49,995 bases of DNA from Fischerella muscicola PCC 7414 (lineage in GTDB: Bacteria > Cyanobacteriota > Cyanobacteriia > Cyanobacteriales > Nostocaceae): contig NZ_AJLK01000153.1 in NCBI RefSeq assembly GCF_000317205.1, forward strand, positions 1 through 49,995. The letters are read 5' to 3'. Below are positions 1 to 49,995 of the stretch, piece by piece (position 1 is the stretch's first letter; every line of letters starts with the position of its first letter). Both the position numbers and the translations under genes were made by a program. The notes under the pieces are model-generated. The model made no database searches, was not told the origin of the DNA, and saw only the letters and a list, made by a program, of their open reading frames with translations.

Positions 1-75
1 GAGTGTGAGGGGTGTGAGGGGTGTGAGGAGTAGTAACCAACTAACCACTAACCACTAACTACTAACCATCAACCA
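1..75. repeat. Composite short tandem repeat block, copy 1
   Basis: Three tandem GTGTGAGG units run into AGTAGTAA and then into ACCACTAACT-type decamers. The same composite, in inverse orientation, lies at about 1921-1992 beyond the start of ftsI, and a diverged copy lies at 46219-46275. This matches the style of the short tandemly repeated repetitive sequences known from heterocyst-forming cyanobacteria. No coding potential is seen. Confidence 0.75.
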
Positions 76-79
76 CAAA

Positions 80-1912
80 CTATTGCCTAATTGCCTGGCT
101 TGGTGGGAGTTGTTCTATGGTAATTAATGCTTCCATGACTGATTTGACAATTGGTGCGGCGACAGTACTACCATATGCATTTGCACCTTTTGGTTCATCT
201 ACTAAGGCTAGTACTACATACCTCGGTGCATCTACTGGCAATATGCCTACAAAGCTAGTGATTCTCGCACCACTAATATAACCACCAGAACTACTAGCTT
301 TTTGGGCTGTACCAGTTTTACCAGCAATGCGATAACCTGGAATTTGTGATGCTTTGCCACTGCCGTCAGCAACAACAGTTTCCATCATTTCTACTACTTG
401 TTGGGCAGTGACAGGTGAAAAAATTTGCCGTGGTGCGGGTCTGGTTGGTGTATAGTGCATCTGATTTTTGCTATCAACCAGACCCTTAATTACATGGGGT
501 GTGACTAATTTACCACCATTGGCTAAAGCTCCGTGCATTTGTACCAGTTGCAACGGTGTTAAGGAAAAGCCTTGACCAAAGGAAGTTGTTGCTGGTTCAA
601 TCGGTAAGTTAATAAATTTTTCTTGACTTTTGAGTTGACTGGCTACAACGAAGGGTAAGTCTGTAGACACAGCTTGTCCTAGTCCTAGTTTTTCTAACCA
701 ACCGTAGTAGATAGAAGGCTGCAAACGTTGGATAATCTGCACCATGCCGATATTACTGGAATGTTGGAGAATCTGGGCAATATTAATACGTCCGTAACTT
801 TTGTTCTCAGCATTTTTGATCGTGCGATCGCCTACTTGAATATAACCGGGGTCGTTAAAAGTATCATTGGCTGTAATGACACCATTTTCTAGAGCGATCG
901 CTACATTGAGAGGTTTGAAGGTAGAACCAGGTTCATAGAGATCCGCTACAGTCCAGTTTTTAAACAGCGAAATATCTGCTTTGGAATACTCATTGGGATT
1001 GTAGGTAGGCAAAGAAGCTAATGCCAGTAAGGAACCATCCCAGGCATCCATAACAATCACTGCCCCACGCTTAGCACTATACTTGTCCATCTGTTGTTTG
1101 AGTGCAGCACGAGCAATTCGTTGCAAACGACTATCAATAGTCAATTGTAGTTGCAGGTCATCAGAATGGGGAAAACCATCCGGTGCATAATCTGGCATCA
1201 AAGAACCGTTACCAGTCCGACTCAACCGTACTGCTTGGACGGAACGTTCTAATAACTTTTCCTGACTATATTCCACACCAGCCTGACCCCGACGGTCAAG
1301 ATTAACATACCCCACTACTTCTGCCACTAAATCTTGTTGTGGATAAAATCGAGAGTATTTTTGAATCAACTCTAAACCATTGAGGCGCAATGCGAAAATG
1401 CGATTGGCTATTTCTTCAGGCATTGCCGATGCCAGTAAAATACCACTTTTTTTATTGTCAAATTTATTCTTTAATTCAGTAACGTCCTTATCTACGATTG
1501 GGGATAGTAATTTTGCAATTTCTTGATTAGATTTGCTAAATAGTTTGGGATGGGCGTAAACAGTATACACGGGTCGGTCAATAGCCAGTACGGCTCGATT
1601 GCGATCTATTACTTGACGACGAGGTACAAAAGGTCGCAAATTTACCATTTGTTGGTTTCGTGCTTTTTCCTTTAGCTTTGGCCCTTGGACAATTTGGAGA
1701 TTATACAAATTCACACCTAGCCCAAATCCAGCAGCAATTAATACTCCCCAAACCATCAAAAGGCGAGATTTAATGTTGGGTGTTTGCGGTTGGCTATCAA
1801 AGTTAAACGAGGGTAGAAACCTTTGTCTTTTTCTTTTTCTTTGACCCTCTCGCTTGAGTGATTCTGCCTTCTGAGACTTTCTCAATCTTCTTCTGCTTGG
1901 TGATTTTTGCAT
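80..1912 (-). CDS. ftsI: Septal peptidoglycan D,D-transpeptidase FtsI (class B PBP)
   Basis: Class B penicillin-binding protein of 610 aa, which cross-links septal peptidoglycan in the periplasm during division. A very basic cytoplasmic N-terminus (residues 1-50) precedes one membrane anchor (about 51-73), a pedestal domain, and a C-terminal transpeptidase domain. The three penicillin-binding signatures are visible: S330-T-F-K333 (acyl-serine motif), S385-S-N387 and K532-T-G534. Length is normal for FtsI/PBP2x-type proteins, and the dcw-like neighbour just upstream (an FtsL-like bitopic protein) supports FtsI rather than the elongation enzyme MrdA. The start is an ATG followed by the basic stretch; no strong Shine-Dalgarno is seen. 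The gene is bracketed by inverted copies of a composite tandem repeat. Family assignment is secure; the septal role is inferred from the family and the neighbour. Confidence 0.93.
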   Translation of the reverse strand: MQKSPSRRRLRKSQKAESLKREGQRKRKRQRFLPSFNFDSQPQTPNIKSRLLMVWGVLIAAGFGLGVNLYNLQIVQGPKLKEKARNQQMVNLRPFVPRRQVIDRNRAVLAIDRPVYTVYAHPKLFSKSNQEIAKLLSPIVDKDVTELKNKFDNKKSGILLASAMPEEIANRIFALRLNGLELIQKYSRFYPQQDLVAEVVGYVNLDRRGQAGVEYSQEKLLERSVQAVRLSRTGNGSLMPDYAPDGFPHSDDLQLQLTIDSRLQRIARAALKQQMDKYSAKRGAVIVMDAWDGSLLALASLPTYNPNEYSKADISLFKNWTVADLYEPGSTFKPLNVAIALENGVITANDTFNDPGYIQVGDRTIKNAENKSYGRINIAQILQHSSNIGMVQIIQRLQPSIYYGWLEKLGLGQAVSTDLPFVVASQLKSQEKFINLPIEPATTSFGQGFSLTPLQLVQMHGALANGGKLVTPHVIKGLVDSKNQMHYTPTRPAPRQIFSPVTAQQVVEMMETVVADGSGKASQIPGYRIAGKTGTAQKASSSGGYISGARITSFVGILPVDAPRYVVLALVDEPKGANAYGSTVAAPIVKSVMEALITIEQLPPSQAIRQ

Positions 1913-1920
1913 ATTTTTTT

Positions 1921-1992
1921 GTTAGTAGTTAGTAGTTAGTAGTTAGTAGTTAATGGTTAGTGGTTAGTTGTTTACTACTCCTCACACTCCCG
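1921..1992. repeat. Composite short tandem repeat block, copy 2 (inverted)
   Basis: Four to five tandem TTAGTAG heptamers lead into TTAGTGG units and end in TACTACTCCTCACACTC. Reverse-complemented, it matches the block at 1-75 over roughly 46 nt with about two mismatches, so ftsI sits between inverted copies of the same repeat. Confidence 0.75.
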
Positions 1993-1995
1993 ATT

Positions 1996-2126
1996 GCCCC
2001 TAATCCCCATCAGGGACCGGTGAGTTCCCCATTGCCCCCCAACCCCACAAAGTGGGGACCCCTAGCCCCCCACCTCCCCACCTCCACACTGCCCCTAATC
2101 CCCACCAGGGGCCGGTGAGTTCCCCA
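1996..2126. repeat. Pair of 36-bp direct repeats in a C-rich spacer
   Basis: Two copies of a 36-nt unit beginning GCCCCTAATCCCCA and containing CCGGTGAGTTCCCC lie at 1996-2031 and 2091-2126, differing at two positions. The sequence between them is also C-rich, with CCCCACAAAGTGGGG as a small palindrome. It occupies the spacer between the ftsL-like gene and ftsI. No ORF or promoter is apparent. Confidence 0.7.
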
Positions 2127-2166
2127 CCTCCCCATTACTGACACCCACCAACAATAACTATTGACT

Positions 2167-2760
2167 TTAATATCCAATTGGTTCAGAGTCTTGCTGCTGT
2201 AGTTGAAAATTGGATTCAGAAGTTGTGGTAGATGATAATGAGTTAGAACCCTCTGGTGCTGGAGGCAAAAAAATTGCCGATGCAGGAGATGGTGATACCA
2301 ATCCTGCTGTTGGTATTTGTGCTTCCTGAGCCATTTTGTTTTTTAATACTTCGATAGTTGTCGTTAACTGTCGCTCATCGCGCTGTAAGGTTTGCAGTTT
2401 GCGATACGACTGACTCCAAAGTTGCTGAGAATATACTGTCCAACCATAAATTACCAGTGTTGTTGCTACCAACACAAACGCTATAATTCCTGAATGACGA
2501 TGTGCGGCATACAAGCGTAACAACCAAACCGGAGTTGTCCCTTGTTGGTTTAAATCTGGGACAGGTGTTGAAGTGGATACTGGTATTGTGGCAGACGAGC
2601 GCCTGTATCTTCTAGAGGAAACTGGAGGAGATAAGGTTTTGTCTGCGATCGTTCCCACTGAAATGGACTGCTTGATTGTGGAAGAATTTCTTGTTCTCAG
2701 AGAATTTCGCTGGAACCAACTACGCTTTGCAGAAGCATCTGATTTGCGAGTAACAGCCAT
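2167..2760 (-). CDS. FtsL-like bitopic cell-division protein
   Basis: About 197 aa from the ATG at 2760 (MAVTRK). A longer reading frame exists upstream, but its extra 55 residues come from a low-complexity C/G-rich spacer and do not look like protein. Layout: a basic, Ser-rich cytoplasmic N-terminus (1-85), one transmembrane helix (about 91-109), a short coiled-coil-like stretch rich in Q, L and K (about 112-145), and a Pro/Ser/Gln-rich tail. A small bitopic protein with a juxtamembrane coil directly upstream of ftsI on the same strand is the classical position and topology of FtsL, which recruits FtsI and FtsW to the septum. Sequence similarity in this family is weak, so the call rests on topology and synteny. 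Confidence 0.65.
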   Translation of the reverse strand: MAVTRKSDASAKRSWFQRNSLRTRNSSTIKQSISVGTIADKTLSPPVSSRRYRRSSATIPVSTSTPVPDLNQQGTTPVWLLRLYAAHRHSGIIAFVLVATTLVIYGWTVYSQQLWSQSYRKLQTLQRDERQLTTTIEVLKNKMAQEAQIPTAGLVSPSPASAIFLPPAPEGSNSLSSTTTSESNFQLQQQDSEPIGY

Positions 2761-3050
2761 AATTTTATTTTGGAAATAAATTTTTGGGGCTAGGGACTGG
2801 GGATTAGATAGGCAGGGGGAGGGAGACAAGGGGGACAAGGGGGAGAAAATAAACACCCATGCCCAATCCCCAATACCCATTACCCCCAATCCCCAGTAGC
2901 CAATATCGCATCTAAAGTATGGCAATGCAAAATAGCAAGAGCAAGAGATTGCCTAAAATTTCTTTTATTGGTAAGATTAGGTGTTTTATCAAAAAAAATG
3001 GAATAATTCTAGTGCAGTTATAAAGAAAGCTATGTTGTCTGTTTAACTAA
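2761..3050. other. Gene-free low-complexity spacer
   Basis: Contains runs such as GGGGGAGGGAGACAAGGGGG and several CCCAATCCCCA/TACCCATTACCCC units (about 2790-2900), typical of repetitive intergenic DNA in Nostoc-like genomes. I see no promoter or RNA gene; it ends at the left side of the tnpB element. Confidence 0.5.
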
Positions 3051-3072
3051 CTCGCCGTAAGTCCCCCACTGA

Positions 3073-3139
3073 ACCTGGTACTCCAGGTCAGGGATAAAAG
3101 GTTTACAAAAAGGGGCGTTGCTAGGCTTCGCCCCTTTTT
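3073..3139. repeat. Left-end hairpins of the tnpB element
   Basis: Two adjacent hairpins: a 6-bp stem with a 4-nt loop (3073-3088), and an 11-bp perfect stem with an 11-nt loop (3107-3117 paired with 3129-3139). Such subterminal structures are what IS200/IS605 Y1 transposases recognise; the second, with its T-run, could also stop incoming transcription. Confidence 0.55.
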
Positions 3140-3311
3140 GTCGGTTTAGTGCTAAGTCAGTGGTGGGATACAAGGCGGGTGGCGACGATTGCATCTGCGA
3201 CCAATGCCGTAAGGCAACAGAGGAGATGTATGAGGAGTCACCAAATATTTGCGAAATTAAATTACTGCGATATGTATATAATAGTAATGGTCGATATTTG
3301 GAGTAGTTGAG

Positions 3312-4544
3312 ATGAGAAGACAAGCGGTAAAAGTCAGGTTGTACCCCACTGATGAGCAGATTCAAGTGTTAGCCCAACACTTTGGATGTGCGCGTTGGTG
3401 GTGGAATTATGGGTTGAATCAGTGTATTGAAACCTATAAAGCAACCGGAAAAGGCTTGTCTCAATCTGGGCTAAATTCTTTATTGCCAGGACTCAAAAAA
3501 GCAAAAGAAACTCAATGGTTGGGGGAATGTTATTCGCAGGTTTTGCAATCTGTAAGTCTCAACCTCAGCCGTGCATATCAAAACTTTTTTGAGGGGAGAG
3601 CAAAATATCCAAGATTCAAATCGAAACATGATCGCCAATCAATTCAATATCCCCAAAAAGTAAAGCAGGTGGATAATGCTTTGAAGTTTCCCGGTAAATT
3701 GGGAAGTGTAAAAGCAAAAATTCATCGATCGCTTGATGGGGTAATTAAAACTGTAACTGTTAGCAAATGTCCATCAGGCAAGTACTATGCTTCGGTTTTG
3801 ATGGAATATGAAGGTGATTATCCGGCATCGAATGTTGGTGGCAAAGTTGTAGGAATTGATTTGGGTGTCAAGGACTTTGCGATTACCTATGACGGCGAAA
3901 AAGTTTCTAAATATCCCAATCCAAGACATTTACCCAAATATGAGAAGAAATTAGCCGTAAAACAACGCATTGCTACACGTAAGAAAAAAGGCAGCAATCG
4001 TCGCAAGAAGGCGATGAAGATTGTAGCTAGGGTATACGAACAGGTTAGCAATGTCCGCCAAGACTACCTACATAAACTATCTAGAAAGATAGTTGATAAC
4101 AACCAGGTTGTAGTAGTCGAAAACCTAAACGTCAAGGGCATGGTTCGTAACCACAAACTGATCTATGCAATCTCTGATACTGGATGGGGAACCTTTGTAA
4201 ATTTTCTGAGCTACAAATTAGAACGTAGTGGCGGAAAATTGATAGAAATAAACCGATGGTTTCCTAGTTCCAAGCTTTGTTCTAATTGTCATTACCAAAT
4301 ATCTGAGTTACCGCTAGATGTAAGAACTTGGACTTGTCCGAGTTGCAGGACTCATCATGATAGAGATGGTAATGCTGCAATCAATATTAGAGCAGAAGGT
4401 ATCAGAATGCTGTCCTCCTCTGGGACGGGGGAGGCTAACGCCAATGGAGAGGATGTAAGACCAATTCGCGGACGCAAATCCAAGATGAGGCATTCTTCTG
4501 TGAAGTTGGAAGCCCACACTGTACCGTCAGGTCAGTGTGGGTAG
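3312..4544 (+). CDS. tnpB: TnpB, RNA-guided nuclease of an IS200/IS605-type element
   Basis: 410 aa. The N-terminal helix-turn-helix/WED-type region opens with a KVRLYPT motif. The RuvC-like nuclease carries D183 (GIDLG), E270 (VVENL) and D352 (DRDGNAA), with a zinc ribbon C323-x2-C326 ... C342-x2-C345 inserted before the last Asp. All catalytic and metal-binding residues are intact, so the protein should be active as an omega-RNA-guided DNA endonuclease, as established for TnpB. The ATG has GGAG about 9 nt upstream and a TATAAT at 3277-3282. The C-terminal Arg/Ser-rich tail is encoded over the right-end hairpin, where the guide RNA scaffold of such elements normally lies. No tnpA accompanies it, so mobility would depend on a transposase elsewhere. 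Confidence 0.92.
   Translation: MRRQAVKVRLYPTDEQIQVLAQHFGCARWWWNYGLNQCIETYKATGKGLSQSGLNSLLPGLKKAKETQWLGECYSQVLQSVSLNLSRAYQNFFEGRAKYPRFKSKHDRQSIQYPQKVKQVDNALKFPGKLGSVKAKIHRSLDGVIKTVTVSKCPSGKYYASVLMEYEGDYPASNVGGKVVGIDLGVKDFAITYDGEKVSKYPNPRHLPKYEKKLAVKQRIATRKKKGSNRRKKAMKIVARVYEQVSNVRQDYLHKLSRKIVDNNQVVVVENLNVKGMVRNHKLIYAISDTGWGTFVNFLSYKLERSGGKLIEINRWFPSSKLCSNCHYQISELPLDVRTWTCPSCRTHHDRDGNAAINIRAEGIRMLSSSGTGEANANGEDVRPIRGRKSKMRHSSVKLEAHTVPSGQCG
4513..4541 (+). ncRNA. Right-end hairpin / possible 3' part of a TnpB omega-RNA
   Basis: A perfect 9-bp stem CCCACACTG / CAGTGTGGG with an 11-nt loop overlaps the tnpB stop region. In characterised IS200/IS605 elements the omega-RNA scaffold derives from the tnpB 3' end plus the right end, with the guide taken from the flank. 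The RNA itself is inferred; only the hairpin is seen. Confidence 0.4.
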
Positions 4545-4582
4545 TTCACAACAGACTAAACAGACTAAAAAGTAAAAAAATC

Positions 4583-4601
4583 ATCTTTATAAAGATATAA
4601 T
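4583..4601 (+). promoter_or_regulatory. Candidate -10 with overlapping palindrome upstream of the lipoprotein gene
   Basis: A perfect 14-nt palindrome ATCTTTATAAAGAT (4583-4596) overlaps a TATAAT box (4596-4601), about 90 nt before the lipoprotein ATG. No good -35 is visible, so this would suit an activator- or repressor-controlled promoter. Weak evidence. Confidence 0.3.
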
Positions 4602-4625
4602 CTAAAAATTATTAAAATTAAGCAA

Positions 4626-4675
4626 CAAATGCGGTATCTTATTCAACAGGCCTAAAATAGTTTTTGCCGCATTTG
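4626..4675 (+). promoter_or_regulatory. Inverted repeat in the lipoprotein 5' leader
   Basis: CAAATGCGG (4626-4634) and CCGCATTTG (4667-4675) form a perfect 9-bp stem closing a 32-nt loop that ends 14 nt before the ATG at 4690. It could control translation or mRNA stability, or be part of an unrelated repeat. Confidence 0.4.
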
Positions 4676-4689
4676 GTGACAGAGGAGTT

Positions 4690-4896
4690 ATGAAAATAAA
4701 AATCTTTGGTTTTGCTCTTTTACTTGGTCTAGCTGCTGCTGTTGGAGCCTGTGAAGGTGGTACTGAGACTCCCAACACTACCACTACTACTCCAGGTGAA
4801 CCCGCTGATACTGGTGCAACCACTGCACCCGCCGCTACTACACCCGCCACCACTACAACTACACCTGCGACTCCTACTCCTACTACTACTCCCTAG
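4690..4896 (+). CDS. Small Thr/Pro-rich putative lipoprotein
   Basis: 68 aa. A short basic start and hydrophobic helix (2-19) lead to V-G-A-C21, a lipobox-like site, so lipidation at Cys21 is likely, though the -3 residue is Val rather than the usual Leu. The mature part (about 48 aa) is almost entirely Thr, Pro, Ala and Gly, with TTTTT and TPATPT runs: an unstructured, possibly glycosylated spacer on the outer face of a membrane. GAGGAG lies just before the ATG. The opposite strand also has an open frame, but the signal peptide and ribosome site favour this one. Function unknown. Confidence 0.7.
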   Translation: MKIKIFGFALLLGLAAAVGACEGGTETPNTTTTTPGEPADTGATTAPAATTPATTTTTPATPTPTTTP

Positions 4897-5158
4897 ATCC
4901 TAGTCTCACATTAGTTCATTAAGGGCGTTTGACTTCGCTCCTCACTACATCACTACACTGATAATTCATTCTCTACTGCCAAGGAAATGAATGATTTAGT
5001 TGAGTAATGCAAGCTACAGCTTAGCCTTACTCAAAATTTTTTATTTTAGTTTAAAACGAAGTGAGCATGAACAAACGATCGCCCACCATAGCCAAAAATA
5101 TAGCCAAAAGATGGAAGCGATCGCTGTTTACAAAAATTGATAGCACTAAACCCCTTTA
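4897..5158. other. Gene-free spacer
   Basis: Spacer with two HIP1-like octamers (about 5078 and 5118) between the lipoprotein and the convergent ABM-like gene. I see no clear terminator or RNA gene. Confidence 0.4.
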
Positions 5159-5503
5159 TTATTTAACTGGAATCTGTTGATCTAAAGCAGGTTGAATTTC
5201 GCAAACGAGTTCATAATAAGAGGTTGTTGGAGCGTGAGCAAACAAGTGGCTCATCTTTTTTAAGATACTTTGATAAGCTTCGCTGTGGTTTGCCTCCATA
5301 TCACCGATATTTTCCCAGAAAATGATTGCGATACCTTTGTCAGTTCCTGGTTGCTGCAACAGATATGCTTTTTGGAAGCCTTTAGTATACATTGAGACAG
5401 CTTGTTCATAAAGTTGCTTGGCTTCTTCAAACTTACCTGGTTTAAACTCTCCTGTCGCTACATAAACGTATTGATGTCTGAGAAAATCTTGAAAGTCTGT
5501 CAT
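5159..5503 (-). CDS. ABM-like dimeric alpha/beta-barrel protein
   Basis: 114 aa. The pattern of a beta strand (YVYVATGEFKPG), a helix with regularly spaced Glu, Lys and Ala (FEEAKQLYEQAV), further strands (KAYLLQQPG, IAIIFWEN) and a second helix ending near MSHLF matches the ferredoxin-like dimeric barrel of antibiotic-biosynthesis-monooxygenase-type proteins. In cyanobacteria such small stand-alone barrels are mostly uncharacterised. The ATG has AAGGAGA about 6 nt upstream, which fixes the start. It is a single-gene unit downstream of MITE-like palindromes. The fold is a moderately confident inference from the residue pattern; no substrate can be named. Confidence 0.7.
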   Translation of the reverse strand: MTDFQDFLRHQYVYVATGEFKPGKFEEAKQLYEQAVSMYTKGFQKAYLLQQPGTDKGIAIIFWENIGDMEANHSEAYQSILKKMSHLFAHAPTTSYYELVCEIQPALDQQIPVK

Positions 5504-5556
5504 TTCTTTCTCCTTGGGAACTATAGTAAGTGGTCAATAGTCAATAGTGAAAATTT

Positions 5557-5739
5557 TAGACACTAGCTCTTTCAAGGTGAGTAAAAATTCTCGAAAATAA
5601 ATTCCTCTATTACCTCTTACCTCTGTGTTCTCTGCCCCTGTGCGGTTAAATAAATTACTTTTAAACCGCACCAGGTACAGAGTTAGCAGAGAAAAAAGAG
5701 GTTTTATGAGTCACCTTGAAAGGGCTAATTCTAGACACT
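5557..5739. mobile_element. MITE-like element with 18-bp terminal inverted repeats and direct repeat flanks
   Basis: AGCTCTTTCAAGGTGAGT (5565-5582) and AGTCACCTTGAAAGGGCT (5709-5726) are inverted copies with two mismatches. An 8-nt direct repeat TAGACACT flanks the pair (5557-5564 and 5732-5739; 10 of 11 positions match if extended leftwards), suggesting a target-site duplication. The interior is itself palindromic, centred on GTGCGGTT ... AACCGCAC. No ORF. It fits a non-autonomous transposable element; the parent transposase family is not identified. Confidence 0.6.
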
Positions 5740-5915
5740 TAAATATTGACTTTGAATTCCTCTAAGGGTTTTCTCTGCTTGTTGCAGTTTATAGGTTTGG
5801 TGTACCTCGACTTTCCTTTTTTAATTTTTTATTTTGAATTGAACATTACCAAACTAACCTGCAAAAGGTAAAGACGCACAAATAATGTGCGCCTCTAAAA
5901 TAGTTGTCAAGTCTA

Positions 5916-6018
5916 TATAGCAATCCTATTTGAGTTGTAAACAATCACATCGCCCAGATCCCCAATTTTTGAAAAAGTTGGGGATCTTGTTTTTCACAAA
6001 TAATTTAGGATTGCTATA
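5916..6018. mobile_element. MITE-like 103-bp palindrome with perfect 13-bp ends
   Basis: TATAGCAATCCTA (5916-5928) and TAGGATTGCTATA (6006-6018) are perfect inverted repeats. Inside sits a second 10-bp stem AGATCCCCAA / TTGGGGATCT (5956-5965 with 5978-5987), followed on the plus strand by a T-rich run. If the outer TA is a target duplication, as for IS630/Tc1-type elements, the terminal repeat is TAGCAATCCTA. Palindromes of this type are frequent in Nostoc-like genomes. Confidence 0.65.
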
Positions 6019-6060
6019 GTAAACAACAAGTGATAACTGATCACTGATAACTGATCGCTG

Positions 6061-7389
6061 TTAAAGTTGCTGTGCTGGAGTACTAGATGCATTGATGCTG
6101 TTTTTTTCTATGTAGCTATAGACTAGTCGGGAAACTTGATTAATAAAAGACTTTGCTCTTTTATCACCAAAGGGTCTGCGAACCATGATTCCAGCTAGAT
6201 AGCGCTTACCTGTTGATGTTTGAATAATACCTGCATCTCCAAGAATAATCCCAAGTGTACCTGTTTTGTGAGCTATTACCGCACCTTTACCAAGACCTGC
6301 TGGTAATAAACTTCTGTTTTCTACACGACGCATAATATCTAAAGCCTTGGAACGACTTGTGTCACTTAACAATTGATTATTAGTTAGCAAAGCGCTTAGT
6401 CTCACTAAGTCTTTTGCACTAGTTGTGTTGGTTCCCTTAAAGTCACCTAATAAGTTACGGATAACTGTATTTTGCAGTCCCCAACTCTGAAACCGCTGAT
6501 TTAATTTCGCCTTGCCACCCAAACGATCAATAATCATATTGGTTGCAGTATTGTCACTAATGGTAATCATCTTAGTAGCGGTTTCTAAAACACTCAGTTT
6601 AGTTCCTGGGCGTTTGTACTGCAATGTTCCTGAACCTCCAGTCATTAAGTCACGTCGCATGACCAAGGTTTCATTCAGTTTGATTCTACCTGCGTCCACT
6701 TCCTCAAACAAAGCCACCAAAATAGGAAATTTAATGGTGCTAGCAGCAGGAAATATCTTTTCTCCATTCAAATCTAGATAGTTACCTGTATCTATATCTA
6801 GAAAGAACATCCCAGGTTGAAGATAGCTGTAGCGAGCCATTAATGCTTTAACTTGAGTATTTAACTGAGATATATCTTTGCCTAAACGAATTCCTCCTAC
6901 AAAGGAAGAAGCATCACCAATCTGGATGGGAAATTGTTCTTCGTTAGACTTGTTGTTTGCACCTTGCTCAAATGAATTGTTAGCAGTTACACGTTCAATT
7001 GATGAAAAGTTTACAATCCAGTGAGAGGAAGAATCTCCTTTGATCAGTAATTTATCAGGAGAAACTGTATAACCTGGTGCTAATTCAATTACCATTCTGG
7101 TAGTTTTAGAGTCAACCTGTCCAATCCGAATTTCTTTGATGGCTGACCCAAATCTTTGGCGAACTGTATCACGATTGAGATTAGTTCCAGGTAAATCTAG
7201 TACAAGTCTTGTAGGATTTTTAATTAAAAAAGCTCTTGGTTGAACTCCTAAATCAGTAGTTAAATGTAGTTGATTGCGCGCCTGATCAAAACTCCAAGAT
7301 TGCAATCGAGCTGCTTTGATTGGAGAAGATAGCAGCACAACACTGACGACGCTAAGTAACAGAAAGCGTAATCTCATCTTGTTATTCAT
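6061..7389 (-). CDS. AMIN-domain protein with class A beta-lactamase-type serine hydrolase domain
   Basis: About 442 aa from the ATG at 7389; a GTG at 7404 and an ATG at 7377 are alternatives, none with a clear ribosome site. A hydrophobic signal peptide (LLLSVVSVVLLSS) is followed by an AMIN domain (about 32-135 counted from the GTG), which in cyanobacterial envelope proteins targets peptidoglycan or pilus machinery. The second half is a class A beta-lactamase fold with S222-T-I-K225, S283-D-N285 and K380-T-G382. It should be a periplasmic serine hydrolase or transpeptidase-like enzyme acting on penicillin or peptidoglycan. The AMIN fusion and chromosomal setting favour a cell-wall role over dedicated resistance, but that is inference; enzymatic residues alone do not separate the two. 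Confidence 0.87.
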   Translation of the reverse strand: MNNKMRLRFLLLSVVSVVLLSSPIKAARLQSWSFDQARNQLHLTTDLGVQPRAFLIKNPTRLVLDLPGTNLNRDTVRQRFGSAIKEIRIGQVDSKTTRMVIELAPGYTVSPDKLLIKGDSSSHWIVNFSSIERVTANNSFEQGANNKSNEEQFPIQIGDASSFVGGIRLGKDISQLNTQVKALMARYSYLQPGMFFLDIDTGNYLDLNGEKIFPAASTIKFPILVALFEEVDAGRIKLNETLVMRRDLMTGGSGTLQYKRPGTKLSVLETATKMITISDNTATNMIIDRLGGKAKLNQRFQSWGLQNTVIRNLLGDFKGTNTTSAKDLVRLSALLTNNQLLSDTSRSKALDIMRRVENRSLLPAGLGKGAVIAHKTGTLGIILGDAGIIQTSTGKRYLAGIMVRRPFGDKRAKSFINQVSRLVYSYIEKNSINASSTPAQQL

Positions 7390-7829
7390 ATAATTTGCTT
7401 GCACAGATTTTCAGATTTATCTCAGTAGATCCGGAATAAATCTCAGTATTATCCGAAAAATTTCAAAGATTTAGTAGCCCTTTTACGAACTGAGTTAAGA
7501 CGATTGAATAATGAAATAGTTCCTATATTTTTTAGAAAAAATTTAACACCTGCAAAGAATGTTGTCAGATAGCAAAATTTACTATCTTGGTAAATCTTAA
7601 GCTAGATTAATAGGCTCTATTTTGTAATTGTTGATTGCGATCGCACGTTTAATTTTGCATAAAAACTGACGATATGAAAGTTACGTGAAACTGCTTGTGT
7701 GTTTTATTAGCATGTAGACATCATATCAGTATTTTTATAATTTTAAAAAAAGCTTAAATTTAGATTTACCCAAAATTTTTAGCAAAAAAATTATCATACC
7801 AAACTTTTGATTACAAGCCAATCAATAAC

Positions 7830-7891
7830 AGTCGTGAAAGCCAAAATCCTCGATTTTGGAAAAAGTAGAGGATTTAGGTTTGATTGCGACT
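7830..7891. repeat. Long imperfect palindrome (MITE-like)
   Basis: Outer AGTCG (7830-7834) / CGACT (7887-7891) and inner AAATCCTC (7844-7851) / GAGGATTT (7868-7875) nest within each other. It lies between the AMIN-beta-lactamase gene and tRNA-Leu. The rest of 7405-8017 is AT-rich with no gene seen. Confidence 0.5.
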
Positions 7892-7969
7892 ATTTCAACA
7901 ATTAACAACAAGCTGCTTACGTAAGTATTTGTGCTGTTACACCATCTCAACACAAAAAAATTGTTAAAC

Positions 7970-7999
7970 TTGTTGCAAAATCAAAAAATGTAGTATAAT
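7970..7999 (+). promoter_or_regulatory. Promoter of tRNA-Leu
   Basis: TTGTTG (7970-7975), an 18-nt spacer and a perfect TATAAT (7994-7999) place a start about 12 nt before the mature tRNA end at 8018. A sigma70/SigA-type promoter is the natural reading. Confidence 0.6.
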
Positions 8000-8017
8000 G
8001 ATAAAGTTGCAAATTAA

Positions 8018-8101
8018 GGGCGGGTGGCGAAACTGGTAGACGCACCACACTCAAAATGTGGCGAGCTTGCGCTCATAGGAGTTCGATTCTCCTCCTGCCC
8101 A
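8018..8101 (+). tRNA. tRNA-Leu (anticodon CAA)
   Basis: 84-nt class II tRNA. The acceptor stem is GGGCGGG / CCTGCCC with discriminator A8101; the anticodon stem CCACA / TGTGG encloses the loop CTCAAAA (anticodon CAA, reads UUG); a variable arm GAGCTTGCGCTC follows, and the T arm is AGGAG-TTCGATT-CTCCT. CCA is not encoded. No intron is present, in contrast to the cyanobacterial tRNA-Leu(UAA). Confidence 0.95.
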
Positions 8102-8808
8102 CTGCTGTAGTAGAACATTATAGAAGTTAGCGATCGCACTTAATTTTTGTTTAATATTTTTTCCATAGTCTTAGGCTCTCATACCTTGAAAAATATTACC
8201 GCTTTGTAGATGTTATAGCGGCTTTCTATTAAAGATAGCCTCTCGGCTTATCTTAAAGTGGAAACCTATTTTTGCAGCCATAGAGGTCAGCTAATTAATA
8301 TACCATTCATAAATCTTATCTGAGTTTAGTTCATCATTCAGATAAATCTATGATTTTCTCTTGAATATCTAGCATTTTTCTCCGGGTCATAGCTGCAAAA
8401 TTCTGAATACTGCTTATGGCAGATAAAAATTATGTCTTCCTGATATAAGAAAAACTTAAAGTATTTTTTTATACTTGCTTTTTAACACCCAGAAATTACT
8501 GTGTAATTCTTACTCAAAAAACGAATTGACATAAGTAAATCCCTATAAAGCAACTAAATTCAGGATATACATAACTGATTTGAACTTGTTTATTAGTAAT
8601 ATTTACTACTTTAGATTTCCCAGCAAAGCAGCGTATATTTTAGTCTAAAAATTTTGATGATAATTTAACTCTTCAGATAAAAATGAATTACAATATACTA
8701 GAGTAGCGCAATTGCTTAATCCAAGTTATAGGAATATCCTAAGCAAAACTTTTGTTTTGGAATTGAGTATATTTGGATTAGTTAGTTCACTTACAGGAAA
8801 ATATATTT
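8102..8808. other. 700-nt AT-rich stretch without a recognised gene
   Basis: No open frame of convincing composition on either strand and no hairpin followed by a T-run. One HIP1-like octamer occurs near 8130. It could hold the promoter of the small transcript ending at 9000, for which no clear -35/-10 pair is visible. Confidence 0.4.
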
Positions 8809-9012
8809 ATGAGGCTAAAAAGATGGGAGTCTCCGCGCCGCCAAGGCAGAAATGATAAAGGTAAAGGCGGCTCAGCAAGAAAACGACAACTAAAGAAACA
8901 GCAGCAGATGCTAAGGCAGAGGCTGAAGACAGACAACGAAATCGATAAGAATAGGAATCAGGGAACGGGGGAAGAAAATCTTAGCTTCCCCCTTTTTTTT
9001 GGGCTTTTTTAG
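8809..9012 (+). CDS. Uncertain small basic ORF
   Basis: 67 aa, strongly basic and Gln/Lys/Arg-rich (KRQLKKQQQMLRQRLK), with AGGAAAA a few nt before the ATG. A strong intrinsic terminator begins inside the frame (8967-9000), so the last 12 or so residues are encoded by the terminator stem and its T-run, which is abnormal for a real protein. Another frame over the same stretch reads Ala/Glu-rich (TAADAKAEAED) without a start. Either a frameshifted remnant, a small RNA gene, or a genuine small protein. I do not recognise it. Confidence 0.3.
   Translation: MRLKRWESPRRQGRNDKGKGGSARKRQLKKQQQMLRQRLKTDNEIDKNRNQGTGEENLSFPLFFGLF
8967..9000 (+). terminator. Strong intrinsic terminator
   Basis: An 8-bp GC-rich stem GGGGGAAG / CTTCCCCC with a 10-nt loop is followed directly by eight T residues (8993-9000). 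Its direction shows that a plus-strand transcript ends here, whether protein-coding or a small RNA. Confidence 0.85.
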
Positions 9013-9532
9013 GATGATAAAAAATAAAACTATTAATTTCATGCTACCAAGTGACAGTTATTTCACTAGCACACTACTGGTAATCAAGTAGTTAAGATTT
9101 TGCTTGGCAAGAAAAATTACTTGTTTAAATAAATTGTCTATAACGAATATCCATAAGATAGCTAATGTATCCACCTAAAATATTTTTGTTATTGCATAAG
9201 TAATAGTTTTTACATAAAGAATATATTTTTGATTTATAAAATCTTTTTAAGATTGATAAAAAAACATTAAAGCAAATATAAAGAAAGTATGAAGTTTACT
9301 AAAAAACTACTGACATGGTACGAATGTGGAGTAAGGTAGGATACAGGTTGCTTGATTTAATTATTACCAGGGAAGCAGTAATTTACTGTAAAGACAAATT
9401 GCATCTCCATGTGTTAACTGCCTACCGTTTCCTAAGTGTCTAAAAGCAAAAGTTTAGTCTGAGCTTGAGTTTTGGCGCATTGGCAATGGTTTTGCGGTTC
9501 TGTGATTTTATCTGTGACACAAGGAGTGACTT
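9013..9532. other. Gene-free region upstream of the glycan locus
   Basis: AT-rich, 520 nt, lying between the terminator at 9000 and the first glycosyltransferase. It presumably carries the promoter(s) of the exopolysaccharide locus, but no -35/-10 pair stands out; TTGCTTGATTTAATTATTA near 9350 is the best weak candidate. Confidence 0.4.
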
Positions 9533-10348
9533 ATGGTAGGAAGAACTTTTCTACCTACTCAGAAAGTACTAGAGTTTCCAATTACCGCCTTACGTTTTGA
9601 TGAACAAATACAGACGATACTGAGGTGGGCGATCGCGCGCGAGAGCAAGACTGTATGTGTAGCCAATGTGCATATGCTCATGGAAGCTCATTGGAATCCA
9701 GAGTTTGCTGGCATATTACAGAACGCAGACTTAGTCACTCCTGATGGAATGCCATTGGTTTGGATGATGAGGCTTCAAGGAGCGCGATACCAAAACCGTG
9801 TAGCGGGGATGGATATTTTATTAGCATCATGTCAGCTAGCTCAAACACTTGGCGTAAGTGTTTTTTTTGTGGGTTCTCAAACAGAAATTTTGTCTCGTAT
9901 GAGAACAAGGCTAGAGACTGAATTCCCGAACTTGAAAGTTGCTGCAATGGAACCCTTACCATTTCGTCCTTTAACAACTAAAGAAGACGAAGCCCTTATA
10001 GAAAAGATCAACGCCAGTGGTGCTGGTATTGTCTTTGTCTCCTTAGGGTGTCCCAAACAAGAAAAGTGGATGGATCAACACCAAGGTAAAATCCAAGCAG
10101 TAATGATTGGGTTAGGTGGGGTATTTCCGGTATACGCAGGGATTCACAAAAGAGCGCCTCGTATGGTGCGGGATCTAGGTTTTGAATGGTTATATAGATG
10201 GATTCAAGAACCCCGCCGCCTTTGGAATCGCTATGTTACAACAATCCCACCCTTTTTATTGTTAGCTTTTAAGCAAATATTGATGTCAAGTTCATTTAGT
10301 ACTCCATTTCATATTCGCGAACGTTACTTTGGATGGAGGGTTGAGTAA
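9533..10348 (+). CDS. WecG/TagA/CpsF-family (GT26) glycosyltransferase
   Basis: 271 aa, normal for the family. Enzymes of this family (TagA/TarA, WecG) add the second sugar, typically an N-acetylmannosamine-type residue, onto a lipid-linked first sugar at the inner membrane face. Visible signatures: N45 in VANVH, catalytic-type Asp71 in TPDGMPLVW, GCPKQEKWM near 178-186, and the C-terminal APRMVRDLGFEWLYRW ... EPRRLW block that mediates membrane association. AAGGAG lies 6 nt before the ATG, fixing the start. It is the first gene of the long plus-strand glycan locus. Donor and acceptor cannot be read from sequence; no initiating phosphoglycosyltransferase is present in this window. Confidence 0.88.
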   Translation: MVGRTFLPTQKVLEFPITALRFDEQIQTILRWAIARESKTVCVANVHMLMEAHWNPEFAGILQNADLVTPDGMPLVWMMRLQGARYQNRVAGMDILLASCQLAQTLGVSVFFVGSQTEILSRMRTRLETEFPNLKVAAMEPLPFRPLTTKEDEALIEKINASGAGIVFVSLGCPKQEKWMDQHQGKIQAVMIGLGGVFPVYAGIHKRAPRMVRDLGFEWLYRWIQEPRRLWNRYVTTIPPFLLLAFKQILMSSSFSTPFHIRERYFGWRVE

Positions 10349-10783
10349 GTTAAAGTCTTCTAGTTCTAAACATTGCTCAAACAGATTTAGTTTTGATGGA
10401 GGTGATGCAACCAAAAAGCTGAACTAACTTTTGTTGAATTCTTCCCACAAAATTATTAGCCAAACAAAAACCATCCGGAGTGGCTAAGTCTATAACAGTA
10501 TCTAGATACTGGTTTCTTAACTATTACTATGGCTATCACCACTCACATAGCAGGATTGTAAAAAAAACTAAGATGTCGTAATTGTCATAATTACTAATTG
10601 CTGGTAGCCTTTGATCACAAAAATCACAGCTTTAGTAACTAGGATAATTACTAAAAATTAATTAGTCTGCTAGTTTTAGTCTTGTAGAAGAGGTAGCTTA
10701 ATCTACTGATCAATCAGTATGGCTAGAATAAATTTGAAAAAATTTTGTTCAGCAAGAAAATAAAGTAAACCTTAACACTAATT
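10349..10783. other. 435-nt gap inside the glycan locus
   Basis: AT-rich, no ORF or RNA recognised. Its length compared with the short gaps downstream suggests a second promoter serving the ABC-exporter genes, but I cannot point to a specific box. Confidence 0.35.
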
Positions 10784-11695
10784 ATGCAACACAGCCAGCA
10801 TAACTTTAGACGAGATCAAGTCTCAAGCCAGACTCGAAAAGCAATTAGGAATTCGCCTAGAGAAGTGTATCGGCCCGAAAGTCGAATGAGACATCCGCTT
10901 CAGTTATTTAGGGCAATGGTATATGACTTGCTGGCATCACGAGAATTAGCTTGGAGGCTATTAGTTCGAGATATTAGCGCGAAATATCGTCAATCTTTTC
11001 TAGGAATTTTCTGGGCGATTATTCCTCCAGTCATCATGGCAGCTGGTTTTACCTTTGCTAAAGGTAGCGGCGTTGTCAATCTTGGTAATACAGAATTACC
11101 TTATCCTGCTTATGTCATGTTCAGCATGACCTTATGGCAAACTTTTGTCGAAGCATTAAATGGCCCAGTACAAGCAGTAACATCTGCCAAGCCAATGCTG
11201 GCAAGAATTAACTTTCCTCGGGAAGCCCTAATTATTGCCAAGTTGGGTGAAGTATTTTTCAACTTTGGCATCAAGCTGATTCTAATTTTTGGTTTATTTC
11301 TCTGGTTTAAAATACCAATTACCTGGAGCGTTATATTAGCGCCTGTTGCCTTAATCCATCTGGTGTTACTAGGAACATTTATTGGTTTGTTATTAGCACC
11401 GATGGGTGCTTTATATCAGGATTTTTCGATGGGACTGACTTTGATTTCTGGACTTTGGTTGTTTCTCACCCCAGTTGTCTATCCAGTTCCCAACAGTGGA
11501 GTATTTGGCACCATTGTAAAGCTAAATCCTGTTACACCTTTATTAGTAACAACACGAGAACTAGCAACAACAGGTGTGATATCTAACCCTCAAGGATTTT
11601 GGATTGTAAGTCTGATTGCAATATTAGGATTGCTGCTAGCTTGGATTATCTATCGTTTAGCAATGCCCTTTGTAGTTGAGAGGATTAGTTCGTAA
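10784..11695 (+). CDS. wzm: Polysaccharide ABC exporter, membrane subunit (Wzm-type)
   Basis: 303 aa ABC-2 type permease. A basic cytoplasmic N-terminus with RELAWRLLVRDISAKYRQS, the amphipathic interface segment common to O-antigen and teichoic acid exporters, precedes six predicted membrane helices from about residue 75 to the end. It would form the channel that moves an undecaprenyl-linked glycan across the inner membrane with the ATPase encoded 2 nt downstream. No strong ribosome site is seen. Family assignment is firm; the glycan is unknown, and the symbol is given by analogy with O-antigen systems. Confidence 0.88.
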   Translation: MQHSQHNFRRDQVSSQTRKAIRNSPREVYRPESRMRHPLQLFRAMVYDLLASRELAWRLLVRDISAKYRQSFLGIFWAIIPPVIMAAGFTFAKGSGVVNLGNTELPYPAYVMFSMTLWQTFVEALNGPVQAVTSAKPMLARINFPREALIIAKLGEVFFNFGIKLILIFGLFLWFKIPITWSVILAPVALIHLVLLGTFIGLLLAPMGALYQDFSMGLTLISGLWLFLTPVVYPVPNSGVFGTIVKLNPVTPLLVTTRELATTGVISNPQGFWIVSLIAILGLLLAWIIYRLAMPFVVERISS

Positions 11696-11697
11696 TC

Positions 11698-13011
11698 ATG
11701 ATCAGCATCAATGAACAAGATATGACAGCAAAGCCGCAAGATAGTGAGAGTGATATTGTCCTTTCAGTGAATGGAGTTTCTAAAAAGTTTTGTCGGGATT
11801 TGAAACGGTCTTTGTTCTATGGTGTTCAAGATATCACCTCTGAACTATTAGGACTACGAGAAAAGAGCGATAAATTACGCCCCAAAGAATTTTGGGCGCT
11901 GAACAATGTAAGTTTTCAATTGCGACGAGGAGAAGCACTAGGTTTAGTTGGAAAAAACGGTAGTGGAAAATCAACCTTACTGCGAATTATCGCAGGTTTA
12001 ATTAAACCTGATGCTGGATTTGTAGAAGTTTACGGTCGCGTCGCACCATTAATTGCACTAGGAGCAGGATTTAATCCAATCTTGACAGGGCGGGAAAATA
12101 TTTATGCCAATATGTCAATTTTGGGTTTGTCTAAAAAGGAAATTGATGAGCGATTTGATCAAGTTGTAGAGTTTGCAGAAATTGGAGATGCGATTGATGC
12201 ACCAGTACAAAGTTACAGTTCTGGAATGGCTGCAAGGTTAGGATTTGCCAGCGCCATTCATACTAATCCAGATATTCTTCTGATTGATGAAGTTCTAGCT
12301 GTAGGAGACATAAGGTTTAGGGCTAAGTGCCATCGAAGACTGCAAGAACTGCGTCAGAAGGGAACTTCTTTTATATTAGTTAGCCACCAACCTCAATCAA
12401 TCTTAAATGTGTGTAATCACGCTATTTATCTATTGCAAGGTCAGTTGATTGAGTCAGGTGATCCAGTTTCTATCATGAATCGATATGAAGAAGATTTATT
12501 TGCTCAAGGGAAACTTCAAAAAGGAGGAGCAATATTTTTAAAAGAAAAACCTAAACATGAAAGCTTAGGTGTCGATATTAATGCTATCTTTTTTAGAAAT
12601 TCCCAAGGAAATATAATTGAAAATCCTATCACTGGCGAACCAGCTAGTTTATCCATAATATATAGAGCATCTCAAGATAGAGAAATTGATAAAGTCTACC
12701 TAAGTTTTGCTATCCAGGAAATAGGAAAAGAAGATGTTGTCTTAAGGTTGAGCAGTTTTGATGATGAGCAAACACTAGAAATATTGCCTGGAGAAAATGA
12801 ATTACAAGTTCATATGCCTTATGTTGGTCTAAGACCAGGCTTATACACCATGCAAATTTATATTAAAAAAGATTCACTTTATACTTTAGATTATTATGAA
12901 TCTTTTCAATTTTCCGTCAAGACAAAAACAACTATGACTAAATGTTTATTTTATCAGCCACGGGTATGGAAGTCTGTTGAAAAACAAAGCACAGTAAACA
13001 TAAATAGTTAA
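11698..13011 (+). CDS. wzt: Polysaccharide ABC exporter, ATPase with glycan-binding C-terminal domain (Wzt-type)
   Basis: 437 aa. The nucleotide-binding domain carries Walker A G85-KNGSGKS-92, the signature YSSGMAARLGF near 178, and Walker B ILLIDEVLAVGD near 200, followed by the switch His in LVSHQ. Residues about 255-415 form the extra beta-sandwich domain that in Wzt proteins reads the terminal modification of the finished glycan before export, implying that this polymer has a recognisable non-reducing-end cap. It begins 2 nt after the permease stop, so the two are coupled. A second ATG (MTAKPQ) eight codons in is possible. Confidence 0.9.
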   Translation: MISINEQDMTAKPQDSESDIVLSVNGVSKKFCRDLKRSLFYGVQDITSELLGLREKSDKLRPKEFWALNNVSFQLRRGEALGLVGKNGSGKSTLLRIIAGLIKPDAGFVEVYGRVAPLIALGAGFNPILTGRENIYANMSILGLSKKEIDERFDQVVEFAEIGDAIDAPVQSYSSGMAARLGFASAIHTNPDILLIDEVLAVGDIRFRAKCHRRLQELRQKGTSFILVSHQPQSILNVCNHAIYLLQGQLIESGDPVSIMNRYEEDLFAQGKLQKGGAIFLKEKPKHESLGVDINAIFFRNSQGNIIENPITGEPASLSIIYRASQDREIDKVYLSFAIQEIGKEDVVLRLSSFDDEQTLEILPGENELQVHMPYVGLRPGLYTMQIYIKKDSLYTLDYYESFQFSVKTKTTMTKCLFYQPRVWKSVEKQSTVNINS

Positions 13012-13090
13012 ACAATAACTTATAAAAAATCCTTGAGATAAACCCAAACTACTACATGTAGCTGAATAATCTTCAAAGTGGTGATCCATA

Positions 13091-14530
13091 ATGGCAGTTC
13101 GTAGTGAAAATTCTGAGGTAGCAAAACTCTTCAAAACTGTTGTCGACAACGGCTACTGTATTGGCTGTGGCGCATGTGCTTCGATTAATGGTTCACCAAT
13201 TCAGATGAGGTTAAATAAATATGGTCAGTTTCAGGCTACTGTAAATTTATCTGCTGAGCAATCAGCTTTAAACACTTCAGTACAAGCTATTTGCCCATTC
13301 TCTAATGAGAGCCTAAACGAAGACCAAATTAGTCAGGAATTATTCAGTAATAATTGTGAATACCATCAAAAGATTGGCTATCATCTAGCAACCTATGCAG
13401 GTTACGTTAGTGAAGATGATTTCCGCGATCGCGGTAGTTCTGGTGGTATGGGTACCTGGATTGCTAGCAACCTTTTGAAAGAAGGATTAGTTGATGGGGT
13501 TCTCCATGTTCACCAACGTCAACCTTCTGAGACAGACCCCAGATTATTCCAATATCAGTTATCTACAACATTAGAACAGGTACGTCATGGCTCTAAGTCT
13601 CGCTATTACCCAATTGAAATGTCCGAAATTATACAGATAATTCGTGACAGACCTGGACGTTATGTCTTAGTTGGTATTCCATGTTTTATCAAAGCAGTTC
13701 GTCTGCTGATGAAGGAAGATCCTCTACTAGGTGAACGGATTCGGTTCTGTATTGGACTGATCTGCGGACACCTTAAGAGTATACGGTTTGCAGAAATGTT
13801 TGCTTGGCAATGCGGTGTTGAACCCGGCAAACTTCTAGCAGTTGACTTTCGTAAGAAGCTACCTGATGCAGATGCTAACAAATATGGCGTAGAAGTAGTT
13901 GGACTGGAAAATGGCAAACTTGTTACACGCACTAGTCCAGTTCAAGACATGTACGGTTACGATTGGGGATTAGGGTTTTTCAAATACAAAGCTTGTGACT
14001 ACTGCGATGACGTAGTTGCTGAAACTGCGGATGTAACTGTCGGTGATGCTTGGTTGCCTCAATATATTAAAGACAGCCAGGGTACGAATGTAATTGTTGT
14101 TCGTCACCCAATTATTCATAATATGCTTGAACGAGCGATCGCAGCAGGCAATTTGAAACTTGAGCTAATTGATGCAGAAGAAGTCGTCCGATCACAAAAA
14201 TCAGGATTCGCACATCGACATGATGGACTAGCATACCGTCTTTACTTAGCAGATACTAAGGGTAAATGGCGTCCTAAAAAGCGAATACAGCCGAGTAAAA
14301 GAAATATAGAACGCAACTTTCAAAAGCGATATCTAATGCGGATGTTGCTGGCAAAAGAAAGCCATGACGCCTTCAAAAAAGCAGTTGAAGTTGGTCAGTT
14401 TTCAGTTTTCGTTGAAATCATGGAGCCTTTAGTTAGGCAATATCGAGCATTGTCTCAGCCTCCAACATGGAAGCAATTCATGTGGCAATTCAAAGGATTT
14501 GTAAAGCATTTATTGAATACATTTCTTTGA
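13091..14530 (+). CDS. FrhB/FpoF-family iron-sulfur flavoprotein of a glycan cluster
   Basis: 479 aa. Coenzyme F420 hydrogenase beta-subunit-like family: an N-terminal [4Fe-4S] site C23-IG-C26-GA-C29 with a distal CP near residue 80, then the FrhB N and C domains (GSKSRYYP, GIPCFIKAVR, ICGHLKS) and a Cys-containing block near 300 (YKACDYCDD). In bacteria lacking F420 metabolism these proteins lie in exopolysaccharide clusters next to polysaccharide pyruvyl transferases, exactly as here (next gene 46 nt downstream). They are suspected to be redox enzymes that modify sugars, but no reaction is firmly established. The start ATG at 13091 lacks a strong Shine-Dalgarno. Confidence 0.85.
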   Translation: MAVRSENSEVAKLFKTVVDNGYCIGCGACASINGSPIQMRLNKYGQFQATVNLSAEQSALNTSVQAICPFSNESLNEDQISQELFSNNCEYHQKIGYHLATYAGYVSEDDFRDRGSSGGMGTWIASNLLKEGLVDGVLHVHQRQPSETDPRLFQYQLSTTLEQVRHGSKSRYYPIEMSEIIQIIRDRPGRYVLVGIPCFIKAVRLLMKEDPLLGERIRFCIGLICGHLKSIRFAEMFAWQCGVEPGKLLAVDFRKKLPDADANKYGVEVVGLENGKLVTRTSPVQDMYGYDWGLGFFKYKACDYCDDVVAETADVTVGDAWLPQYIKDSQGTNVIVVRHPIIHNMLERAIAAGNLKLELIDAEEVVRSQKSGFAHRHDGLAYRLYLADTKGKWRPKKRIQPSKRNIERNFQKRYLMRMLLAKESHDAFKKAVEVGQFSVFVEIMEPLVRQYRALSQPPTWKQFMWQFKGFVKHLLNTFL

Positions 14531-14576
14531 AAACATCTCTCAGTAATTTCTCCCTATATAGTGACATTAGGCTTAT

Positions 14577-15803
14577 ATGAAAGTAGTCATCACAGGAATA
14601 TTTGGTTTACGAAATCGAGGGGTTGAAGCATTAGTAGTGCCTACCATCGAACAATTGCATCAGCGTCATCCTCACCTTCCCATTAGCGTTCTTACTAGAA
14701 CACCAGACTATGATGAGATGCGGCTACAGCATTACGGTGCTAAATTAATTGACCGCACACTTTCCCATAGCACTCCTTTTCGGACTCGCCTTAAAAGACT
14801 AGGTGCCAAGCTACCTTTTTATCAGCCCAAAGAAACACCTGCTGTACAAGCACTCCGTGAAGCATCAGTTGTTATTGCTTCTGGTGGTGATATATTTAGT
14901 TCCGATTATGGCGGACTTTATCAACATTTAAAGCCATTAGAAATAGCGTTAGATGCAAAAGTACCTATAGTATTTCTAGCTCAATCAATAGGGCCTTTCA
15001 AAACAGATCAAGAAGCCCAAGCATGGTTAAAAGTTGCTCGTCACTCAAAACTGATTACAGTTAGGGAGAAAATTTCCTACAGTTATCTAACAGAAAAACT
15101 CGGTCTTTCAACAAACTTAGTTAAACATACTGCTGATCCAGCATTTTTGCTGCAACCATCTTCTCCAACGGCTGTAGCTAACATGTTCAGTTCCTACTGC
15201 ATCAAAAAAGACCAACCAGTAATAGCACTCTCCATCAGTCAAGGGATCACTACATTTTCTGGTTGCGATGCTGATAAACATCTCAAAGCTTGGCATCAGG
15301 TCATTAAATTACTCATTGATGAGTTGAATGCACAAGTTCTCCTCATTCCTCATGTCCAAGAGAATTATGTCACAAATGATGATCGGATTGCTGCCACCAA
15401 GCTTCTCAGGAGTCTTGATTTTGACCCACGTGTTCGCTTAGCTGGTGCAGACCACTCTGCTTCAGAATTCAAAGGGCTAATAGGTGCCTGCGACATGGTT
15501 ATTGCTGAGCGTATGCACGCTGCAATAGCAGGACTGTCTAGTGGTGTTTGCACTGTTGCAGTCGGGTATTCAATTAAGGCTGAAGGGATTATGACCAATT
15601 TATTAGGAACTGAATCTGCTCATAACGGTTTACTCATCCCAATCCATCAATTTCTCGATACTGATAAAGCTTGTGTAGCTATTCGTAATGCCTGGACAAG
15701 ACGCCAAGAGGTGGCAAGTCAACTCAAAGAGGTGTTGCCAAAGATAAAGCAGGATTCAGCAAGTAACTTCGATATGATTGCAAAGCTATTAGATAATTTT
15801 TGA
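14577..15803 (+). CDS. Polysaccharide pyruvyl transferase family protein (WcaK/CsaB-like)
   Basis: 408 aa. It starts with the characteristic VVITGIFGLRNRGVEAL strand-loop-helix and has the GGDIFSSDYGG segment, LAQSIGPF, and a C-terminal ERMHAAIAGLSSG block, all typical of the PS_pyruv_trans fold (GT-B-like). Family enzymes such as CsaB and WcaK move a pyruvyl group from phosphoenolpyruvate onto a hexose to form a ketal; here this would give the glycan acidic pyruvate groups. It pairs with the FrhB-like gene upstream. The family also contains members of unknown reaction, so ketal-pyruvyl transfer is likely but not certain. Confidence 0.86.
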   Translation: MKVVITGIFGLRNRGVEALVVPTIEQLHQRHPHLPISVLTRTPDYDEMRLQHYGAKLIDRTLSHSTPFRTRLKRLGAKLPFYQPKETPAVQALREASVVIASGGDIFSSDYGGLYQHLKPLEIALDAKVPIVFLAQSIGPFKTDQEAQAWLKVARHSKLITVREKISYSYLTEKLGLSTNLVKHTADPAFLLQPSSPTAVANMFSSYCIKKDQPVIALSISQGITTFSGCDADKHLKAWHQVIKLLIDELNAQVLLIPHVQENYVTNDDRIAATKLLRSLDFDPRVRLAGADHSASEFKGLIGACDMVIAERMHAAIAGLSSGVCTVAVGYSIKAEGIMTNLLGTESAHNGLLIPIHQFLDTDKACVAIRNAWTRRQEVASQLKEVLPKIKQDSASNFDMIAKLLDNF

Positions 15804-15940
15804 AAATTGCTGAACCAATGTATCAATTAGCAAATAATAAATGTCTTTTGCCTCGCCTACATCATAACTAGCTAGATTAGTCATCATAAAAATTATGGCA
15901 ATTATTCAGATTAAGCACAAATATGGAGGACGGGAAACTT

Positions 15941-16939
15941 ATGCAAATATCGGTCATTATTCCTGTATATAATGCGGCTAAGTATGTTCGACAAGCTGTA
16001 GAATCTGCCTTATCTCAACCCGAAGTAGGAGAGGTCATTTTAATAGATGATGCTTCTTCTGATAACTCTTTTAATATATGCCAAGAATTAGCTAATGAAT
16101 CTCCTATAGTTAAATTATTTTGTCATAGTGATAAAAAAAATCATGGTGCAAGTGCAAGTAGAAATGTAGGAATACAAAAAGCTAATTGTGATTATATTGC
16201 ATTTTTAGATGCTGATGATTTTTACTTACCAGGACGTTTTGAATTAGCAGGTGATCAATTAACCAAATATCCTGAAATAGATGGCGTATATGAAGCAGTT
16301 GGAACTTATTTTGAAGATGAAAATAGTAAGAATACATGGACTTCTATTGGTCGTGGCGACAATAAACTAACTACTATTAGTGAAATAATTAATCCCGAAT
16401 TATTATTTGAAACTTTACTCCTCAATAAGGAAGTTGGTTGGTTCCATGCTAATGGATTACTGGTTCGCAAAACTATTTTTAATTTAACAGGTTATTTCGA
16501 TGAGAATCTGGAATTTAGCGAAGATATTGTGATGTGGTTCAAAATGGCAGCTGTTGGTAAATTGCTCCCTGGAAGTTTAGACGTACCAGTTGCCATGAGA
16601 AGGGTACATGGACATAACCACGTGACAAGATTTCATGAGAAATTAGTCTACTACAGTAATTTGCCTCGGTGGGAAACATTATTCATATGGGGCTATAAGA
16701 ACGGATTGGAATCAAGAAAGCTAGCTTTACTTTTTAGTCAATATGCTGACAGTCTCACAAATCAATCTTTAGGGGAAAAAACTGATTTAATACACAAAAA
16801 GTTTTATAATTTACATAAATTTGTTGTAATGATGTTGTTAATAATTAAATATCCAAAACTAATTAAATTAGCTCGGTATTTTTACAGTTTTACAGAAAGT
16901 AATTTAATTAAGAAATCGATGAAGCTATTATGGAATTGA
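15941..16939 (+). CDS. Family 2 glycosyltransferase
   Basis: 332 aa from the ATG at 15941 (MQISVIIPVYN). An in-frame ATG 18 nt earlier lies within the GGAGG-containing leader and is less likely, because GGAGG sits upstream of the second start. GT-A fold: nucleotide-binding VIIPVYNAAKYV, DDASSDNS, and the metal-binding DADDFY motif near residue 92. A putative general base lies in the FSEDIVMWFKMA segment. An inverting transferase using a nucleotide sugar at the cytoplasmic face is expected. It overlaps the next GT gene by 10 nt, so the two are translationally coupled. Specificity unknown. Confidence 0.87.
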   Translation: MQISVIIPVYNAAKYVRQAVESALSQPEVGEVILIDDASSDNSFNICQELANESPIVKLFCHSDKKNHGASASRNVGIQKANCDYIAFLDADDFYLPGRFELAGDQLTKYPEIDGVYEAVGTYFEDENSKNTWTSIGRGDNKLTTISEIINPELLFETLLLNKEVGWFHANGLLVRKTIFNLTGYFDENLEFSEDIVMWFKMAAVGKLLPGSLDVPVAMRRVHGHNHVTRFHEKLVYYSNLPRWETLFIWGYKNGLESRKLALLFSQYADSLTNQSLGEKTDLIHKKFYNLHKFVVMMLLIIKYPKLIKLARYFYSFTESNLIKKSMKLLWN

Positions 16940-17937
16940 TAGAAAATAACCAATATCCAAATACGAATAATTTTTCGGGAGAACCCCTTGTAAGTGTGGT
17001 TATACCAACTTACAATCGCGCAAATTTAATTAGGCACACTTTAAATAGTGCTATCAGGCAATCCTACAAAAATTTAGAGATTATTATCATTGATGATGGC
17101 TCCGTAGACAACACCGAAGAAGTTGTAAAAGCTATTGGTGATTCTAGGATTAGATATATTCGTCTCCCAAACAATAGTGGAGGCTCGGTTGCCCGCAATA
17201 CTGGTATTGAAAATGCTAGAGGAGAGTATATTGCATTTTTGGATTCAGATGACCTCTGGATACCTGAAAAAATAGAATTGCAACTGGCTTCAATTCAGAA
17301 ACATCCTAATCCTCAAAAAGTAGTTTGTCATACTCAAATAGTTTTTAGTTTCACAAGAGTGTCTAGCTATGATCAACTTGCAATTAACACTGAAACTTTA
17401 CATATAGTTCCAGAAAAAGGTAAGGGTGAAGTAGAAACTATAGCAGACTATCTATTTTGCCATCATGGGGAACTTCACACAAGCTCTTTGATGATGCACC
17501 GATCGCTTGCTTTAGCAGCTCGTTTTCGTCCAGGTTTAAAAAGACACCAAGACTGGGATTTCTGCTTCAGACTTGAAGCTCAAGGAGCAATTTTTACCTT
17601 CATCAAAAAACCTTTAGTAATTTGGAATGCCGATCCACGCAAAGATCGCATATCGAGAATGCCTGATTATCAAATATCAGTAAACTGGATTCGTGAGTAT
17701 CAGTCCTCGATATCATCCAGAGCAAGTACAGGTTTTATGCTCACACAAGTACTCCCTTTTTTAATTGAAAGAGGAGAAAAGTTGTATGCACAGAAAATAA
17801 TATTAAATGCGTTAATTTATAGATTAATATCCCTAAAGGATTTCAAAAAATTAACATTTTCTGCTTGGAGAATTTGGGGTATGCGAAAACGAGTAAGACT
17901 GATGCTAAAAAATATATTTTTTGTGCTAGCTAAATAA
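16930..17937 (+). CDS. Family 2 glycosyltransferase
   Basis: 335 aa. GT-A signatures: VVIPTYNRANLI, IIDDGSVDNTEE, and LDSDDLW as the metal-binding DxD. RHQDWDFCFRLEAQG near 205 is the usual acceptor-side acidic block. No membrane helices, so it is a cytosolic or peripheral enzyme of glycan assembly. It overlaps the preceding GT2 gene by 10 nt and is followed 26 nt later by a GT4 gene. Sugar specificity is not readable. Confidence 0.87.
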   Translation: MELIENNQYPNTNNFSGEPLVSVVIPTYNRANLIRHTLNSAIRQSYKNLEIIIIDDGSVDNTEEVVKAIGDSRIRYIRLPNNSGGSVARNTGIENARGEYIAFLDSDDLWIPEKIELQLASIQKHPNPQKVVCHTQIVFSFTRVSSYDQLAINTETLHIVPEKGKGEVETIADYLFCHHGELHTSSLMMHRSLALAARFRPGLKRHQDWDFCFRLEAQGAIFTFIKKPLVIWNADPRKDRISRMPDYQISVNWIREYQSSISSRASTGFMLTQVLPFLIERGEKLYAQKIILNALIYRLISLKDFKKLTFSAWRIWGMRKRVRLMLKNIFFVLAK

Positions 17938-17963
17938 ATTTCAATAGTAATTATTCTGGATAT

Positions 17964-19226
17964 ATGAAAGTAGCTATTATTAGCAAATCTGATAGAAAAG
18001 GGGGTGGGGCAAGCAGAGTTGCTGAGGATCTCGCTATTTGGTTAAATGATGCAGGGCATCCAACCGATCATTTTATTGCCTTTAATTTCAAAGAACCTCT
18101 TTCATTTCAATACAGTCTTTATGGAGAAGGTCTTAAATTTAGATTATGTAAAACTATTCATAGAAAAACGAATAAATATGGTTTTCGAGAGTTACTGCCC
18201 GTTGAGTACTGGTTTAATATCAACGCAATTCTCGATGATTACGATATAGTCCATTTTCATGATTTATATACTGCTATATCTCCAGTAACTTTAGCTCTAG
18301 CTTCTCGACGCAAACCGACATTTTTCACGGTACATGATTGTTCTGCTTTTACTGGCGGTTGTCTTTATCCAATGGGGTGTGAAAAGTTTGCTAGCTATTG
18401 TCACAAATGTCCCCAATTATCTCAAGATGGATGGAAAAATCAGCTACGCGATCGCACACGAGAAGTTCAAGCAATCAAAAGATGGGTTGCGGGAAAATTT
18501 AATATTCGCTATGTCTTTCCCAGCCACTGGATGCTTCAGGAGGCTCAAAAAGCTCTCAAATTTAAATCTTTACCTGTGGTTATTCCTAATGGTTTGGATT
18601 TAAGTTTTTTCCCGATGGTGAAAAAAGTAGACGCAAAAATTAGTTTAGGTATTCCAGAGAATCGCCGAGTAGTTGCAATTTCTGCCCATGTTCTTGACGA
18701 TCCTCGTAAAGGTGTAAAGTATGCGATCGCAGCACTTCAAAGTATAGGTGATTTATCTCCATTTGTAATAGTTGTAGGACTTTGCAACGATGAGTTAAAG
18801 CACTCACTTAAGGGACTTGAATACAAAGAGATGGGTTATATTTCCGACCCTCATTTATTAGCAAAAGTCTACTCAGCAGCAGACGTTATGCTTTTTTGTA
18901 CCCTTGCTGATAACCTACCACTTACTGTTCTAGAAGCAATGGCTGCATCTACTCCAGTCGTTGGTTTTTCTACAGGAGGTGTACCAGAGATTATCCAAAA
19001 TGGACACAACGGTATTTTGGTTGAACCTACTAACCAACAAGCCCTAAATCAAGCCTTGCGCCAAGTATTATCAGCTTCTGATTTGGAAGCAATCGGTCAG
19101 CAAGCAAGAAGAGATATTGAAAATAAATTTTCAAGAACCGTTTTTCTAGAAAAGCATCTACAACTCTATCAGAATTCTGAGGATTTATTGTCATTGAGCA
19201 ATAGTCCGTTGTATCAAAAAGCCTGA
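17964..19226 (+). CDS. Family 4 glycosyltransferase (WcaC-like)
   Basis: 420 aa GT-B enzyme. The N-terminal domain opens with KVAIISKSDRKGGGASRVA, and a Cys-rich insert (GGCLYPMGCEKF ... CHKCPQ, about 135-150) may bind a metal and is found in a subset of colanic-acid-type GT4 proteins. The C-terminal domain has DNLPLTVLEAMAASTPVVGF, the E-x7-E retaining motif, and GGVPEII. It probably transfers one sugar of the repeat unit with retention of configuration. Third in a run of closely spaced GT genes. Confidence 0.87.
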   Translation: MKVAIISKSDRKGGGASRVAEDLAIWLNDAGHPTDHFIAFNFKEPLSFQYSLYGEGLKFRLCKTIHRKTNKYGFRELLPVEYWFNINAILDDYDIVHFHDLYTAISPVTLALASRRKPTFFTVHDCSAFTGGCLYPMGCEKFASYCHKCPQLSQDGWKNQLRDRTREVQAIKRWVAGKFNIRYVFPSHWMLQEAQKALKFKSLPVVIPNGLDLSFFPMVKKVDAKISLGIPENRRVVAISAHVLDDPRKGVKYAIAALQSIGDLSPFVIVVGLCNDELKHSLKGLEYKEMGYISDPHLLAKVYSAADVMLFCTLADNLPLTVLEAMAASTPVVGFSTGGVPEIIQNGHNGILVEPTNQQALNQALRQVLSASDLEAIGQQARRDIENKFSRTVFLEKHLQLYQNSEDLLSLSNSPLYQKA

Positions 19227-19291
19227 AATAAATCCACAAGTCAAGCCTTGTATTTTTTGTTGAATCCTTTAGCAGCATTGGTGAGACTCTG

Positions 19292-21325
19292 ATGAAAAAG
19301 ATTGTTTACTCCTTTGACGTGTTTGATACATCCATAACCAGAATTTGGGCAAAACCAACAGACCTATTCTGGGAATTAGGTGATCAACTCCGACAAGAAA
19401 ATTTAATTCAAATTTCACCTGAATCTTGGTCTCACCTAAGAATGGAGGCTGAAAGAATTGTCAGAGAAACAGGGCCTGTTTATGAAGTCAAACTAGACGA
19501 AATATATGAACACATCGCTCGTTCCTTAAATTGGTCAACCGCTGAAGTTGAAAGAGCAAAACAAAAAGAAATAGAAATAGAGCTATTGAGTTTGCGTCCA
19601 GTACCCGCCATCCAAAAGCGCATTCAGTCGCTCTATCAAGCAAATGAACGAGTAATTTATATTTCCGATATGTATCTGCCGGAAGAAGTTATTCGGAATT
19701 TTTTGAAAGAAAACAAAGTGTGGACTCCAGGTAGTACTTTATACGTTTCAGCTGAAACAAGAATCAATAAAGGAAGTGGTGAGTTATTTAAATACTGTTT
19801 AGCACAAGAAGCAGTCAAGCCATCGCAGTTGAAACATGTCGGAGATAATCGACAAGCAGATGTAAAAGTTCCAAAAAAACTTGGTATTTCAGTTGAATAT
19901 TTTACTCAAGCTCACCTTAATCGCTACGAACAACTAATCGCACAAGCAACTCAATTTCCCCTAAAGTTTAGATCCCTACTCGCTGGTGCGAGTAGGTTGA
20001 CTCGTTTGCAGTCTCAAGAAACAAGTCCTCATAAAAAAGTTATTTGGGAGACGACAGCAAGTGCGATCGCTCCAACGTTGTTCGGTTTTGTGTACTGGTG
20101 CTTAGTCGAAGCGCAAAAAAGAGGGATCCAAAGATTATACTTTGTTGCCAGAGATGGGCAGATATTGCATAAGATCGCTCAAGTTATTTGCCGAAATTGG
20201 GGATTTGCAATTGACTGCCGTTATTTATATGGTTCGCGGCACGCATGGTACATGCCTGCAATTCAAGAAATTAGTGAAGCAGAACTTGATTGGATTTTGG
20301 TTTCTACTGGTTCATTTGATCGCTTTTTATCAATTCGCTCCTTGTGCGATCGCGTTAACATATCACCTGAGCAACTTAAAGATGTGTTGAGTCGTTACGG
20401 CTTTGCAGCCGAAAAATGGGATCTCAACCTCAAGCAGCACGAACGCAACTTGATGCGGAATATTTTTACTGAGAAGGAAGTTACCGATCTGATCGTTGCG
20501 ACTGCTGCTAATTATCGCGAAAAAGCAATTGGTTATTTCCGTCAAGAAGGGATAGGCGATGGAGTTCCCTTTGGTTTTGTCGATATTGGTTGGAGTGGAC
20601 GCACACAACGCTCTTTGAGTAAATTACTCAACATTGCTGGTATTTATCCTGAATCTGGCATCTATGGTTTTTACTTTGCGCTGCAAGAACGGGTTAAGCC
20701 ATTTCAGGAAGACCAATCACTTGCTTATTTTTATGATGTAGACCAACCATCTGGCGATCGCTATTTTCTCTGTAAGTACAGATGCTTATTCGAGCTGTTC
20801 ATGTCGGCAGATCATGGTAGCACTACTAGATATGAACAACGCGATAACAAGTATCTACCCGTCCTTCGTCAGCCGAAAAACGAAGAAGCAATTAATTGGG
20901 GGTTATCTGTTTTGCAGAGTGCTGCGGTTGAATTTGCAAAGCAACTAACGACTAATTTGGAGGCACAAGAATGTACAACTGATCTTTTTGATGAGGCTAC
21001 TGAAATTTTGTCAAGAGAGCTTGTCTTACAACCTTCCTATCAGGAAGCAGAAGTATTTGGCTCCTTTGTTATGGCTGGAGATATAACTGAAAATAGCTTC
21101 TATGAATTAGCACCAATTTACAGTTTGATTGACTGGTGTAAGTTGCTGCTTTTTAGTAAGCATCCACATCCAGATGCCTGGTTTACTGCTTCAGTTGTCA
21201 GAGCTAATCCAATTATGAAAACCTTGTTTGGAGTCAAAACAGTTAATAAGATCCGTCAAATTAGGAGAAAATTTATCAAGCCGAAGCTCACTAATTCAAC
21301 TCAACAACTCAGCCAACCTACCTAA
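19292..21325 (+). CDS. Large HAD-superfamily protein of a glycan cluster (COG5610-type)
   Basis: 677 aa, two regions. Residues 1 to about 220 form a HAD fold: nucleophile D9 in SFDVFDT, motif II Ser in VIYISDMYLP (near 124), a Lys in RINKGSGE, and GDNRQAD as the acidic motif IV. The residue at +2 to the nucleophile is Phe rather than the Asp typical of phosphatases, so simple phosphatase activity should not be assumed. Residues about 230-677 form a family-specific region with no domain I can name. Such proteins recur in bacterial surface-glycan loci, where their reaction is not established. It could be a large bifunctional enzyme. Start ATG at 19292. Confidence 0.75.
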   Translation: MKKIVYSFDVFDTSITRIWAKPTDLFWELGDQLRQENLIQISPESWSHLRMEAERIVRETGPVYEVKLDEIYEHIARSLNWSTAEVERAKQKEIEIELLSLRPVPAIQKRIQSLYQANERVIYISDMYLPEEVIRNFLKENKVWTPGSTLYVSAETRINKGSGELFKYCLAQEAVKPSQLKHVGDNRQADVKVPKKLGISVEYFTQAHLNRYEQLIAQATQFPLKFRSLLAGASRLTRLQSQETSPHKKVIWETTASAIAPTLFGFVYWCLVEAQKRGIQRLYFVARDGQILHKIAQVICRNWGFAIDCRYLYGSRHAWYMPAIQEISEAELDWILVSTGSFDRFLSIRSLCDRVNISPEQLKDVLSRYGFAAEKWDLNLKQHERNLMRNIFTEKEVTDLIVATAANYREKAIGYFRQEGIGDGVPFGFVDIGWSGRTQRSLSKLLNIAGIYPESGIYGFYFALQERVKPFQEDQSLAYFYDVDQPSGDRYFLCKYRCLFELFMSADHGSTTRYEQRDNKYLPVLRQPKNEEAINWGLSVLQSAAVEFAKQLTTNLEAQECTTDLFDEATEILSRELVLQPSYQEAEVFGSFVMAGDITENSFYELAPIYSLIDWCKLLLFSKHPHPDAWFTASVVRANPIMKTLFGVKTVNKIRQIRRKFIKPKLTNSTQQLSQPT

Positions 21326-21394
21326 AATCAGCTTGGAGTTATCGTTTTCTCTAGAGATCAATCTACCCCACCTTAGTTCTTAAGAGCATACAGC

Positions 21395-21784
21395 ATGTAC
21401 ATCAATACAGAGCTGAAACCACAAGGAAACAATTTGAGGTTAGAAACTATTGCACAGAAAGTTCAGTCAGAAGCAAAAAATTGCCAGGGCAATAGTTTGG
21501 CATTACTTGCATTGCTACGGTTGCTAGAGAGTTTACATCGAGAAATTCGAGATAGCCTATTTCTGGAATCTTTGCCAAGCGATCGTCAGGCTCTTTACAC
21601 CCTTTTAAAAAATATTGAGGAGGAAGGTGGTTGGCCATATATTCATCGTCTGAAATTACAATCTCTACTAGAAAATTTAGCAGAAAACACTTTTACTGAG
21701 TTAGAAATTGAAAAAAATACACAAAGTTTAATTGAGTGTGAAAGTTCAAAACCTCTTAGTCTCAAACAAGGAGAAATTCTGTGA
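21395..21784 (+). CDS. Small hypothetical protein coupled to Glf
   Basis: 129 aa, mainly helical by composition (Leu, Glu, Gln-rich), no signal peptide or membrane segment. It contains LLRLLESLHREIRDSLFLESLP and a SDRQALYTLLKNIEEEGGWPYI stretch. Its stop overlaps the GTG start of the next gene by 4 nt (GTGA), so it is translated together with UDP-galactopyranose mutase. I do not recognise the family. It may be a small helper of the adjacent HAD protein or mutase, but no function can be given. Confidence 0.65.
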   Translation: MYINTELKPQGNNLRLETIAQKVQSEAKNCQGNSLALLALLRLLESLHREIRDSLFLESLPSDRQALYTLLKNIEEEGGWPYIHRLKLQSLLENLAENTFTELEIEKNTQSLIECESSKPLSLKQGEIL

Positions 21785-22908
21785 AATTTGATTGGTTAAT
21801 AATAGGGGCTGGATATTCTGCCTGTGTGCTGGCTGAGAGAATTGCCACTCAACTTGCACAGAGAGTCTTAATTGTAGAACGACGAGATCACATTGGTGGG
21901 AATGCCTACGATTACTACAATGAACATGGCATCTTAGTACATAAATACGGCCCCCATATTTTTCACACCAAATCTAAAAAAGTTTGGGATTATCTCTCAC
22001 AATTTACAGAGTGGAGACATTACTATCACCATGTGCTTGGAGTGTTAGAAGGTAAAAAAGTCCCTATCCCTTTTAATTTGAATTCCCTCTATGCTCTTTT
22101 CCCACCAAAATATGCAGAAAAGTTAGAAAACTTGCTTCTAGAAAACTTTGGTTTTGGAGTCAAAGTACCCATTTTAAAACTACGTGAAAGTGCTAGTGGA
22201 GATCTAACTTTTTTAGCTGATTACATCTATGAAAATGTCTTCCTGCGCTACACAATGAAGCAGTGGGGAGTCAAACCAGAAGAACTTGATCGGGGAGTCA
22301 CAGGACGTGTTCCAGTCTATATCAGTCGGGATAACCGTTATTTTCAAGACCCCTACCAAGCCATGCCCAAGCTTGGCTATACTGAGATGTTTCGCCGAAT
22401 GTTAGCTCATCCCAACATCAAGGTACTTCTCAACACAGATTACCGCGAAATTATCAATGACGTTCAATTCAATCGGATCATTTGCACTGGCCCGATTGAT
22501 ACATTCTTTGATTACATGTATGGTGAATTGCCATACCGTAGTATACATTTTGAGTTTCAGACATTAGACCAGGAGTGGTATCAGGAGGTTGGAACAGTCA
22601 ATTACCCCAACGACTACGATATCACCCGGATCACCGAACAGAAATATTTGTCAGGACAAACCTCACCCAAAACTACCTTGGTGATGGAATACCCTCAAGC
22701 TTATGTACCAGGGAAAAATGACCCTTATTATCCCATTCTGAATGAAGAAAATCGTGAGCGTCTTGACCTTTACCTTAAAGAAGTAGAGAAATTAAACGGA
22801 ACAGTAATTTTTGCAGGAAGGCTTGCAGATTATAAGTACTACGATATGGATCAAGCTGTATTAAGAGCGCTTGGTCTGTTTGAAAGGGAAATAGCAACTA
22901 TTATTTAG
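21781..22908 (+). CDS. glf: UDP-galactopyranose mutase
   Basis: 375 aa flavoenzyme that interconverts UDP-galactopyranose and UDP-galactofuranose, giving Galf units to the glycan. It shows the FAD-binding LIIGAGYSACVLAE motif near the start, RDHIGGNAYDYYNE, the KYGPHIFHT substrate/FAD segment, FNLNSLYALF, the RYTMKQWG block, RVPVYISRDNRYF, and the C-terminal GRLADYKYYDMDQAV, all diagnostic of bacterial Glf. Length matches the family (about 370-390). Translation starts at a GTG overlapping the stop of the small upstream gene. The glycan made here therefore probably contains galactofuranose, unless the nucleotide sugar is used elsewhere. Confidence 0.95.
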   Translation: MKFDWLIIGAGYSACVLAERIATQLAQRVLIVERRDHIGGNAYDYYNEHGILVHKYGPHIFHTKSKKVWDYLSQFTEWRHYYHHVLGVLEGKKVPIPFNLNSLYALFPPKYAEKLENLLLENFGFGVKVPILKLRESASGDLTFLADYIYENVFLRYTMKQWGVKPEELDRGVTGRVPVYISRDNRYFQDPYQAMPKLGYTEMFRRMLAHPNIKVLLNTDYREIINDVQFNRIICTGPIDTFFDYMYGELPYRSIHFEFQTLDQEWYQEVGTVNYPNDYDITRITEQKYLSGQTSPKTTLVMEYPQAYVPGKNDPYYPILNEENRERLDLYLKEVEKLNGTVIFAGRLADYKYYDMDQAVLRALGLFEREIATII

Positions 22909-22990
22909 GATTTATTCTAAATCCTAAACTAATTTGATAGAGCATTTGTCTTTTTCATCAATTACACACCAGACGAACTTAGCAATTAAG

Positions 22991-24013
22991 ATGACAAAAA
23001 CTAAATCAAAACAACTGCCTCAGAACCAATATTCCCGGCTTCCAAAAGTACCTATCACACATGAAGGTAATACTAGCTTGTTAATGAAATGGATAACATG
23101 GTTAAACTTTAATGGCGCTTACAAATTCATTGACAGAAGCAAGGGTAGTCAGCGTCTTCTCGTCATACTTGCTGGTTATAAAGATTTTCTTTGGCCTTTA
23201 ACTTTAAATAGAATAGCCAAGTTTATTCCATCAGATATTGATGTGTGTATAGCTTCTTCTGGCTTGTATGTTGCTCCCTTAGCACAATTAGCAGAAAATT
23301 TGGGCTGGTCATATCTTTATACAAAAGACAACAAAGTAGCGCTTGTACAAAACTTAGCAATAGCTAACCATCCACAAGCAAAATGGATTTATAAATTAGA
23401 CGAAGATATTTTTATATCTGAGGGATTTTTTGATTCTCTACAGGAAGGATATTTGCGTATTAAGAAAGAAGGTTTGTACTATCCTGGAGTTTGCGCTCCC
23501 ATTTTGAATATCAATGGTTATTCTTACATTAATTTTCTAAAAATTATTGCTGCTGAAAAAGAATATAAAGATAAATTCGGCGAACTTATACATGCTGCTA
23601 GTGATATTAAAGCACAATCTGATGGAGAAGCAGCTAAGTGGTTGTGGAAAAAAAGTCTGCCGTTTGATGAAATAGCTAGTTACATCAAAGCACAACCTTT
23701 TAGTTACTCACCAGTACCGCATCGATTCAGTATAGGAGCTATTTTATTTGAAAAGGAACTTTGGGAAAGAATTGGTGGCTTACGAACTTCTTTTTCTCAA
23801 GGTGGCCTTGGGCTAGATGAGTCACATTTATGTAAGGATTGTATGAACTTGTCTAGACCCATTATTGTCCTCCACAACGTATTTGCTGGACACTTCTCAT
23901 TTCGACCTCAAGAAGCTGCGATGAGAGAATATTTGCAAGAAATATATCCTCAACTTTCTTTAGAGACAATCCCAGCAGAAGCTAGAGAGGTATTATCAAG
24001 TCAAGCAAAATAA
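22991..24013 (+). CDS. Putative GT-A-type glycosyltransferase, family unclear
   Basis: About 340 aa from the ATG at 22991; a TTG 57 nt upstream would extend it, but adds an uncharacteristic leader. It has a GT-A-like core: RLLVILAGYKDFLW, a KWIYKLDEDIFISEGF segment in which DED could bind the metal-nucleotide complex, and a later GGLGLDESHLCKDCM acidic/Cys block. It lies between Glf and two GT2 paralogues, which supports a sugar-transfer role (a galactofuranosyltransferase is one possibility). I do not recognise a numbered GT family with confidence. Confidence 0.65.
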   Translation: MTKTKSKQLPQNQYSRLPKVPITHEGNTSLLMKWITWLNFNGAYKFIDRSKGSQRLLVILAGYKDFLWPLTLNRIAKFIPSDIDVCIASSGLYVAPLAQLAENLGWSYLYTKDNKVALVQNLAIANHPQAKWIYKLDEDIFISEGFFDSLQEGYLRIKKEGLYYPGVCAPILNINGYSYINFLKIIAAEKEYKDKFGELIHAASDIKAQSDGEAAKWLWKKSLPFDEIASYIKAQPFSYSPVPHRFSIGAILFEKELWERIGGLRTSFSQGGLGLDESHLCKDCMNLSRPIIVLHNVFAGHFSFRPQEAAMREYLQEIYPQLSLETIPAEAREVLSSQAK

Positions 24014-24051
24014 CAAAAATTTATAGAGTATTAAATTCAAGAGAAAAGCCA

Positions 24052-25167
24052 ATGCAAGAACTGCAAACTGAAAAACTGCAACCCATTCAAATGTCCCCGC
24101 TTCCTGACAGTCCACTGGTCTCTGTATTAGTTGCTAACTACAACTATGACAGATACATCAGCGAGACTTTAGAAAGTGTCCTTAGCCAGACATATCAAAA
24201 CTTTGAAATCATTGTTTGTGATGATGGTTCTACAGATAACTCTTGTGAAGTCATCAAAACTTATGTAGAGAAAGATTCGAGAATAAAGTTAATTCGCCAA
24301 CAGAACAAGAAAGTGGCTGCTGCCTTAAATACGGCTTATCAAAAAAGTCAGGGGCAGATTATTTGTATCTTGGATGCAGATGATGTTTGGATGCCTAATA
24401 AGCTGCAAAAGGTTTTAGAGGCGTTTAAGTCTAACCCAGAGTGCGGTTTTGTAATTCATAATGTGATTCAAATTGATGAGCATGGAAATTTTATAAAATC
24501 AACTCCTATGTTGGATGGTTTAGCTTCAGGCTGGATGGCAGAATACGCTCTAGAAAATGGTGGATTTGTAGATAAAATACCACCAGCTTCTGCACTAAGT
24601 CTTCGACGTGAAATCACTAGCTTAATTTTTCCTTTAAACGAAGCTATGGTACGCAATACAGACAGTCTTATCTATCGTCTGACACCATTGATCACAGTAA
24701 TTGGGTCTGTACCAGAAGTGCTAAGTCAGTTTCGTTTGCATAGCATAAATCTGACAAGTAACTCATCGTTGTTGAGCATAGAATCTATAGAAAAGGCACA
24801 AGATAGTGCTAGGCTTGTACATCAGGAGCAGAAAAAGTTTCTCAACAAAATTTATGGTGCAGAGATTGCAGAAAGACTAAAGAGTCAGCAGCATAATATA
24901 GCGTTTGTCAATGAGTGCTACTTTCTTGCCCGCCTAAAAGGTGTATCTAAAAGCGATCGCAAGCAAATACATCAGCAACTTATTACTCACCCTGAGTTCG
25001 ATACCACGTTTAGCTGGTTTAAGCCTCATAGATGGGTAGTTCAATGGGATCTGCCAGATCCACTTTTTAACATATTATCCTATCAATTATACGGTCCCAG
25101 TAGGCTCAAACGCTTTATTAAATCGATACTTGGGGAAAGACTAACTGTAAATTCTGTGCGAAAGTAA
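24052..25167 (+). CDS. Family 2 glycosyltransferase, tandem paralogue A
   Basis: 371 aa. GT-A signatures VSVLVANYNYDRYI, VCDDGSTDNS and LDADDVWM (the metal-binding DAD near 103). Conserved acceptor-side region: PPASALSLRREI ... FPLNEAMVRNTDSLIY. It is one of two head-to-tail paralogues; the first 46 nt of both genes are identical and the N-terminal 140 or so residues are largely the same, while the C-terminal half diverges. This points to a duplication followed by specialisation of the acceptor half. Start ATG chosen because the duplicate keeps exactly the same first codons. Confidence 0.87.
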   Translation: MQELQTEKLQPIQMSPLPDSPLVSVLVANYNYDRYISETLESVLSQTYQNFEIIVCDDGSTDNSCEVIKTYVEKDSRIKLIRQQNKKVAAALNTAYQKSQGQIICILDADDVWMPNKLQKVLEAFKSNPECGFVIHNVIQIDEHGNFIKSTPMLDGLASGWMAEYALENGGFVDKIPPASALSLRREITSLIFPLNEAMVRNTDSLIYRLTPLITVIGSVPEVLSQFRLHSINLTSNSSLLSIESIEKAQDSARLVHQEQKKFLNKIYGAEIAERLKSQQHNIAFVNECYFLARLKGVSKSDRKQIHQQLITHPEFDTTFSWFKPHRWVVQWDLPDPLFNILSYQLYGPSRLKRFIKSILGERLTVNSVRK

Positions 25168-25260
25168 ACTAGTTTTCTGCTATTGTCGCAAGCATTTCAA
25201 ATCATAGAATTACTATAAAAACTCATGAGACTAAAATATTTAAGATATGAGGAGTAGATA

Positions 25261-26397
25261 ATGCAAGAACTGCAAACTGAAAAACTGCAACCCATTCAAA
25301 TGTCCCGGCTTCTTGACAACCCATTAGTCTCTGTATTAGTTGCTAATTACAACTATGACAGATACATCAGTGAGACTTTAGAAAGTGTCCTTACCCAGAC
25401 ATATCAAAACTTTGAAATCATTGTTTGTGATGACGGTTCCACTGATAACTCCTGTGACGTCATTGCCAACTACGTTCGTAAGGACTCTAGGATTAAACTC
25501 ATCAGTAAACAAAATGGTGGTGTTGCTAGCGCCTTAAATGCAGCCTACCAGAAGAGTCAAGGTCAAATCATTTGCTTACTAGATGCAGATGATGTCTGGA
25601 TGGATAGGAAGTTGGAAAAGGTTGTGGAGGCTTTTAAGTCTGACTCTCAATATGGCTTTGTCATTCACAACGTCATGCAAATTGATGGGCAAGGAAACTT
25701 TCTCAGACCGACTCCTATGTTTAAGCATTTATCTTCGGGTTGGGTTGCACTTCATGCCTTAGAAAATGGTGGTTTTCCGCAAGATGTACCTCCAGCATCT
25801 GCATTAAGTGTGCGGCGAGAAGTCGCTGAATTTATTTTTCCTCTCAATGAAACGTTTCGGCGTAATGCAGATAGTTTAGTCTCCTTTTTAGCACCATTTA
25901 TTACCGTGATTGCATCTATTCCAGAAGCATTAAGTCAATTTCGCTTTCATGGAGGAAATACAACCAGTCAGGTAAATTTGACAGTAGATACTCTAGAAAG
26001 GGGGCAAAGTGTTGGTGAAGCAATTCACAAAGAACAAAAACAGTTTTTAAGACGTGTTTATGGTGAGGCAGTTGCTCAAAGACTAACAAATTTGAACTGC
26101 AACTTACTATGCTGCCACGATCGCTACTTGATTGCCCGTCTCAAAGGTCTACCAAAGGCACAGACAAAAGAACTTCATCGTCAGCTGGTGAATCATCCAC
26201 AATTTTATACCTGTAATAGCACTCCCCATCAAAAGTGGTTTTTGCAGTGGGGTGAGTATATACCAGATCCTCTGTTTCCCCCTATATTCAAATTCGTTTA
26301 CGGTTCTGGTAGACTAAAACGTTGGGCAAGGAACCTGCTGGCGCGAAGACTCACAACACAATACACACAAGGGCAGTTGTTGATGCAAACAAAATAA
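25261..26397 (+). CDS. Family 2 glycosyltransferase, tandem paralogue B
   Basis: 378 aa. Same architecture as its neighbour: VSVLVANYNYDRYI, DDGSTDNS, LDADDVWM, then PPASALSVRREV and FPLNETFRRNADSLV. The C-terminal third (from about residue 250) differs from paralogue A and ends with QGQLLMQTK. GAGGAGTAG lies a few nt before the ATG. The pair probably adds similar or alternating sugars; which one cannot be told from sequence. The unusually high nucleotide identity at the 5' end suggests recent duplication or gene conversion. Confidence 0.87.
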   Translation: MQELQTEKLQPIQMSRLLDNPLVSVLVANYNYDRYISETLESVLTQTYQNFEIIVCDDGSTDNSCDVIANYVRKDSRIKLISKQNGGVASALNAAYQKSQGQIICLLDADDVWMDRKLEKVVEAFKSDSQYGFVIHNVMQIDGQGNFLRPTPMFKHLSSGWVALHALENGGFPQDVPPASALSVRREVAEFIFPLNETFRRNADSLVSFLAPFITVIASIPEALSQFRFHGGNTTSQVNLTVDTLERGQSVGEAIHKEQKQFLRRVYGEAVAQRLTNLNCNLLCCHDRYLIARLKGLPKAQTKELHRQLVNHPQFYTCNSTPHQKWFLQWGEYIPDPLFPPIFKFVYGSGRLKRWARNLLARRLTTQYTQGQLLMQTK

Positions 26398-26558
26398 CAA
26401 ACTCTAGCTAGCATTTACTTTGTGTAATGCAAAAATGAAACGTTGACAGCTTGAAACAAGAAAGTAAATACCAACCAACCTTTTTATATATTTAGTTAGC
26501 TAAATGCGATGGCCACAAGCGCAATTTAGCTCAAAGCAGTCGCTCAAGAGGATAAAAG

Positions 26559-27830
26559 ATGACAACATCTTATAAGCTAACAGAGCCACAGTTGCAGCAC
26601 AAAGCACTCAATAGCCGTCGGCTCATGCTGTTTGATATGTCTTGTGGTGGTCATCATGGTGCTTTCATCCAACATTTGATTCGCTACTGGGGTGAACATG
26701 ACTTACCAGGATACATGGATATTGTAGTTATGCCCCAGTTTATAAAGCAACATCAAGACGTAGTGGATTTAGCTGCAAGTTATAGAAGCGATCGCCTGCG
26801 TTTTGTCCCAATTACTACCGAAGAAAAGGCTGAACTTGGTCCCTGGTCTACCTTTGCGCGACGCAAAATGCGTGCTTTGCGTGAGTGGAGTTTAATGAGT
26901 CGGTATGCCAAAAACCTAGGTACTACAGAATGCTTGTTAATGTATTTTGATACCTTTCAGTTATCAGTCGTGTTACGTCGCAAGCTGCCTTGTGCTTTTT
27001 CTGGTATCTACTTCCGACCAAGATTTCACTATGGAGATTTTCAAGCTATTACTCTTTCGCAAAAAGATCGCATCCGCCATTTGCAAGAACGTGTTCACAT
27101 TTCCTTAGCTCTGGGCCATCCCCAGCTTAAAACCCTATTTAGCCTAGATCAGTTTTCAGTCAAGCACCTTAACAAATCTAGCAGCAATACCCAAGTAGTC
27201 TACTTACCCGACCCAGTACAAACTTATCCCGATAGCAAATTTCAGGCTAATTCTCTCAAAGCGAATTTAGGAATTGAACCAGGTCGCCTGGTATTTCTGA
27301 TGTTTGGCATTATAGATGAGCGCAAAGGCATTCATCAAATTCTAGATGCAATTGCTATGCTACCGCCACATCTGTGCCAGAAACTTTGTTTGCTGCTAGT
27401 TGGTTGTATCAGTAGCGCCGACAAACCAAAGGTAAAAGCTCAAATCATTAAACTCTCTCAGCTTCAATCAGTACAAGTCATCACTCGCGATCGGTTTGTG
27501 ATGGAGAGGGAAATTCAGTCCTATTTCCATATATCAGATGTGGTATTGACTATCCATCAACGTCATGTAGGGACAAGCAATACTCTGATTCGGGCTGCTG
27601 CTGCTCAAAAACCTGTTTTATGTAGTGATTACGGACTGATGGGTGAGTGGACACGCCACTACAAATTAGGTCTAAGTGTAAATTCGGCAGTGGTAAGTGA
27701 AATCGCCCAAGGTTTAACTCGGTTTTTGCAGGAGTCGCCAGAAAAATTTTTCGATTCGATTAGTGCTAGAAAGTTTGCCCGACAACACTCTGCTGAAAAG
27801 TATGCCGAAACAATTTTCAGCTATATGTAG
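26559..27830 (+). CDS. GT-B glycosyltransferase-like protein
   Basis: 423 aa. The opening RRLMLFDMSCGGHHGAFIQHL has the Gly-rich loop of GT-B enzymes, and the C-terminal domain contains FLMFGIIDERKGIHQILDAI and a nucleotide-binding region with HQRHVGTSNTLIRAAAAQKPVLCSDYG. The usual E-x7-E pair of GT4 is degenerate here (the segment reads GTSNTLIRAAAAQKP), so either this is a diverged GT4 or another GT-B family. AGAGGATAAAAG precedes the ATG. Role in glycan assembly is inferred from position. Confidence 0.72.
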   Translation: MTTSYKLTEPQLQHKALNSRRLMLFDMSCGGHHGAFIQHLIRYWGEHDLPGYMDIVVMPQFIKQHQDVVDLAASYRSDRLRFVPITTEEKAELGPWSTFARRKMRALREWSLMSRYAKNLGTTECLLMYFDTFQLSVVLRRKLPCAFSGIYFRPRFHYGDFQAITLSQKDRIRHLQERVHISLALGHPQLKTLFSLDQFSVKHLNKSSSNTQVVYLPDPVQTYPDSKFQANSLKANLGIEPGRLVFLMFGIIDERKGIHQILDAIAMLPPHLCQKLCLLLVGCISSADKPKVKAQIIKLSQLQSVQVITRDRFVMEREIQSYFHISDVVLTIHQRHVGTSNTLIRAAAAQKPVLCSDYGLMGEWTRHYKLGLSVNSAVVSEIAQGLTRFLQESPEKFFDSISARKFARQHSAEKYAETIFSYM

Positions 27831-27858
27831 CCGTAGTATTGTATAAAACAACAAATTC

Positions 27859-29031
27859 ATGGCGAACTCACACCTACGCGTACTTTTTATCAGTCACACC
27901 TATGTAGTAGGTGTGAATCAGGGAAAGTTGAATGCGATCGCAGAAACTGGCAAAGTAGAAGTAGGCTTGCTAACTCCCAGTAATTGGAAAGCTCTGGAGT
28001 GGAATCGCCTGTTTGCAGTAGAAACACCCTACCCCACAATTAAAGTTTATACAGCACCCGTGTTGTTTACAGGTAGAGGTGGCGCTTACATCTATGCACC
28101 TTGGAAAATCTGGCAAGTAGTGAATGACTTTAAACCTGATTTGGTACAAGTTGAGGAAGAAGTATTCTCTATTTGTGCCTTAGAACTTGCAGTTTGGAGT
28201 CGACTTACAGGTAAGCCACTAGTGGTATTTGGTTGGGAGAACATGAATAGAAGCTTACCAATGCTACGTCGTTGGGTGCGTCAATTTGTCTTGAATACAG
28301 CCCAACTCATGCTTCCTGGCAATCAAGACGGAGCTGATTTACTCCAGCGCTGGGGTTACACCGGATTGATGGAAGTCATGCCACAAATGGGAGTAGATAC
28401 TCATTTATTCAGTCCGCGATTATCCCAGGAACGCAAAAATGAAGAGTTTCGCATCGGTTTTCTAGGAAGATTAGTACCAGAAAAAGGTATTGACACCATC
28501 TTGGCAGCTGCTCACTTACTCCGAGAACGTGGACTTAACTTTCAGGTTATTCTTTGTGGTTCAGGTTCCCACGAAGAAGCGCTACAACAAGAGGCTCACC
28601 AGCAGCAAATAGCTGATTTAGTAATCTGGCGGGGGTCAGTGCGCCACAACCAAGCGCCTGAAGAAATTAGCAACTTTGACGTATTGGTTCTGCCCTCACG
28701 CACCACAGATACTTGGAAAGAGCAATTTGGACATGTACTTATAGAAGCAATGGCTATGGGAGTTCCGGTAGTCGGCTCTAACAGTGGAGAAATTCCTAAC
28801 GTGATTGGGCGTACTGATTTAGTTTTTCCAGAAGGAGATGCACCAGCTTTAGCAGCTATCCTAGAACGAATGATCACTGAACCAAGCTGGAGGCAAGAGC
28901 TAGGATGCTACTGCATGACCAGAGTAGCTCAAAATTATACCCACGAACGAATTGCCGAACGCTTAATTAAGCTTTGGAACATAGTTCTGAATCAGAAAAC
29001 ACAAGAGTATGCCTTGAGCGCAGATAGCTAA
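27859..29031 (+). CDS. Family 4 glycosyltransferase
   Basis: 390 aa. GT-B: the N-terminal domain starts RVLFISHTYVVGVNQGKLNAIA; the C-terminal domain has RIGFLGRLVPEKGIDTIL, LCGSGSHEEAL, and EQFGHVLIEAMAMGVPVVGS with the E-x7-E retaining motif, then GEIPNVIG. A cytosolic retaining transferase is expected. It follows the preceding GT by 28 nt and is 61 nt before the next GT4, consistent with one operon. No specificity prediction. Confidence 0.88.
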   Translation: MANSHLRVLFISHTYVVGVNQGKLNAIAETGKVEVGLLTPSNWKALEWNRLFAVETPYPTIKVYTAPVLFTGRGGAYIYAPWKIWQVVNDFKPDLVQVEEEVFSICALELAVWSRLTGKPLVVFGWENMNRSLPMLRRWVRQFVLNTAQLMLPGNQDGADLLQRWGYTGLMEVMPQMGVDTHLFSPRLSQERKNEEFRIGFLGRLVPEKGIDTILAAAHLLRERGLNFQVILCGSGSHEEALQQEAHQQQIADLVIWRGSVRHNQAPEEISNFDVLVLPSRTTDTWKEQFGHVLIEAMAMGVPVVGSNSGEIPNVIGRTDLVFPEGDAPALAAILERMITEPSWRQELGCYCMTRVAQNYTHERIAERLIKLWNIVLNQKTQEYALSADS

Positions 29032-29092
29032 TTATGATCAACCCTTCAGTTCAACTTTTAGTAAAGTTCTGTAATGCACAAATGAGGTAACA

Positions 29093-30241
29093 ATGCGTGT
29101 AGCGATTGTGCGTTCAATGCCCAATTTTAGTATGGATGTTTATGCCGATGGTGTCATTTCAGGACTAAAGAAAGTTCGACCCGATTGGGAAATAGTTGAA
29201 CTAGCACCTCATCCCATAGATAGAAATAACCCCTCTTTATTTCTCAGAGCTAGAAAATACTATGAGCGTTTCTGGCGCTTCCCTAATTTTGTCAAATCTC
29301 AAACAGCAGACATATTTCATATCATTGACCATAGCGAAGGTCATATTGTTAATTGGTTAAAAAATCAGAACAAACCTATAGTAGTTACTTGTCACGATTT
29401 AATTAACTATTTCTATCAAGATAATCTCCATGGTGCAGTGCAAGTACCTATCGTTAGTAGTAACCTTTGGCTGCGCTCCGTGCAAGCTATGCAGCACGCC
29501 GACCACATTATTACTGTTTCCTCTGTAACAGCCAAAGATACAAATAAAATACTAAATATTGAGCCAAAACGTATTAGTGTAATTCCTAACGCTGTTGAGC
29601 CTATATTTCAGCCGTTACCAGAAAATCAGTATGATTGCTTTCGTCAAAAACATGGGGTTTCATCAGAAACATTTTGTCTGCTTAATGTCGGGAATGACCA
29701 TCCACGTAAAAATATTTCTACTATTCTTAAAGTCATAAAAATATTAAAAGAAAAAGGGCTACCTATACATTTTTGGAAAGCAGGTTCGCCACTTACAGAT
29801 GATAATCAAAAATTTATCCAAACTCACGGACTTGAAGAATATGTTACCTATCTCGGAAAACCAGATAAACAAACTTTAGTCAAAATTTATAATGCTGCTG
29901 ATATGTTAATAGCGCCCTCATTCCATGAGGGATTTGGAATCACAATCCTAGAAGCAATGGCGTGTAAAACACCAGTGATTACCTCAAATGTGTCAGCTAT
30001 GCCCGAAGTAGTAGGAGATGCAGGAGTTCTGGTTGACCCAAACAATGCTGAGGAAATAGCACAAGCAGTGTGTCATCTCTACAGTGACCCTATATCTTAT
30101 CAAAAATTAGCTGAAAAAGGTTTAGCGAGAGTAAAATCATTTACCTGGGAAAAAACCGCAGAGCAAATTGCTCAAAAATATGAGGAATTACTACAAAGAA
30201 CAGCAGAGGGCAGAAGGCAGAAGATCATTATGTATGAATAA
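29093..30241 (+). CDS. Family 4 glycosyltransferase
   Basis: 382 aa. N-terminal RVAIVRSMPNFSMDVYADGV; a mid-protein VVTCHDLINYFY and ITVSSVTAKDTNKIL linker typical of mannosyl/glucosyl GT4 proteins; then LLNVGNDHPRKNISTIL and HEGFGITILEAMACKTPVIT with an intact E-x7-E, followed by MPEVVGDAGVLVDP. TGAGGTAACA lies upstream of the ATG. The last few residues are polar (TAEGRRQKI), encoded by a repeat-like CAGAGGGCAGAAGGCAG sequence, so the C-terminus may be slightly altered by repetitive DNA. Confidence 0.88.
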   Translation: MRVAIVRSMPNFSMDVYADGVISGLKKVRPDWEIVELAPHPIDRNNPSLFLRARKYYERFWRFPNFVKSQTADIFHIIDHSEGHIVNWLKNQNKPIVVTCHDLINYFYQDNLHGAVQVPIVSSNLWLRSVQAMQHADHIITVSSVTAKDTNKILNIEPKRISVIPNAVEPIFQPLPENQYDCFRQKHGVSSETFCLLNVGNDHPRKNISTILKVIKILKEKGLPIHFWKAGSPLTDDNQKFIQTHGLEEYVTYLGKPDKQTLVKIYNAADMLIAPSFHEGFGITILEAMACKTPVITSNVSAMPEVVGDAGVLVDPNNAEEIAQAVCHLYSDPISYQKLAEKGLARVKSFTWEKTAEQIAQKYEELLQRTAEGRRQKIIMYE

Positions 30242-30378
30242 AAACTTTCAACTAAAAGAAATCAAAAAATGGCTGAAATTTAGTTAGAGAAATTATTTGG
30301 AACAAATAATTATATTAAGTATATTTATCTCTAAATTTAGTGTTATTTATCTAACCATGTCCAAGAGGTATTTAGACT

Positions 30379-31644
30379 ATGAAAATTCTGATATCAGCCT
30401 ACTCCTGTGAACCAGGCAGGGGTTCTGAACCTGGTGTGGGCTGGAACGTAGCGCGAGAAGTTGCTAAGTACCATGAGGTCTGGGTATTAACTAGACCTGA
30501 TGAAAGTGGTGACATTATTGAAGCAGAATTAGCTCGCAATCCAGTCCCTAACTTGCACTTTGTGTATTTCAATTTACCCATCTTGGGTAGCCTCTGGCGT
30601 TGGAACCAATCAGGGGCGATGCAAATTCACTACTATCTTTGGCAAATTCAAGCATATTTTGTTGCCCGTCGCCTGCATGGTCAGATTGGCTTTGATGCGA
30701 TTCACCATGTTACTTTTGTGAAATATTCCAATCCTAGTTTCCTTTCGTTGTTACCTGTTCCTTTTATTTGGGGTCCGGTTGGTGGCGGAGAATCTGCACC
30801 AAAAGCCTTTTGGCAAGATTTTTGTTGGCGTGCCAAAGCTTACGAAACTGCACGCAGCTTGGTTCGTTGGCTAGGTGAACTTGATCCATTTGTCCACATG
30901 ACTGCCAAAAAAAGTGCCATAGTTAGAGCTACAACAGAGGATACAGCTAAGCGCATTCGCAAAATGGGTGTCAATCAGGTAGAGGTGATTTGCGAATCAG
31001 GTTTACCCAAGGAAGAAATTCTTAGTCTTGCTCAATGTTCAATGCCCACCGACTCTACCGTTAGGTTTATTAGTATGGGTAGGCTACTACATTGGAAAGG
31101 TTTTCACCTGGGAATACGTGCCTTTGCTAAAGCTAATCTGCCAAATTCCGAGTACTGGATTTTAGGCGATGGACCTGAACGCCAAAGGCTGCAAAATCTG
31201 GCTGAAGAACTAGGAGTTGCAGAAAAGGTGAAATTTTGGGGTAGGCTACCAAGAGAGCAAAGCTTAGAAAAATTAAGTAAGTGTATCGCACTGGTTCATC
31301 CCAGCCTCCATGACTCTGGTGGTTGGGTTTGTCTGGAAGCTATGGCAGCAGGCCGTCCGGTACTGTGCCTTGATTTAGGAGGACCCGCAGTCCAGGTTAC
31401 ATCTGAAACTGGTTTTAAAGTTTCTGCCCATACACCCCAACAAGCAGTAGAGGATTTAGCTCTAGCAATGACCCGCTTAGCAGAAGACTCAGAACTGAGA
31501 ATCCACATGGGCACAGCAGCACAAACCAGAGTCAGAGAAGTATTTGACCGAGAAGTAATGGGTTTAGCTTTGGCTCAACTTTATGAGGAAATTGCAGCAC
31601 CAAATAATAATCAGCCTAAGCCGATTTTGCTTCACTCAAACTAA
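30379..31644 (+). CDS. Family 4 glycosyltransferase
   Basis: 421 aa. It starts with KILISAYSCEPGRGSEPGVGW, the signature of a GT4 subgroup common in cyanobacterial and bacteroidetal glycan loci. Donor domain: FISMGRLLHWKGFHLGIRAF, ILGDGPERQRLQNLA, and SGGWVCLEAMAAGRPVLCLD in which one Glu of the E-x7-E pair is replaced (the segment reads GGWVCLE). That suggests a variant donor site, as in other members of this subgroup. AAGAGG lies 11 nt upstream of the ATG. It closes the first block of GT genes; a 306-nt gap follows. Confidence 0.85.
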   Translation: MKILISAYSCEPGRGSEPGVGWNVAREVAKYHEVWVLTRPDESGDIIEAELARNPVPNLHFVYFNLPILGSLWRWNQSGAMQIHYYLWQIQAYFVARRLHGQIGFDAIHHVTFVKYSNPSFLSLLPVPFIWGPVGGGESAPKAFWQDFCWRAKAYETARSLVRWLGELDPFVHMTAKKSAIVRATTEDTAKRIRKMGVNQVEVICESGLPKEEILSLAQCSMPTDSTVRFISMGRLLHWKGFHLGIRAFAKANLPNSEYWILGDGPERQRLQNLAEELGVAEKVKFWGRLPREQSLEKLSKCIALVHPSLHDSGGWVCLEAMAAGRPVLCLDLGGPAVQVTSETGFKVSAHTPQQAVEDLALAMTRLAEDSELRIHMGTAAQTRVREVFDREVMGLALAQLYEEIAAPNNNQPKPILLHSN

Positions 31645-31950
31645 TCTTCTTGTATGACTCTGGAGAAATAAAAATACTAACCCTACTCAAAACCTCAGAA
31701 AATATCTTGATTGTAATTTGTACAATTCTCCCAAAGGGAAGAACTTTGCTAACACATTTCTACTTTATTATTTAAACTTCGTTAGTTGCGAAAGTTAAGT
31801 GCAAACAAAATTTCAAGATTATTTTCTATAGAGAGAGATAATAGAGGTATAATAACGTATTGCTAAGTGAAAAGCTAAGTAAGACTGCGAGAACAGTTTA
31901 CTTTGATGAAGTTTATCAATACATTGACAGTATTTTTATAAACAGAGAAT
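31645..31950. other. 306-nt gap before the acyltransferase gene
   Basis: AT-rich; a TATAAT occurs near 31857 without a matching -35. It probably carries an internal promoter for the 3' part of the glycan locus. No ORF or hairpin terminator seen. Confidence 0.35.
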
Positions 31951-33039
31951 ATGCAAAAAACAAGATTGGTGGGTGTAGACCTATGTCGAGGAATTGCAGC
32001 GTATGCTGTTGTTTTATTACATTCTGGTGATCAAAGTTGGGGTTATATCAGTCCTTTAGCATCAGAATTTAGAAGCTTCTTTTATTTTGCAGTTCCCTTT
32101 TTCCTAGCTACATCTTTTTATTTCTCAATGGGCAAAGTATATACAGGATTGACTGTTGATTTCTGGAAGCAGAGATTCCAGCGTATTATCATGCCATACA
32201 TTATCTGGACTATATTTTATTTCTTTTCTAAAATACTGATGTTTAACATTAGCAAACAACCAGATAAAATTAAAGACTTATTTTTAGACCCAGTTTCAAT
32301 TATTTTTTTTGGAGGAGCATCGCTGCAATTATACTACTTACCTATTTTGATAGTAGGTACTTGTTCATTGTTAATTGCAGAGTATTTAGTTAAGCGGCAT
32401 ACTCGAGTTATTGTATTAGCTTTTTTGAGTATTGTCAGTATGTTTATCTACAATTTATTTTTAGTGTCTGGAAATGATTTTCAGTTGGGTCCTAACGTCG
32501 CTTTTCAAAATATAGTTAAATTAATAGCACCTAATGCGAATGAAATTCCTCCCTGGAGAATCATATTTGTTCAAATAGCATTTCTCATCAGATGTCTTCC
32601 ATACCTTTTTATTGCAATGGTTCTTCAGCCATTAATTTCCAGAAAAGAATATACTAAGCATGTTAACTTTATAACTCTCTCTTTTTTTGTTTTTTTTATT
32701 GTTGTTTGTAGTTATGGTAAACTATTTTTACCTATTGCCGTACAGGAATTATTCTTAGGCTATTCACTACTAATTTTGGGTATTTATTTATCACAGTATT
32801 TAAAAAATAATAATCTAATTAATAGTTTAGGATTTTGTTCCTTTGGTATTTACTTAATCCATACAATATTTATAAATATATTTCAAATAATAATAGAAAA
32901 ATACCTGCCAATTTTGCTGACAAAAATAACGATATTTTCCCTGCTAAGGATTTCTATTTGCAGCTTTTTATTAAGCTGGCTCACTGTATATCTCATGCTC
33001 AAAAATAAATTTATTGCTAAATATATGTTTGGTACTTAG
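31951..33039 (+). CDS. Membrane acyltransferase family 3 protein (OafA-like, TM domain only)
   Basis: 362 aa, about ten hydrophobic helices. It begins GVDLCRGIAAYAVVLLHSGDQ, the conserved first helix of acyltransferase-3 proteins with the R-x(n)-H signature in which His is catalytic. It lacks the extra SGNH domain, so it resembles the short OafA/WecH-type enzymes that transfer an acetyl or other acyl group onto a sugar of a membrane-linked glycan. The gene is more AT-rich than its neighbours, consistent with separate acquisition, though membrane-protein composition contributes. The stop is 3 nt before the next GT4 start. Confidence 0.85.
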   Translation: MQKTRLVGVDLCRGIAAYAVVLLHSGDQSWGYISPLASEFRSFFYFAVPFFLATSFYFSMGKVYTGLTVDFWKQRFQRIIMPYIIWTIFYFFSKILMFNISKQPDKIKDLFLDPVSIIFFGGASLQLYYLPILIVGTCSLLIAEYLVKRHTRVIVLAFLSIVSMFIYNLFLVSGNDFQLGPNVAFQNIVKLIAPNANEIPPWRIIFVQIAFLIRCLPYLFIAMVLQPLISRKEYTKHVNFITLSFFVFFIVVCSYGKLFLPIAVQELFLGYSLLILGIYLSQYLKNNNLINSLGFCSFGIYLIHTIFINIFQIIIEKYLPILLTKITIFSLLRISICSFLLSWLTVYLMLKNKFIAKYMFGT

Positions 33040-33042
33040 ATA

Positions 33043-34233
33043 ATGCATATCTTAACTATTCATAACTACTATCAGATTCGAGGAGGGGAGGATGAGTGTC
33101 ATGAAGCTGAAGTAAGACTCTTACGCGAGAGAGGACATCATGTTGAAGTACATGAGGAAAACAATGATCGGATGGCGGCATTGAGTAACTTCAGCAAGGT
33201 TACGAAAACAATTTGGTCTCGGGAAACTTATCAAACAGTCAAGCATCTATTAAAAGAACAACCTTATGATGTGGTGCATGTACAGAACTTTTTTCCCCTA
33301 ATTTCTCCGTCAGTATACTATGCAGCAAAAGCAGAAGGAGTACCTGTAGTCCAGACCTTACACAATTACCGTCTTTTGTGTCCTAACGCTTTATTTTTCC
33401 GTAATGGAAATATTTGTGAAGACTGCTTGGGGCAATTTATTCCCTATCCGGGAGTGTTGCATGGTTGTTACCGCAATAGTCAAATTGCCAGTGGAGGTGT
33501 AGCAACGATGCTGGCGGTGCATCGGGCAATAAATACCTGGACAAAAATGGTAGATTTATACATTGCCCTGACTGAGTTTGCCCGACAGAAATTTATTGCT
33601 GGTGGTCTGCCAGCAGAGAAAATTGTGGTCAAACCAAACTTTGTTAGTCCCGAACCTGCTGTTGGCAACGGCAGTGGTGGCTACGCCCTTTATGTAGGTA
33701 GACTTTCTGTAGAAAAGGGTATAGATACCCTCTTAAAAGCTTGGGAACATCTCGGTCCACAAATTCCTCTCTTCATTGTAGGTGATGGCCCTTTAGCTGA
33801 CCAAGTAGTAGAAGCTGCAAAACGGCATTCTAGTGTGGAATGGCTGGGACGCAAACCAATGTCACAAGTGCATGATCTAATGGGAGAAGCGAGGTTTTTG
33901 GTTTTTCCCTCAAAGTGGTATGAAACTTTTGGTCGCGTTGCAGTTGAGGCCTTTGCGAAAGGAACTCCAGTCATTGCTGCCAATATCGGTGCGATCGCAG
34001 AGTTAGTAGATTCCGGTCGAACTGGCCTGCATTTCCGTCCAGGTGATCCAGATGACTTAATAGCTAAAGTAGAGTGGATGTTAGCAAACCCAGTAAAGCT
34101 TGCTTACATGCGCCAAGAAGCACGGGCAGAGTTTGAAGCTAAATACACCGCAGAGCAAAATTATCAAAAACTAATGGAAATTTATACTAAGATGCAAAAA
34201 CTTGTTCCGAATAATAAATTACGACATCATTGA
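33043..34233 (+). CDS. Family 4 glycosyltransferase
   Basis: 396 aa. Opening ILTIHNYYQIRGGEDECHEAE carries the GGE-type N-terminal loop. A Cys pair in GNICEDCLG together with GCYRNS forms the small metal-like insert seen in many GT4 proteins of exopolysaccharide loci. The donor domain has YVGRLSVEKGIDTLLKAW, VGDGPLADQV, and YETFGRVAVEAFAKGTPVIA with E-x7-E, then GAIAELV. It starts 3 nt after the acyltransferase stop, so the two are coupled. Confidence 0.88.
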   Translation: MHILTIHNYYQIRGGEDECHEAEVRLLRERGHHVEVHEENNDRMAALSNFSKVTKTIWSRETYQTVKHLLKEQPYDVVHVQNFFPLISPSVYYAAKAEGVPVVQTLHNYRLLCPNALFFRNGNICEDCLGQFIPYPGVLHGCYRNSQIASGGVATMLAVHRAINTWTKMVDLYIALTEFARQKFIAGGLPAEKIVVKPNFVSPEPAVGNGSGGYALYVGRLSVEKGIDTLLKAWEHLGPQIPLFIVGDGPLADQVVEAAKRHSSVEWLGRKPMSQVHDLMGEARFLVFPSKWYETFGRVAVEAFAKGTPVIAANIGAIAELVDSGRTGLHFRPGDPDDLIAKVEWMLANPVKLAYMRQEARAEFEAKYTAEQNYQKLMEIYTKMQKLVPNNKLRHH

Positions 34234-34261
34234 ATCATCAAATCAAAACTTAGGGGGATAG

Positions 34262-35611
34262 ATGAACGCCGGGATAGGAATTTATAGAAAAAAAGCAGCG
34301 TACATTAAAAATTCTTTACTCATACCATTTGCATTTGCTACCGCTTTTTTCCCCCGGATTCTCTATTCTTTAGGTTTTCCCTCATTTATCAATTTTTTTC
34401 ACTTTTTCATAGTTCCACTGGCTTGCGGCATTATCATAATAAAAACAAAAATTAAAGATAAAAAGCAAATTTCTCTTTCTCAAACTCTCATAGTTGCTCT
34501 TTTCATCTTACTAGCAGTCATGACTGCTAGTGCCCTTCTTAATCGGGCTGGAGTGATTAACGTTTTTCTCTCATTGATGTTGCTTGGTGAGCCTTTTTTA
34601 CTGCTACTGGCAATAACTTGTATTACTAATTCTCCTGAAACTCTCAAACGAATTAGAACCTGGATATTAAGGTTTGCCTTTGTACACCTATTTTTGGCTT
34701 TTCTTCAGTATTTTCTTCTCAGTATTGGCAGACCTTTACCTGCACGTATCGTTATAGCAGGACCAGACAGTATCCAAGGAGTGTTTTTTGTCTCAGGTTC
34801 TGGTCATGTTGTGGGTGTTTCTGTGTCTATGGCATTTGGTCTATATTATTTCGTCAGTGCCAAGACTGCTCCTATGTGGCTGCGAATTTCTGTTTTCTTT
34901 GCTGCTTTTTATCACCTTTTAATTGCGGATGCCAAACAGGTACTGCTCGTATGGCTTATGGCCTGGGTACTATTGATATTTATTAAATTAAACGATATTA
35001 AAGCAACCATACAGTATTTAATAGCCGCAATCTTAATTGGTTATGCTCTGAATTGGTGCTTACAAAATCTAGAAATCTTTAGTGCTTTCAAAGTTTGGAT
35101 GAGACCAGAACTTTACGGCCCTGACGGTTTAGCTACTCAACTGAAGACAGAACCATTGAAAATTATTCCCTCATTTTATAAATCACCCTTAAATTGGTTA
35201 TTCGGTCTTGGACCGGGTCATACTATTGGACGATTAGGAGGGTGGATGTTAAAAGACTATTCAGCTTTATTAAGTCCATTGGGTGCTACCATTCATCCCG
35301 CCAGTCAGGCTGTTTGGGATGCTTGGAGTGAACTGTCTTGGTTAGACTCTAGCTTTTTTGCTCCATTTTGGGGTTGGGCAGGGATTTGGGGAGATTTGGG
35401 ATTTCTAGGTTTGGGAGCTTATATATATCTTGCTTCTATTGTATGGCGTCGGCTTTGTTTGGATGACTATTCTAAATTCCAGATGCTGACTGTGATGATT
35501 TTTGGTTTTATTTTCACTCAGATGGAAGAACCTGGATATATGCTTTGTGTGGCTTGTTTGATTGGTCTGCGATGGCATGAGGTGCAGATTGCCAAGCGAT
35601 CTTTAGTTTGA
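34262..35611 (+). CDS. O-antigen polymerase/ligase-like membrane protein (Wzy/WaaL type)
   Basis: 449 aa with about eleven to twelve hydrophobic segments and a large loop near 280-360 containing GLGPGHTIGRLGGW and a W-rich stretch. Polytopic proteins with one big periplasmic loop beside GT genes are typically Wzy polymerases or O-antigen ligases. Sequence conservation is too low to choose. Since the locus also has a Wzm/Wzt exporter, which usually works without Wzy, a ligase or a second assembly route is possible. AGGGGGA lies 5 nt before the ATG and fixes the start. Confidence 0.75.
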   Translation: MNAGIGIYRKKAAYIKNSLLIPFAFATAFFPRILYSLGFPSFINFFHFFIVPLACGIIIIKTKIKDKKQISLSQTLIVALFILLAVMTASALLNRAGVINVFLSLMLLGEPFLLLLAITCITNSPETLKRIRTWILRFAFVHLFLAFLQYFLLSIGRPLPARIVIAGPDSIQGVFFVSGSGHVVGVSVSMAFGLYYFVSAKTAPMWLRISVFFAAFYHLLIADAKQVLLVWLMAWVLLIFIKLNDIKATIQYLIAAILIGYALNWCLQNLEIFSAFKVWMRPELYGPDGLATQLKTEPLKIIPSFYKSPLNWLFGLGPGHTIGRLGGWMLKDYSALLSPLGATIHPASQAVWDAWSELSWLDSSFFAPFWGWAGIWGDLGFLGLGAYIYLASIVWRRLCLDDYSKFQMLTVMIFGFIFTQMEEPGYMLCVACLIGLRWHEVQIAKRSLV

Positions 35612-35667
35612 CAAATGACCAATGACCACCCTAACGAGTTTGTGCCGACTTACTTAAATATTTTTCT

Positions 35668-36936
35668 ATGCAAATTCTCGATCAAATCACACCTCAACTC
35701 TATGCAATCATCAAACGCGATCACAGGCTAAAAAATTTGGTGATGCCAATTTGGCAATTCCTATCAAAGTTTGCTGTCTGGATACGTAGTTTATCTAATC
35801 GTTCCAAATTTTTACCTCCACCAAGCGGAATTTGCCAGTCAGTTCAAGATTGGGTAAATACCTACCCTAGTGCCACAAACCAAAAGCCAGCTAACTATCA
35901 AGTCATCTACCCTAGTCACACAGTTACTAGAGCGTTACCAAAAACCATTGATGCAAACATACATTGGAAATTTCGGATTAACCAACAACGGCAACTGCCA
36001 GATGCATTTGTTGCTACCATCCCTAATGGCAGAGTTTGGGGTGATGGTAATGTCATTACACCCGACAATCAACTTCTAGCAGAAGTTTCAAAAGTCATAG
36101 GCAAAGGAGAATACATTCTCGATTCAGCCAAGCATCCCATTTTCTTCCAGGAAAAACTGCCGCCTGTCCAAAAAATATCGGGAAGTGTAGCAGTTCTCTC
36201 ATCTGCTGGGGGAACAGGCTACTATCACTGGCTCTTTGATATCTTGCCACGCTTAGCATTATTACAAAAAGCAGAGATTGCATTTGAAGAGATTGATAAG
36301 TTTTTAGTTAATAGATATATCTCACGATTTCAGATTGAAACATTAAATACTTTAGGTATCCCCCGTAGCAAAATAATTGAAAATCATTGGAATCCACACA
36401 TTGAAGCTGAACAACTTGTAGTTCCTGCTTTAGTTGGAGAAACTAGTCATATGCCTAAGTGGGCTTGCGATTTTTTGAGGGAAAATTTTCTCGGTGACAA
36501 AACAAAACAAAATAAACAGACACTTCGTCTCTACTTAAATCGCACACAGGTCGTTCACCGCAAAGTAGAGAATGAATCAGAAGTTATTGACTTTTTAAGT
36601 GGTATGGGATTTCGCAATCTTTCCTTAGAAACCCTGTCAGTTGCAGAACAAATTGAATTGATGGCGGCGGCTGAAGTAGTAATTGCACCTCATGGGGCCG
36701 GGTTAACTAACATTGTCTTTTGCCAACCAGGTACAAAAGTCATTGAATTGCTGTCACCTAAGGCAGTTAATTTCATGTATTGGTCTTTAAGTAATCAGGT
36801 AGGACTGGACTATTACTATCTTCTCGGTGAAGGAGAAGTACCACCTGAGCCGATTGATCCCTATGCCAATAATGATAATATTTTGATTAATTTAAACTCG
36901 CTTTTTCGGGTGCTTGAATTAGCCGAAATTCGGTAA
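35668..36936 (+). CDS. GT61-family (DUF563) glycosyltransferase
   Basis: 422 aa. Signatures: GGTGYYHWLFDILPRLALL (near 185-205), RLYLNRTQVVHRKVENE, and the C-terminal APHGAGLTNIVFCQPGTKV ... EL block, which define the GT61 / DUF563 family. Related enzymes in eukaryotes transfer xylose or N-acetylglucosamine; bacterial members occur in capsule and exopolysaccharide loci with mostly unknown donors. It is the last gene of the plus-strand glycan locus and converges with the lasso-peptide operon, whose last gene ends 192 nt away. Confidence 0.86.
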   Translation: MQILDQITPQLYAIIKRDHRLKNLVMPIWQFLSKFAVWIRSLSNRSKFLPPPSGICQSVQDWVNTYPSATNQKPANYQVIYPSHTVTRALPKTIDANIHWKFRINQQRQLPDAFVATIPNGRVWGDGNVITPDNQLLAEVSKVIGKGEYILDSAKHPIFFQEKLPPVQKISGSVAVLSSAGGTGYYHWLFDILPRLALLQKAEIAFEEIDKFLVNRYISRFQIETLNTLGIPRSKIIENHWNPHIEAEQLVVPALVGETSHMPKWACDFLRENFLGDKTKQNKQTLRLYLNRTQVVHRKVENESEVIDFLSGMGFRNLSLETLSVAEQIELMAAAEVVIAPHGAGLTNIVFCQPGTKVIELLSPKAVNFMYWSLSNQVGLDYYYLLGEGEVPPEPIDPYANNDNILINLNSLFRVLELAEIR

Positions 36937-37128
36937 GTAAAGAAATAAGAATCGCATGTAGCGGTACATTCTTGTTAGGGTTCTCATGAGAATAAACCTT
37001 GTGCAAAAGTTTATTTCCTAAAAATTCAACTGCATATAAAAACATATGTACACAGATTTGCATTTACGTTTGTATCTGTACATCTGGTAAGCACAATCAT
37101 TTAAAATCTAATTTTCCCAAAAATTCTA
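36937..37128. other. Convergent intergenic region
   Basis: Between the glycan locus and the lasso operon. It holds a perfect 12-nt palindrome TTCTCATGAGAA (36981-36992) and an imperfect stem around AAGAATCGCATGTA ... TACATTCTT (36946-36972). Neither has a proper T-run, so transcription may read through or stop by Rho-independent means not visible here. Confidence 0.35.
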
Positions 37129-38259
37129 TTATTCATCTAGTAAAACATTTTTATCTCTCATTAACCAACGCAGAAATAATTCAAAATACAGAAGTTTGTT
37201 CTGCAAGCCTTCTCTCACCCTAATTTGGTAAAAAGTATTTTGCATAAATCTATGAGAATCAGTATTTCTAGTTAATAGTTGCTGACATATACTTGAAGAG
37301 AGGGAAACAACTTCTGGGTCAGCTTCTATGGCTTGTAAAACCTCATTTGGTAGAGTAATGCCTATAATGTTATAAGTTAAGAAAAGACCAATAAAAACCA
37401 TTCGCCTACAATCAAACTCGCTAGCTTGTTGAATTAACATTTGCCAATTAATTTCTGGATTCCGTCCGATTAATTCTGCAATATCAGCCAACCAACTCAG
37501 TTTTTCCCAACGATGTCGAGATGCGTGTGTACTCAGTAATAGTAACCAATTTTCTGGTGAGAAACTATAGATTTCCATGCCACCAAAGCTAGATGATAGA
37601 AGATGTTTCCAAATATACTTGACTTCTATTGAAGATGTGTATCGGGGTGTAATTCGCCAATGAACCTCCAGCATTATTCGCTTGCTATCATGAATAAAGT
37701 TATAAGTATGCTTACTTTTGTCTTTTAGGTAAGCGGCTTCTTCTGTTTTTGTTAATTCAATTTTTGGTCTATATCCTTGAGAAATTAGTAAATCTTTAAA
37801 TTTTAAAACATCTTGTGGTTGTACTAATATATCTAAATCGCAGAACTGGCGCAGTGCGATATTTCCATATAATAAGTTTGCTAAAACAGGACCTTTATAA
37901 GGAACAGCCAAAATTCCATTTTCTTGCAATAGGCGTAGGAGTTGTACAAGTTCCCCGGTCAATTGTAAACTGCGTTGAGCATTTGTGTAGAAAAGCTTGC
38001 GAAGTTGCTCGAGAACATCTTGAGGAACAGTATCTGATGCGATCGCATTTATATTAGTATACAAAAGTGGTATCAAACCATGTTTCCATGCACTACTGGT
38101 GATCTCTTGCCAGTCTAAATCTGTTCGTTGAACCAAACTTTTTATTTGTTCGGTTTTGGCAGCATCTATTTTAGTAGAAGCACAACAAAGAAGTAGCTGC
38201 ATTTCAGGACGAACATTGACATTTAAAATCTTGGTATTTAACTTTGCTAGAGTTTGCAT
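37129..38259 (-). CDS. Nucleotidyltransferase-like tailoring protein of the lasso operon
   Basis: 376 aa. The block YKGPVLANLLYG ... LRQFCDLDILV (about 121-146) matches the NTP_transf_5 family (uncharacterised nucleotidyltransferases), with D141 and D143 as the metal-binding pair; a later ML-EVHWRI strand gives a further acidic residue. Such proteins accompany HPr-kinase-like proteins in the K-type lasso clusters of firmicutes (paeninodin type), where they are thought to act on the phosphorylated peptide. It begins 46 nt after the ABC transporter on the same strand and is the last gene of the operon. Its substrate here is unknown. Confidence 0.82.
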   Translation of the reverse strand: MQTLAKLNTKILNVNVRPEMQLLLCCASTKIDAAKTEQIKSLVQRTDLDWQEITSSAWKHGLIPLLYTNINAIASDTVPQDVLEQLRKLFYTNAQRSLQLTGELVQLLRLLQENGILAVPYKGPVLANLLYGNIALRQFCDLDILVQPQDVLKFKDLLISQGYRPKIELTKTEEAAYLKDKSKHTYNFIHDSKRIMLEVHWRITPRYTSSIEVKYIWKHLLSSSFGGMEIYSFSPENWLLLLSTHASRHRWEKLSWLADIAELIGRNPEINWQMLIQQASEFDCRRMVFIGLFLTYNIIGITLPNEVLQAIEADPEVVSLSSSICQQLLTRNTDSHRFMQNTFYQIRVREGLQNKLLYFELFLRWLMRDKNVLLDE

Positions 38260-38305
38260 TTGTTTTCTTCACTTTTTAGAAGTCTATGATTTATCGCCCT
38301 TCTGC

Positions 38306-40168
38306 CTAAGCAATCCCATTTTTAACTTTCTGACTTGGAGTGGACTCCATTTGTGCTTTCCAAGACTCAGCATAAAGTCCACCCAAAGCTAATAATTCGC
38401 CATGATTTCCTGACTCTACAATCCGACCAGCACGCATTACGTGAATTATGTCTGCTTGCATAGCAAGAGTGAAACGGTGAGTAATCACAACAGCAGTACG
38501 ACCTTCTGCTAGGGTACGGAAACGTTCTAACCAATCGTATTCAGCCCAGGGATCCATAGCACTTGTTGGTTCATCTAAAATAATGATTTGAGCGCGTCTA
38601 AAAAATGCTCGTGCTAGCGCTAAACGCTGCCACTGACCCCCACTTAAATCGGTTCCATCAGGAAACAATTTACCCAGCATCGTGTTGTAACCCAAAGGTA
38701 AGCGCATAATTTTATCGTGAATACCAGATGCTTTAGCTGCCGATTCAATCTCTGCCTGGTTTGATTGTGCTGTGATATCTCCCAAAGCAATATTGTCACC
38801 TGCTGTGGTGTAGTAGGGAATTGGAGATTGGAACAAAACAGTAATTAATCTACGGAATTCTTTGACAGCAAAGTCACGCAAGTCTATGCCATCTAATTCA
38901 ATCCTTCCCGAATCTGGATCATAAAAGCGACACAAAAGCTTAATTAGCGTACTTTTGCCTGCGCCATTGTCACCAACGATCGCTACAACTTTACCAGCTG
39001 GAATCGTCAAGTTAAAATTCTCTAATACAGCTTCTGTAGCACCAGGGTAGCGGAAAGTAACCTGTCGAAATCGAATTTCTTTCTGAGGTTTTATAGGTAC
39101 AGTAACTGGATTTTCTGGGTCTACTATTTTGGGCTGGATTTGTAAAAACTCAAATAAGTTACCAACAAATAAGCTATTACGATAAATTTTTCCAATATTA
39201 CTTAATGATTCTTTAACAATACTTTGCCCCTGATTAAATACCTGAAAAAATAGAGCTAAATCTCCTAATGTTAGAATACCTAATAATACTTGCCGCCCCA
39301 TCCAAGCTAGGGCCCCGCCAGTAATTGTCAGTGCAATGATGGCAGCAACAAAGCGACCTAAAGTTTGCAGTTTTAATAAATGGAATTGTTCTTTCATAAG
39401 TCGCCGGCGCAGAATCTGATAAGAAGACTGGAAATGATTAGCAAAGTCAAATAATCGTACTTCTGCGGCTGTGGAACTGTTTGTTAGCAGATAGTCATAA
39501 TACATCAGCCAGCGACGGTCAGTTGTTGTCCGCTGTGACCATTGATATTGAATTTTGCTGAGATACATTAATACGTAGAACGCAGGAAAAGCACTGATAA
39601 TTAAAATTGTCGGTAGCCAAAGACCATAAGGAATTAAGATTGTTGCCATCGCAAACAATGTGACACTGTTTTGCAGCAAACTACCAATGCTTTCTAATAA
39701 TGCTAGCGATCGCCCACTTGCTCCTTCTCGGGCGCGATTAAGTTTGTCATTATATTCTGAATATTCATAAAAACCATAATCTACTGCCACTGACTGGTTA
39801 TGAATCAAAGCTGTGATATGGTCATTTACTAATTCTGATTGAGCAGTGCGAATCCATTCACCAGAACTATTTAAAAACTCTCCCAACAGCATGATACCCG
39901 CCATCAATGCTACTGGAATCAAAATCTTCTGAACGCTTGCCGCAGAGATACCATGTCCGGCAACTACTACTAAATTATCAACTACCTGACGAGTGAAAGT
40001 AATGGAAATAGCTGGAAGTAATCCTTGCACTAATAACATTACCATCCAAGCTAAAGTCCAGTAGTGAGAGGCCGCCCAGACAAGACTTAGAGTTTTACGT
40101 AAATGACCTAGTATAGTGTTTGCACTACGAAATTTGCTCTTCAAGATATCAATACCCTGTGAATTCAA
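38306..40168 (-). CDS. Lasso-peptide ABC transporter (D protein)
   Basis: 620 aa fused exporter. Six membrane helices (about 36-310) precede a nucleotide-binding domain with Walker A G399-DNGAGKS-406, signature LSGGQWQRLALARA (508-521) and Walker B IIILDEPTSAMD (528-539). There is no N-terminal C39 peptidase domain, so leader removal must come from B2. The likely start is a TTG at 40168 overlapping the TGA of the kinase gene; the next in-frame Met would remove the first membrane helix. In lasso clusters the D protein exports the mature peptide and confers self-protection. Confidence 0.88.
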   Translation of the reverse strand: MNSQGIDILKSKFRSANTILGHLRKTLSLVWAASHYWTLAWMVMLLVQGLLPAISITFTRQVVDNLVVVAGHGISAASVQKILIPVALMAGIMLLGEFLNSSGEWIRTAQSELVNDHITALIHNQSVAVDYGFYEYSEYNDKLNRAREGASGRSLALLESIGSLLQNSVTLFAMATILIPYGLWLPTILIISAFPAFYVLMYLSKIQYQWSQRTTTDRRWLMYYDYLLTNSSTAAEVRLFDFANHFQSSYQILRRRLMKEQFHLLKLQTLGRFVAAIIALTITGGALAWMGRQVLLGILTLGDLALFFQVFNQGQSIVKESLSNIGKIYRNSLFVGNLFEFLQIQPKIVDPENPVTVPIKPQKEIRFRQVTFRYPGATEAVLENFNLTIPAGKVVAIVGDNGAGKSTLIKLLCRFYDPDSGRIELDGIDLRDFAVKEFRRLITVLFQSPIPYYTTAGDNIALGDITAQSNQAEIESAAKASGIHDKIMRLPLGYNTMLGKLFPDGTDLSGGQWQRLALARAFFRRAQIIILDEPTSAMDPWAEYDWLERFRTLAEGRTAVVITHRFTLAMQADIIHVMRAGRIVESGNHGELLALGGLYAESWKAQMESTPSQKVKNGIA

Positions 40169-41103
40169 GATTTGGTAGCTAACGAATAATCAGAGGAAGT
40201 TTTAAGACTATTAGTATTACTACTATCATGTTGTGCTGTCAGCAGGGCAATATCATCCTCAACTAACTTCACTAAATTTGGTAAATCTTCCAAGGAAGGT
40301 TTGCGAGTAAAACGACAGAAACTCACACTTTTAATTAACTCGCTACAAAGACGTAAATGGCTAGCAATGAATTCTTTTTCTGTTAGTAAATTAATAGCAC
40401 GAGTATGACGTACCAATTCTACAAATGCTGCTTGGGGTAACATTTTGGTAATCAAATGTTCACTTCCTTTATCTAAAACGTAAATCCGTTGTAGCGGGAG
40501 CGGAGTTTGCTGAAAACCATGAGCAAATTTGTAGGATAGTTTTGATGCATTTTGGTAAATTGGCGATAAATTTTTGGTCTCGTGTCCTAAAGAAATTAAA
40601 GCTTCTGGAAACACTTTAAATTGAGGATAAGCAGGTAATACCAACACTTGCCCTGCTGTAATTTCGATGGGCATAACATCATCAGTTAAAACATTGTAGC
40701 CTTTTTGATGAAAAGCGGCTGCCAAAGTAGACTTGCCCCATCCAGAACCACCCATAAATGCCACACATTTGTGATTGATGCGAATACAACTAGCATGTAG
40801 AACTAACAAGCCCCTTTGTCGCAGAAGTACACACAACATGGGGCCTAAAAGTACAGTGCGAAGCAAAGCTTCATCCACGTTCGGTAAAGGATTGATAACG
40901 ATTTCCCGTCCGTCTTGAATAAAACACTTACCTACTTCTGGTATTTCTCCAACGAAATTTTTACCGCCATCATGTTGTATTGCAGTTACATCATCTATTT
41001 TGCCAAACCGCACAATTACATCTGGCTCACCTTCAGTTTCAATCAGTTCGGGAAGTGTAAATTCAGAAGCAATGCACAAGTTATAGACTTTGAAAAATTT
41101 CAT
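40165..41103 (-). CDS. HPr-kinase-like peptide kinase (lasso K protein)
   Basis: About 312 aa from the ATG at 41103; a TTG at 41121 is an alternative. HPr kinase/phosphatase-type P-loop G118-GSGWGKST-126 follows LHASCIRINHKCVAF, and LTDDVMPIE gives the acidic pair downstream. It lacks the N-terminal domain of true HPr kinases. Homologues in paeninodin-type lasso clusters phosphorylate a Ser at the precursor C-terminus. The two precursors here end in Lys, so the target must differ (see findings). The stop overlaps the transporter start by 3 nt, and it follows the precursor genes after a 340-nt gap. Confidence 0.85.
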   Translation of the reverse strand: MKFFKVYNLCIASEFTLPELIETEGEPDVIVRFGKIDDVTAIQHDGGKNFVGEIPEVGKCFIQDGREIVINPLPNVDEALLRTVLLGPMLCVLLRQRGLLVLHASCIRINHKCVAFMGGSGWGKSTLAAAFHQKGYNVLTDDVMPIEITAGQVLVLPAYPQFKVFPEALISLGHETKNLSPIYQNASKLSYKFAHGFQQTPLPLQRIYVLDKGSEHLITKMLPQAAFVELVRHTRAINLLTEKEFIASHLRLCSELIKSVSFCRFTRKPSLEDLPNLVKLVEDDIALLTAQHDSSNTNSLKTSSDYSLATKS

Positions 41104-41196
41104 TGGTTTTATCGAATGCAATCATAAAAGAGATTTAATACAAACTTACCAAGCATATGTATCTGAGCAATTACACTCCTAGATAATAAAGATGTA

Positions 41197-41265
41197 GTAG
41201 GTTGAAGTTAACGGTATTCAAACCCAATCAAAAATGGTTGGGTTTTGCAACCTCAACCAACCTAC
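41197..41265. repeat. Small palindromic repeat between precursor A1 and kinase gene
   Basis: GTAGGTTG (41197-41204) and CAACCTAC (41258-41265) enclose a second stem AACCCAA / TTGGGTT (41221-41227 and 41238-41244). This GTAGGTTG ... AACCCAACC palindrome type is widespread in Nostoc-like genomes. It sits between precursor A1 and the kinase gene, where it could attenuate transcription and raise the precursor-to-enzyme mRNA ratio. The rest of this gap (41104-41460) shows no gene. Confidence 0.6.
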
Positions 41266-41460
41266 AAAATTGTGCTTTTTCCTAAAAAGGAAAAAATTTG
41301 CTCTCAGTGAGCTATCTATTAACTGCAACAGCAAAAATTATGTTTTTCTACATTAGTTCAGCTTAATTGCTTAACAAGAAAAACCAAATTTGATGTTATT
41401 TGCGCCTGCATTTGCTCAAATAGTTTTTACTGCTTGATTTCCAAGATTTTGCTGGTAAAA

Positions 41461-41655
41461 CTACTTGACTTTGCAATTTAATCGATTGCCATTGCTAGTG
41501 CAGTTTATATCTCGCGAACCGATATCATCACCGCCAGATATAGAATTGCCATTGAAAAAGAGAAAATCTATCCTGCTGGAACTACCAAGAATTTGTGTAA
41601 TTTCAGCAACATCACCGTAAACGGTTAGTTTAGGAACGCTGTACGCTTTCTTCAT
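41461..41655 (-). CDS. Lasso-type precursor peptide A1
   Basis: 64 aa from the ATG at 41655 (AGGAG 7 nt upstream); an ATG one codon earlier and a longer frame to 41781 are less likely. The leader shows Y5-x2-P8-x-L10-x3-G14-x5-T20, the lasso leader signature bound by B1-type proteins. Predicted core from I22 on: ILGSSSRID with D30 as the possible macrolactam acceptor, then FLFFNG, Asp/Gly-rich sequence, GSRD and a tail with C52 and C61. At about 43 residues this core is roughly double known lasso cores. It lies downstream of precursor A2, same strand, with B1, B2, C upstream and K, D downstream. Alternatively the ring starts at G24, giving seven residues to D30. Confidence 0.85.
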   Translation of the reverse strand: MKKAYSVPKLTVYGDVAEITQILGSSSRIDFLFFNGNSISGGDDIGSRDINCTSNGNRLNCKVK

Positions 41656-41658
41656 CAT

Positions 41659-42004
41659 GTGTCTCCTAATTTGTGAGTGTAGATAGTTTTTGCTACAAGT
41701 AAAAGGTAGTGCCCCAGACTTGGACTTACGGTGTAGCTTAGTGGTCATAGAACTGTCGTATCTATAACCACAACCTGCCAAGAGGTTGGATTTACGGTAT
41801 TGTCGAGAGCGATATGTACCATAATCCCTAAGCTACAACCTGCCAAGAAGTAGAACTTAATATGATCACCTGCTTCTACAAGAAGTAAAACTTAGAGCAT
41901 CACCTGCTTGTAGAAGTAATCAGCTTTTTGTTAGCTGTGCCTGTCTTAATTCAGGCGGTGATAATCAAGATTTGAATGAATCAGTGGCCTAGTTAGCTCA
42001 AACT
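41659..42004. other. Spacer between the two precursor genes with short repeats
   Basis: ACCTGC followed by variants of CAAGAGGTTGGATTTA recurs at 41773, 41838, 41868 and 41902, plus TTGGACTTAC at 41720 and TTGGATTTAC at 41785. The array lies upstream (in minus-strand sense) of precursor A1. I see no third precursor frame here. Confidence 0.5.
41720..41729 (-). promoter_or_regulatory. GTAAGTCCAA box upstream of precursor A1
   Basis: On the minus strand this reads GTAAGTCCAA, 65 nt before the A1 start. A near-identical box (GTAAATCCAA) lies 63 nt before the A2 start, and another at 41785. Role unknown: operator, promoter element or RNA motif. Confidence 0.4.
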
Positions 42005-42202
42005 CTACTTCTGTACAGGATGAATGATCCCGTCTATAGATCCTTGAGCAGGTGTACCACCGTCATCTGTTCCATCTGTATCTGGAATGTTTGAACCGTT
42101 AAAAAACAGAAAATCAGTCAATTGTTTGTTACCAAATGCCTGTGTGATATCTTCGACACTACCGTGTGCAATCAGCATTGGCGTACTATACGTTTTCTTC
42201 AT
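42005..42202 (-). CDS. Lasso-type precursor peptide A2
   Basis: 65 aa with AGGAG 8 nt before the ATG. It has the leader signature Y5-x2-P8-x-L10-x3-G14-x5-T20. Predicted core from A22: AFGNKQLTD, with D30 at exactly the position of D30 in A1, followed by the shared FLFFNG block, a region rich in Asp, Gly and Thr, GSID, and a tail IIHPVQK. No Cys. Core about 44 residues. It is 126 nt downstream of the cyclase gene and 350 nt upstream of A1. The two leaders and the D-FLFFNG block are clearly related, while the tails differ, so these are two distinct products of one machinery. Confidence 0.87.
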   Translation of the reverse strand: MKKTYSTPMLIAHGSVEDITQAFGNKQLTDFLFFNGSNIPDTDGTDDGGTPAQGSIDGIIHPVQK

Positions 42203-42264
42203 CGCTGTAACTCCTTTGATTTTTAGCTAATTTTCTTCAAACTTGTGGTGATACACCCAACTAA

Positions 42265-42309
42265 TTGGATTTACAGTGGCTATAATGTTAAAAGTGCTTG
42301 TAAATCCAA
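42265..42309 (-). promoter_or_regulatory. Inverted repeat upstream of precursor A2
   Basis: TTGGATTTACA (42265-42275) and TGTAAATCCAA (42299-42309) are perfect 11-nt inverted repeats with a 23-nt loop, between the cyclase stop and the A2 start. On the minus strand the loop contains TTATAG, 18 nt after TTGGAT, which could be a promoter for the precursor genes. The arms carry the box shared with the A1 leader region. Confidence 0.5.
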
Positions 42310-42328
42310 GTTTGCTAAGTTTTGAAAA

Positions 42329-44356
42329 TTACGGTGTCAATCCTTTAAAGTCCAGCCATGATGCTAAGATGACTGCCTGCCAAACTGCCATCCAATCATC
42401 GTTGCTAGCTTGGTTTTCTGCGGAAAGTATGCGTTGATAGGCTGTTTGCAAGAAATCTAAGTTAATGTATTTCTCCAGGTTTTTCATTTTTTGGGACATC
42501 ACCTGATCGAGAATTTGGCGATCGCGGTTGAGCAACCCATTGTTAAAGTTTGGTGACAAGTCTGCTTTTCCACCACGCCACTGAATGCTTTCTGGAAGGA
42601 TACCCTCTAAAGCACGACGCATGATCATCCGTCCCCATCCTTGATATAGTTTTTGTTCAGAAGGCAATGCTAAACAGAATTCTACGAGTCGCTTATCCAT
42701 GAAAGGATGACGAACTTCCAAAGAAAACATTGCTGCATATTGATCCATCTGTTCTAGGGTGTAGGCTAGTATTCCTTGAGTTAAACTACGCCAATGCTCC
42801 TGTCTTAAAGTCAGGGGCGCTTCCTGTGGAGGGTCTAACGTTTGTATCCGTTCATCCAGACGAATACGTTTTGCAAAGTTACGATTAACTAAAGGAGTCT
42901 TAGGCAAAGACGAAGCCGGAGATATTTTTTGTCTGTGTTGTCCCCTCCAAAATAGTCGTATTTGTTCCCACAAAGGTTTAATTCCGTGGTAGATAATTAA
43001 CAACTTCCGGGAAACACCAAAATGTTTATGAATCAACTGTACGGCTTTAACGAACTCTATCCATTGCCACTTCTTGACCAAATCCTGGAGATATGGTAAT
43101 CCATGACTTCTAAAAACTACGTATGGTGAAACATTGTGATGTGCCGCAATGGCTTTAGCTTCCTGGATGAGAGTTTTCCACTTACCTTGACGTCCTAATT
43201 CAGTGAGTCTAGCTATCCCGTGGCTAACCGTGGTATCGCCATCAAAGCCATCTAGGGAAATCCGCATTCCCAGTTCTTTGGCAGCGCGATAAATCATCCA
43301 AGGATAGAAATGACTTGGACCCAATAAAGCCTCATCTTCATACTGAAAAATACTATCTAGATTAGACAAAGGGCCAAACTCATCACCATGAATGTAGTGG
43401 GGAATGAATCCTCCCTGTTCTAGTACAGCATTGATAAAAGGGCGCTCATCACATTCAGTAACTTTATCAAAAATACTTGAGATGGTGTGCAATGGAGTTT
43501 GTCCTGCTTCCGCAAGCAGATTCCGTGCTACACAAGTCACAGCAGAAGAATCCAAGCCACCACTCAGTTGGCTGATCATGGGAAAGGCGGTACGCAAGCG
43601 ACACTTTACAGCTTCTGTGAAGATCTGCCGAAATTCTTGAGCATAAGCTTCATTATCAGCTAAATGAATTTCATGCTCAGGGTCAAGTGACCAGTAAGAC
43701 CATAGTTGTATTCCTGATTGACTGACCACCATACTATGAGCCGGAGGAAGTCGCAGAATATTTTTATAGGTGGTGATCTTTTGATCTTCCATCATCAATG
43801 CCAAGTAGTCGCCAATCCTAACTTCATTGAGGCGACGTGGCACGTGTGGTAAACACAGAAGTGCTTTAATTTCTGAAGCAAATATGAATTCTTGATTTGG
43901 TTGATGGTAGTAGTAAAAAGGCTTAACTCCAAAATGGTCTCTAGCACAGAAGAGTGTTTCCTTTTTTCTATCCCAAATGGCAAAGGCAAAATCACCAAGT
44001 AGATGCTCTGAACATAGCTCTCCCCATTTTTGATAAGCAGCTAATATTAGTTGAGTGTCCGTTATTTTTTCGACTGGACAATCATTTATTTGTAATATAG
44101 ATAATAATTCTTCTCGATTATCGATCCGAGCGTCGGATGTAATGACTAAATCACCTGTTTGATTAACTAGAGGTAACTTTTCTAGTAGAGATTCGGGGGT
44201 AGTCCACAGCATTCTATGGCCAAAACCCAGATTTCCATCATGCCAGATATCTGCACCATCAGGGCCACGGTGAGCTAGAGTATTTACCATCTTTTCTAAG
44301 TCTTGCTTGTCTACAGAACGTCCGTCAAGATAGTAAATTCCCATCATCCCACTCAT
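42329..44356 (-). CDS. Lasso cyclase, asparagine-synthetase-like (C protein)
   Basis: 675 aa from the ATG at 44356, which overlaps the B2 stop as ATGA and has AAGGAG 7 nt upstream; a longer frame inside B2 is rejected. The N-terminal glutaminase-like domain (about 1-210) starts MSGMMGIYYLDG: the catalytic Cys of AsnB (MCGI) is replaced by Met, so glutamine hydrolysis is not expected. The synthetase domain has the ATP-pyrophosphatase loop SGGLDSS (265-271). In lasso systems this enzyme adenylates the ring Asp/Glu side chain and closes the macrolactam onto the core N-terminus. Position after B1-B2 and before two precursors supports this over asparagine synthesis. Confidence 0.92.
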   Translation of the reverse strand: MSGMMGIYYLDGRSVDKQDLEKMVNTLAHRGPDGADIWHDGNLGFGHRMLWTTPESLLEKLPLVNQTGDLVITSDARIDNREELLSILQINDCPVEKITDTQLILAAYQKWGELCSEHLLGDFAFAIWDRKKETLFCARDHFGVKPFYYYHQPNQEFIFASEIKALLCLPHVPRRLNEVRIGDYLALMMEDQKITTYKNILRLPPAHSMVVSQSGIQLWSYWSLDPEHEIHLADNEAYAQEFRQIFTEAVKCRLRTAFPMISQLSGGLDSSAVTCVARNLLAEAGQTPLHTISSIFDKVTECDERPFINAVLEQGGFIPHYIHGDEFGPLSNLDSIFQYEDEALLGPSHFYPWMIYRAAKELGMRISLDGFDGDTTVSHGIARLTELGRQGKWKTLIQEAKAIAAHHNVSPYVVFRSHGLPYLQDLVKKWQWIEFVKAVQLIHKHFGVSRKLLIIYHGIKPLWEQIRLFWRGQHRQKISPASSLPKTPLVNRNFAKRIRLDERIQTLDPPQEAPLTLRQEHWRSLTQGILAYTLEQMDQYAAMFSLEVRHPFMDKRLVEFCLALPSEQKLYQGWGRMIMRRALEGILPESIQWRGGKADLSPNFNNGLLNRDRQILDQVMSQKMKNLEKYINLDFLQTAYQRILSAENQASNDDWMAVWQAVILASWLDFKGLTP

Positions 44357-44793
44357 AACTTGACTCCTTCTAGCGTTGGCAGGGGAATGAAGCGAGAAAG
44401 GTCTGTGAGATTCCCAATCACAATCTTTCCCTGATGTTCTATCCAAGCATGAGCCTCTAGGATTCCTTTGTTGTCTTTAGCGACACCGATACGGAGTTGA
44501 CAAGGGTGACAATGCCGATTCATCAGGACTTGCGTAGTCAAGGCACGGGCTAAGCACTTGACACCAGGCATATAACGACTAGCTACCTCTACGGCCCAGA
44601 CAATCTTGTGGATGGATACTTGGTTTGTAGTTTGTGTGCTGACTGGTTGACTGATTTTTGCTAACAGTTTTAAAAGAGTGCGAAACGGCAGTAACCACAA
44701 CCCCAGGCGCATAGCTGCCAGTAAAATCAAGGTCATGATTAATAAGTGGCGATCGCCTGGATTAAAACTCAAAAATTTAAACAGTAGCGTCAT
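44353..44793 (-). CDS. Lasso leader peptidase, transglutaminase-like (B2 protein)
   Basis: 146 aa. Transglutaminase-like cysteine protease with C80 in GVKCLARAL, H115 in EAHAWIE and D131 in LTD: an intact Cys-His-Asp triad. A hydrophobic N-terminal stretch (about 17-38) may attach it to the membrane. B2 proteins cut the leader after the conserved Thr-x pair while B1 holds the leader. It overlaps B1 by 17 nt and the cyclase by 4 nt, so the three enzymes are translationally coupled. Confidence 0.92.
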   Translation of the reverse strand: MTLLFKFLSFNPGDRHLLIMTLILLAAMRLGLWLLPFRTLLKLLAKISQPVSTQTTNQVSIHKIVWAVEVASRYMPGVKCLARALTTQVLMNRHCHPCQLRIGVAKDNKGILEAHAWIEHQGKIVIGNLTDLSRFIPLPTLEGVKL

Positions 44794-45088
44794 TTTGAAT
44801 ATTTATTAGTTCCGCAGCTAGAAGGTCTTCAAGTAATTTGAGCAAATCGCGATCGCACTGTTCGGCTTCGACCTCGTACTCTGCCAAGATAGCTGCTTTT
44901 ATATCCTTGACAGTTTTGGGTGTTTGAATCAAATTCCAGATCAATGTTCCTACTTCATTCAAACCATGATATGTACCAGATTTAAGATTGAGAATTACTG
45001 CTTCACCTCCCAAATCAGAGGAAATTTGCTCAACAGACGCCACAACAATTGTATTTTCTGAGATTTTAACTTCTACTGCTTTTGACAT
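44777..45088 (-). CDS. PqqD-like RiPP recognition element (lasso B1 protein)
   Basis: 103 aa. The beta strands and winged-helix pattern of PqqD-type proteins are visible: LGGEAVILNLKSGTYHGLNEVG then TLIWNLIQTPKTVKDI and a C-terminal helix LLKLLEDLLAAELI. B1 binds the leader (Tyr, Pro and Leu of the YxxPxL motif) and presents it to B2. AAGGAAA lies about 11 nt upstream of the ATG. It is the first gene of the operon. Confidence 0.92.
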   Translation of the reverse strand: MSKAVEVKISENTIVVASVEQISSDLGGEAVILNLKSGTYHGLNEVGTLIWNLIQTPKTVKDIKAAILAEYEVEAEQCDRDLLKLLEDLLAAELINIQNDATV

Positions 45089-45639
45089 GTTTACTCAATT
45101 TCCTTAGGCTATTCTATTTTGGCTATGCAATGGCTCCTGTTAACATCTAACTAGCTTTCTCAGTGCTTATCCGGATATTCAGGTAAAAAAAAGCGAAGAA
45201 CTTCCCAAACTTTGCACCCAACAACTAATAGATTCACTTCTTTTTTATTCTTTGCACCCAGGAAATACCCGCGCCTTACCTTGGGAAAATAAGGTATGGC
45301 TACAATGCTAATGTTTTTGAAATGTAAGTATATTTTCTTACGATCATATAACTAAGAAGCTTTAGTTTTGCTAACACCCATGGTATAAATTTGTGAAATT
45401 TTTACCGTAAAACTGCGTTTTTAATTGTTGCAGAGGTAGATTTTTGACGAATTAACAACCCTGAATGCGGAAGATGCTTACGTAGCTTTTCTAAGCTATT
45501 AGTATACATACATAACACTCACGATGTACGTAAAGTTCATCAAAAAAACATAATTAGGTTAATCTTGGGTAAAGTTTGCTCTGAGGAGTTTATGGAAATG
45601 GGGGTGTAGGGGTCTAAACCTGTAATTTTGAACTAATTT
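45089..45639. promoter_or_regulatory. Upstream region of the lasso operon
   Basis: 550 nt without a gene. CTTTGCACCCA occurs twice as a direct repeat (45210-45220 and 45250-45260, 40 nt apart, i.e. about four helical turns), about 120-170 nt upstream of B1. This is a plausible binding-site pair for a regulator of the operon. No convincing -35/-10 is seen on the minus strand. Confidence 0.4.
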
Positions 45640-45966
45640 TTAAGTTTCTTCCACTATTGCTTGATTAAGCAAAGCTATCCACATGTCTGATGGTTCTGAG
45701 TAGTAATCAATCTGCTCAACTTGATATCTATAAGAGCGACTATCATCTTCTAAAATAATCCAGTCACCACGCTTGACACCTTTACACTGCGCGGTCATAT
45801 AACCTTTTTTTAAACCTTCTATAGGCTCAAATATATAGTCGCGCCCATAAATCAATCCCCGAAAGTCGTGTATTTTATGTTTTTGGAACGTTGGTATAGT
45901 AAAAATGAATTGCGCGACTAACTCATAAATAACACTAATGCTAATCCCTGACCTACTAAAAGGCAT
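45640..45966 (-). CDS. Small hypothetical protein
   Basis: 108 aa. A short hydrophobic N-terminus (ISISVIYELVAQFIFTI) is followed by a soluble, aromatic-rich part with RGDWIILEDDSRSYRYQVEQIDYY, which reads like a small beta-rich domain. Composition is protein-like and the frame uses typical codons, but the ribosome site is weak. It lies 550 nt upstream of B1 on the same strand and could be unrelated. I do not recognise the family. Confidence 0.5.
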   Translation of the reverse strand: MPFSRSGISISVIYELVAQFIFTIPTFQKHKIHDFRGLIYGRDYIFEPIEGLKKGYMTAQCKGVKRGDWIILEDDSRSYRYQVEQIDYYSEPSDMWIALLNQAIVEET

Positions 45967-46218
45967 AATTATTTGCTTATCAATAAAATTTGTCTCAAAT
46001 TAATGCTGTTCACAGAGTAATCATTCAACCGACAACTAGTCTCAAGCTGCAAACAATCAAGGACTTTTGATTTTGACTTGATGTTTCTAGTTCTCCCCTT
46101 GCAGATAACACTTGAACTAGCCAAAATTGCTGGATGCACACATTTAGATTGCAGCCAGATGAAAATAATGTCAACTGTAATCCTACTGGCACAAGTCAAG
46201 GCTTTGGTTTGATATCCT

Positions 46219-46275
46219 TTGTTGGTGGTTGGTGGTTGTTAGTGGTTGTTTAATACTTACTCCTCACACTCCCCA
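46219..46275. repeat. Composite short tandem repeat block, copy 3 (diverged)
   Basis: GTTGGTGG / TTAGTGG units end in TTACTCCTCACACTCCCC, the same composite as at 1-75 and 1921-1992, but more diverged. Confidence 0.6.
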
Positions 46276-46316
46276 GTGCATCCACTAATACACTCAAAAT
46301 TTCTGGGTTAAAGTAC

Positions 46317-46347
46317 TTGACACAACCATAGTCAAAACTGCTATATT
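46317..46347 (+). promoter_or_regulatory. Promoter of tRNA-Gln
   Basis: A perfect TTGACA (46317-46322) and TATATT (46342-46347) are spaced by 19 nt (18 if read as CTATAT), about 20 nt before the tRNA. Confidence 0.6.
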
Positions 46348-46367
46348 GTTAAACAGCGAAAACGCAA

Positions 46368-46439
46368 TGGGGCGTAGCCAAGCGGTAAGGCAGCGGGTTT
46401 TGGTCCCGCCATCCCTAGGTTCGAATCCTAGCGCCCCAG
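46368..46439 (+). tRNA. tRNA-Gln (anticodon TTG)
   Basis: 72 nt. The acceptor stem TGGGGCG / CGCCCCA has discriminator G46439; the anticodon stem GCGGG / CCCGC encloses the loop TTTTGGT (anticodon TTG, reads CAA); the T arm is CTAGG-TTCGAAT-CCTAG. CCA is not encoded. In this organism type Gln-tRNA(Gln) is normally made through misacylated Glu-tRNA(Gln) and GatCAB. Confidence 0.95.
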
Positions 46440-46988
46440 TTAATTCAAAGAGTAAAACTAAAGTAGCCAGCCAAACATTATTGTTGGCTGCTGTCAAATT
46501 TATTTAACTGTAATTTTACCAAACTTGTGGTAGCGATCGCAATTTCGCAAAATCGCAAAATATAATGTGCGGTAGTTGGTAATAGGCAACAGCGCCCATT
46601 ACTCATCACCGTCAAGTGCTATCACACGCTTGATGGGAGTACCCGGAGGTATAGATGGCAGGATGCACGTATAAAAAATCTATATACAGCTTGATTAACT
46701 GTCTAAATTAAGCTACCAATCTACCTTACGTAATGTTACTGTATGTATAGTGCATCGCTCCAAATTAACGGGCATTTTCAAGACTTAATACAGGGTGACA
46801 ATGAATTGAAATGAGGAATTCAGTATTTAGAATTACCCCACAATTAAAGCTGGGAACCCCAGACAAAGAAAATAATTTTTTTGATCTATACATGATCAAA
46901 CTGCGGGCTTCTGCTTTTGACTTTATTAATTCTGAATTCTGAATATCCGATTATTTCGGTCAGTAATGTAGTTAAATTTACTAAGGCT
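46440..46988. other. Gene-free region upstream of the Wzc-type gene
   Basis: AT-rich, with one GCGATCGC near 46534 and inverted GAATTCAGTATTTAGAATTA / TAATTCTGAATTC segments (46814-46833 and about 46926-46938), a common Nostoc-type repeat, just before the start of the next gene. The promoter of that gene is probably here but cannot be pinned down. Confidence 0.4.
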
Positions 46989-49211
46989 ATGCTGAAATCA
47001 GAAAAATATCATCACCCGTTGTTAACAGCCAACTCTGCTCAATTAAACGATGCTGATGAAGGCGGATTAAATTTAGGTCAAGTGGGAGCAGCCCTTCGTC
47101 GACGAGCGCTATTAATAGCTGGTTTAACCGGCGTAGTAGCAACCGCAGGGGCATTAAAAGCAGAAACAGATCCACCAGTATACCAAGGCAGCTTTGAAAT
47201 TTTAACCAAACCTGTGACTGGTGAGGGTAAAGTTATAGCTAATGTTCCTCAAACTATAGGAGATGGCAAAGACGCGATCGCAGCTCCAGAAACCACCGAA
47301 GAAATCAAGACAACAATAAAAGTTTTACAAAGTCGTAGAATACTAGAGCCAGTCATCAAAAAGCTTCAGACTAAGTACCCAGAAATAGAATACGACTATG
47401 TAATTGAGAACTTAGAGATTGAGTCAAAACAGCGACACATTTTACAAGTTCAATATATCGATGCAGATCAGCAGCTAGTTACAGATTTGCTAAATAGTAT
47501 TAAAGATGCTTATTTGCAATATAGTTTGGCAGAACGCCGTAACGACGTAGAGCAGGCAATTGAATTTGTAGAAAAACAAAGAAAACCATTAGAACAACGA
47601 GTCAAAGACTGGCAAGAACGACTGCGAACAATCAGACAGAAGAATAATTTAGTCGAACCAGCCCAGAAAGCACAGGAAGTATCCAGTCATGTTGCTACAT
47701 TGACACAGCAGCAACTAGAAAATCGTGTGATGCTAGAACAAATGCGAGCCAAATATCAGGAGTTGCAAAAAGAGTTCTTGCAACAACCGGGTGCATTAGC
47801 TAGTAATTCACTACTCAGTGAGAACCCCCGCTACCAAAAAATTCTTGATCAACTTCAGCAAACAAATGCGGAAATTGCTCAAAGAGGATCTATATTCACT
47901 GAGGAAGAAGAAGGCATGGTACGCCTTTCTCAACAAAGAGACAGCATGATTTCGATGTTGGAGGAAGAAAGAGCGCGGGTGAACAGAGATTTTCAAAGCC
48001 GCATCCGGGAATTGGAAGCACGTGATCTGGCTATTAGTGAAAAAATAGATAATCTCAATGGTTATTTGCGAGCTTTAGCAGCAGTGAGTCGTGATTACGA
48101 TAACATTCAGCGAGAATTAAAAATTGCCACCGAAGGCTTAAGCCAATTTTCAGCCAAGCAACAAGCATTACAAATCGAGTATGCTCAAAGATTACAACCT
48201 TGGAGATTACTAGATCCTCAATTGACAAAAGTGAGTGAACCTGACGCCATCTCAGATAGCGCTAAGAGAAATTTAATATTGGGAGGAATGTTAGGTTTGT
48301 TAATGGGAGTAGGAGCAGCTCTAGTTGTTGATAAACTCAGCAATGTCTTCTATACTTCCAAAGAACTTAAGGAAACTATTGGATTGCCATTATTAGGAGT
48401 AGTTCCTTTAAGAAAAGAAATTGCCCTCTCCACAAATGCAGGTAACACTTCTAGTGGTTTGCAGCAAGCAGCTCGCGCTTCATTTTTTGAAGTATTTCGC
48501 TCTCTTTACACCAATATTCTGCTTTTAGGTTCTGATGCACCAATTCGTTCACTTGTGATCAGTTCCGCAGGACAAGGAGATGGAAAATCAACAGTTGCTG
48601 TACATTTAGCCTTGGCAGCAGCTGCAATGGGACACCGAGTTTTGCTTGTAGATGCAAATTTACGTTCTCCCAGCCTACACCAACGCGTAGGGTTAATGAA
48701 TATTCAGGGATTGACGGATGTTATTTCTTCTGACTTAGACTGGAGCAACGTGATTGAGCGATCGCCTCTAGAAGACAATCTCTATGTCCTCTCTGCTGGC
48801 CCTGTTCCCCCAGACTCAATTAGGTTGCTCGCGTCTCAGAAAATGCAGGACTTGATGCAGGACTTACATAGTAGTTTTGACTTAGTAATTTATGACACAC
48901 CACCTTTAGTTGGATTTGCTGATGCAACTTTATTGGCAGCTAACACCAATGGTATGGTACTAGTTGCTGGTTTAGGTAAGTTAAAGCGTACCGTCTTCCA
49001 ACAAGCATTAGAAGAGCTACAAATATCCGGCACACCTATCTTGGGATTGGTAGCTAATAAGTCCAGAGATGCCGTACCTGGTTCCTATACCTACTATCAG
49101 CAGTATTACAGGCAGAACATGAGCGTAGAACGTGTTGGTGATGATGATGACACAGACATCAGAAATAACTCTGTGCCCACATCTTCTTCTGTGAGGAAAA
49201 TTAAGGGATAG
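46989..49211 (+). CDS. Wzc-type polysaccharide co-polymerase / tyrosine autokinase
   Basis: 740 aa from the ATG at 46989 (AAGG just upstream); a TTG 72 nt earlier lies in the repeat-bearing leader and is less likely. A Wzz-type N-terminal part with a first membrane helix (about 40-58) leads into long coiled coils (about 180-420) in the periplasm, a second membrane helix (about 430-450), and a BY-kinase domain with Walker A SAGQGDGKST (near 525-533), Walker A' VLLVDANLRSP and Walker B FDLVIYDTPP (near 630). A C-terminal Tyr cluster SYTYYQQYY (about 699-706) is the autophosphorylation tail. Such proteins set polymer length and export in exopolysaccharide systems. It probably works with the glycan locus 10 kb away. 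Confidence 0.9.
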   Translation: MLKSEKYHHPLLTANSAQLNDADEGGLNLGQVGAALRRRALLIAGLTGVVATAGALKAETDPPVYQGSFEILTKPVTGEGKVIANVPQTIGDGKDAIAAPETTEEIKTTIKVLQSRRILEPVIKKLQTKYPEIEYDYVIENLEIESKQRHILQVQYIDADQQLVTDLLNSIKDAYLQYSLAERRNDVEQAIEFVEKQRKPLEQRVKDWQERLRTIRQKNNLVEPAQKAQEVSSHVATLTQQQLENRVMLEQMRAKYQELQKEFLQQPGALASNSLLSENPRYQKILDQLQQTNAEIAQRGSIFTEEEEGMVRLSQQRDSMISMLEEERARVNRDFQSRIRELEARDLAISEKIDNLNGYLRALAAVSRDYDNIQRELKIATEGLSQFSAKQQALQIEYAQRLQPWRLLDPQLTKVSEPDAISDSAKRNLILGGMLGLLMGVGAALVVDKLSNVFYTSKELKETIGLPLLGVVPLRKEIALSTNAGNTSSGLQQAARASFFEVFRSLYTNILLLGSDAPIRSLVISSAGQGDGKSTVAVHLALAAAAMGHRVLLVDANLRSPSLHQRVGLMNIQGLTDVISSDLDWSNVIERSPLEDNLYVLSAGPVPPDSIRLLASQKMQDLMQDLHSSFDLVIYDTPPLVGFADATLLAANTNGMVLVAGLGKLKRTVFQQALEELQISGTPILGLVANKSRDAVPGSYTYYQQYYRQNMSVERVGDDDDTDIRNNSVPTSSSVRKIKG

Positions 49212-49426
49212 TTGTTTGTTGTTTGTTGGTGAGACCAGCCCCCCAAAAAGGCGGTCTCCGTCACGTAGACGCGTAGACGCGAAGCGGCTTCCGCAGGTAG
49301 CGGCTTAAGGTAAGGGTAGGGGGACTGGCGAACCCGTAGACACGAAGTGGCTTAAGGTAAGGGTAGGGTTGTTGTTTGGTGTTTGGAACCAGCAACTAGC
49401 AACCATCACCAACCAACTACCAACTA
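49212..49426. repeat. Direct repeats and TTG-rich tandem spacer
   Basis: GGCTTAAGGTAAGGGTAGGG occurs twice (49302-49321 and 49349-49368), each preceded by a CGTAGACrCGAAG unit; TTGTTTGTTGTTTGTTGG and CAACTAGCAACCATCACCAACC are flanking simple repeats. Dispersed repetitive DNA of the Nostoc type; no gene. Confidence 0.65.
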
Positions 49427-49906
49427 TTACTTATCCGCCGATTTCAAAGCGCGATCTAGTATTTGCCTAGCCTGTTCTGCTTTCGCTTTTGCTTCCTGAT
49501 AACGTAAATTTGCTTGAGCAAAAGTTTTGAGAACCTTAAAACCTTCCTTAAGCCGAGTAATTTCCTCTTCTGTTACAGAATCGTCTGAGAAGAGGATATC
49601 AACCTGTTTGCGAACTTCCAATGCTTCGGCGCGTGAGTCTTGGACTTTCAGTTTTAGTGTAGCTAGGTTACTGAGAATTTGAACAGCTTGAGTAATTTCG
49701 TCCTCACCGTTAGTAGTATCCATTGATACTTCTTTGACCTCGATTAATTGTTTGGCACTAAATCCGTCTTCGAGTTCCGTAGGTAACTTACCCTCATCCA
49801 TGAGTTGCATCAGCTGATCCATCGCTTTCTCGCGGGCTTTGGCTGAATCTTTACCAGGTACAGTGAGGATGATATCTGGGCTTTGAGCGAGAGTGTACTG
49901 AACCAT
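49427..49906 (-). CDS. Hypothetical coiled-coil protein
   Basis: 159 aa, acidic. The N-terminal part (1-60: VQYTLAQSPDIILTVPGKDS, then a helix with REKAMDQLMQLMDEG) is followed by a heptad-like helical region to the end (KLKVQDSRAEALEVRKQ ... RYQEAKAKAEQARQIL), so a long coiled coil is likely. No signal peptide or membrane segment. It is convergent with the Wzc-type gene. I do not recognise a function; the composition suggests a conserved cyanobacterial hypothetical protein. Confidence 0.75.
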   Translation of the reverse strand: MVQYTLAQSPDIILTVPGKDSAKAREKAMDQLMQLMDEGKLPTELEDGFSAKQLIEVKEVSMDTTNGEDEITQAVQILSNLATLKLKVQDSRAEALEVRKQVDILFSDDSVTEEEITRLKEGFKVLKTFAQANLRYQEAKAKAEQARQILDRALKSADK

Positions 49907-49995
49907 ATTTTTGCAAGAAACTTGCTACTGCTTTGAAAGCCGATTAATTTTAACATGAAGGAACCCCTATTTTGGGGATAGTGGGGGAGGTGGGG

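Follow-up and report, generated by a model that had tools for sequence, protein, structure and literature searches.

A common type of cyanobacterial lasso-peptide operon in Fischerella muscicola PCC 7414 with a likely phosphate site inside the precursor tail

The window analysed here, a stretch of 49,995 nucleotides from Fischerella muscicola PCC 7414 (contig NZ_AJLK01000153.1), carries at 37129-45088 an intact eight-gene operon, B1-B2-C-A1-A2-K-D-N, on the minus strand and in a single orientation (Table 1). The gene positions, shared strand and order given by a preceding sequence-only reading were confirmed for all eight genes. The open reading frames are uninterrupted in 8/8 genes, overlaps between neighbours are short (17 nt for B1/B2, 4 nt for K/D), and the A1-A2 intergenic gap holds nothing but short imperfect repeats. 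Judged from the alignments, C most likely starts at 44356 and K at 41103. Assignment to the kinase/nucleotidyltransferase type was borne out at the gene level by the HprK-like K and by the presence, inside the operon, of the NTP_transf_5 gene N, in which D141 and D143 are invariant (alignment of 6) and to whose family (PF14907) we take PsmN of the pseudomycoidin type to belong as well. D is an ABC_tran protein.

Table 1. Features of the lasso-peptide operon in the window, with the evidence for each
Feature	Coordinates	Strand	Evidence
B1, PqqD-like leader-binding protein (RRE), 103 aa	44777..45088	-	PF05402 1e-20; NF033536 79 bits
B2, leader peptidase, 146 aa, Cys80 and His115	44353..44793	-	NF033537; alignment of 15
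C, lasso macrolactam cyclase, Ser replacing glutaminase Cys	42329..44356	-	NF033535; alignment of 19; tree
A1 precursor, 65 aa, predicted core 44 residues, ring Ala1-Asp9	42005..42202	-	NF033528 72 bits
A1 core Ser34 within GSIDGII, candidate phosphate acceptor with 10 residues behind it	42038..42040	-	sequence; motif statistics
A2 precursor, 64 aa, predicted core 43 residues, ring Ile1-Asp9	41461..41655	-	NF033528 80 bits
A2 core Ser26 within GSRDINC, candidate phosphate acceptor with 17 residues behind it	41515..41517	-	sequence; motif statistics
A2 extension Cys31...Cys40, proposed disulfide	41473..41502	-	cysteine-number statistics; kinase-tree changes
K, HprK-like peptide kinase, H...GKS...DD	40165..41103	-	PDB HprK matches; model; fold search; conserved residues
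D, ABC exporter (MsbA-like), 620 aa	38306..40168	-	PF00005 3e-32; TIGR02204 4.2e-82, below its cut-off
N, NTP_transf_5 protein, DLD motif	37129..38259	-	PF14907 2.4e-64; alignment of 6

B1 scored 74 bits against PqqD (cut-off 23.4) and fell just below the cut-off of 80 bits of NF033536 (lasso_PqqD_Bac). B2 matched Transglut_core3 (2.9e-23) and, with 118 bits against a cut-off of 33, NF033537 (lasso_biosyn_B2). Its Cys80 and His115 are invariant in the 15 aligned B2 proteins and an aspartate alignable with D131 of the window occurs in 9 of the 15, so that of the 'intact Cys-His-Asp' triad read earlier, Cys and His stood and the triad as a whole is partly shown. C matched Asn_synthase (9.4e-48) and reached 1107 bits in NF033535 (lass_lactam_cya, cut-off 525); its second residue is Ser and not the glutaminase Cys in all 19 aligned proteins, as expected from its description as asparagine-synthetase-like without that Cys. 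A tree built from 95 C-like proteins contains a branch (SH-aLRT 100) that splits 36 rows without nearby B1/B2 from 59 others, 47 of them with B1, B2 and K nearby, 3 with B1 and B2 only and 9 without the pair. The window's C is found among the 47, apart from the 36; for C, the grouping with non-lasso asparagine synthetases that would have spoken against the earlier reading did not appear.

Both precursors exceed the cut-off of 33 bits of NF033528 (lasso_cyano), and their leaders, YSTPMLIAHGSVEDIT and YSVPKLTVYGDVAEIT, match the pattern YxxPxLxxxGxxxxxT ascribed to them. Since precursors and cyclase score far above the cut-offs of curated cyanobacterial lasso families, we are dealing with a known kind of cluster, and its designation as a lasso-peptide operon, further supported by the place of C on the lasso-cyclase side of the tree, holds. 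The NF033528 model, at 35 positions, stops shortly past the ring, leaves the tail motif and the cysteine pair uncovered and is silent on K, D and N.

Lasso clusters of this kind are common in cyanobacteria; within the family of the window, 63 of 217 genomes have precursors above the curated cut-off. K accompanied all 110 distinct C genes examined, and among the 89 with 7.5 kb of downstream sequence we found D in 81, N in 51 and all three in 46 (counted as distinct C genes, as loci overlap between collections; one search list was limited to 80 of 582 rows and another to three scored candidates per genome). The full K-D-N set, initially suggested to be an uncharacterised cyanobacterial variant, is thus the norm among the C loci examined and was ruled out as a source of novelty. 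The second precursor likewise lost its special standing, with two or more precursors in 27 of 75 clusters of the internal-Ser kind described below. Precursors were located via the leader pattern, so that unusual ones were missed, and 4 of 170 candidates were discarded as false ahead of counting.

The paeninodin/pseudomycoidin type (PadeK, ThcoK, SyanK, PsmK, PsmN) shares the HprK-like H-K-D-D kinase, the NTP_transf_5 protein and the split B1/B2 with the window. Its characterised members carry the phosphate on the C-terminal Ser, the last residue (PMC9266682), which is also the rule for PadeK. As read from the sequence, the departure from this type is in the precursor, a point that the preceding sequence-only reading had passed over: both precursors end in Lys, neither in Ser. 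Their counterpart Ser sits within GS-x-D, at core position 34 in A1 and 26 in A2, and is followed by 10 and 17 residues. We infer the boundary of the A1 core from the Thr at -2; both precursors combine a leader YxxPx[L]...T(-2) with the acidic Asp9 of the predicted core, and of 108 relatives, 82 had their ring acid assigned to this position.

The overlooked trait that these peptides share is a tail with a recurring Ser and, behind it, an extra stretch, often with a Cys pair. The motif [GDSN]S.[DN] occurs in 70 of 86 non-redundant long cores (shuffles: mean 18.1, maximum 30) and, at 50% identity, in 36 of 46 (mean 8.7, maximum 18); the length limit of 32, the wording of the motif, the HPr-like pattern and the label patterns on the kinase tree were all chosen after seeing the data. 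Several of the 16 long cores without the motif as written carry near variants such as GS..DG and GTINAC, a post-hoc reading, and the internal and C-terminal Ser labels on the kinase tree used such patterns. At any single ring position, Ser is found in at most 22 of 83 cores, and Ser and Thr together reach a maximum of 31/83 in any column between -8 and +17 relative to the ring acid. The HPr site reads KSIMG[VI]M in four of five aligned HPr chains, next to GSIDGII in A1, while the fifth chain reads KSLFKLQ, unlike the tails; 10 of the 86 tails fit the HPr-like pattern S[IVLM].G[VI][MVIL], against a mean of 0.17 and a maximum of 2 in shuffles. Short cores that come with the same enzymes mostly end in Ser (15 of 22), and in one cluster the paralogues end in TFS, TFSGTF and TFSGTF. 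We take the recurring tail Ser to be the likely phosphate site.

K matched Hpr_kinase_C weakly (23.2 bits, cut-off 33.3) and HprK entries in the PDB; its predicted model (pLDDT 86.7) led, in a fold search, to an HprK/PEPCK-like predicted fold. H-GK[ST]-[DE]D is present in 106/106 distinct kinases, and H-K-D-D is the catalytic set given for lasso kinases in PMC9266682. In the kinase tree, which left out one short kinase (225 aa), the internal-Ser clusters occupy one branch of 77 rows: 74 internal, 1 mixed and 2 without a precursor. One cluster whose kinase falls outside this branch lacks a Ser close to its precursor ends. On this tree, internal-Ser and C-terminal-Ser clusters part essentially in a single event, which means that kinase and motif provide no independent joint change.

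We consider it reasonably probable that the locus is an intact class II-type lasso operon in which K phosphorylates the internal tail Ser, with the extension behind it kept and the Cys pair oxidised. Observed are the genes and their families, the statistics on motif and cysteines, and the clade that the kinases form; each of the chemical steps that follow is inferred. B1 would bind the YxxPxL leader of A1 or of A2 and deliver it to B2, which would cut after the residue next to Thr(-2). C would then close the ring around the threaded tail by linking the new N-terminal amine (Ala1 or Ile1) with the Asp9 side chain. K would phosphorylate the Ser of GS-x-D, Ser34 in A1 and Ser26 in A2, as the counterpart of the paeninodin-type C-terminal Ser, and N may modify that phosphate, with a hexose as in PsmN, for which such a transfer is reported (PMC9266682, PMC13381572). 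The stretch after Ser, 10 residues in A1 and 17 with the Cys pair in A2, would most likely be retained with its cysteines oxidised, and D would export the finished product.

Alternatively, this stretch could be a C-terminal follower, removed behind the Ser to leave mature peptides that end in (phospho)Ser like paeninodin. Such removal would fit the Ser-ended relatives with the same enzymes (15 of 22 among short cores, 8 of 86 among long ones), the position of the motif Ser at 23-40 in 69 of 70 motif-bearing long cores, near the length of 22-31 of the short Ser-ended cores, and extension lengths that vary from 4 to 28 residues. However, 85 of 86 long cores contain either no or two cysteines, which suggests a folded, retained extension (the state switches between 0 and 2 in 10 changes on the kinase tree), and residues behind the Ser are conserved, with D/N at +2 by definition and G or A at +3 in 37/70. 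As a weaker argument, no conserved follower protease was recognised among the 15 families of further ORFs that recur around the clusters, whose sequence starts were judged by eye. We regard follower removal as rather unlikely.

Phosphorylation of another residue by K, for instance near the core N-terminus, with GS-x-D serving folding, cyclase recognition or export, appears improbable. Kinases of this sort do differ in the residue that they phosphorylate, with the C-terminal Ser for PadeK and core Ser3 for LppK (PMC13381572), and the A2 ring contains Ser4-6; yet the A1 ring has no Ser, only Thr8, and across relatives the motif Ser is commonest by far.

We compared the operon with two further systems. 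Linear polyphosphorylated peptide (LPP) clusters share an RRE, an HprK-like kinase, an NTP transferase and an MsbA-like exporter with the window, but encode SpI, which resembles a signal peptidase, and lack a cyclase (PMC13381572), whereas the window has B2 and C; the eight operon proteins, scanned against profile families, gave no signal peptidase match. The genome-derived lasso cluster of Cyanocohniella sp. LLY, in which B1, B2 and C accompany a precursor conserved within Nostocales, has a cleaved peptide of 36 residues per figure legend; in the main text, as available, 'nucleotidyltransferase' is absent and 'kinase' is used for another cluster only (PMC9332814). The available text of a 2026 review (PMC13352647) contains no word beginning 'cyanobacteri', and the literature searched yielded no characterised product of such cyanobacterial precursors.

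The operon is situated inside an exopolysaccharide locus, and a group of LPP clusters from Bacilli lies in capsular polysaccharide loci (PMC13381572). Together with the lack of a known product, the location of the operon would suit a silent or decayed operon, or K and N acting elsewhere, e.g. on the neighbouring polysaccharide, which we hold to be very improbable in view of the eight open frames, the residues H-K-D-D in K, the DLD motif in N, the presence of two triad residues out of three in B2, the whole operon with two precursors in both same-genus genomes found, and the presence of K with every C examined, at loci with and without recognised polysaccharide neighbours. More speculatively, and with low confidence, the products could be two-part molecules: a lasso and a tail whose internal Ser, bearing a phosphate or phosphosugar, mimics the HPr site that belonged to the ancestor of the kinase, with another loop behind it that a disulfide often closes. 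The frequent placement in exopolysaccharide loci would then reflect attachment to, or transport with, polysaccharide.

Lasso peptides are valued for their stability, and tailoring at the tail end is one known natural route of decoration. If the kinase accepts an internal Ser, lasso kinases would no longer be bound by the rule of a C-terminal Ser, phosphate could be put within lasso tails, and mining of long cores would have to take the tail into account. The calculated monoisotopic neutral masses are 4586.199 Da for the A1 lasso and 4666.165 Da for its phosphorylated form, and 4570.208 and 4650.174 Da for the A2 lasso with disulfide; trimming behind the Ser would give 3485.565 or 3565.531 Da for A1 and 2656.277 or 2736.243 Da for A2. 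The predicted sites and masses make the proposal directly testable.

A small protein upstream of B1 (45640-45966) recurs upstream of the lasso genes in 31 of 99 loci (30/72 internal-Ser, 1/16 Ser-ended). It was ruled out as a lasso accessory or operon member, since 43 of 60 genomes of the family encode it, mostly in single copy and also where a precursor match is absent, and since 14/14 regions surrounding it elsewhere showed no match to the window's lasso proteins.

The eight open frames from B1 to N constitute a real and complete lasso-peptide operon, as the sequence-only reading had claimed, and it belongs to the curated cyanobacterial family: they lie in the expected order, the cyclase and precursor models score over cut-off (table) and the cyclase C falls among lasso cyclases in a tree. 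Pfam and NCBIfam gave clear names for every operon protein except the kinase K. We could also confirm that C lacks the glutaminase Cys, since Ser occupies the catalytic-Cys position of glutamine-dependent asparagine synthetases in 19 of 19 aligned sequences. Among 95 C-like proteins placed in a tree, one branch (support 100) splits 36 proteins that lack B1 and B2 nearby from 59 others, of which 47 have B1, B2 and K nearby, 3 have B1 and B2 only and 9 lack the pair. The window C is one of the 47 and adjoins Spirirestis, Scytonema and Calothrix. Counted by a rough pattern over the rows of this tree, Cys at the glutaminase position was found in 0 of these 47 versus 25 of the 45 rows without B1 and B2. 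By its place in the tree, the window C is assigned to lasso formation and not to asparagine synthesis. For the leader peptidase B2, an intact Cys-His-Asp triad had been proposed, of which two residues are invariant (15/15 aligned), while Asp is not.

Features of the window and of one related locus
Feature	Position	Strand	Assignment or observation
Polysaccharide locus	9533-36936, 46917-49211		glycosyltransferases, pyruvyl transferase, UDP-galactopyranose mutase, acyltransferase, GT61, Wzz/ParA-like protein; polymerase-like membrane protein (our reading, without Pfam match)
Lasso operon	37129-45088	-	eight open frames: B1, B2, C, A1, A2, K, D, N
B1		-	PqqD (Pfam/NCBIfam)
B2		-	Transglut_core3 / lasso_biosyn_B2
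C		-	Asn_synthase; curated cyanobacterial lasso cyclase model, 1107 bits (cut-off 525)
A1, A2		-	lasso_cyano precursors, 72 and 80 bits (cut-off 33)
A2	41461-41655	-	Ile at predicted core position 1
A1-A2 gap	41720-41916		short imperfect direct and inverted repeats
D		-	ABC exporter (Pfam/NCBIfam)
N		-	NTP_transf_5 (Pfam/NCBIfam)
Small protein 5' of B1	45640-45966	-	conserved; without Pfam or NCBIfam match
Precursor in related locus L221	L221:10779-11030	-	sole long precursor with odd cysteine number; GLDGCPDGIL, Cys where kin have the motif Ser

In a sample of 386 genomes spread over the phylum, with no more than 3 candidates scored in each, C passed its cut-off in 17. For the precursor, the corresponding figures are 63 of 217 genomes in the family of the window and 26 of 388 in its order. 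Related loci were collected from 19 regions around C genes, 80 around the stronger of the precursor matches listed, and 80 of 582 named loci, yielding 110 distinct C genes that score above 750 bits with a profile of our own; 107 of them belong to the window's phylum and 3 do not. K accompanies all 110. Where downstream sequence of at least 7.5 kb was available (89 genes), D was observed for 81, N for 51 and the full K-D-N set for 46. The K-D-N set, which had been proposed as an uncharacterised variant in a cyanobacterium, is therefore ordinary here, and the claim to novelty passes from the set of genes to the tail of the precursors. The three C loci from other phyla (Rokuibacteriota, Rhodothermales, Rubrobacter) each carry K and N, and two have D as well. 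One cyanobacterial lasso cluster is described in some detail in PMC9332814, and no account of the kinase or the tail of these precursors was found in a literature search that covered subscription papers thinly and is weak evidence of absence.

After removal of 4 false hits from 170 precursors, 166 were read, and 108 were left once redundancy had been reduced to 70% core identity; in 82 of these the ring acid was assigned to position 9. Core position 1 is Ala in 32, Ile in 17, Val in 13, Gln in 10, Gly and Phe in 9 each and other residues in 18, a wider range than is known for characterised lasso peptides. A C-terminal Ser was observed in 15 of 22 short cores (<32 residues) versus 8 of 86 long ones. 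Past core position 12, 70 of the 86 long cores contain [GDSN]S.[DN], compared to 18.1 on average and never more than 30 when every tail was shuffled 1000 times; the narrower GS.[DN] occurs in 62 (mean 7.1, maximum 17), and at 50% identity the broader motif persists in 36 of 46 (mean 8.7, maximum 18). The window precursors read GSIDGII with Ser34 (A1) and GSRDINC with Ser26 (A2). Between 4 and 28 residues follow the motif Ser, and upon alignment on the ring acid, no column from -8 to +17 has Ser plus Thr in more than 31 of 83 cores. Of 75 clusters with such internal-Ser precursors, 48 hold one precursor, 15 two and 12 more.

K matches the HPr kinase family model weakly, while a profile of 17 K relatives retrieves solved HPr kinases first from the PDB. 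A search with the structure predicted for K (mean pLDDT 86.7) recovers the PEPCK/HPr-kinase fold, PEPCK entries being top-ranked and the HprK entries 3tqf and 1kkl appearing from rank 32 on. All 106 distinct kinases contain the residues H...GK[ST]...[DE]D, in 103 cases with DD. The window's genome holds no further match to the HprK family model besides K, and its single HPr match is part of a long fused protein.

When 105 kinases are placed in a tree, the partners of internal-Ser precursors fall into one set of 77 rows with a support of 86 (74 internal, 1 mixed, 2 without precursor found). Outside it are all 18 kinases with Ser-ended precursors, 8 with neither type and 2 without precursor. In 7 of the 8 clusters of neither type, the precursor extends one to six residues beyond a Ser near its end (e.g. 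GSI, VSDA, TFSETPMRG); the precursors of the eighth, L046, have no Ser within their last residues. Three paralogues of the single cluster L041 end TFS, TFSGTF and TFSGTF. For characterised lasso kinases, the review PMC9266682 gives the C-terminal Ser as acceptor, and we infer that the internal Ser would be its counterpart. Five aligned HPr chains of the PDB read KSIMG[VI]M (four) or KSLFKLQ (one) at the aligned site, whose Ser we take to be the one phosphorylated by HprK. S[IVLM].G[VI][MVIL], a pattern picked after inspection, occurs in 10 of 86 tails (shuffle mean 0.17, maximum 2).

Cysteines are absent from 44 of the long cores, paired in 41 and single in 1; 2 of 22 short cores have two and the remainder none. 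Among the 70 motif cores, 35 lack Cys, 32 carry both behind the Ser and 3 one on either side; A2 has the pair, A1 does not. On the kinase tree, 67 internal-Ser clusters of single cysteine state require 10 changes between 0 and 2. The plain reading of the pair in the extension behind the motif Ser is a predicted disulfide. We consider the extension probably kept, since its cysteines are paired and its first residues conserved, features that speak against trimming after the motif Ser; the latter, suggested by relatives ending in Ser, is a less probable but serious alternative.

The operon sits inside an exopolysaccharide locus, which largely fills the remainder of the window. Within 9.5 kb of K, a homologue of the polymerase-like or the Wzz protein of this locus is present in 41 of the 72 loci of the internal-Ser type, in 3 of the 16 that are Ser-ended and in 3 of the 11 others; in the window's genome, the polymerase-like protein has one match and the Wzz protein 14 matching stretches. 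These uncontrolled counts make the association suggestive. A group of Bacilli lasso clusters likewise resides in capsule loci, according to PMC13381572. The small upstream protein occurs in 43 of 60 family genomes, often without adjacent lasso genes. Of 14 regions around it elsewhere, 10 have neither operon nor polysaccharide neighbours and 4 (L271, L272, L274, L275, in genomes without precursor match) have polysaccharide neighbours and no operon, as if the operon came and went at one place.

A further look at 16 loci, 2 of them cyanobacterial outliers and the other 14 not cyanobacterial, with some overlap with those already counted here, yielded precursor candidates in 13. These end LTFS in Mesorhizobium, GPS in a spirochaete, TGS in Caldilineaceae, NAS in Rokuibacteriota, AIS in Rubrobacter, and TLM and TSV in two acidobacterial loci, while Rhodothermales shows an internal form, NSINQC...C. 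In the cyanobacterial outlier L043 the candidates end GNL, LID and LLD, none of the other kinds. Two archaeal lasso-like clusters have homologues of B1, B2, C, K, D and N, L070 (Halosimplex salinum) with candidates ending GSVF and GSIF, and L065 (Methanobacteriaceae, a methanogen) with one ending GES on the strand opposite to C. LTFS or VTFS ends behind a similar middle are shared by L071-L073 (Mesorhizobium) and the cyanobacterial L041, L055 and L246, a likeness across distant phyla that suggests possible horizontal transfer. Tandem double clusters with two C genes, mostly with their own kinase each, were observed in L187, L195, L201, L207, L210, L228, L231 and L236, and L231 and L236 combine the internal-Ser with the Ser-ended type.
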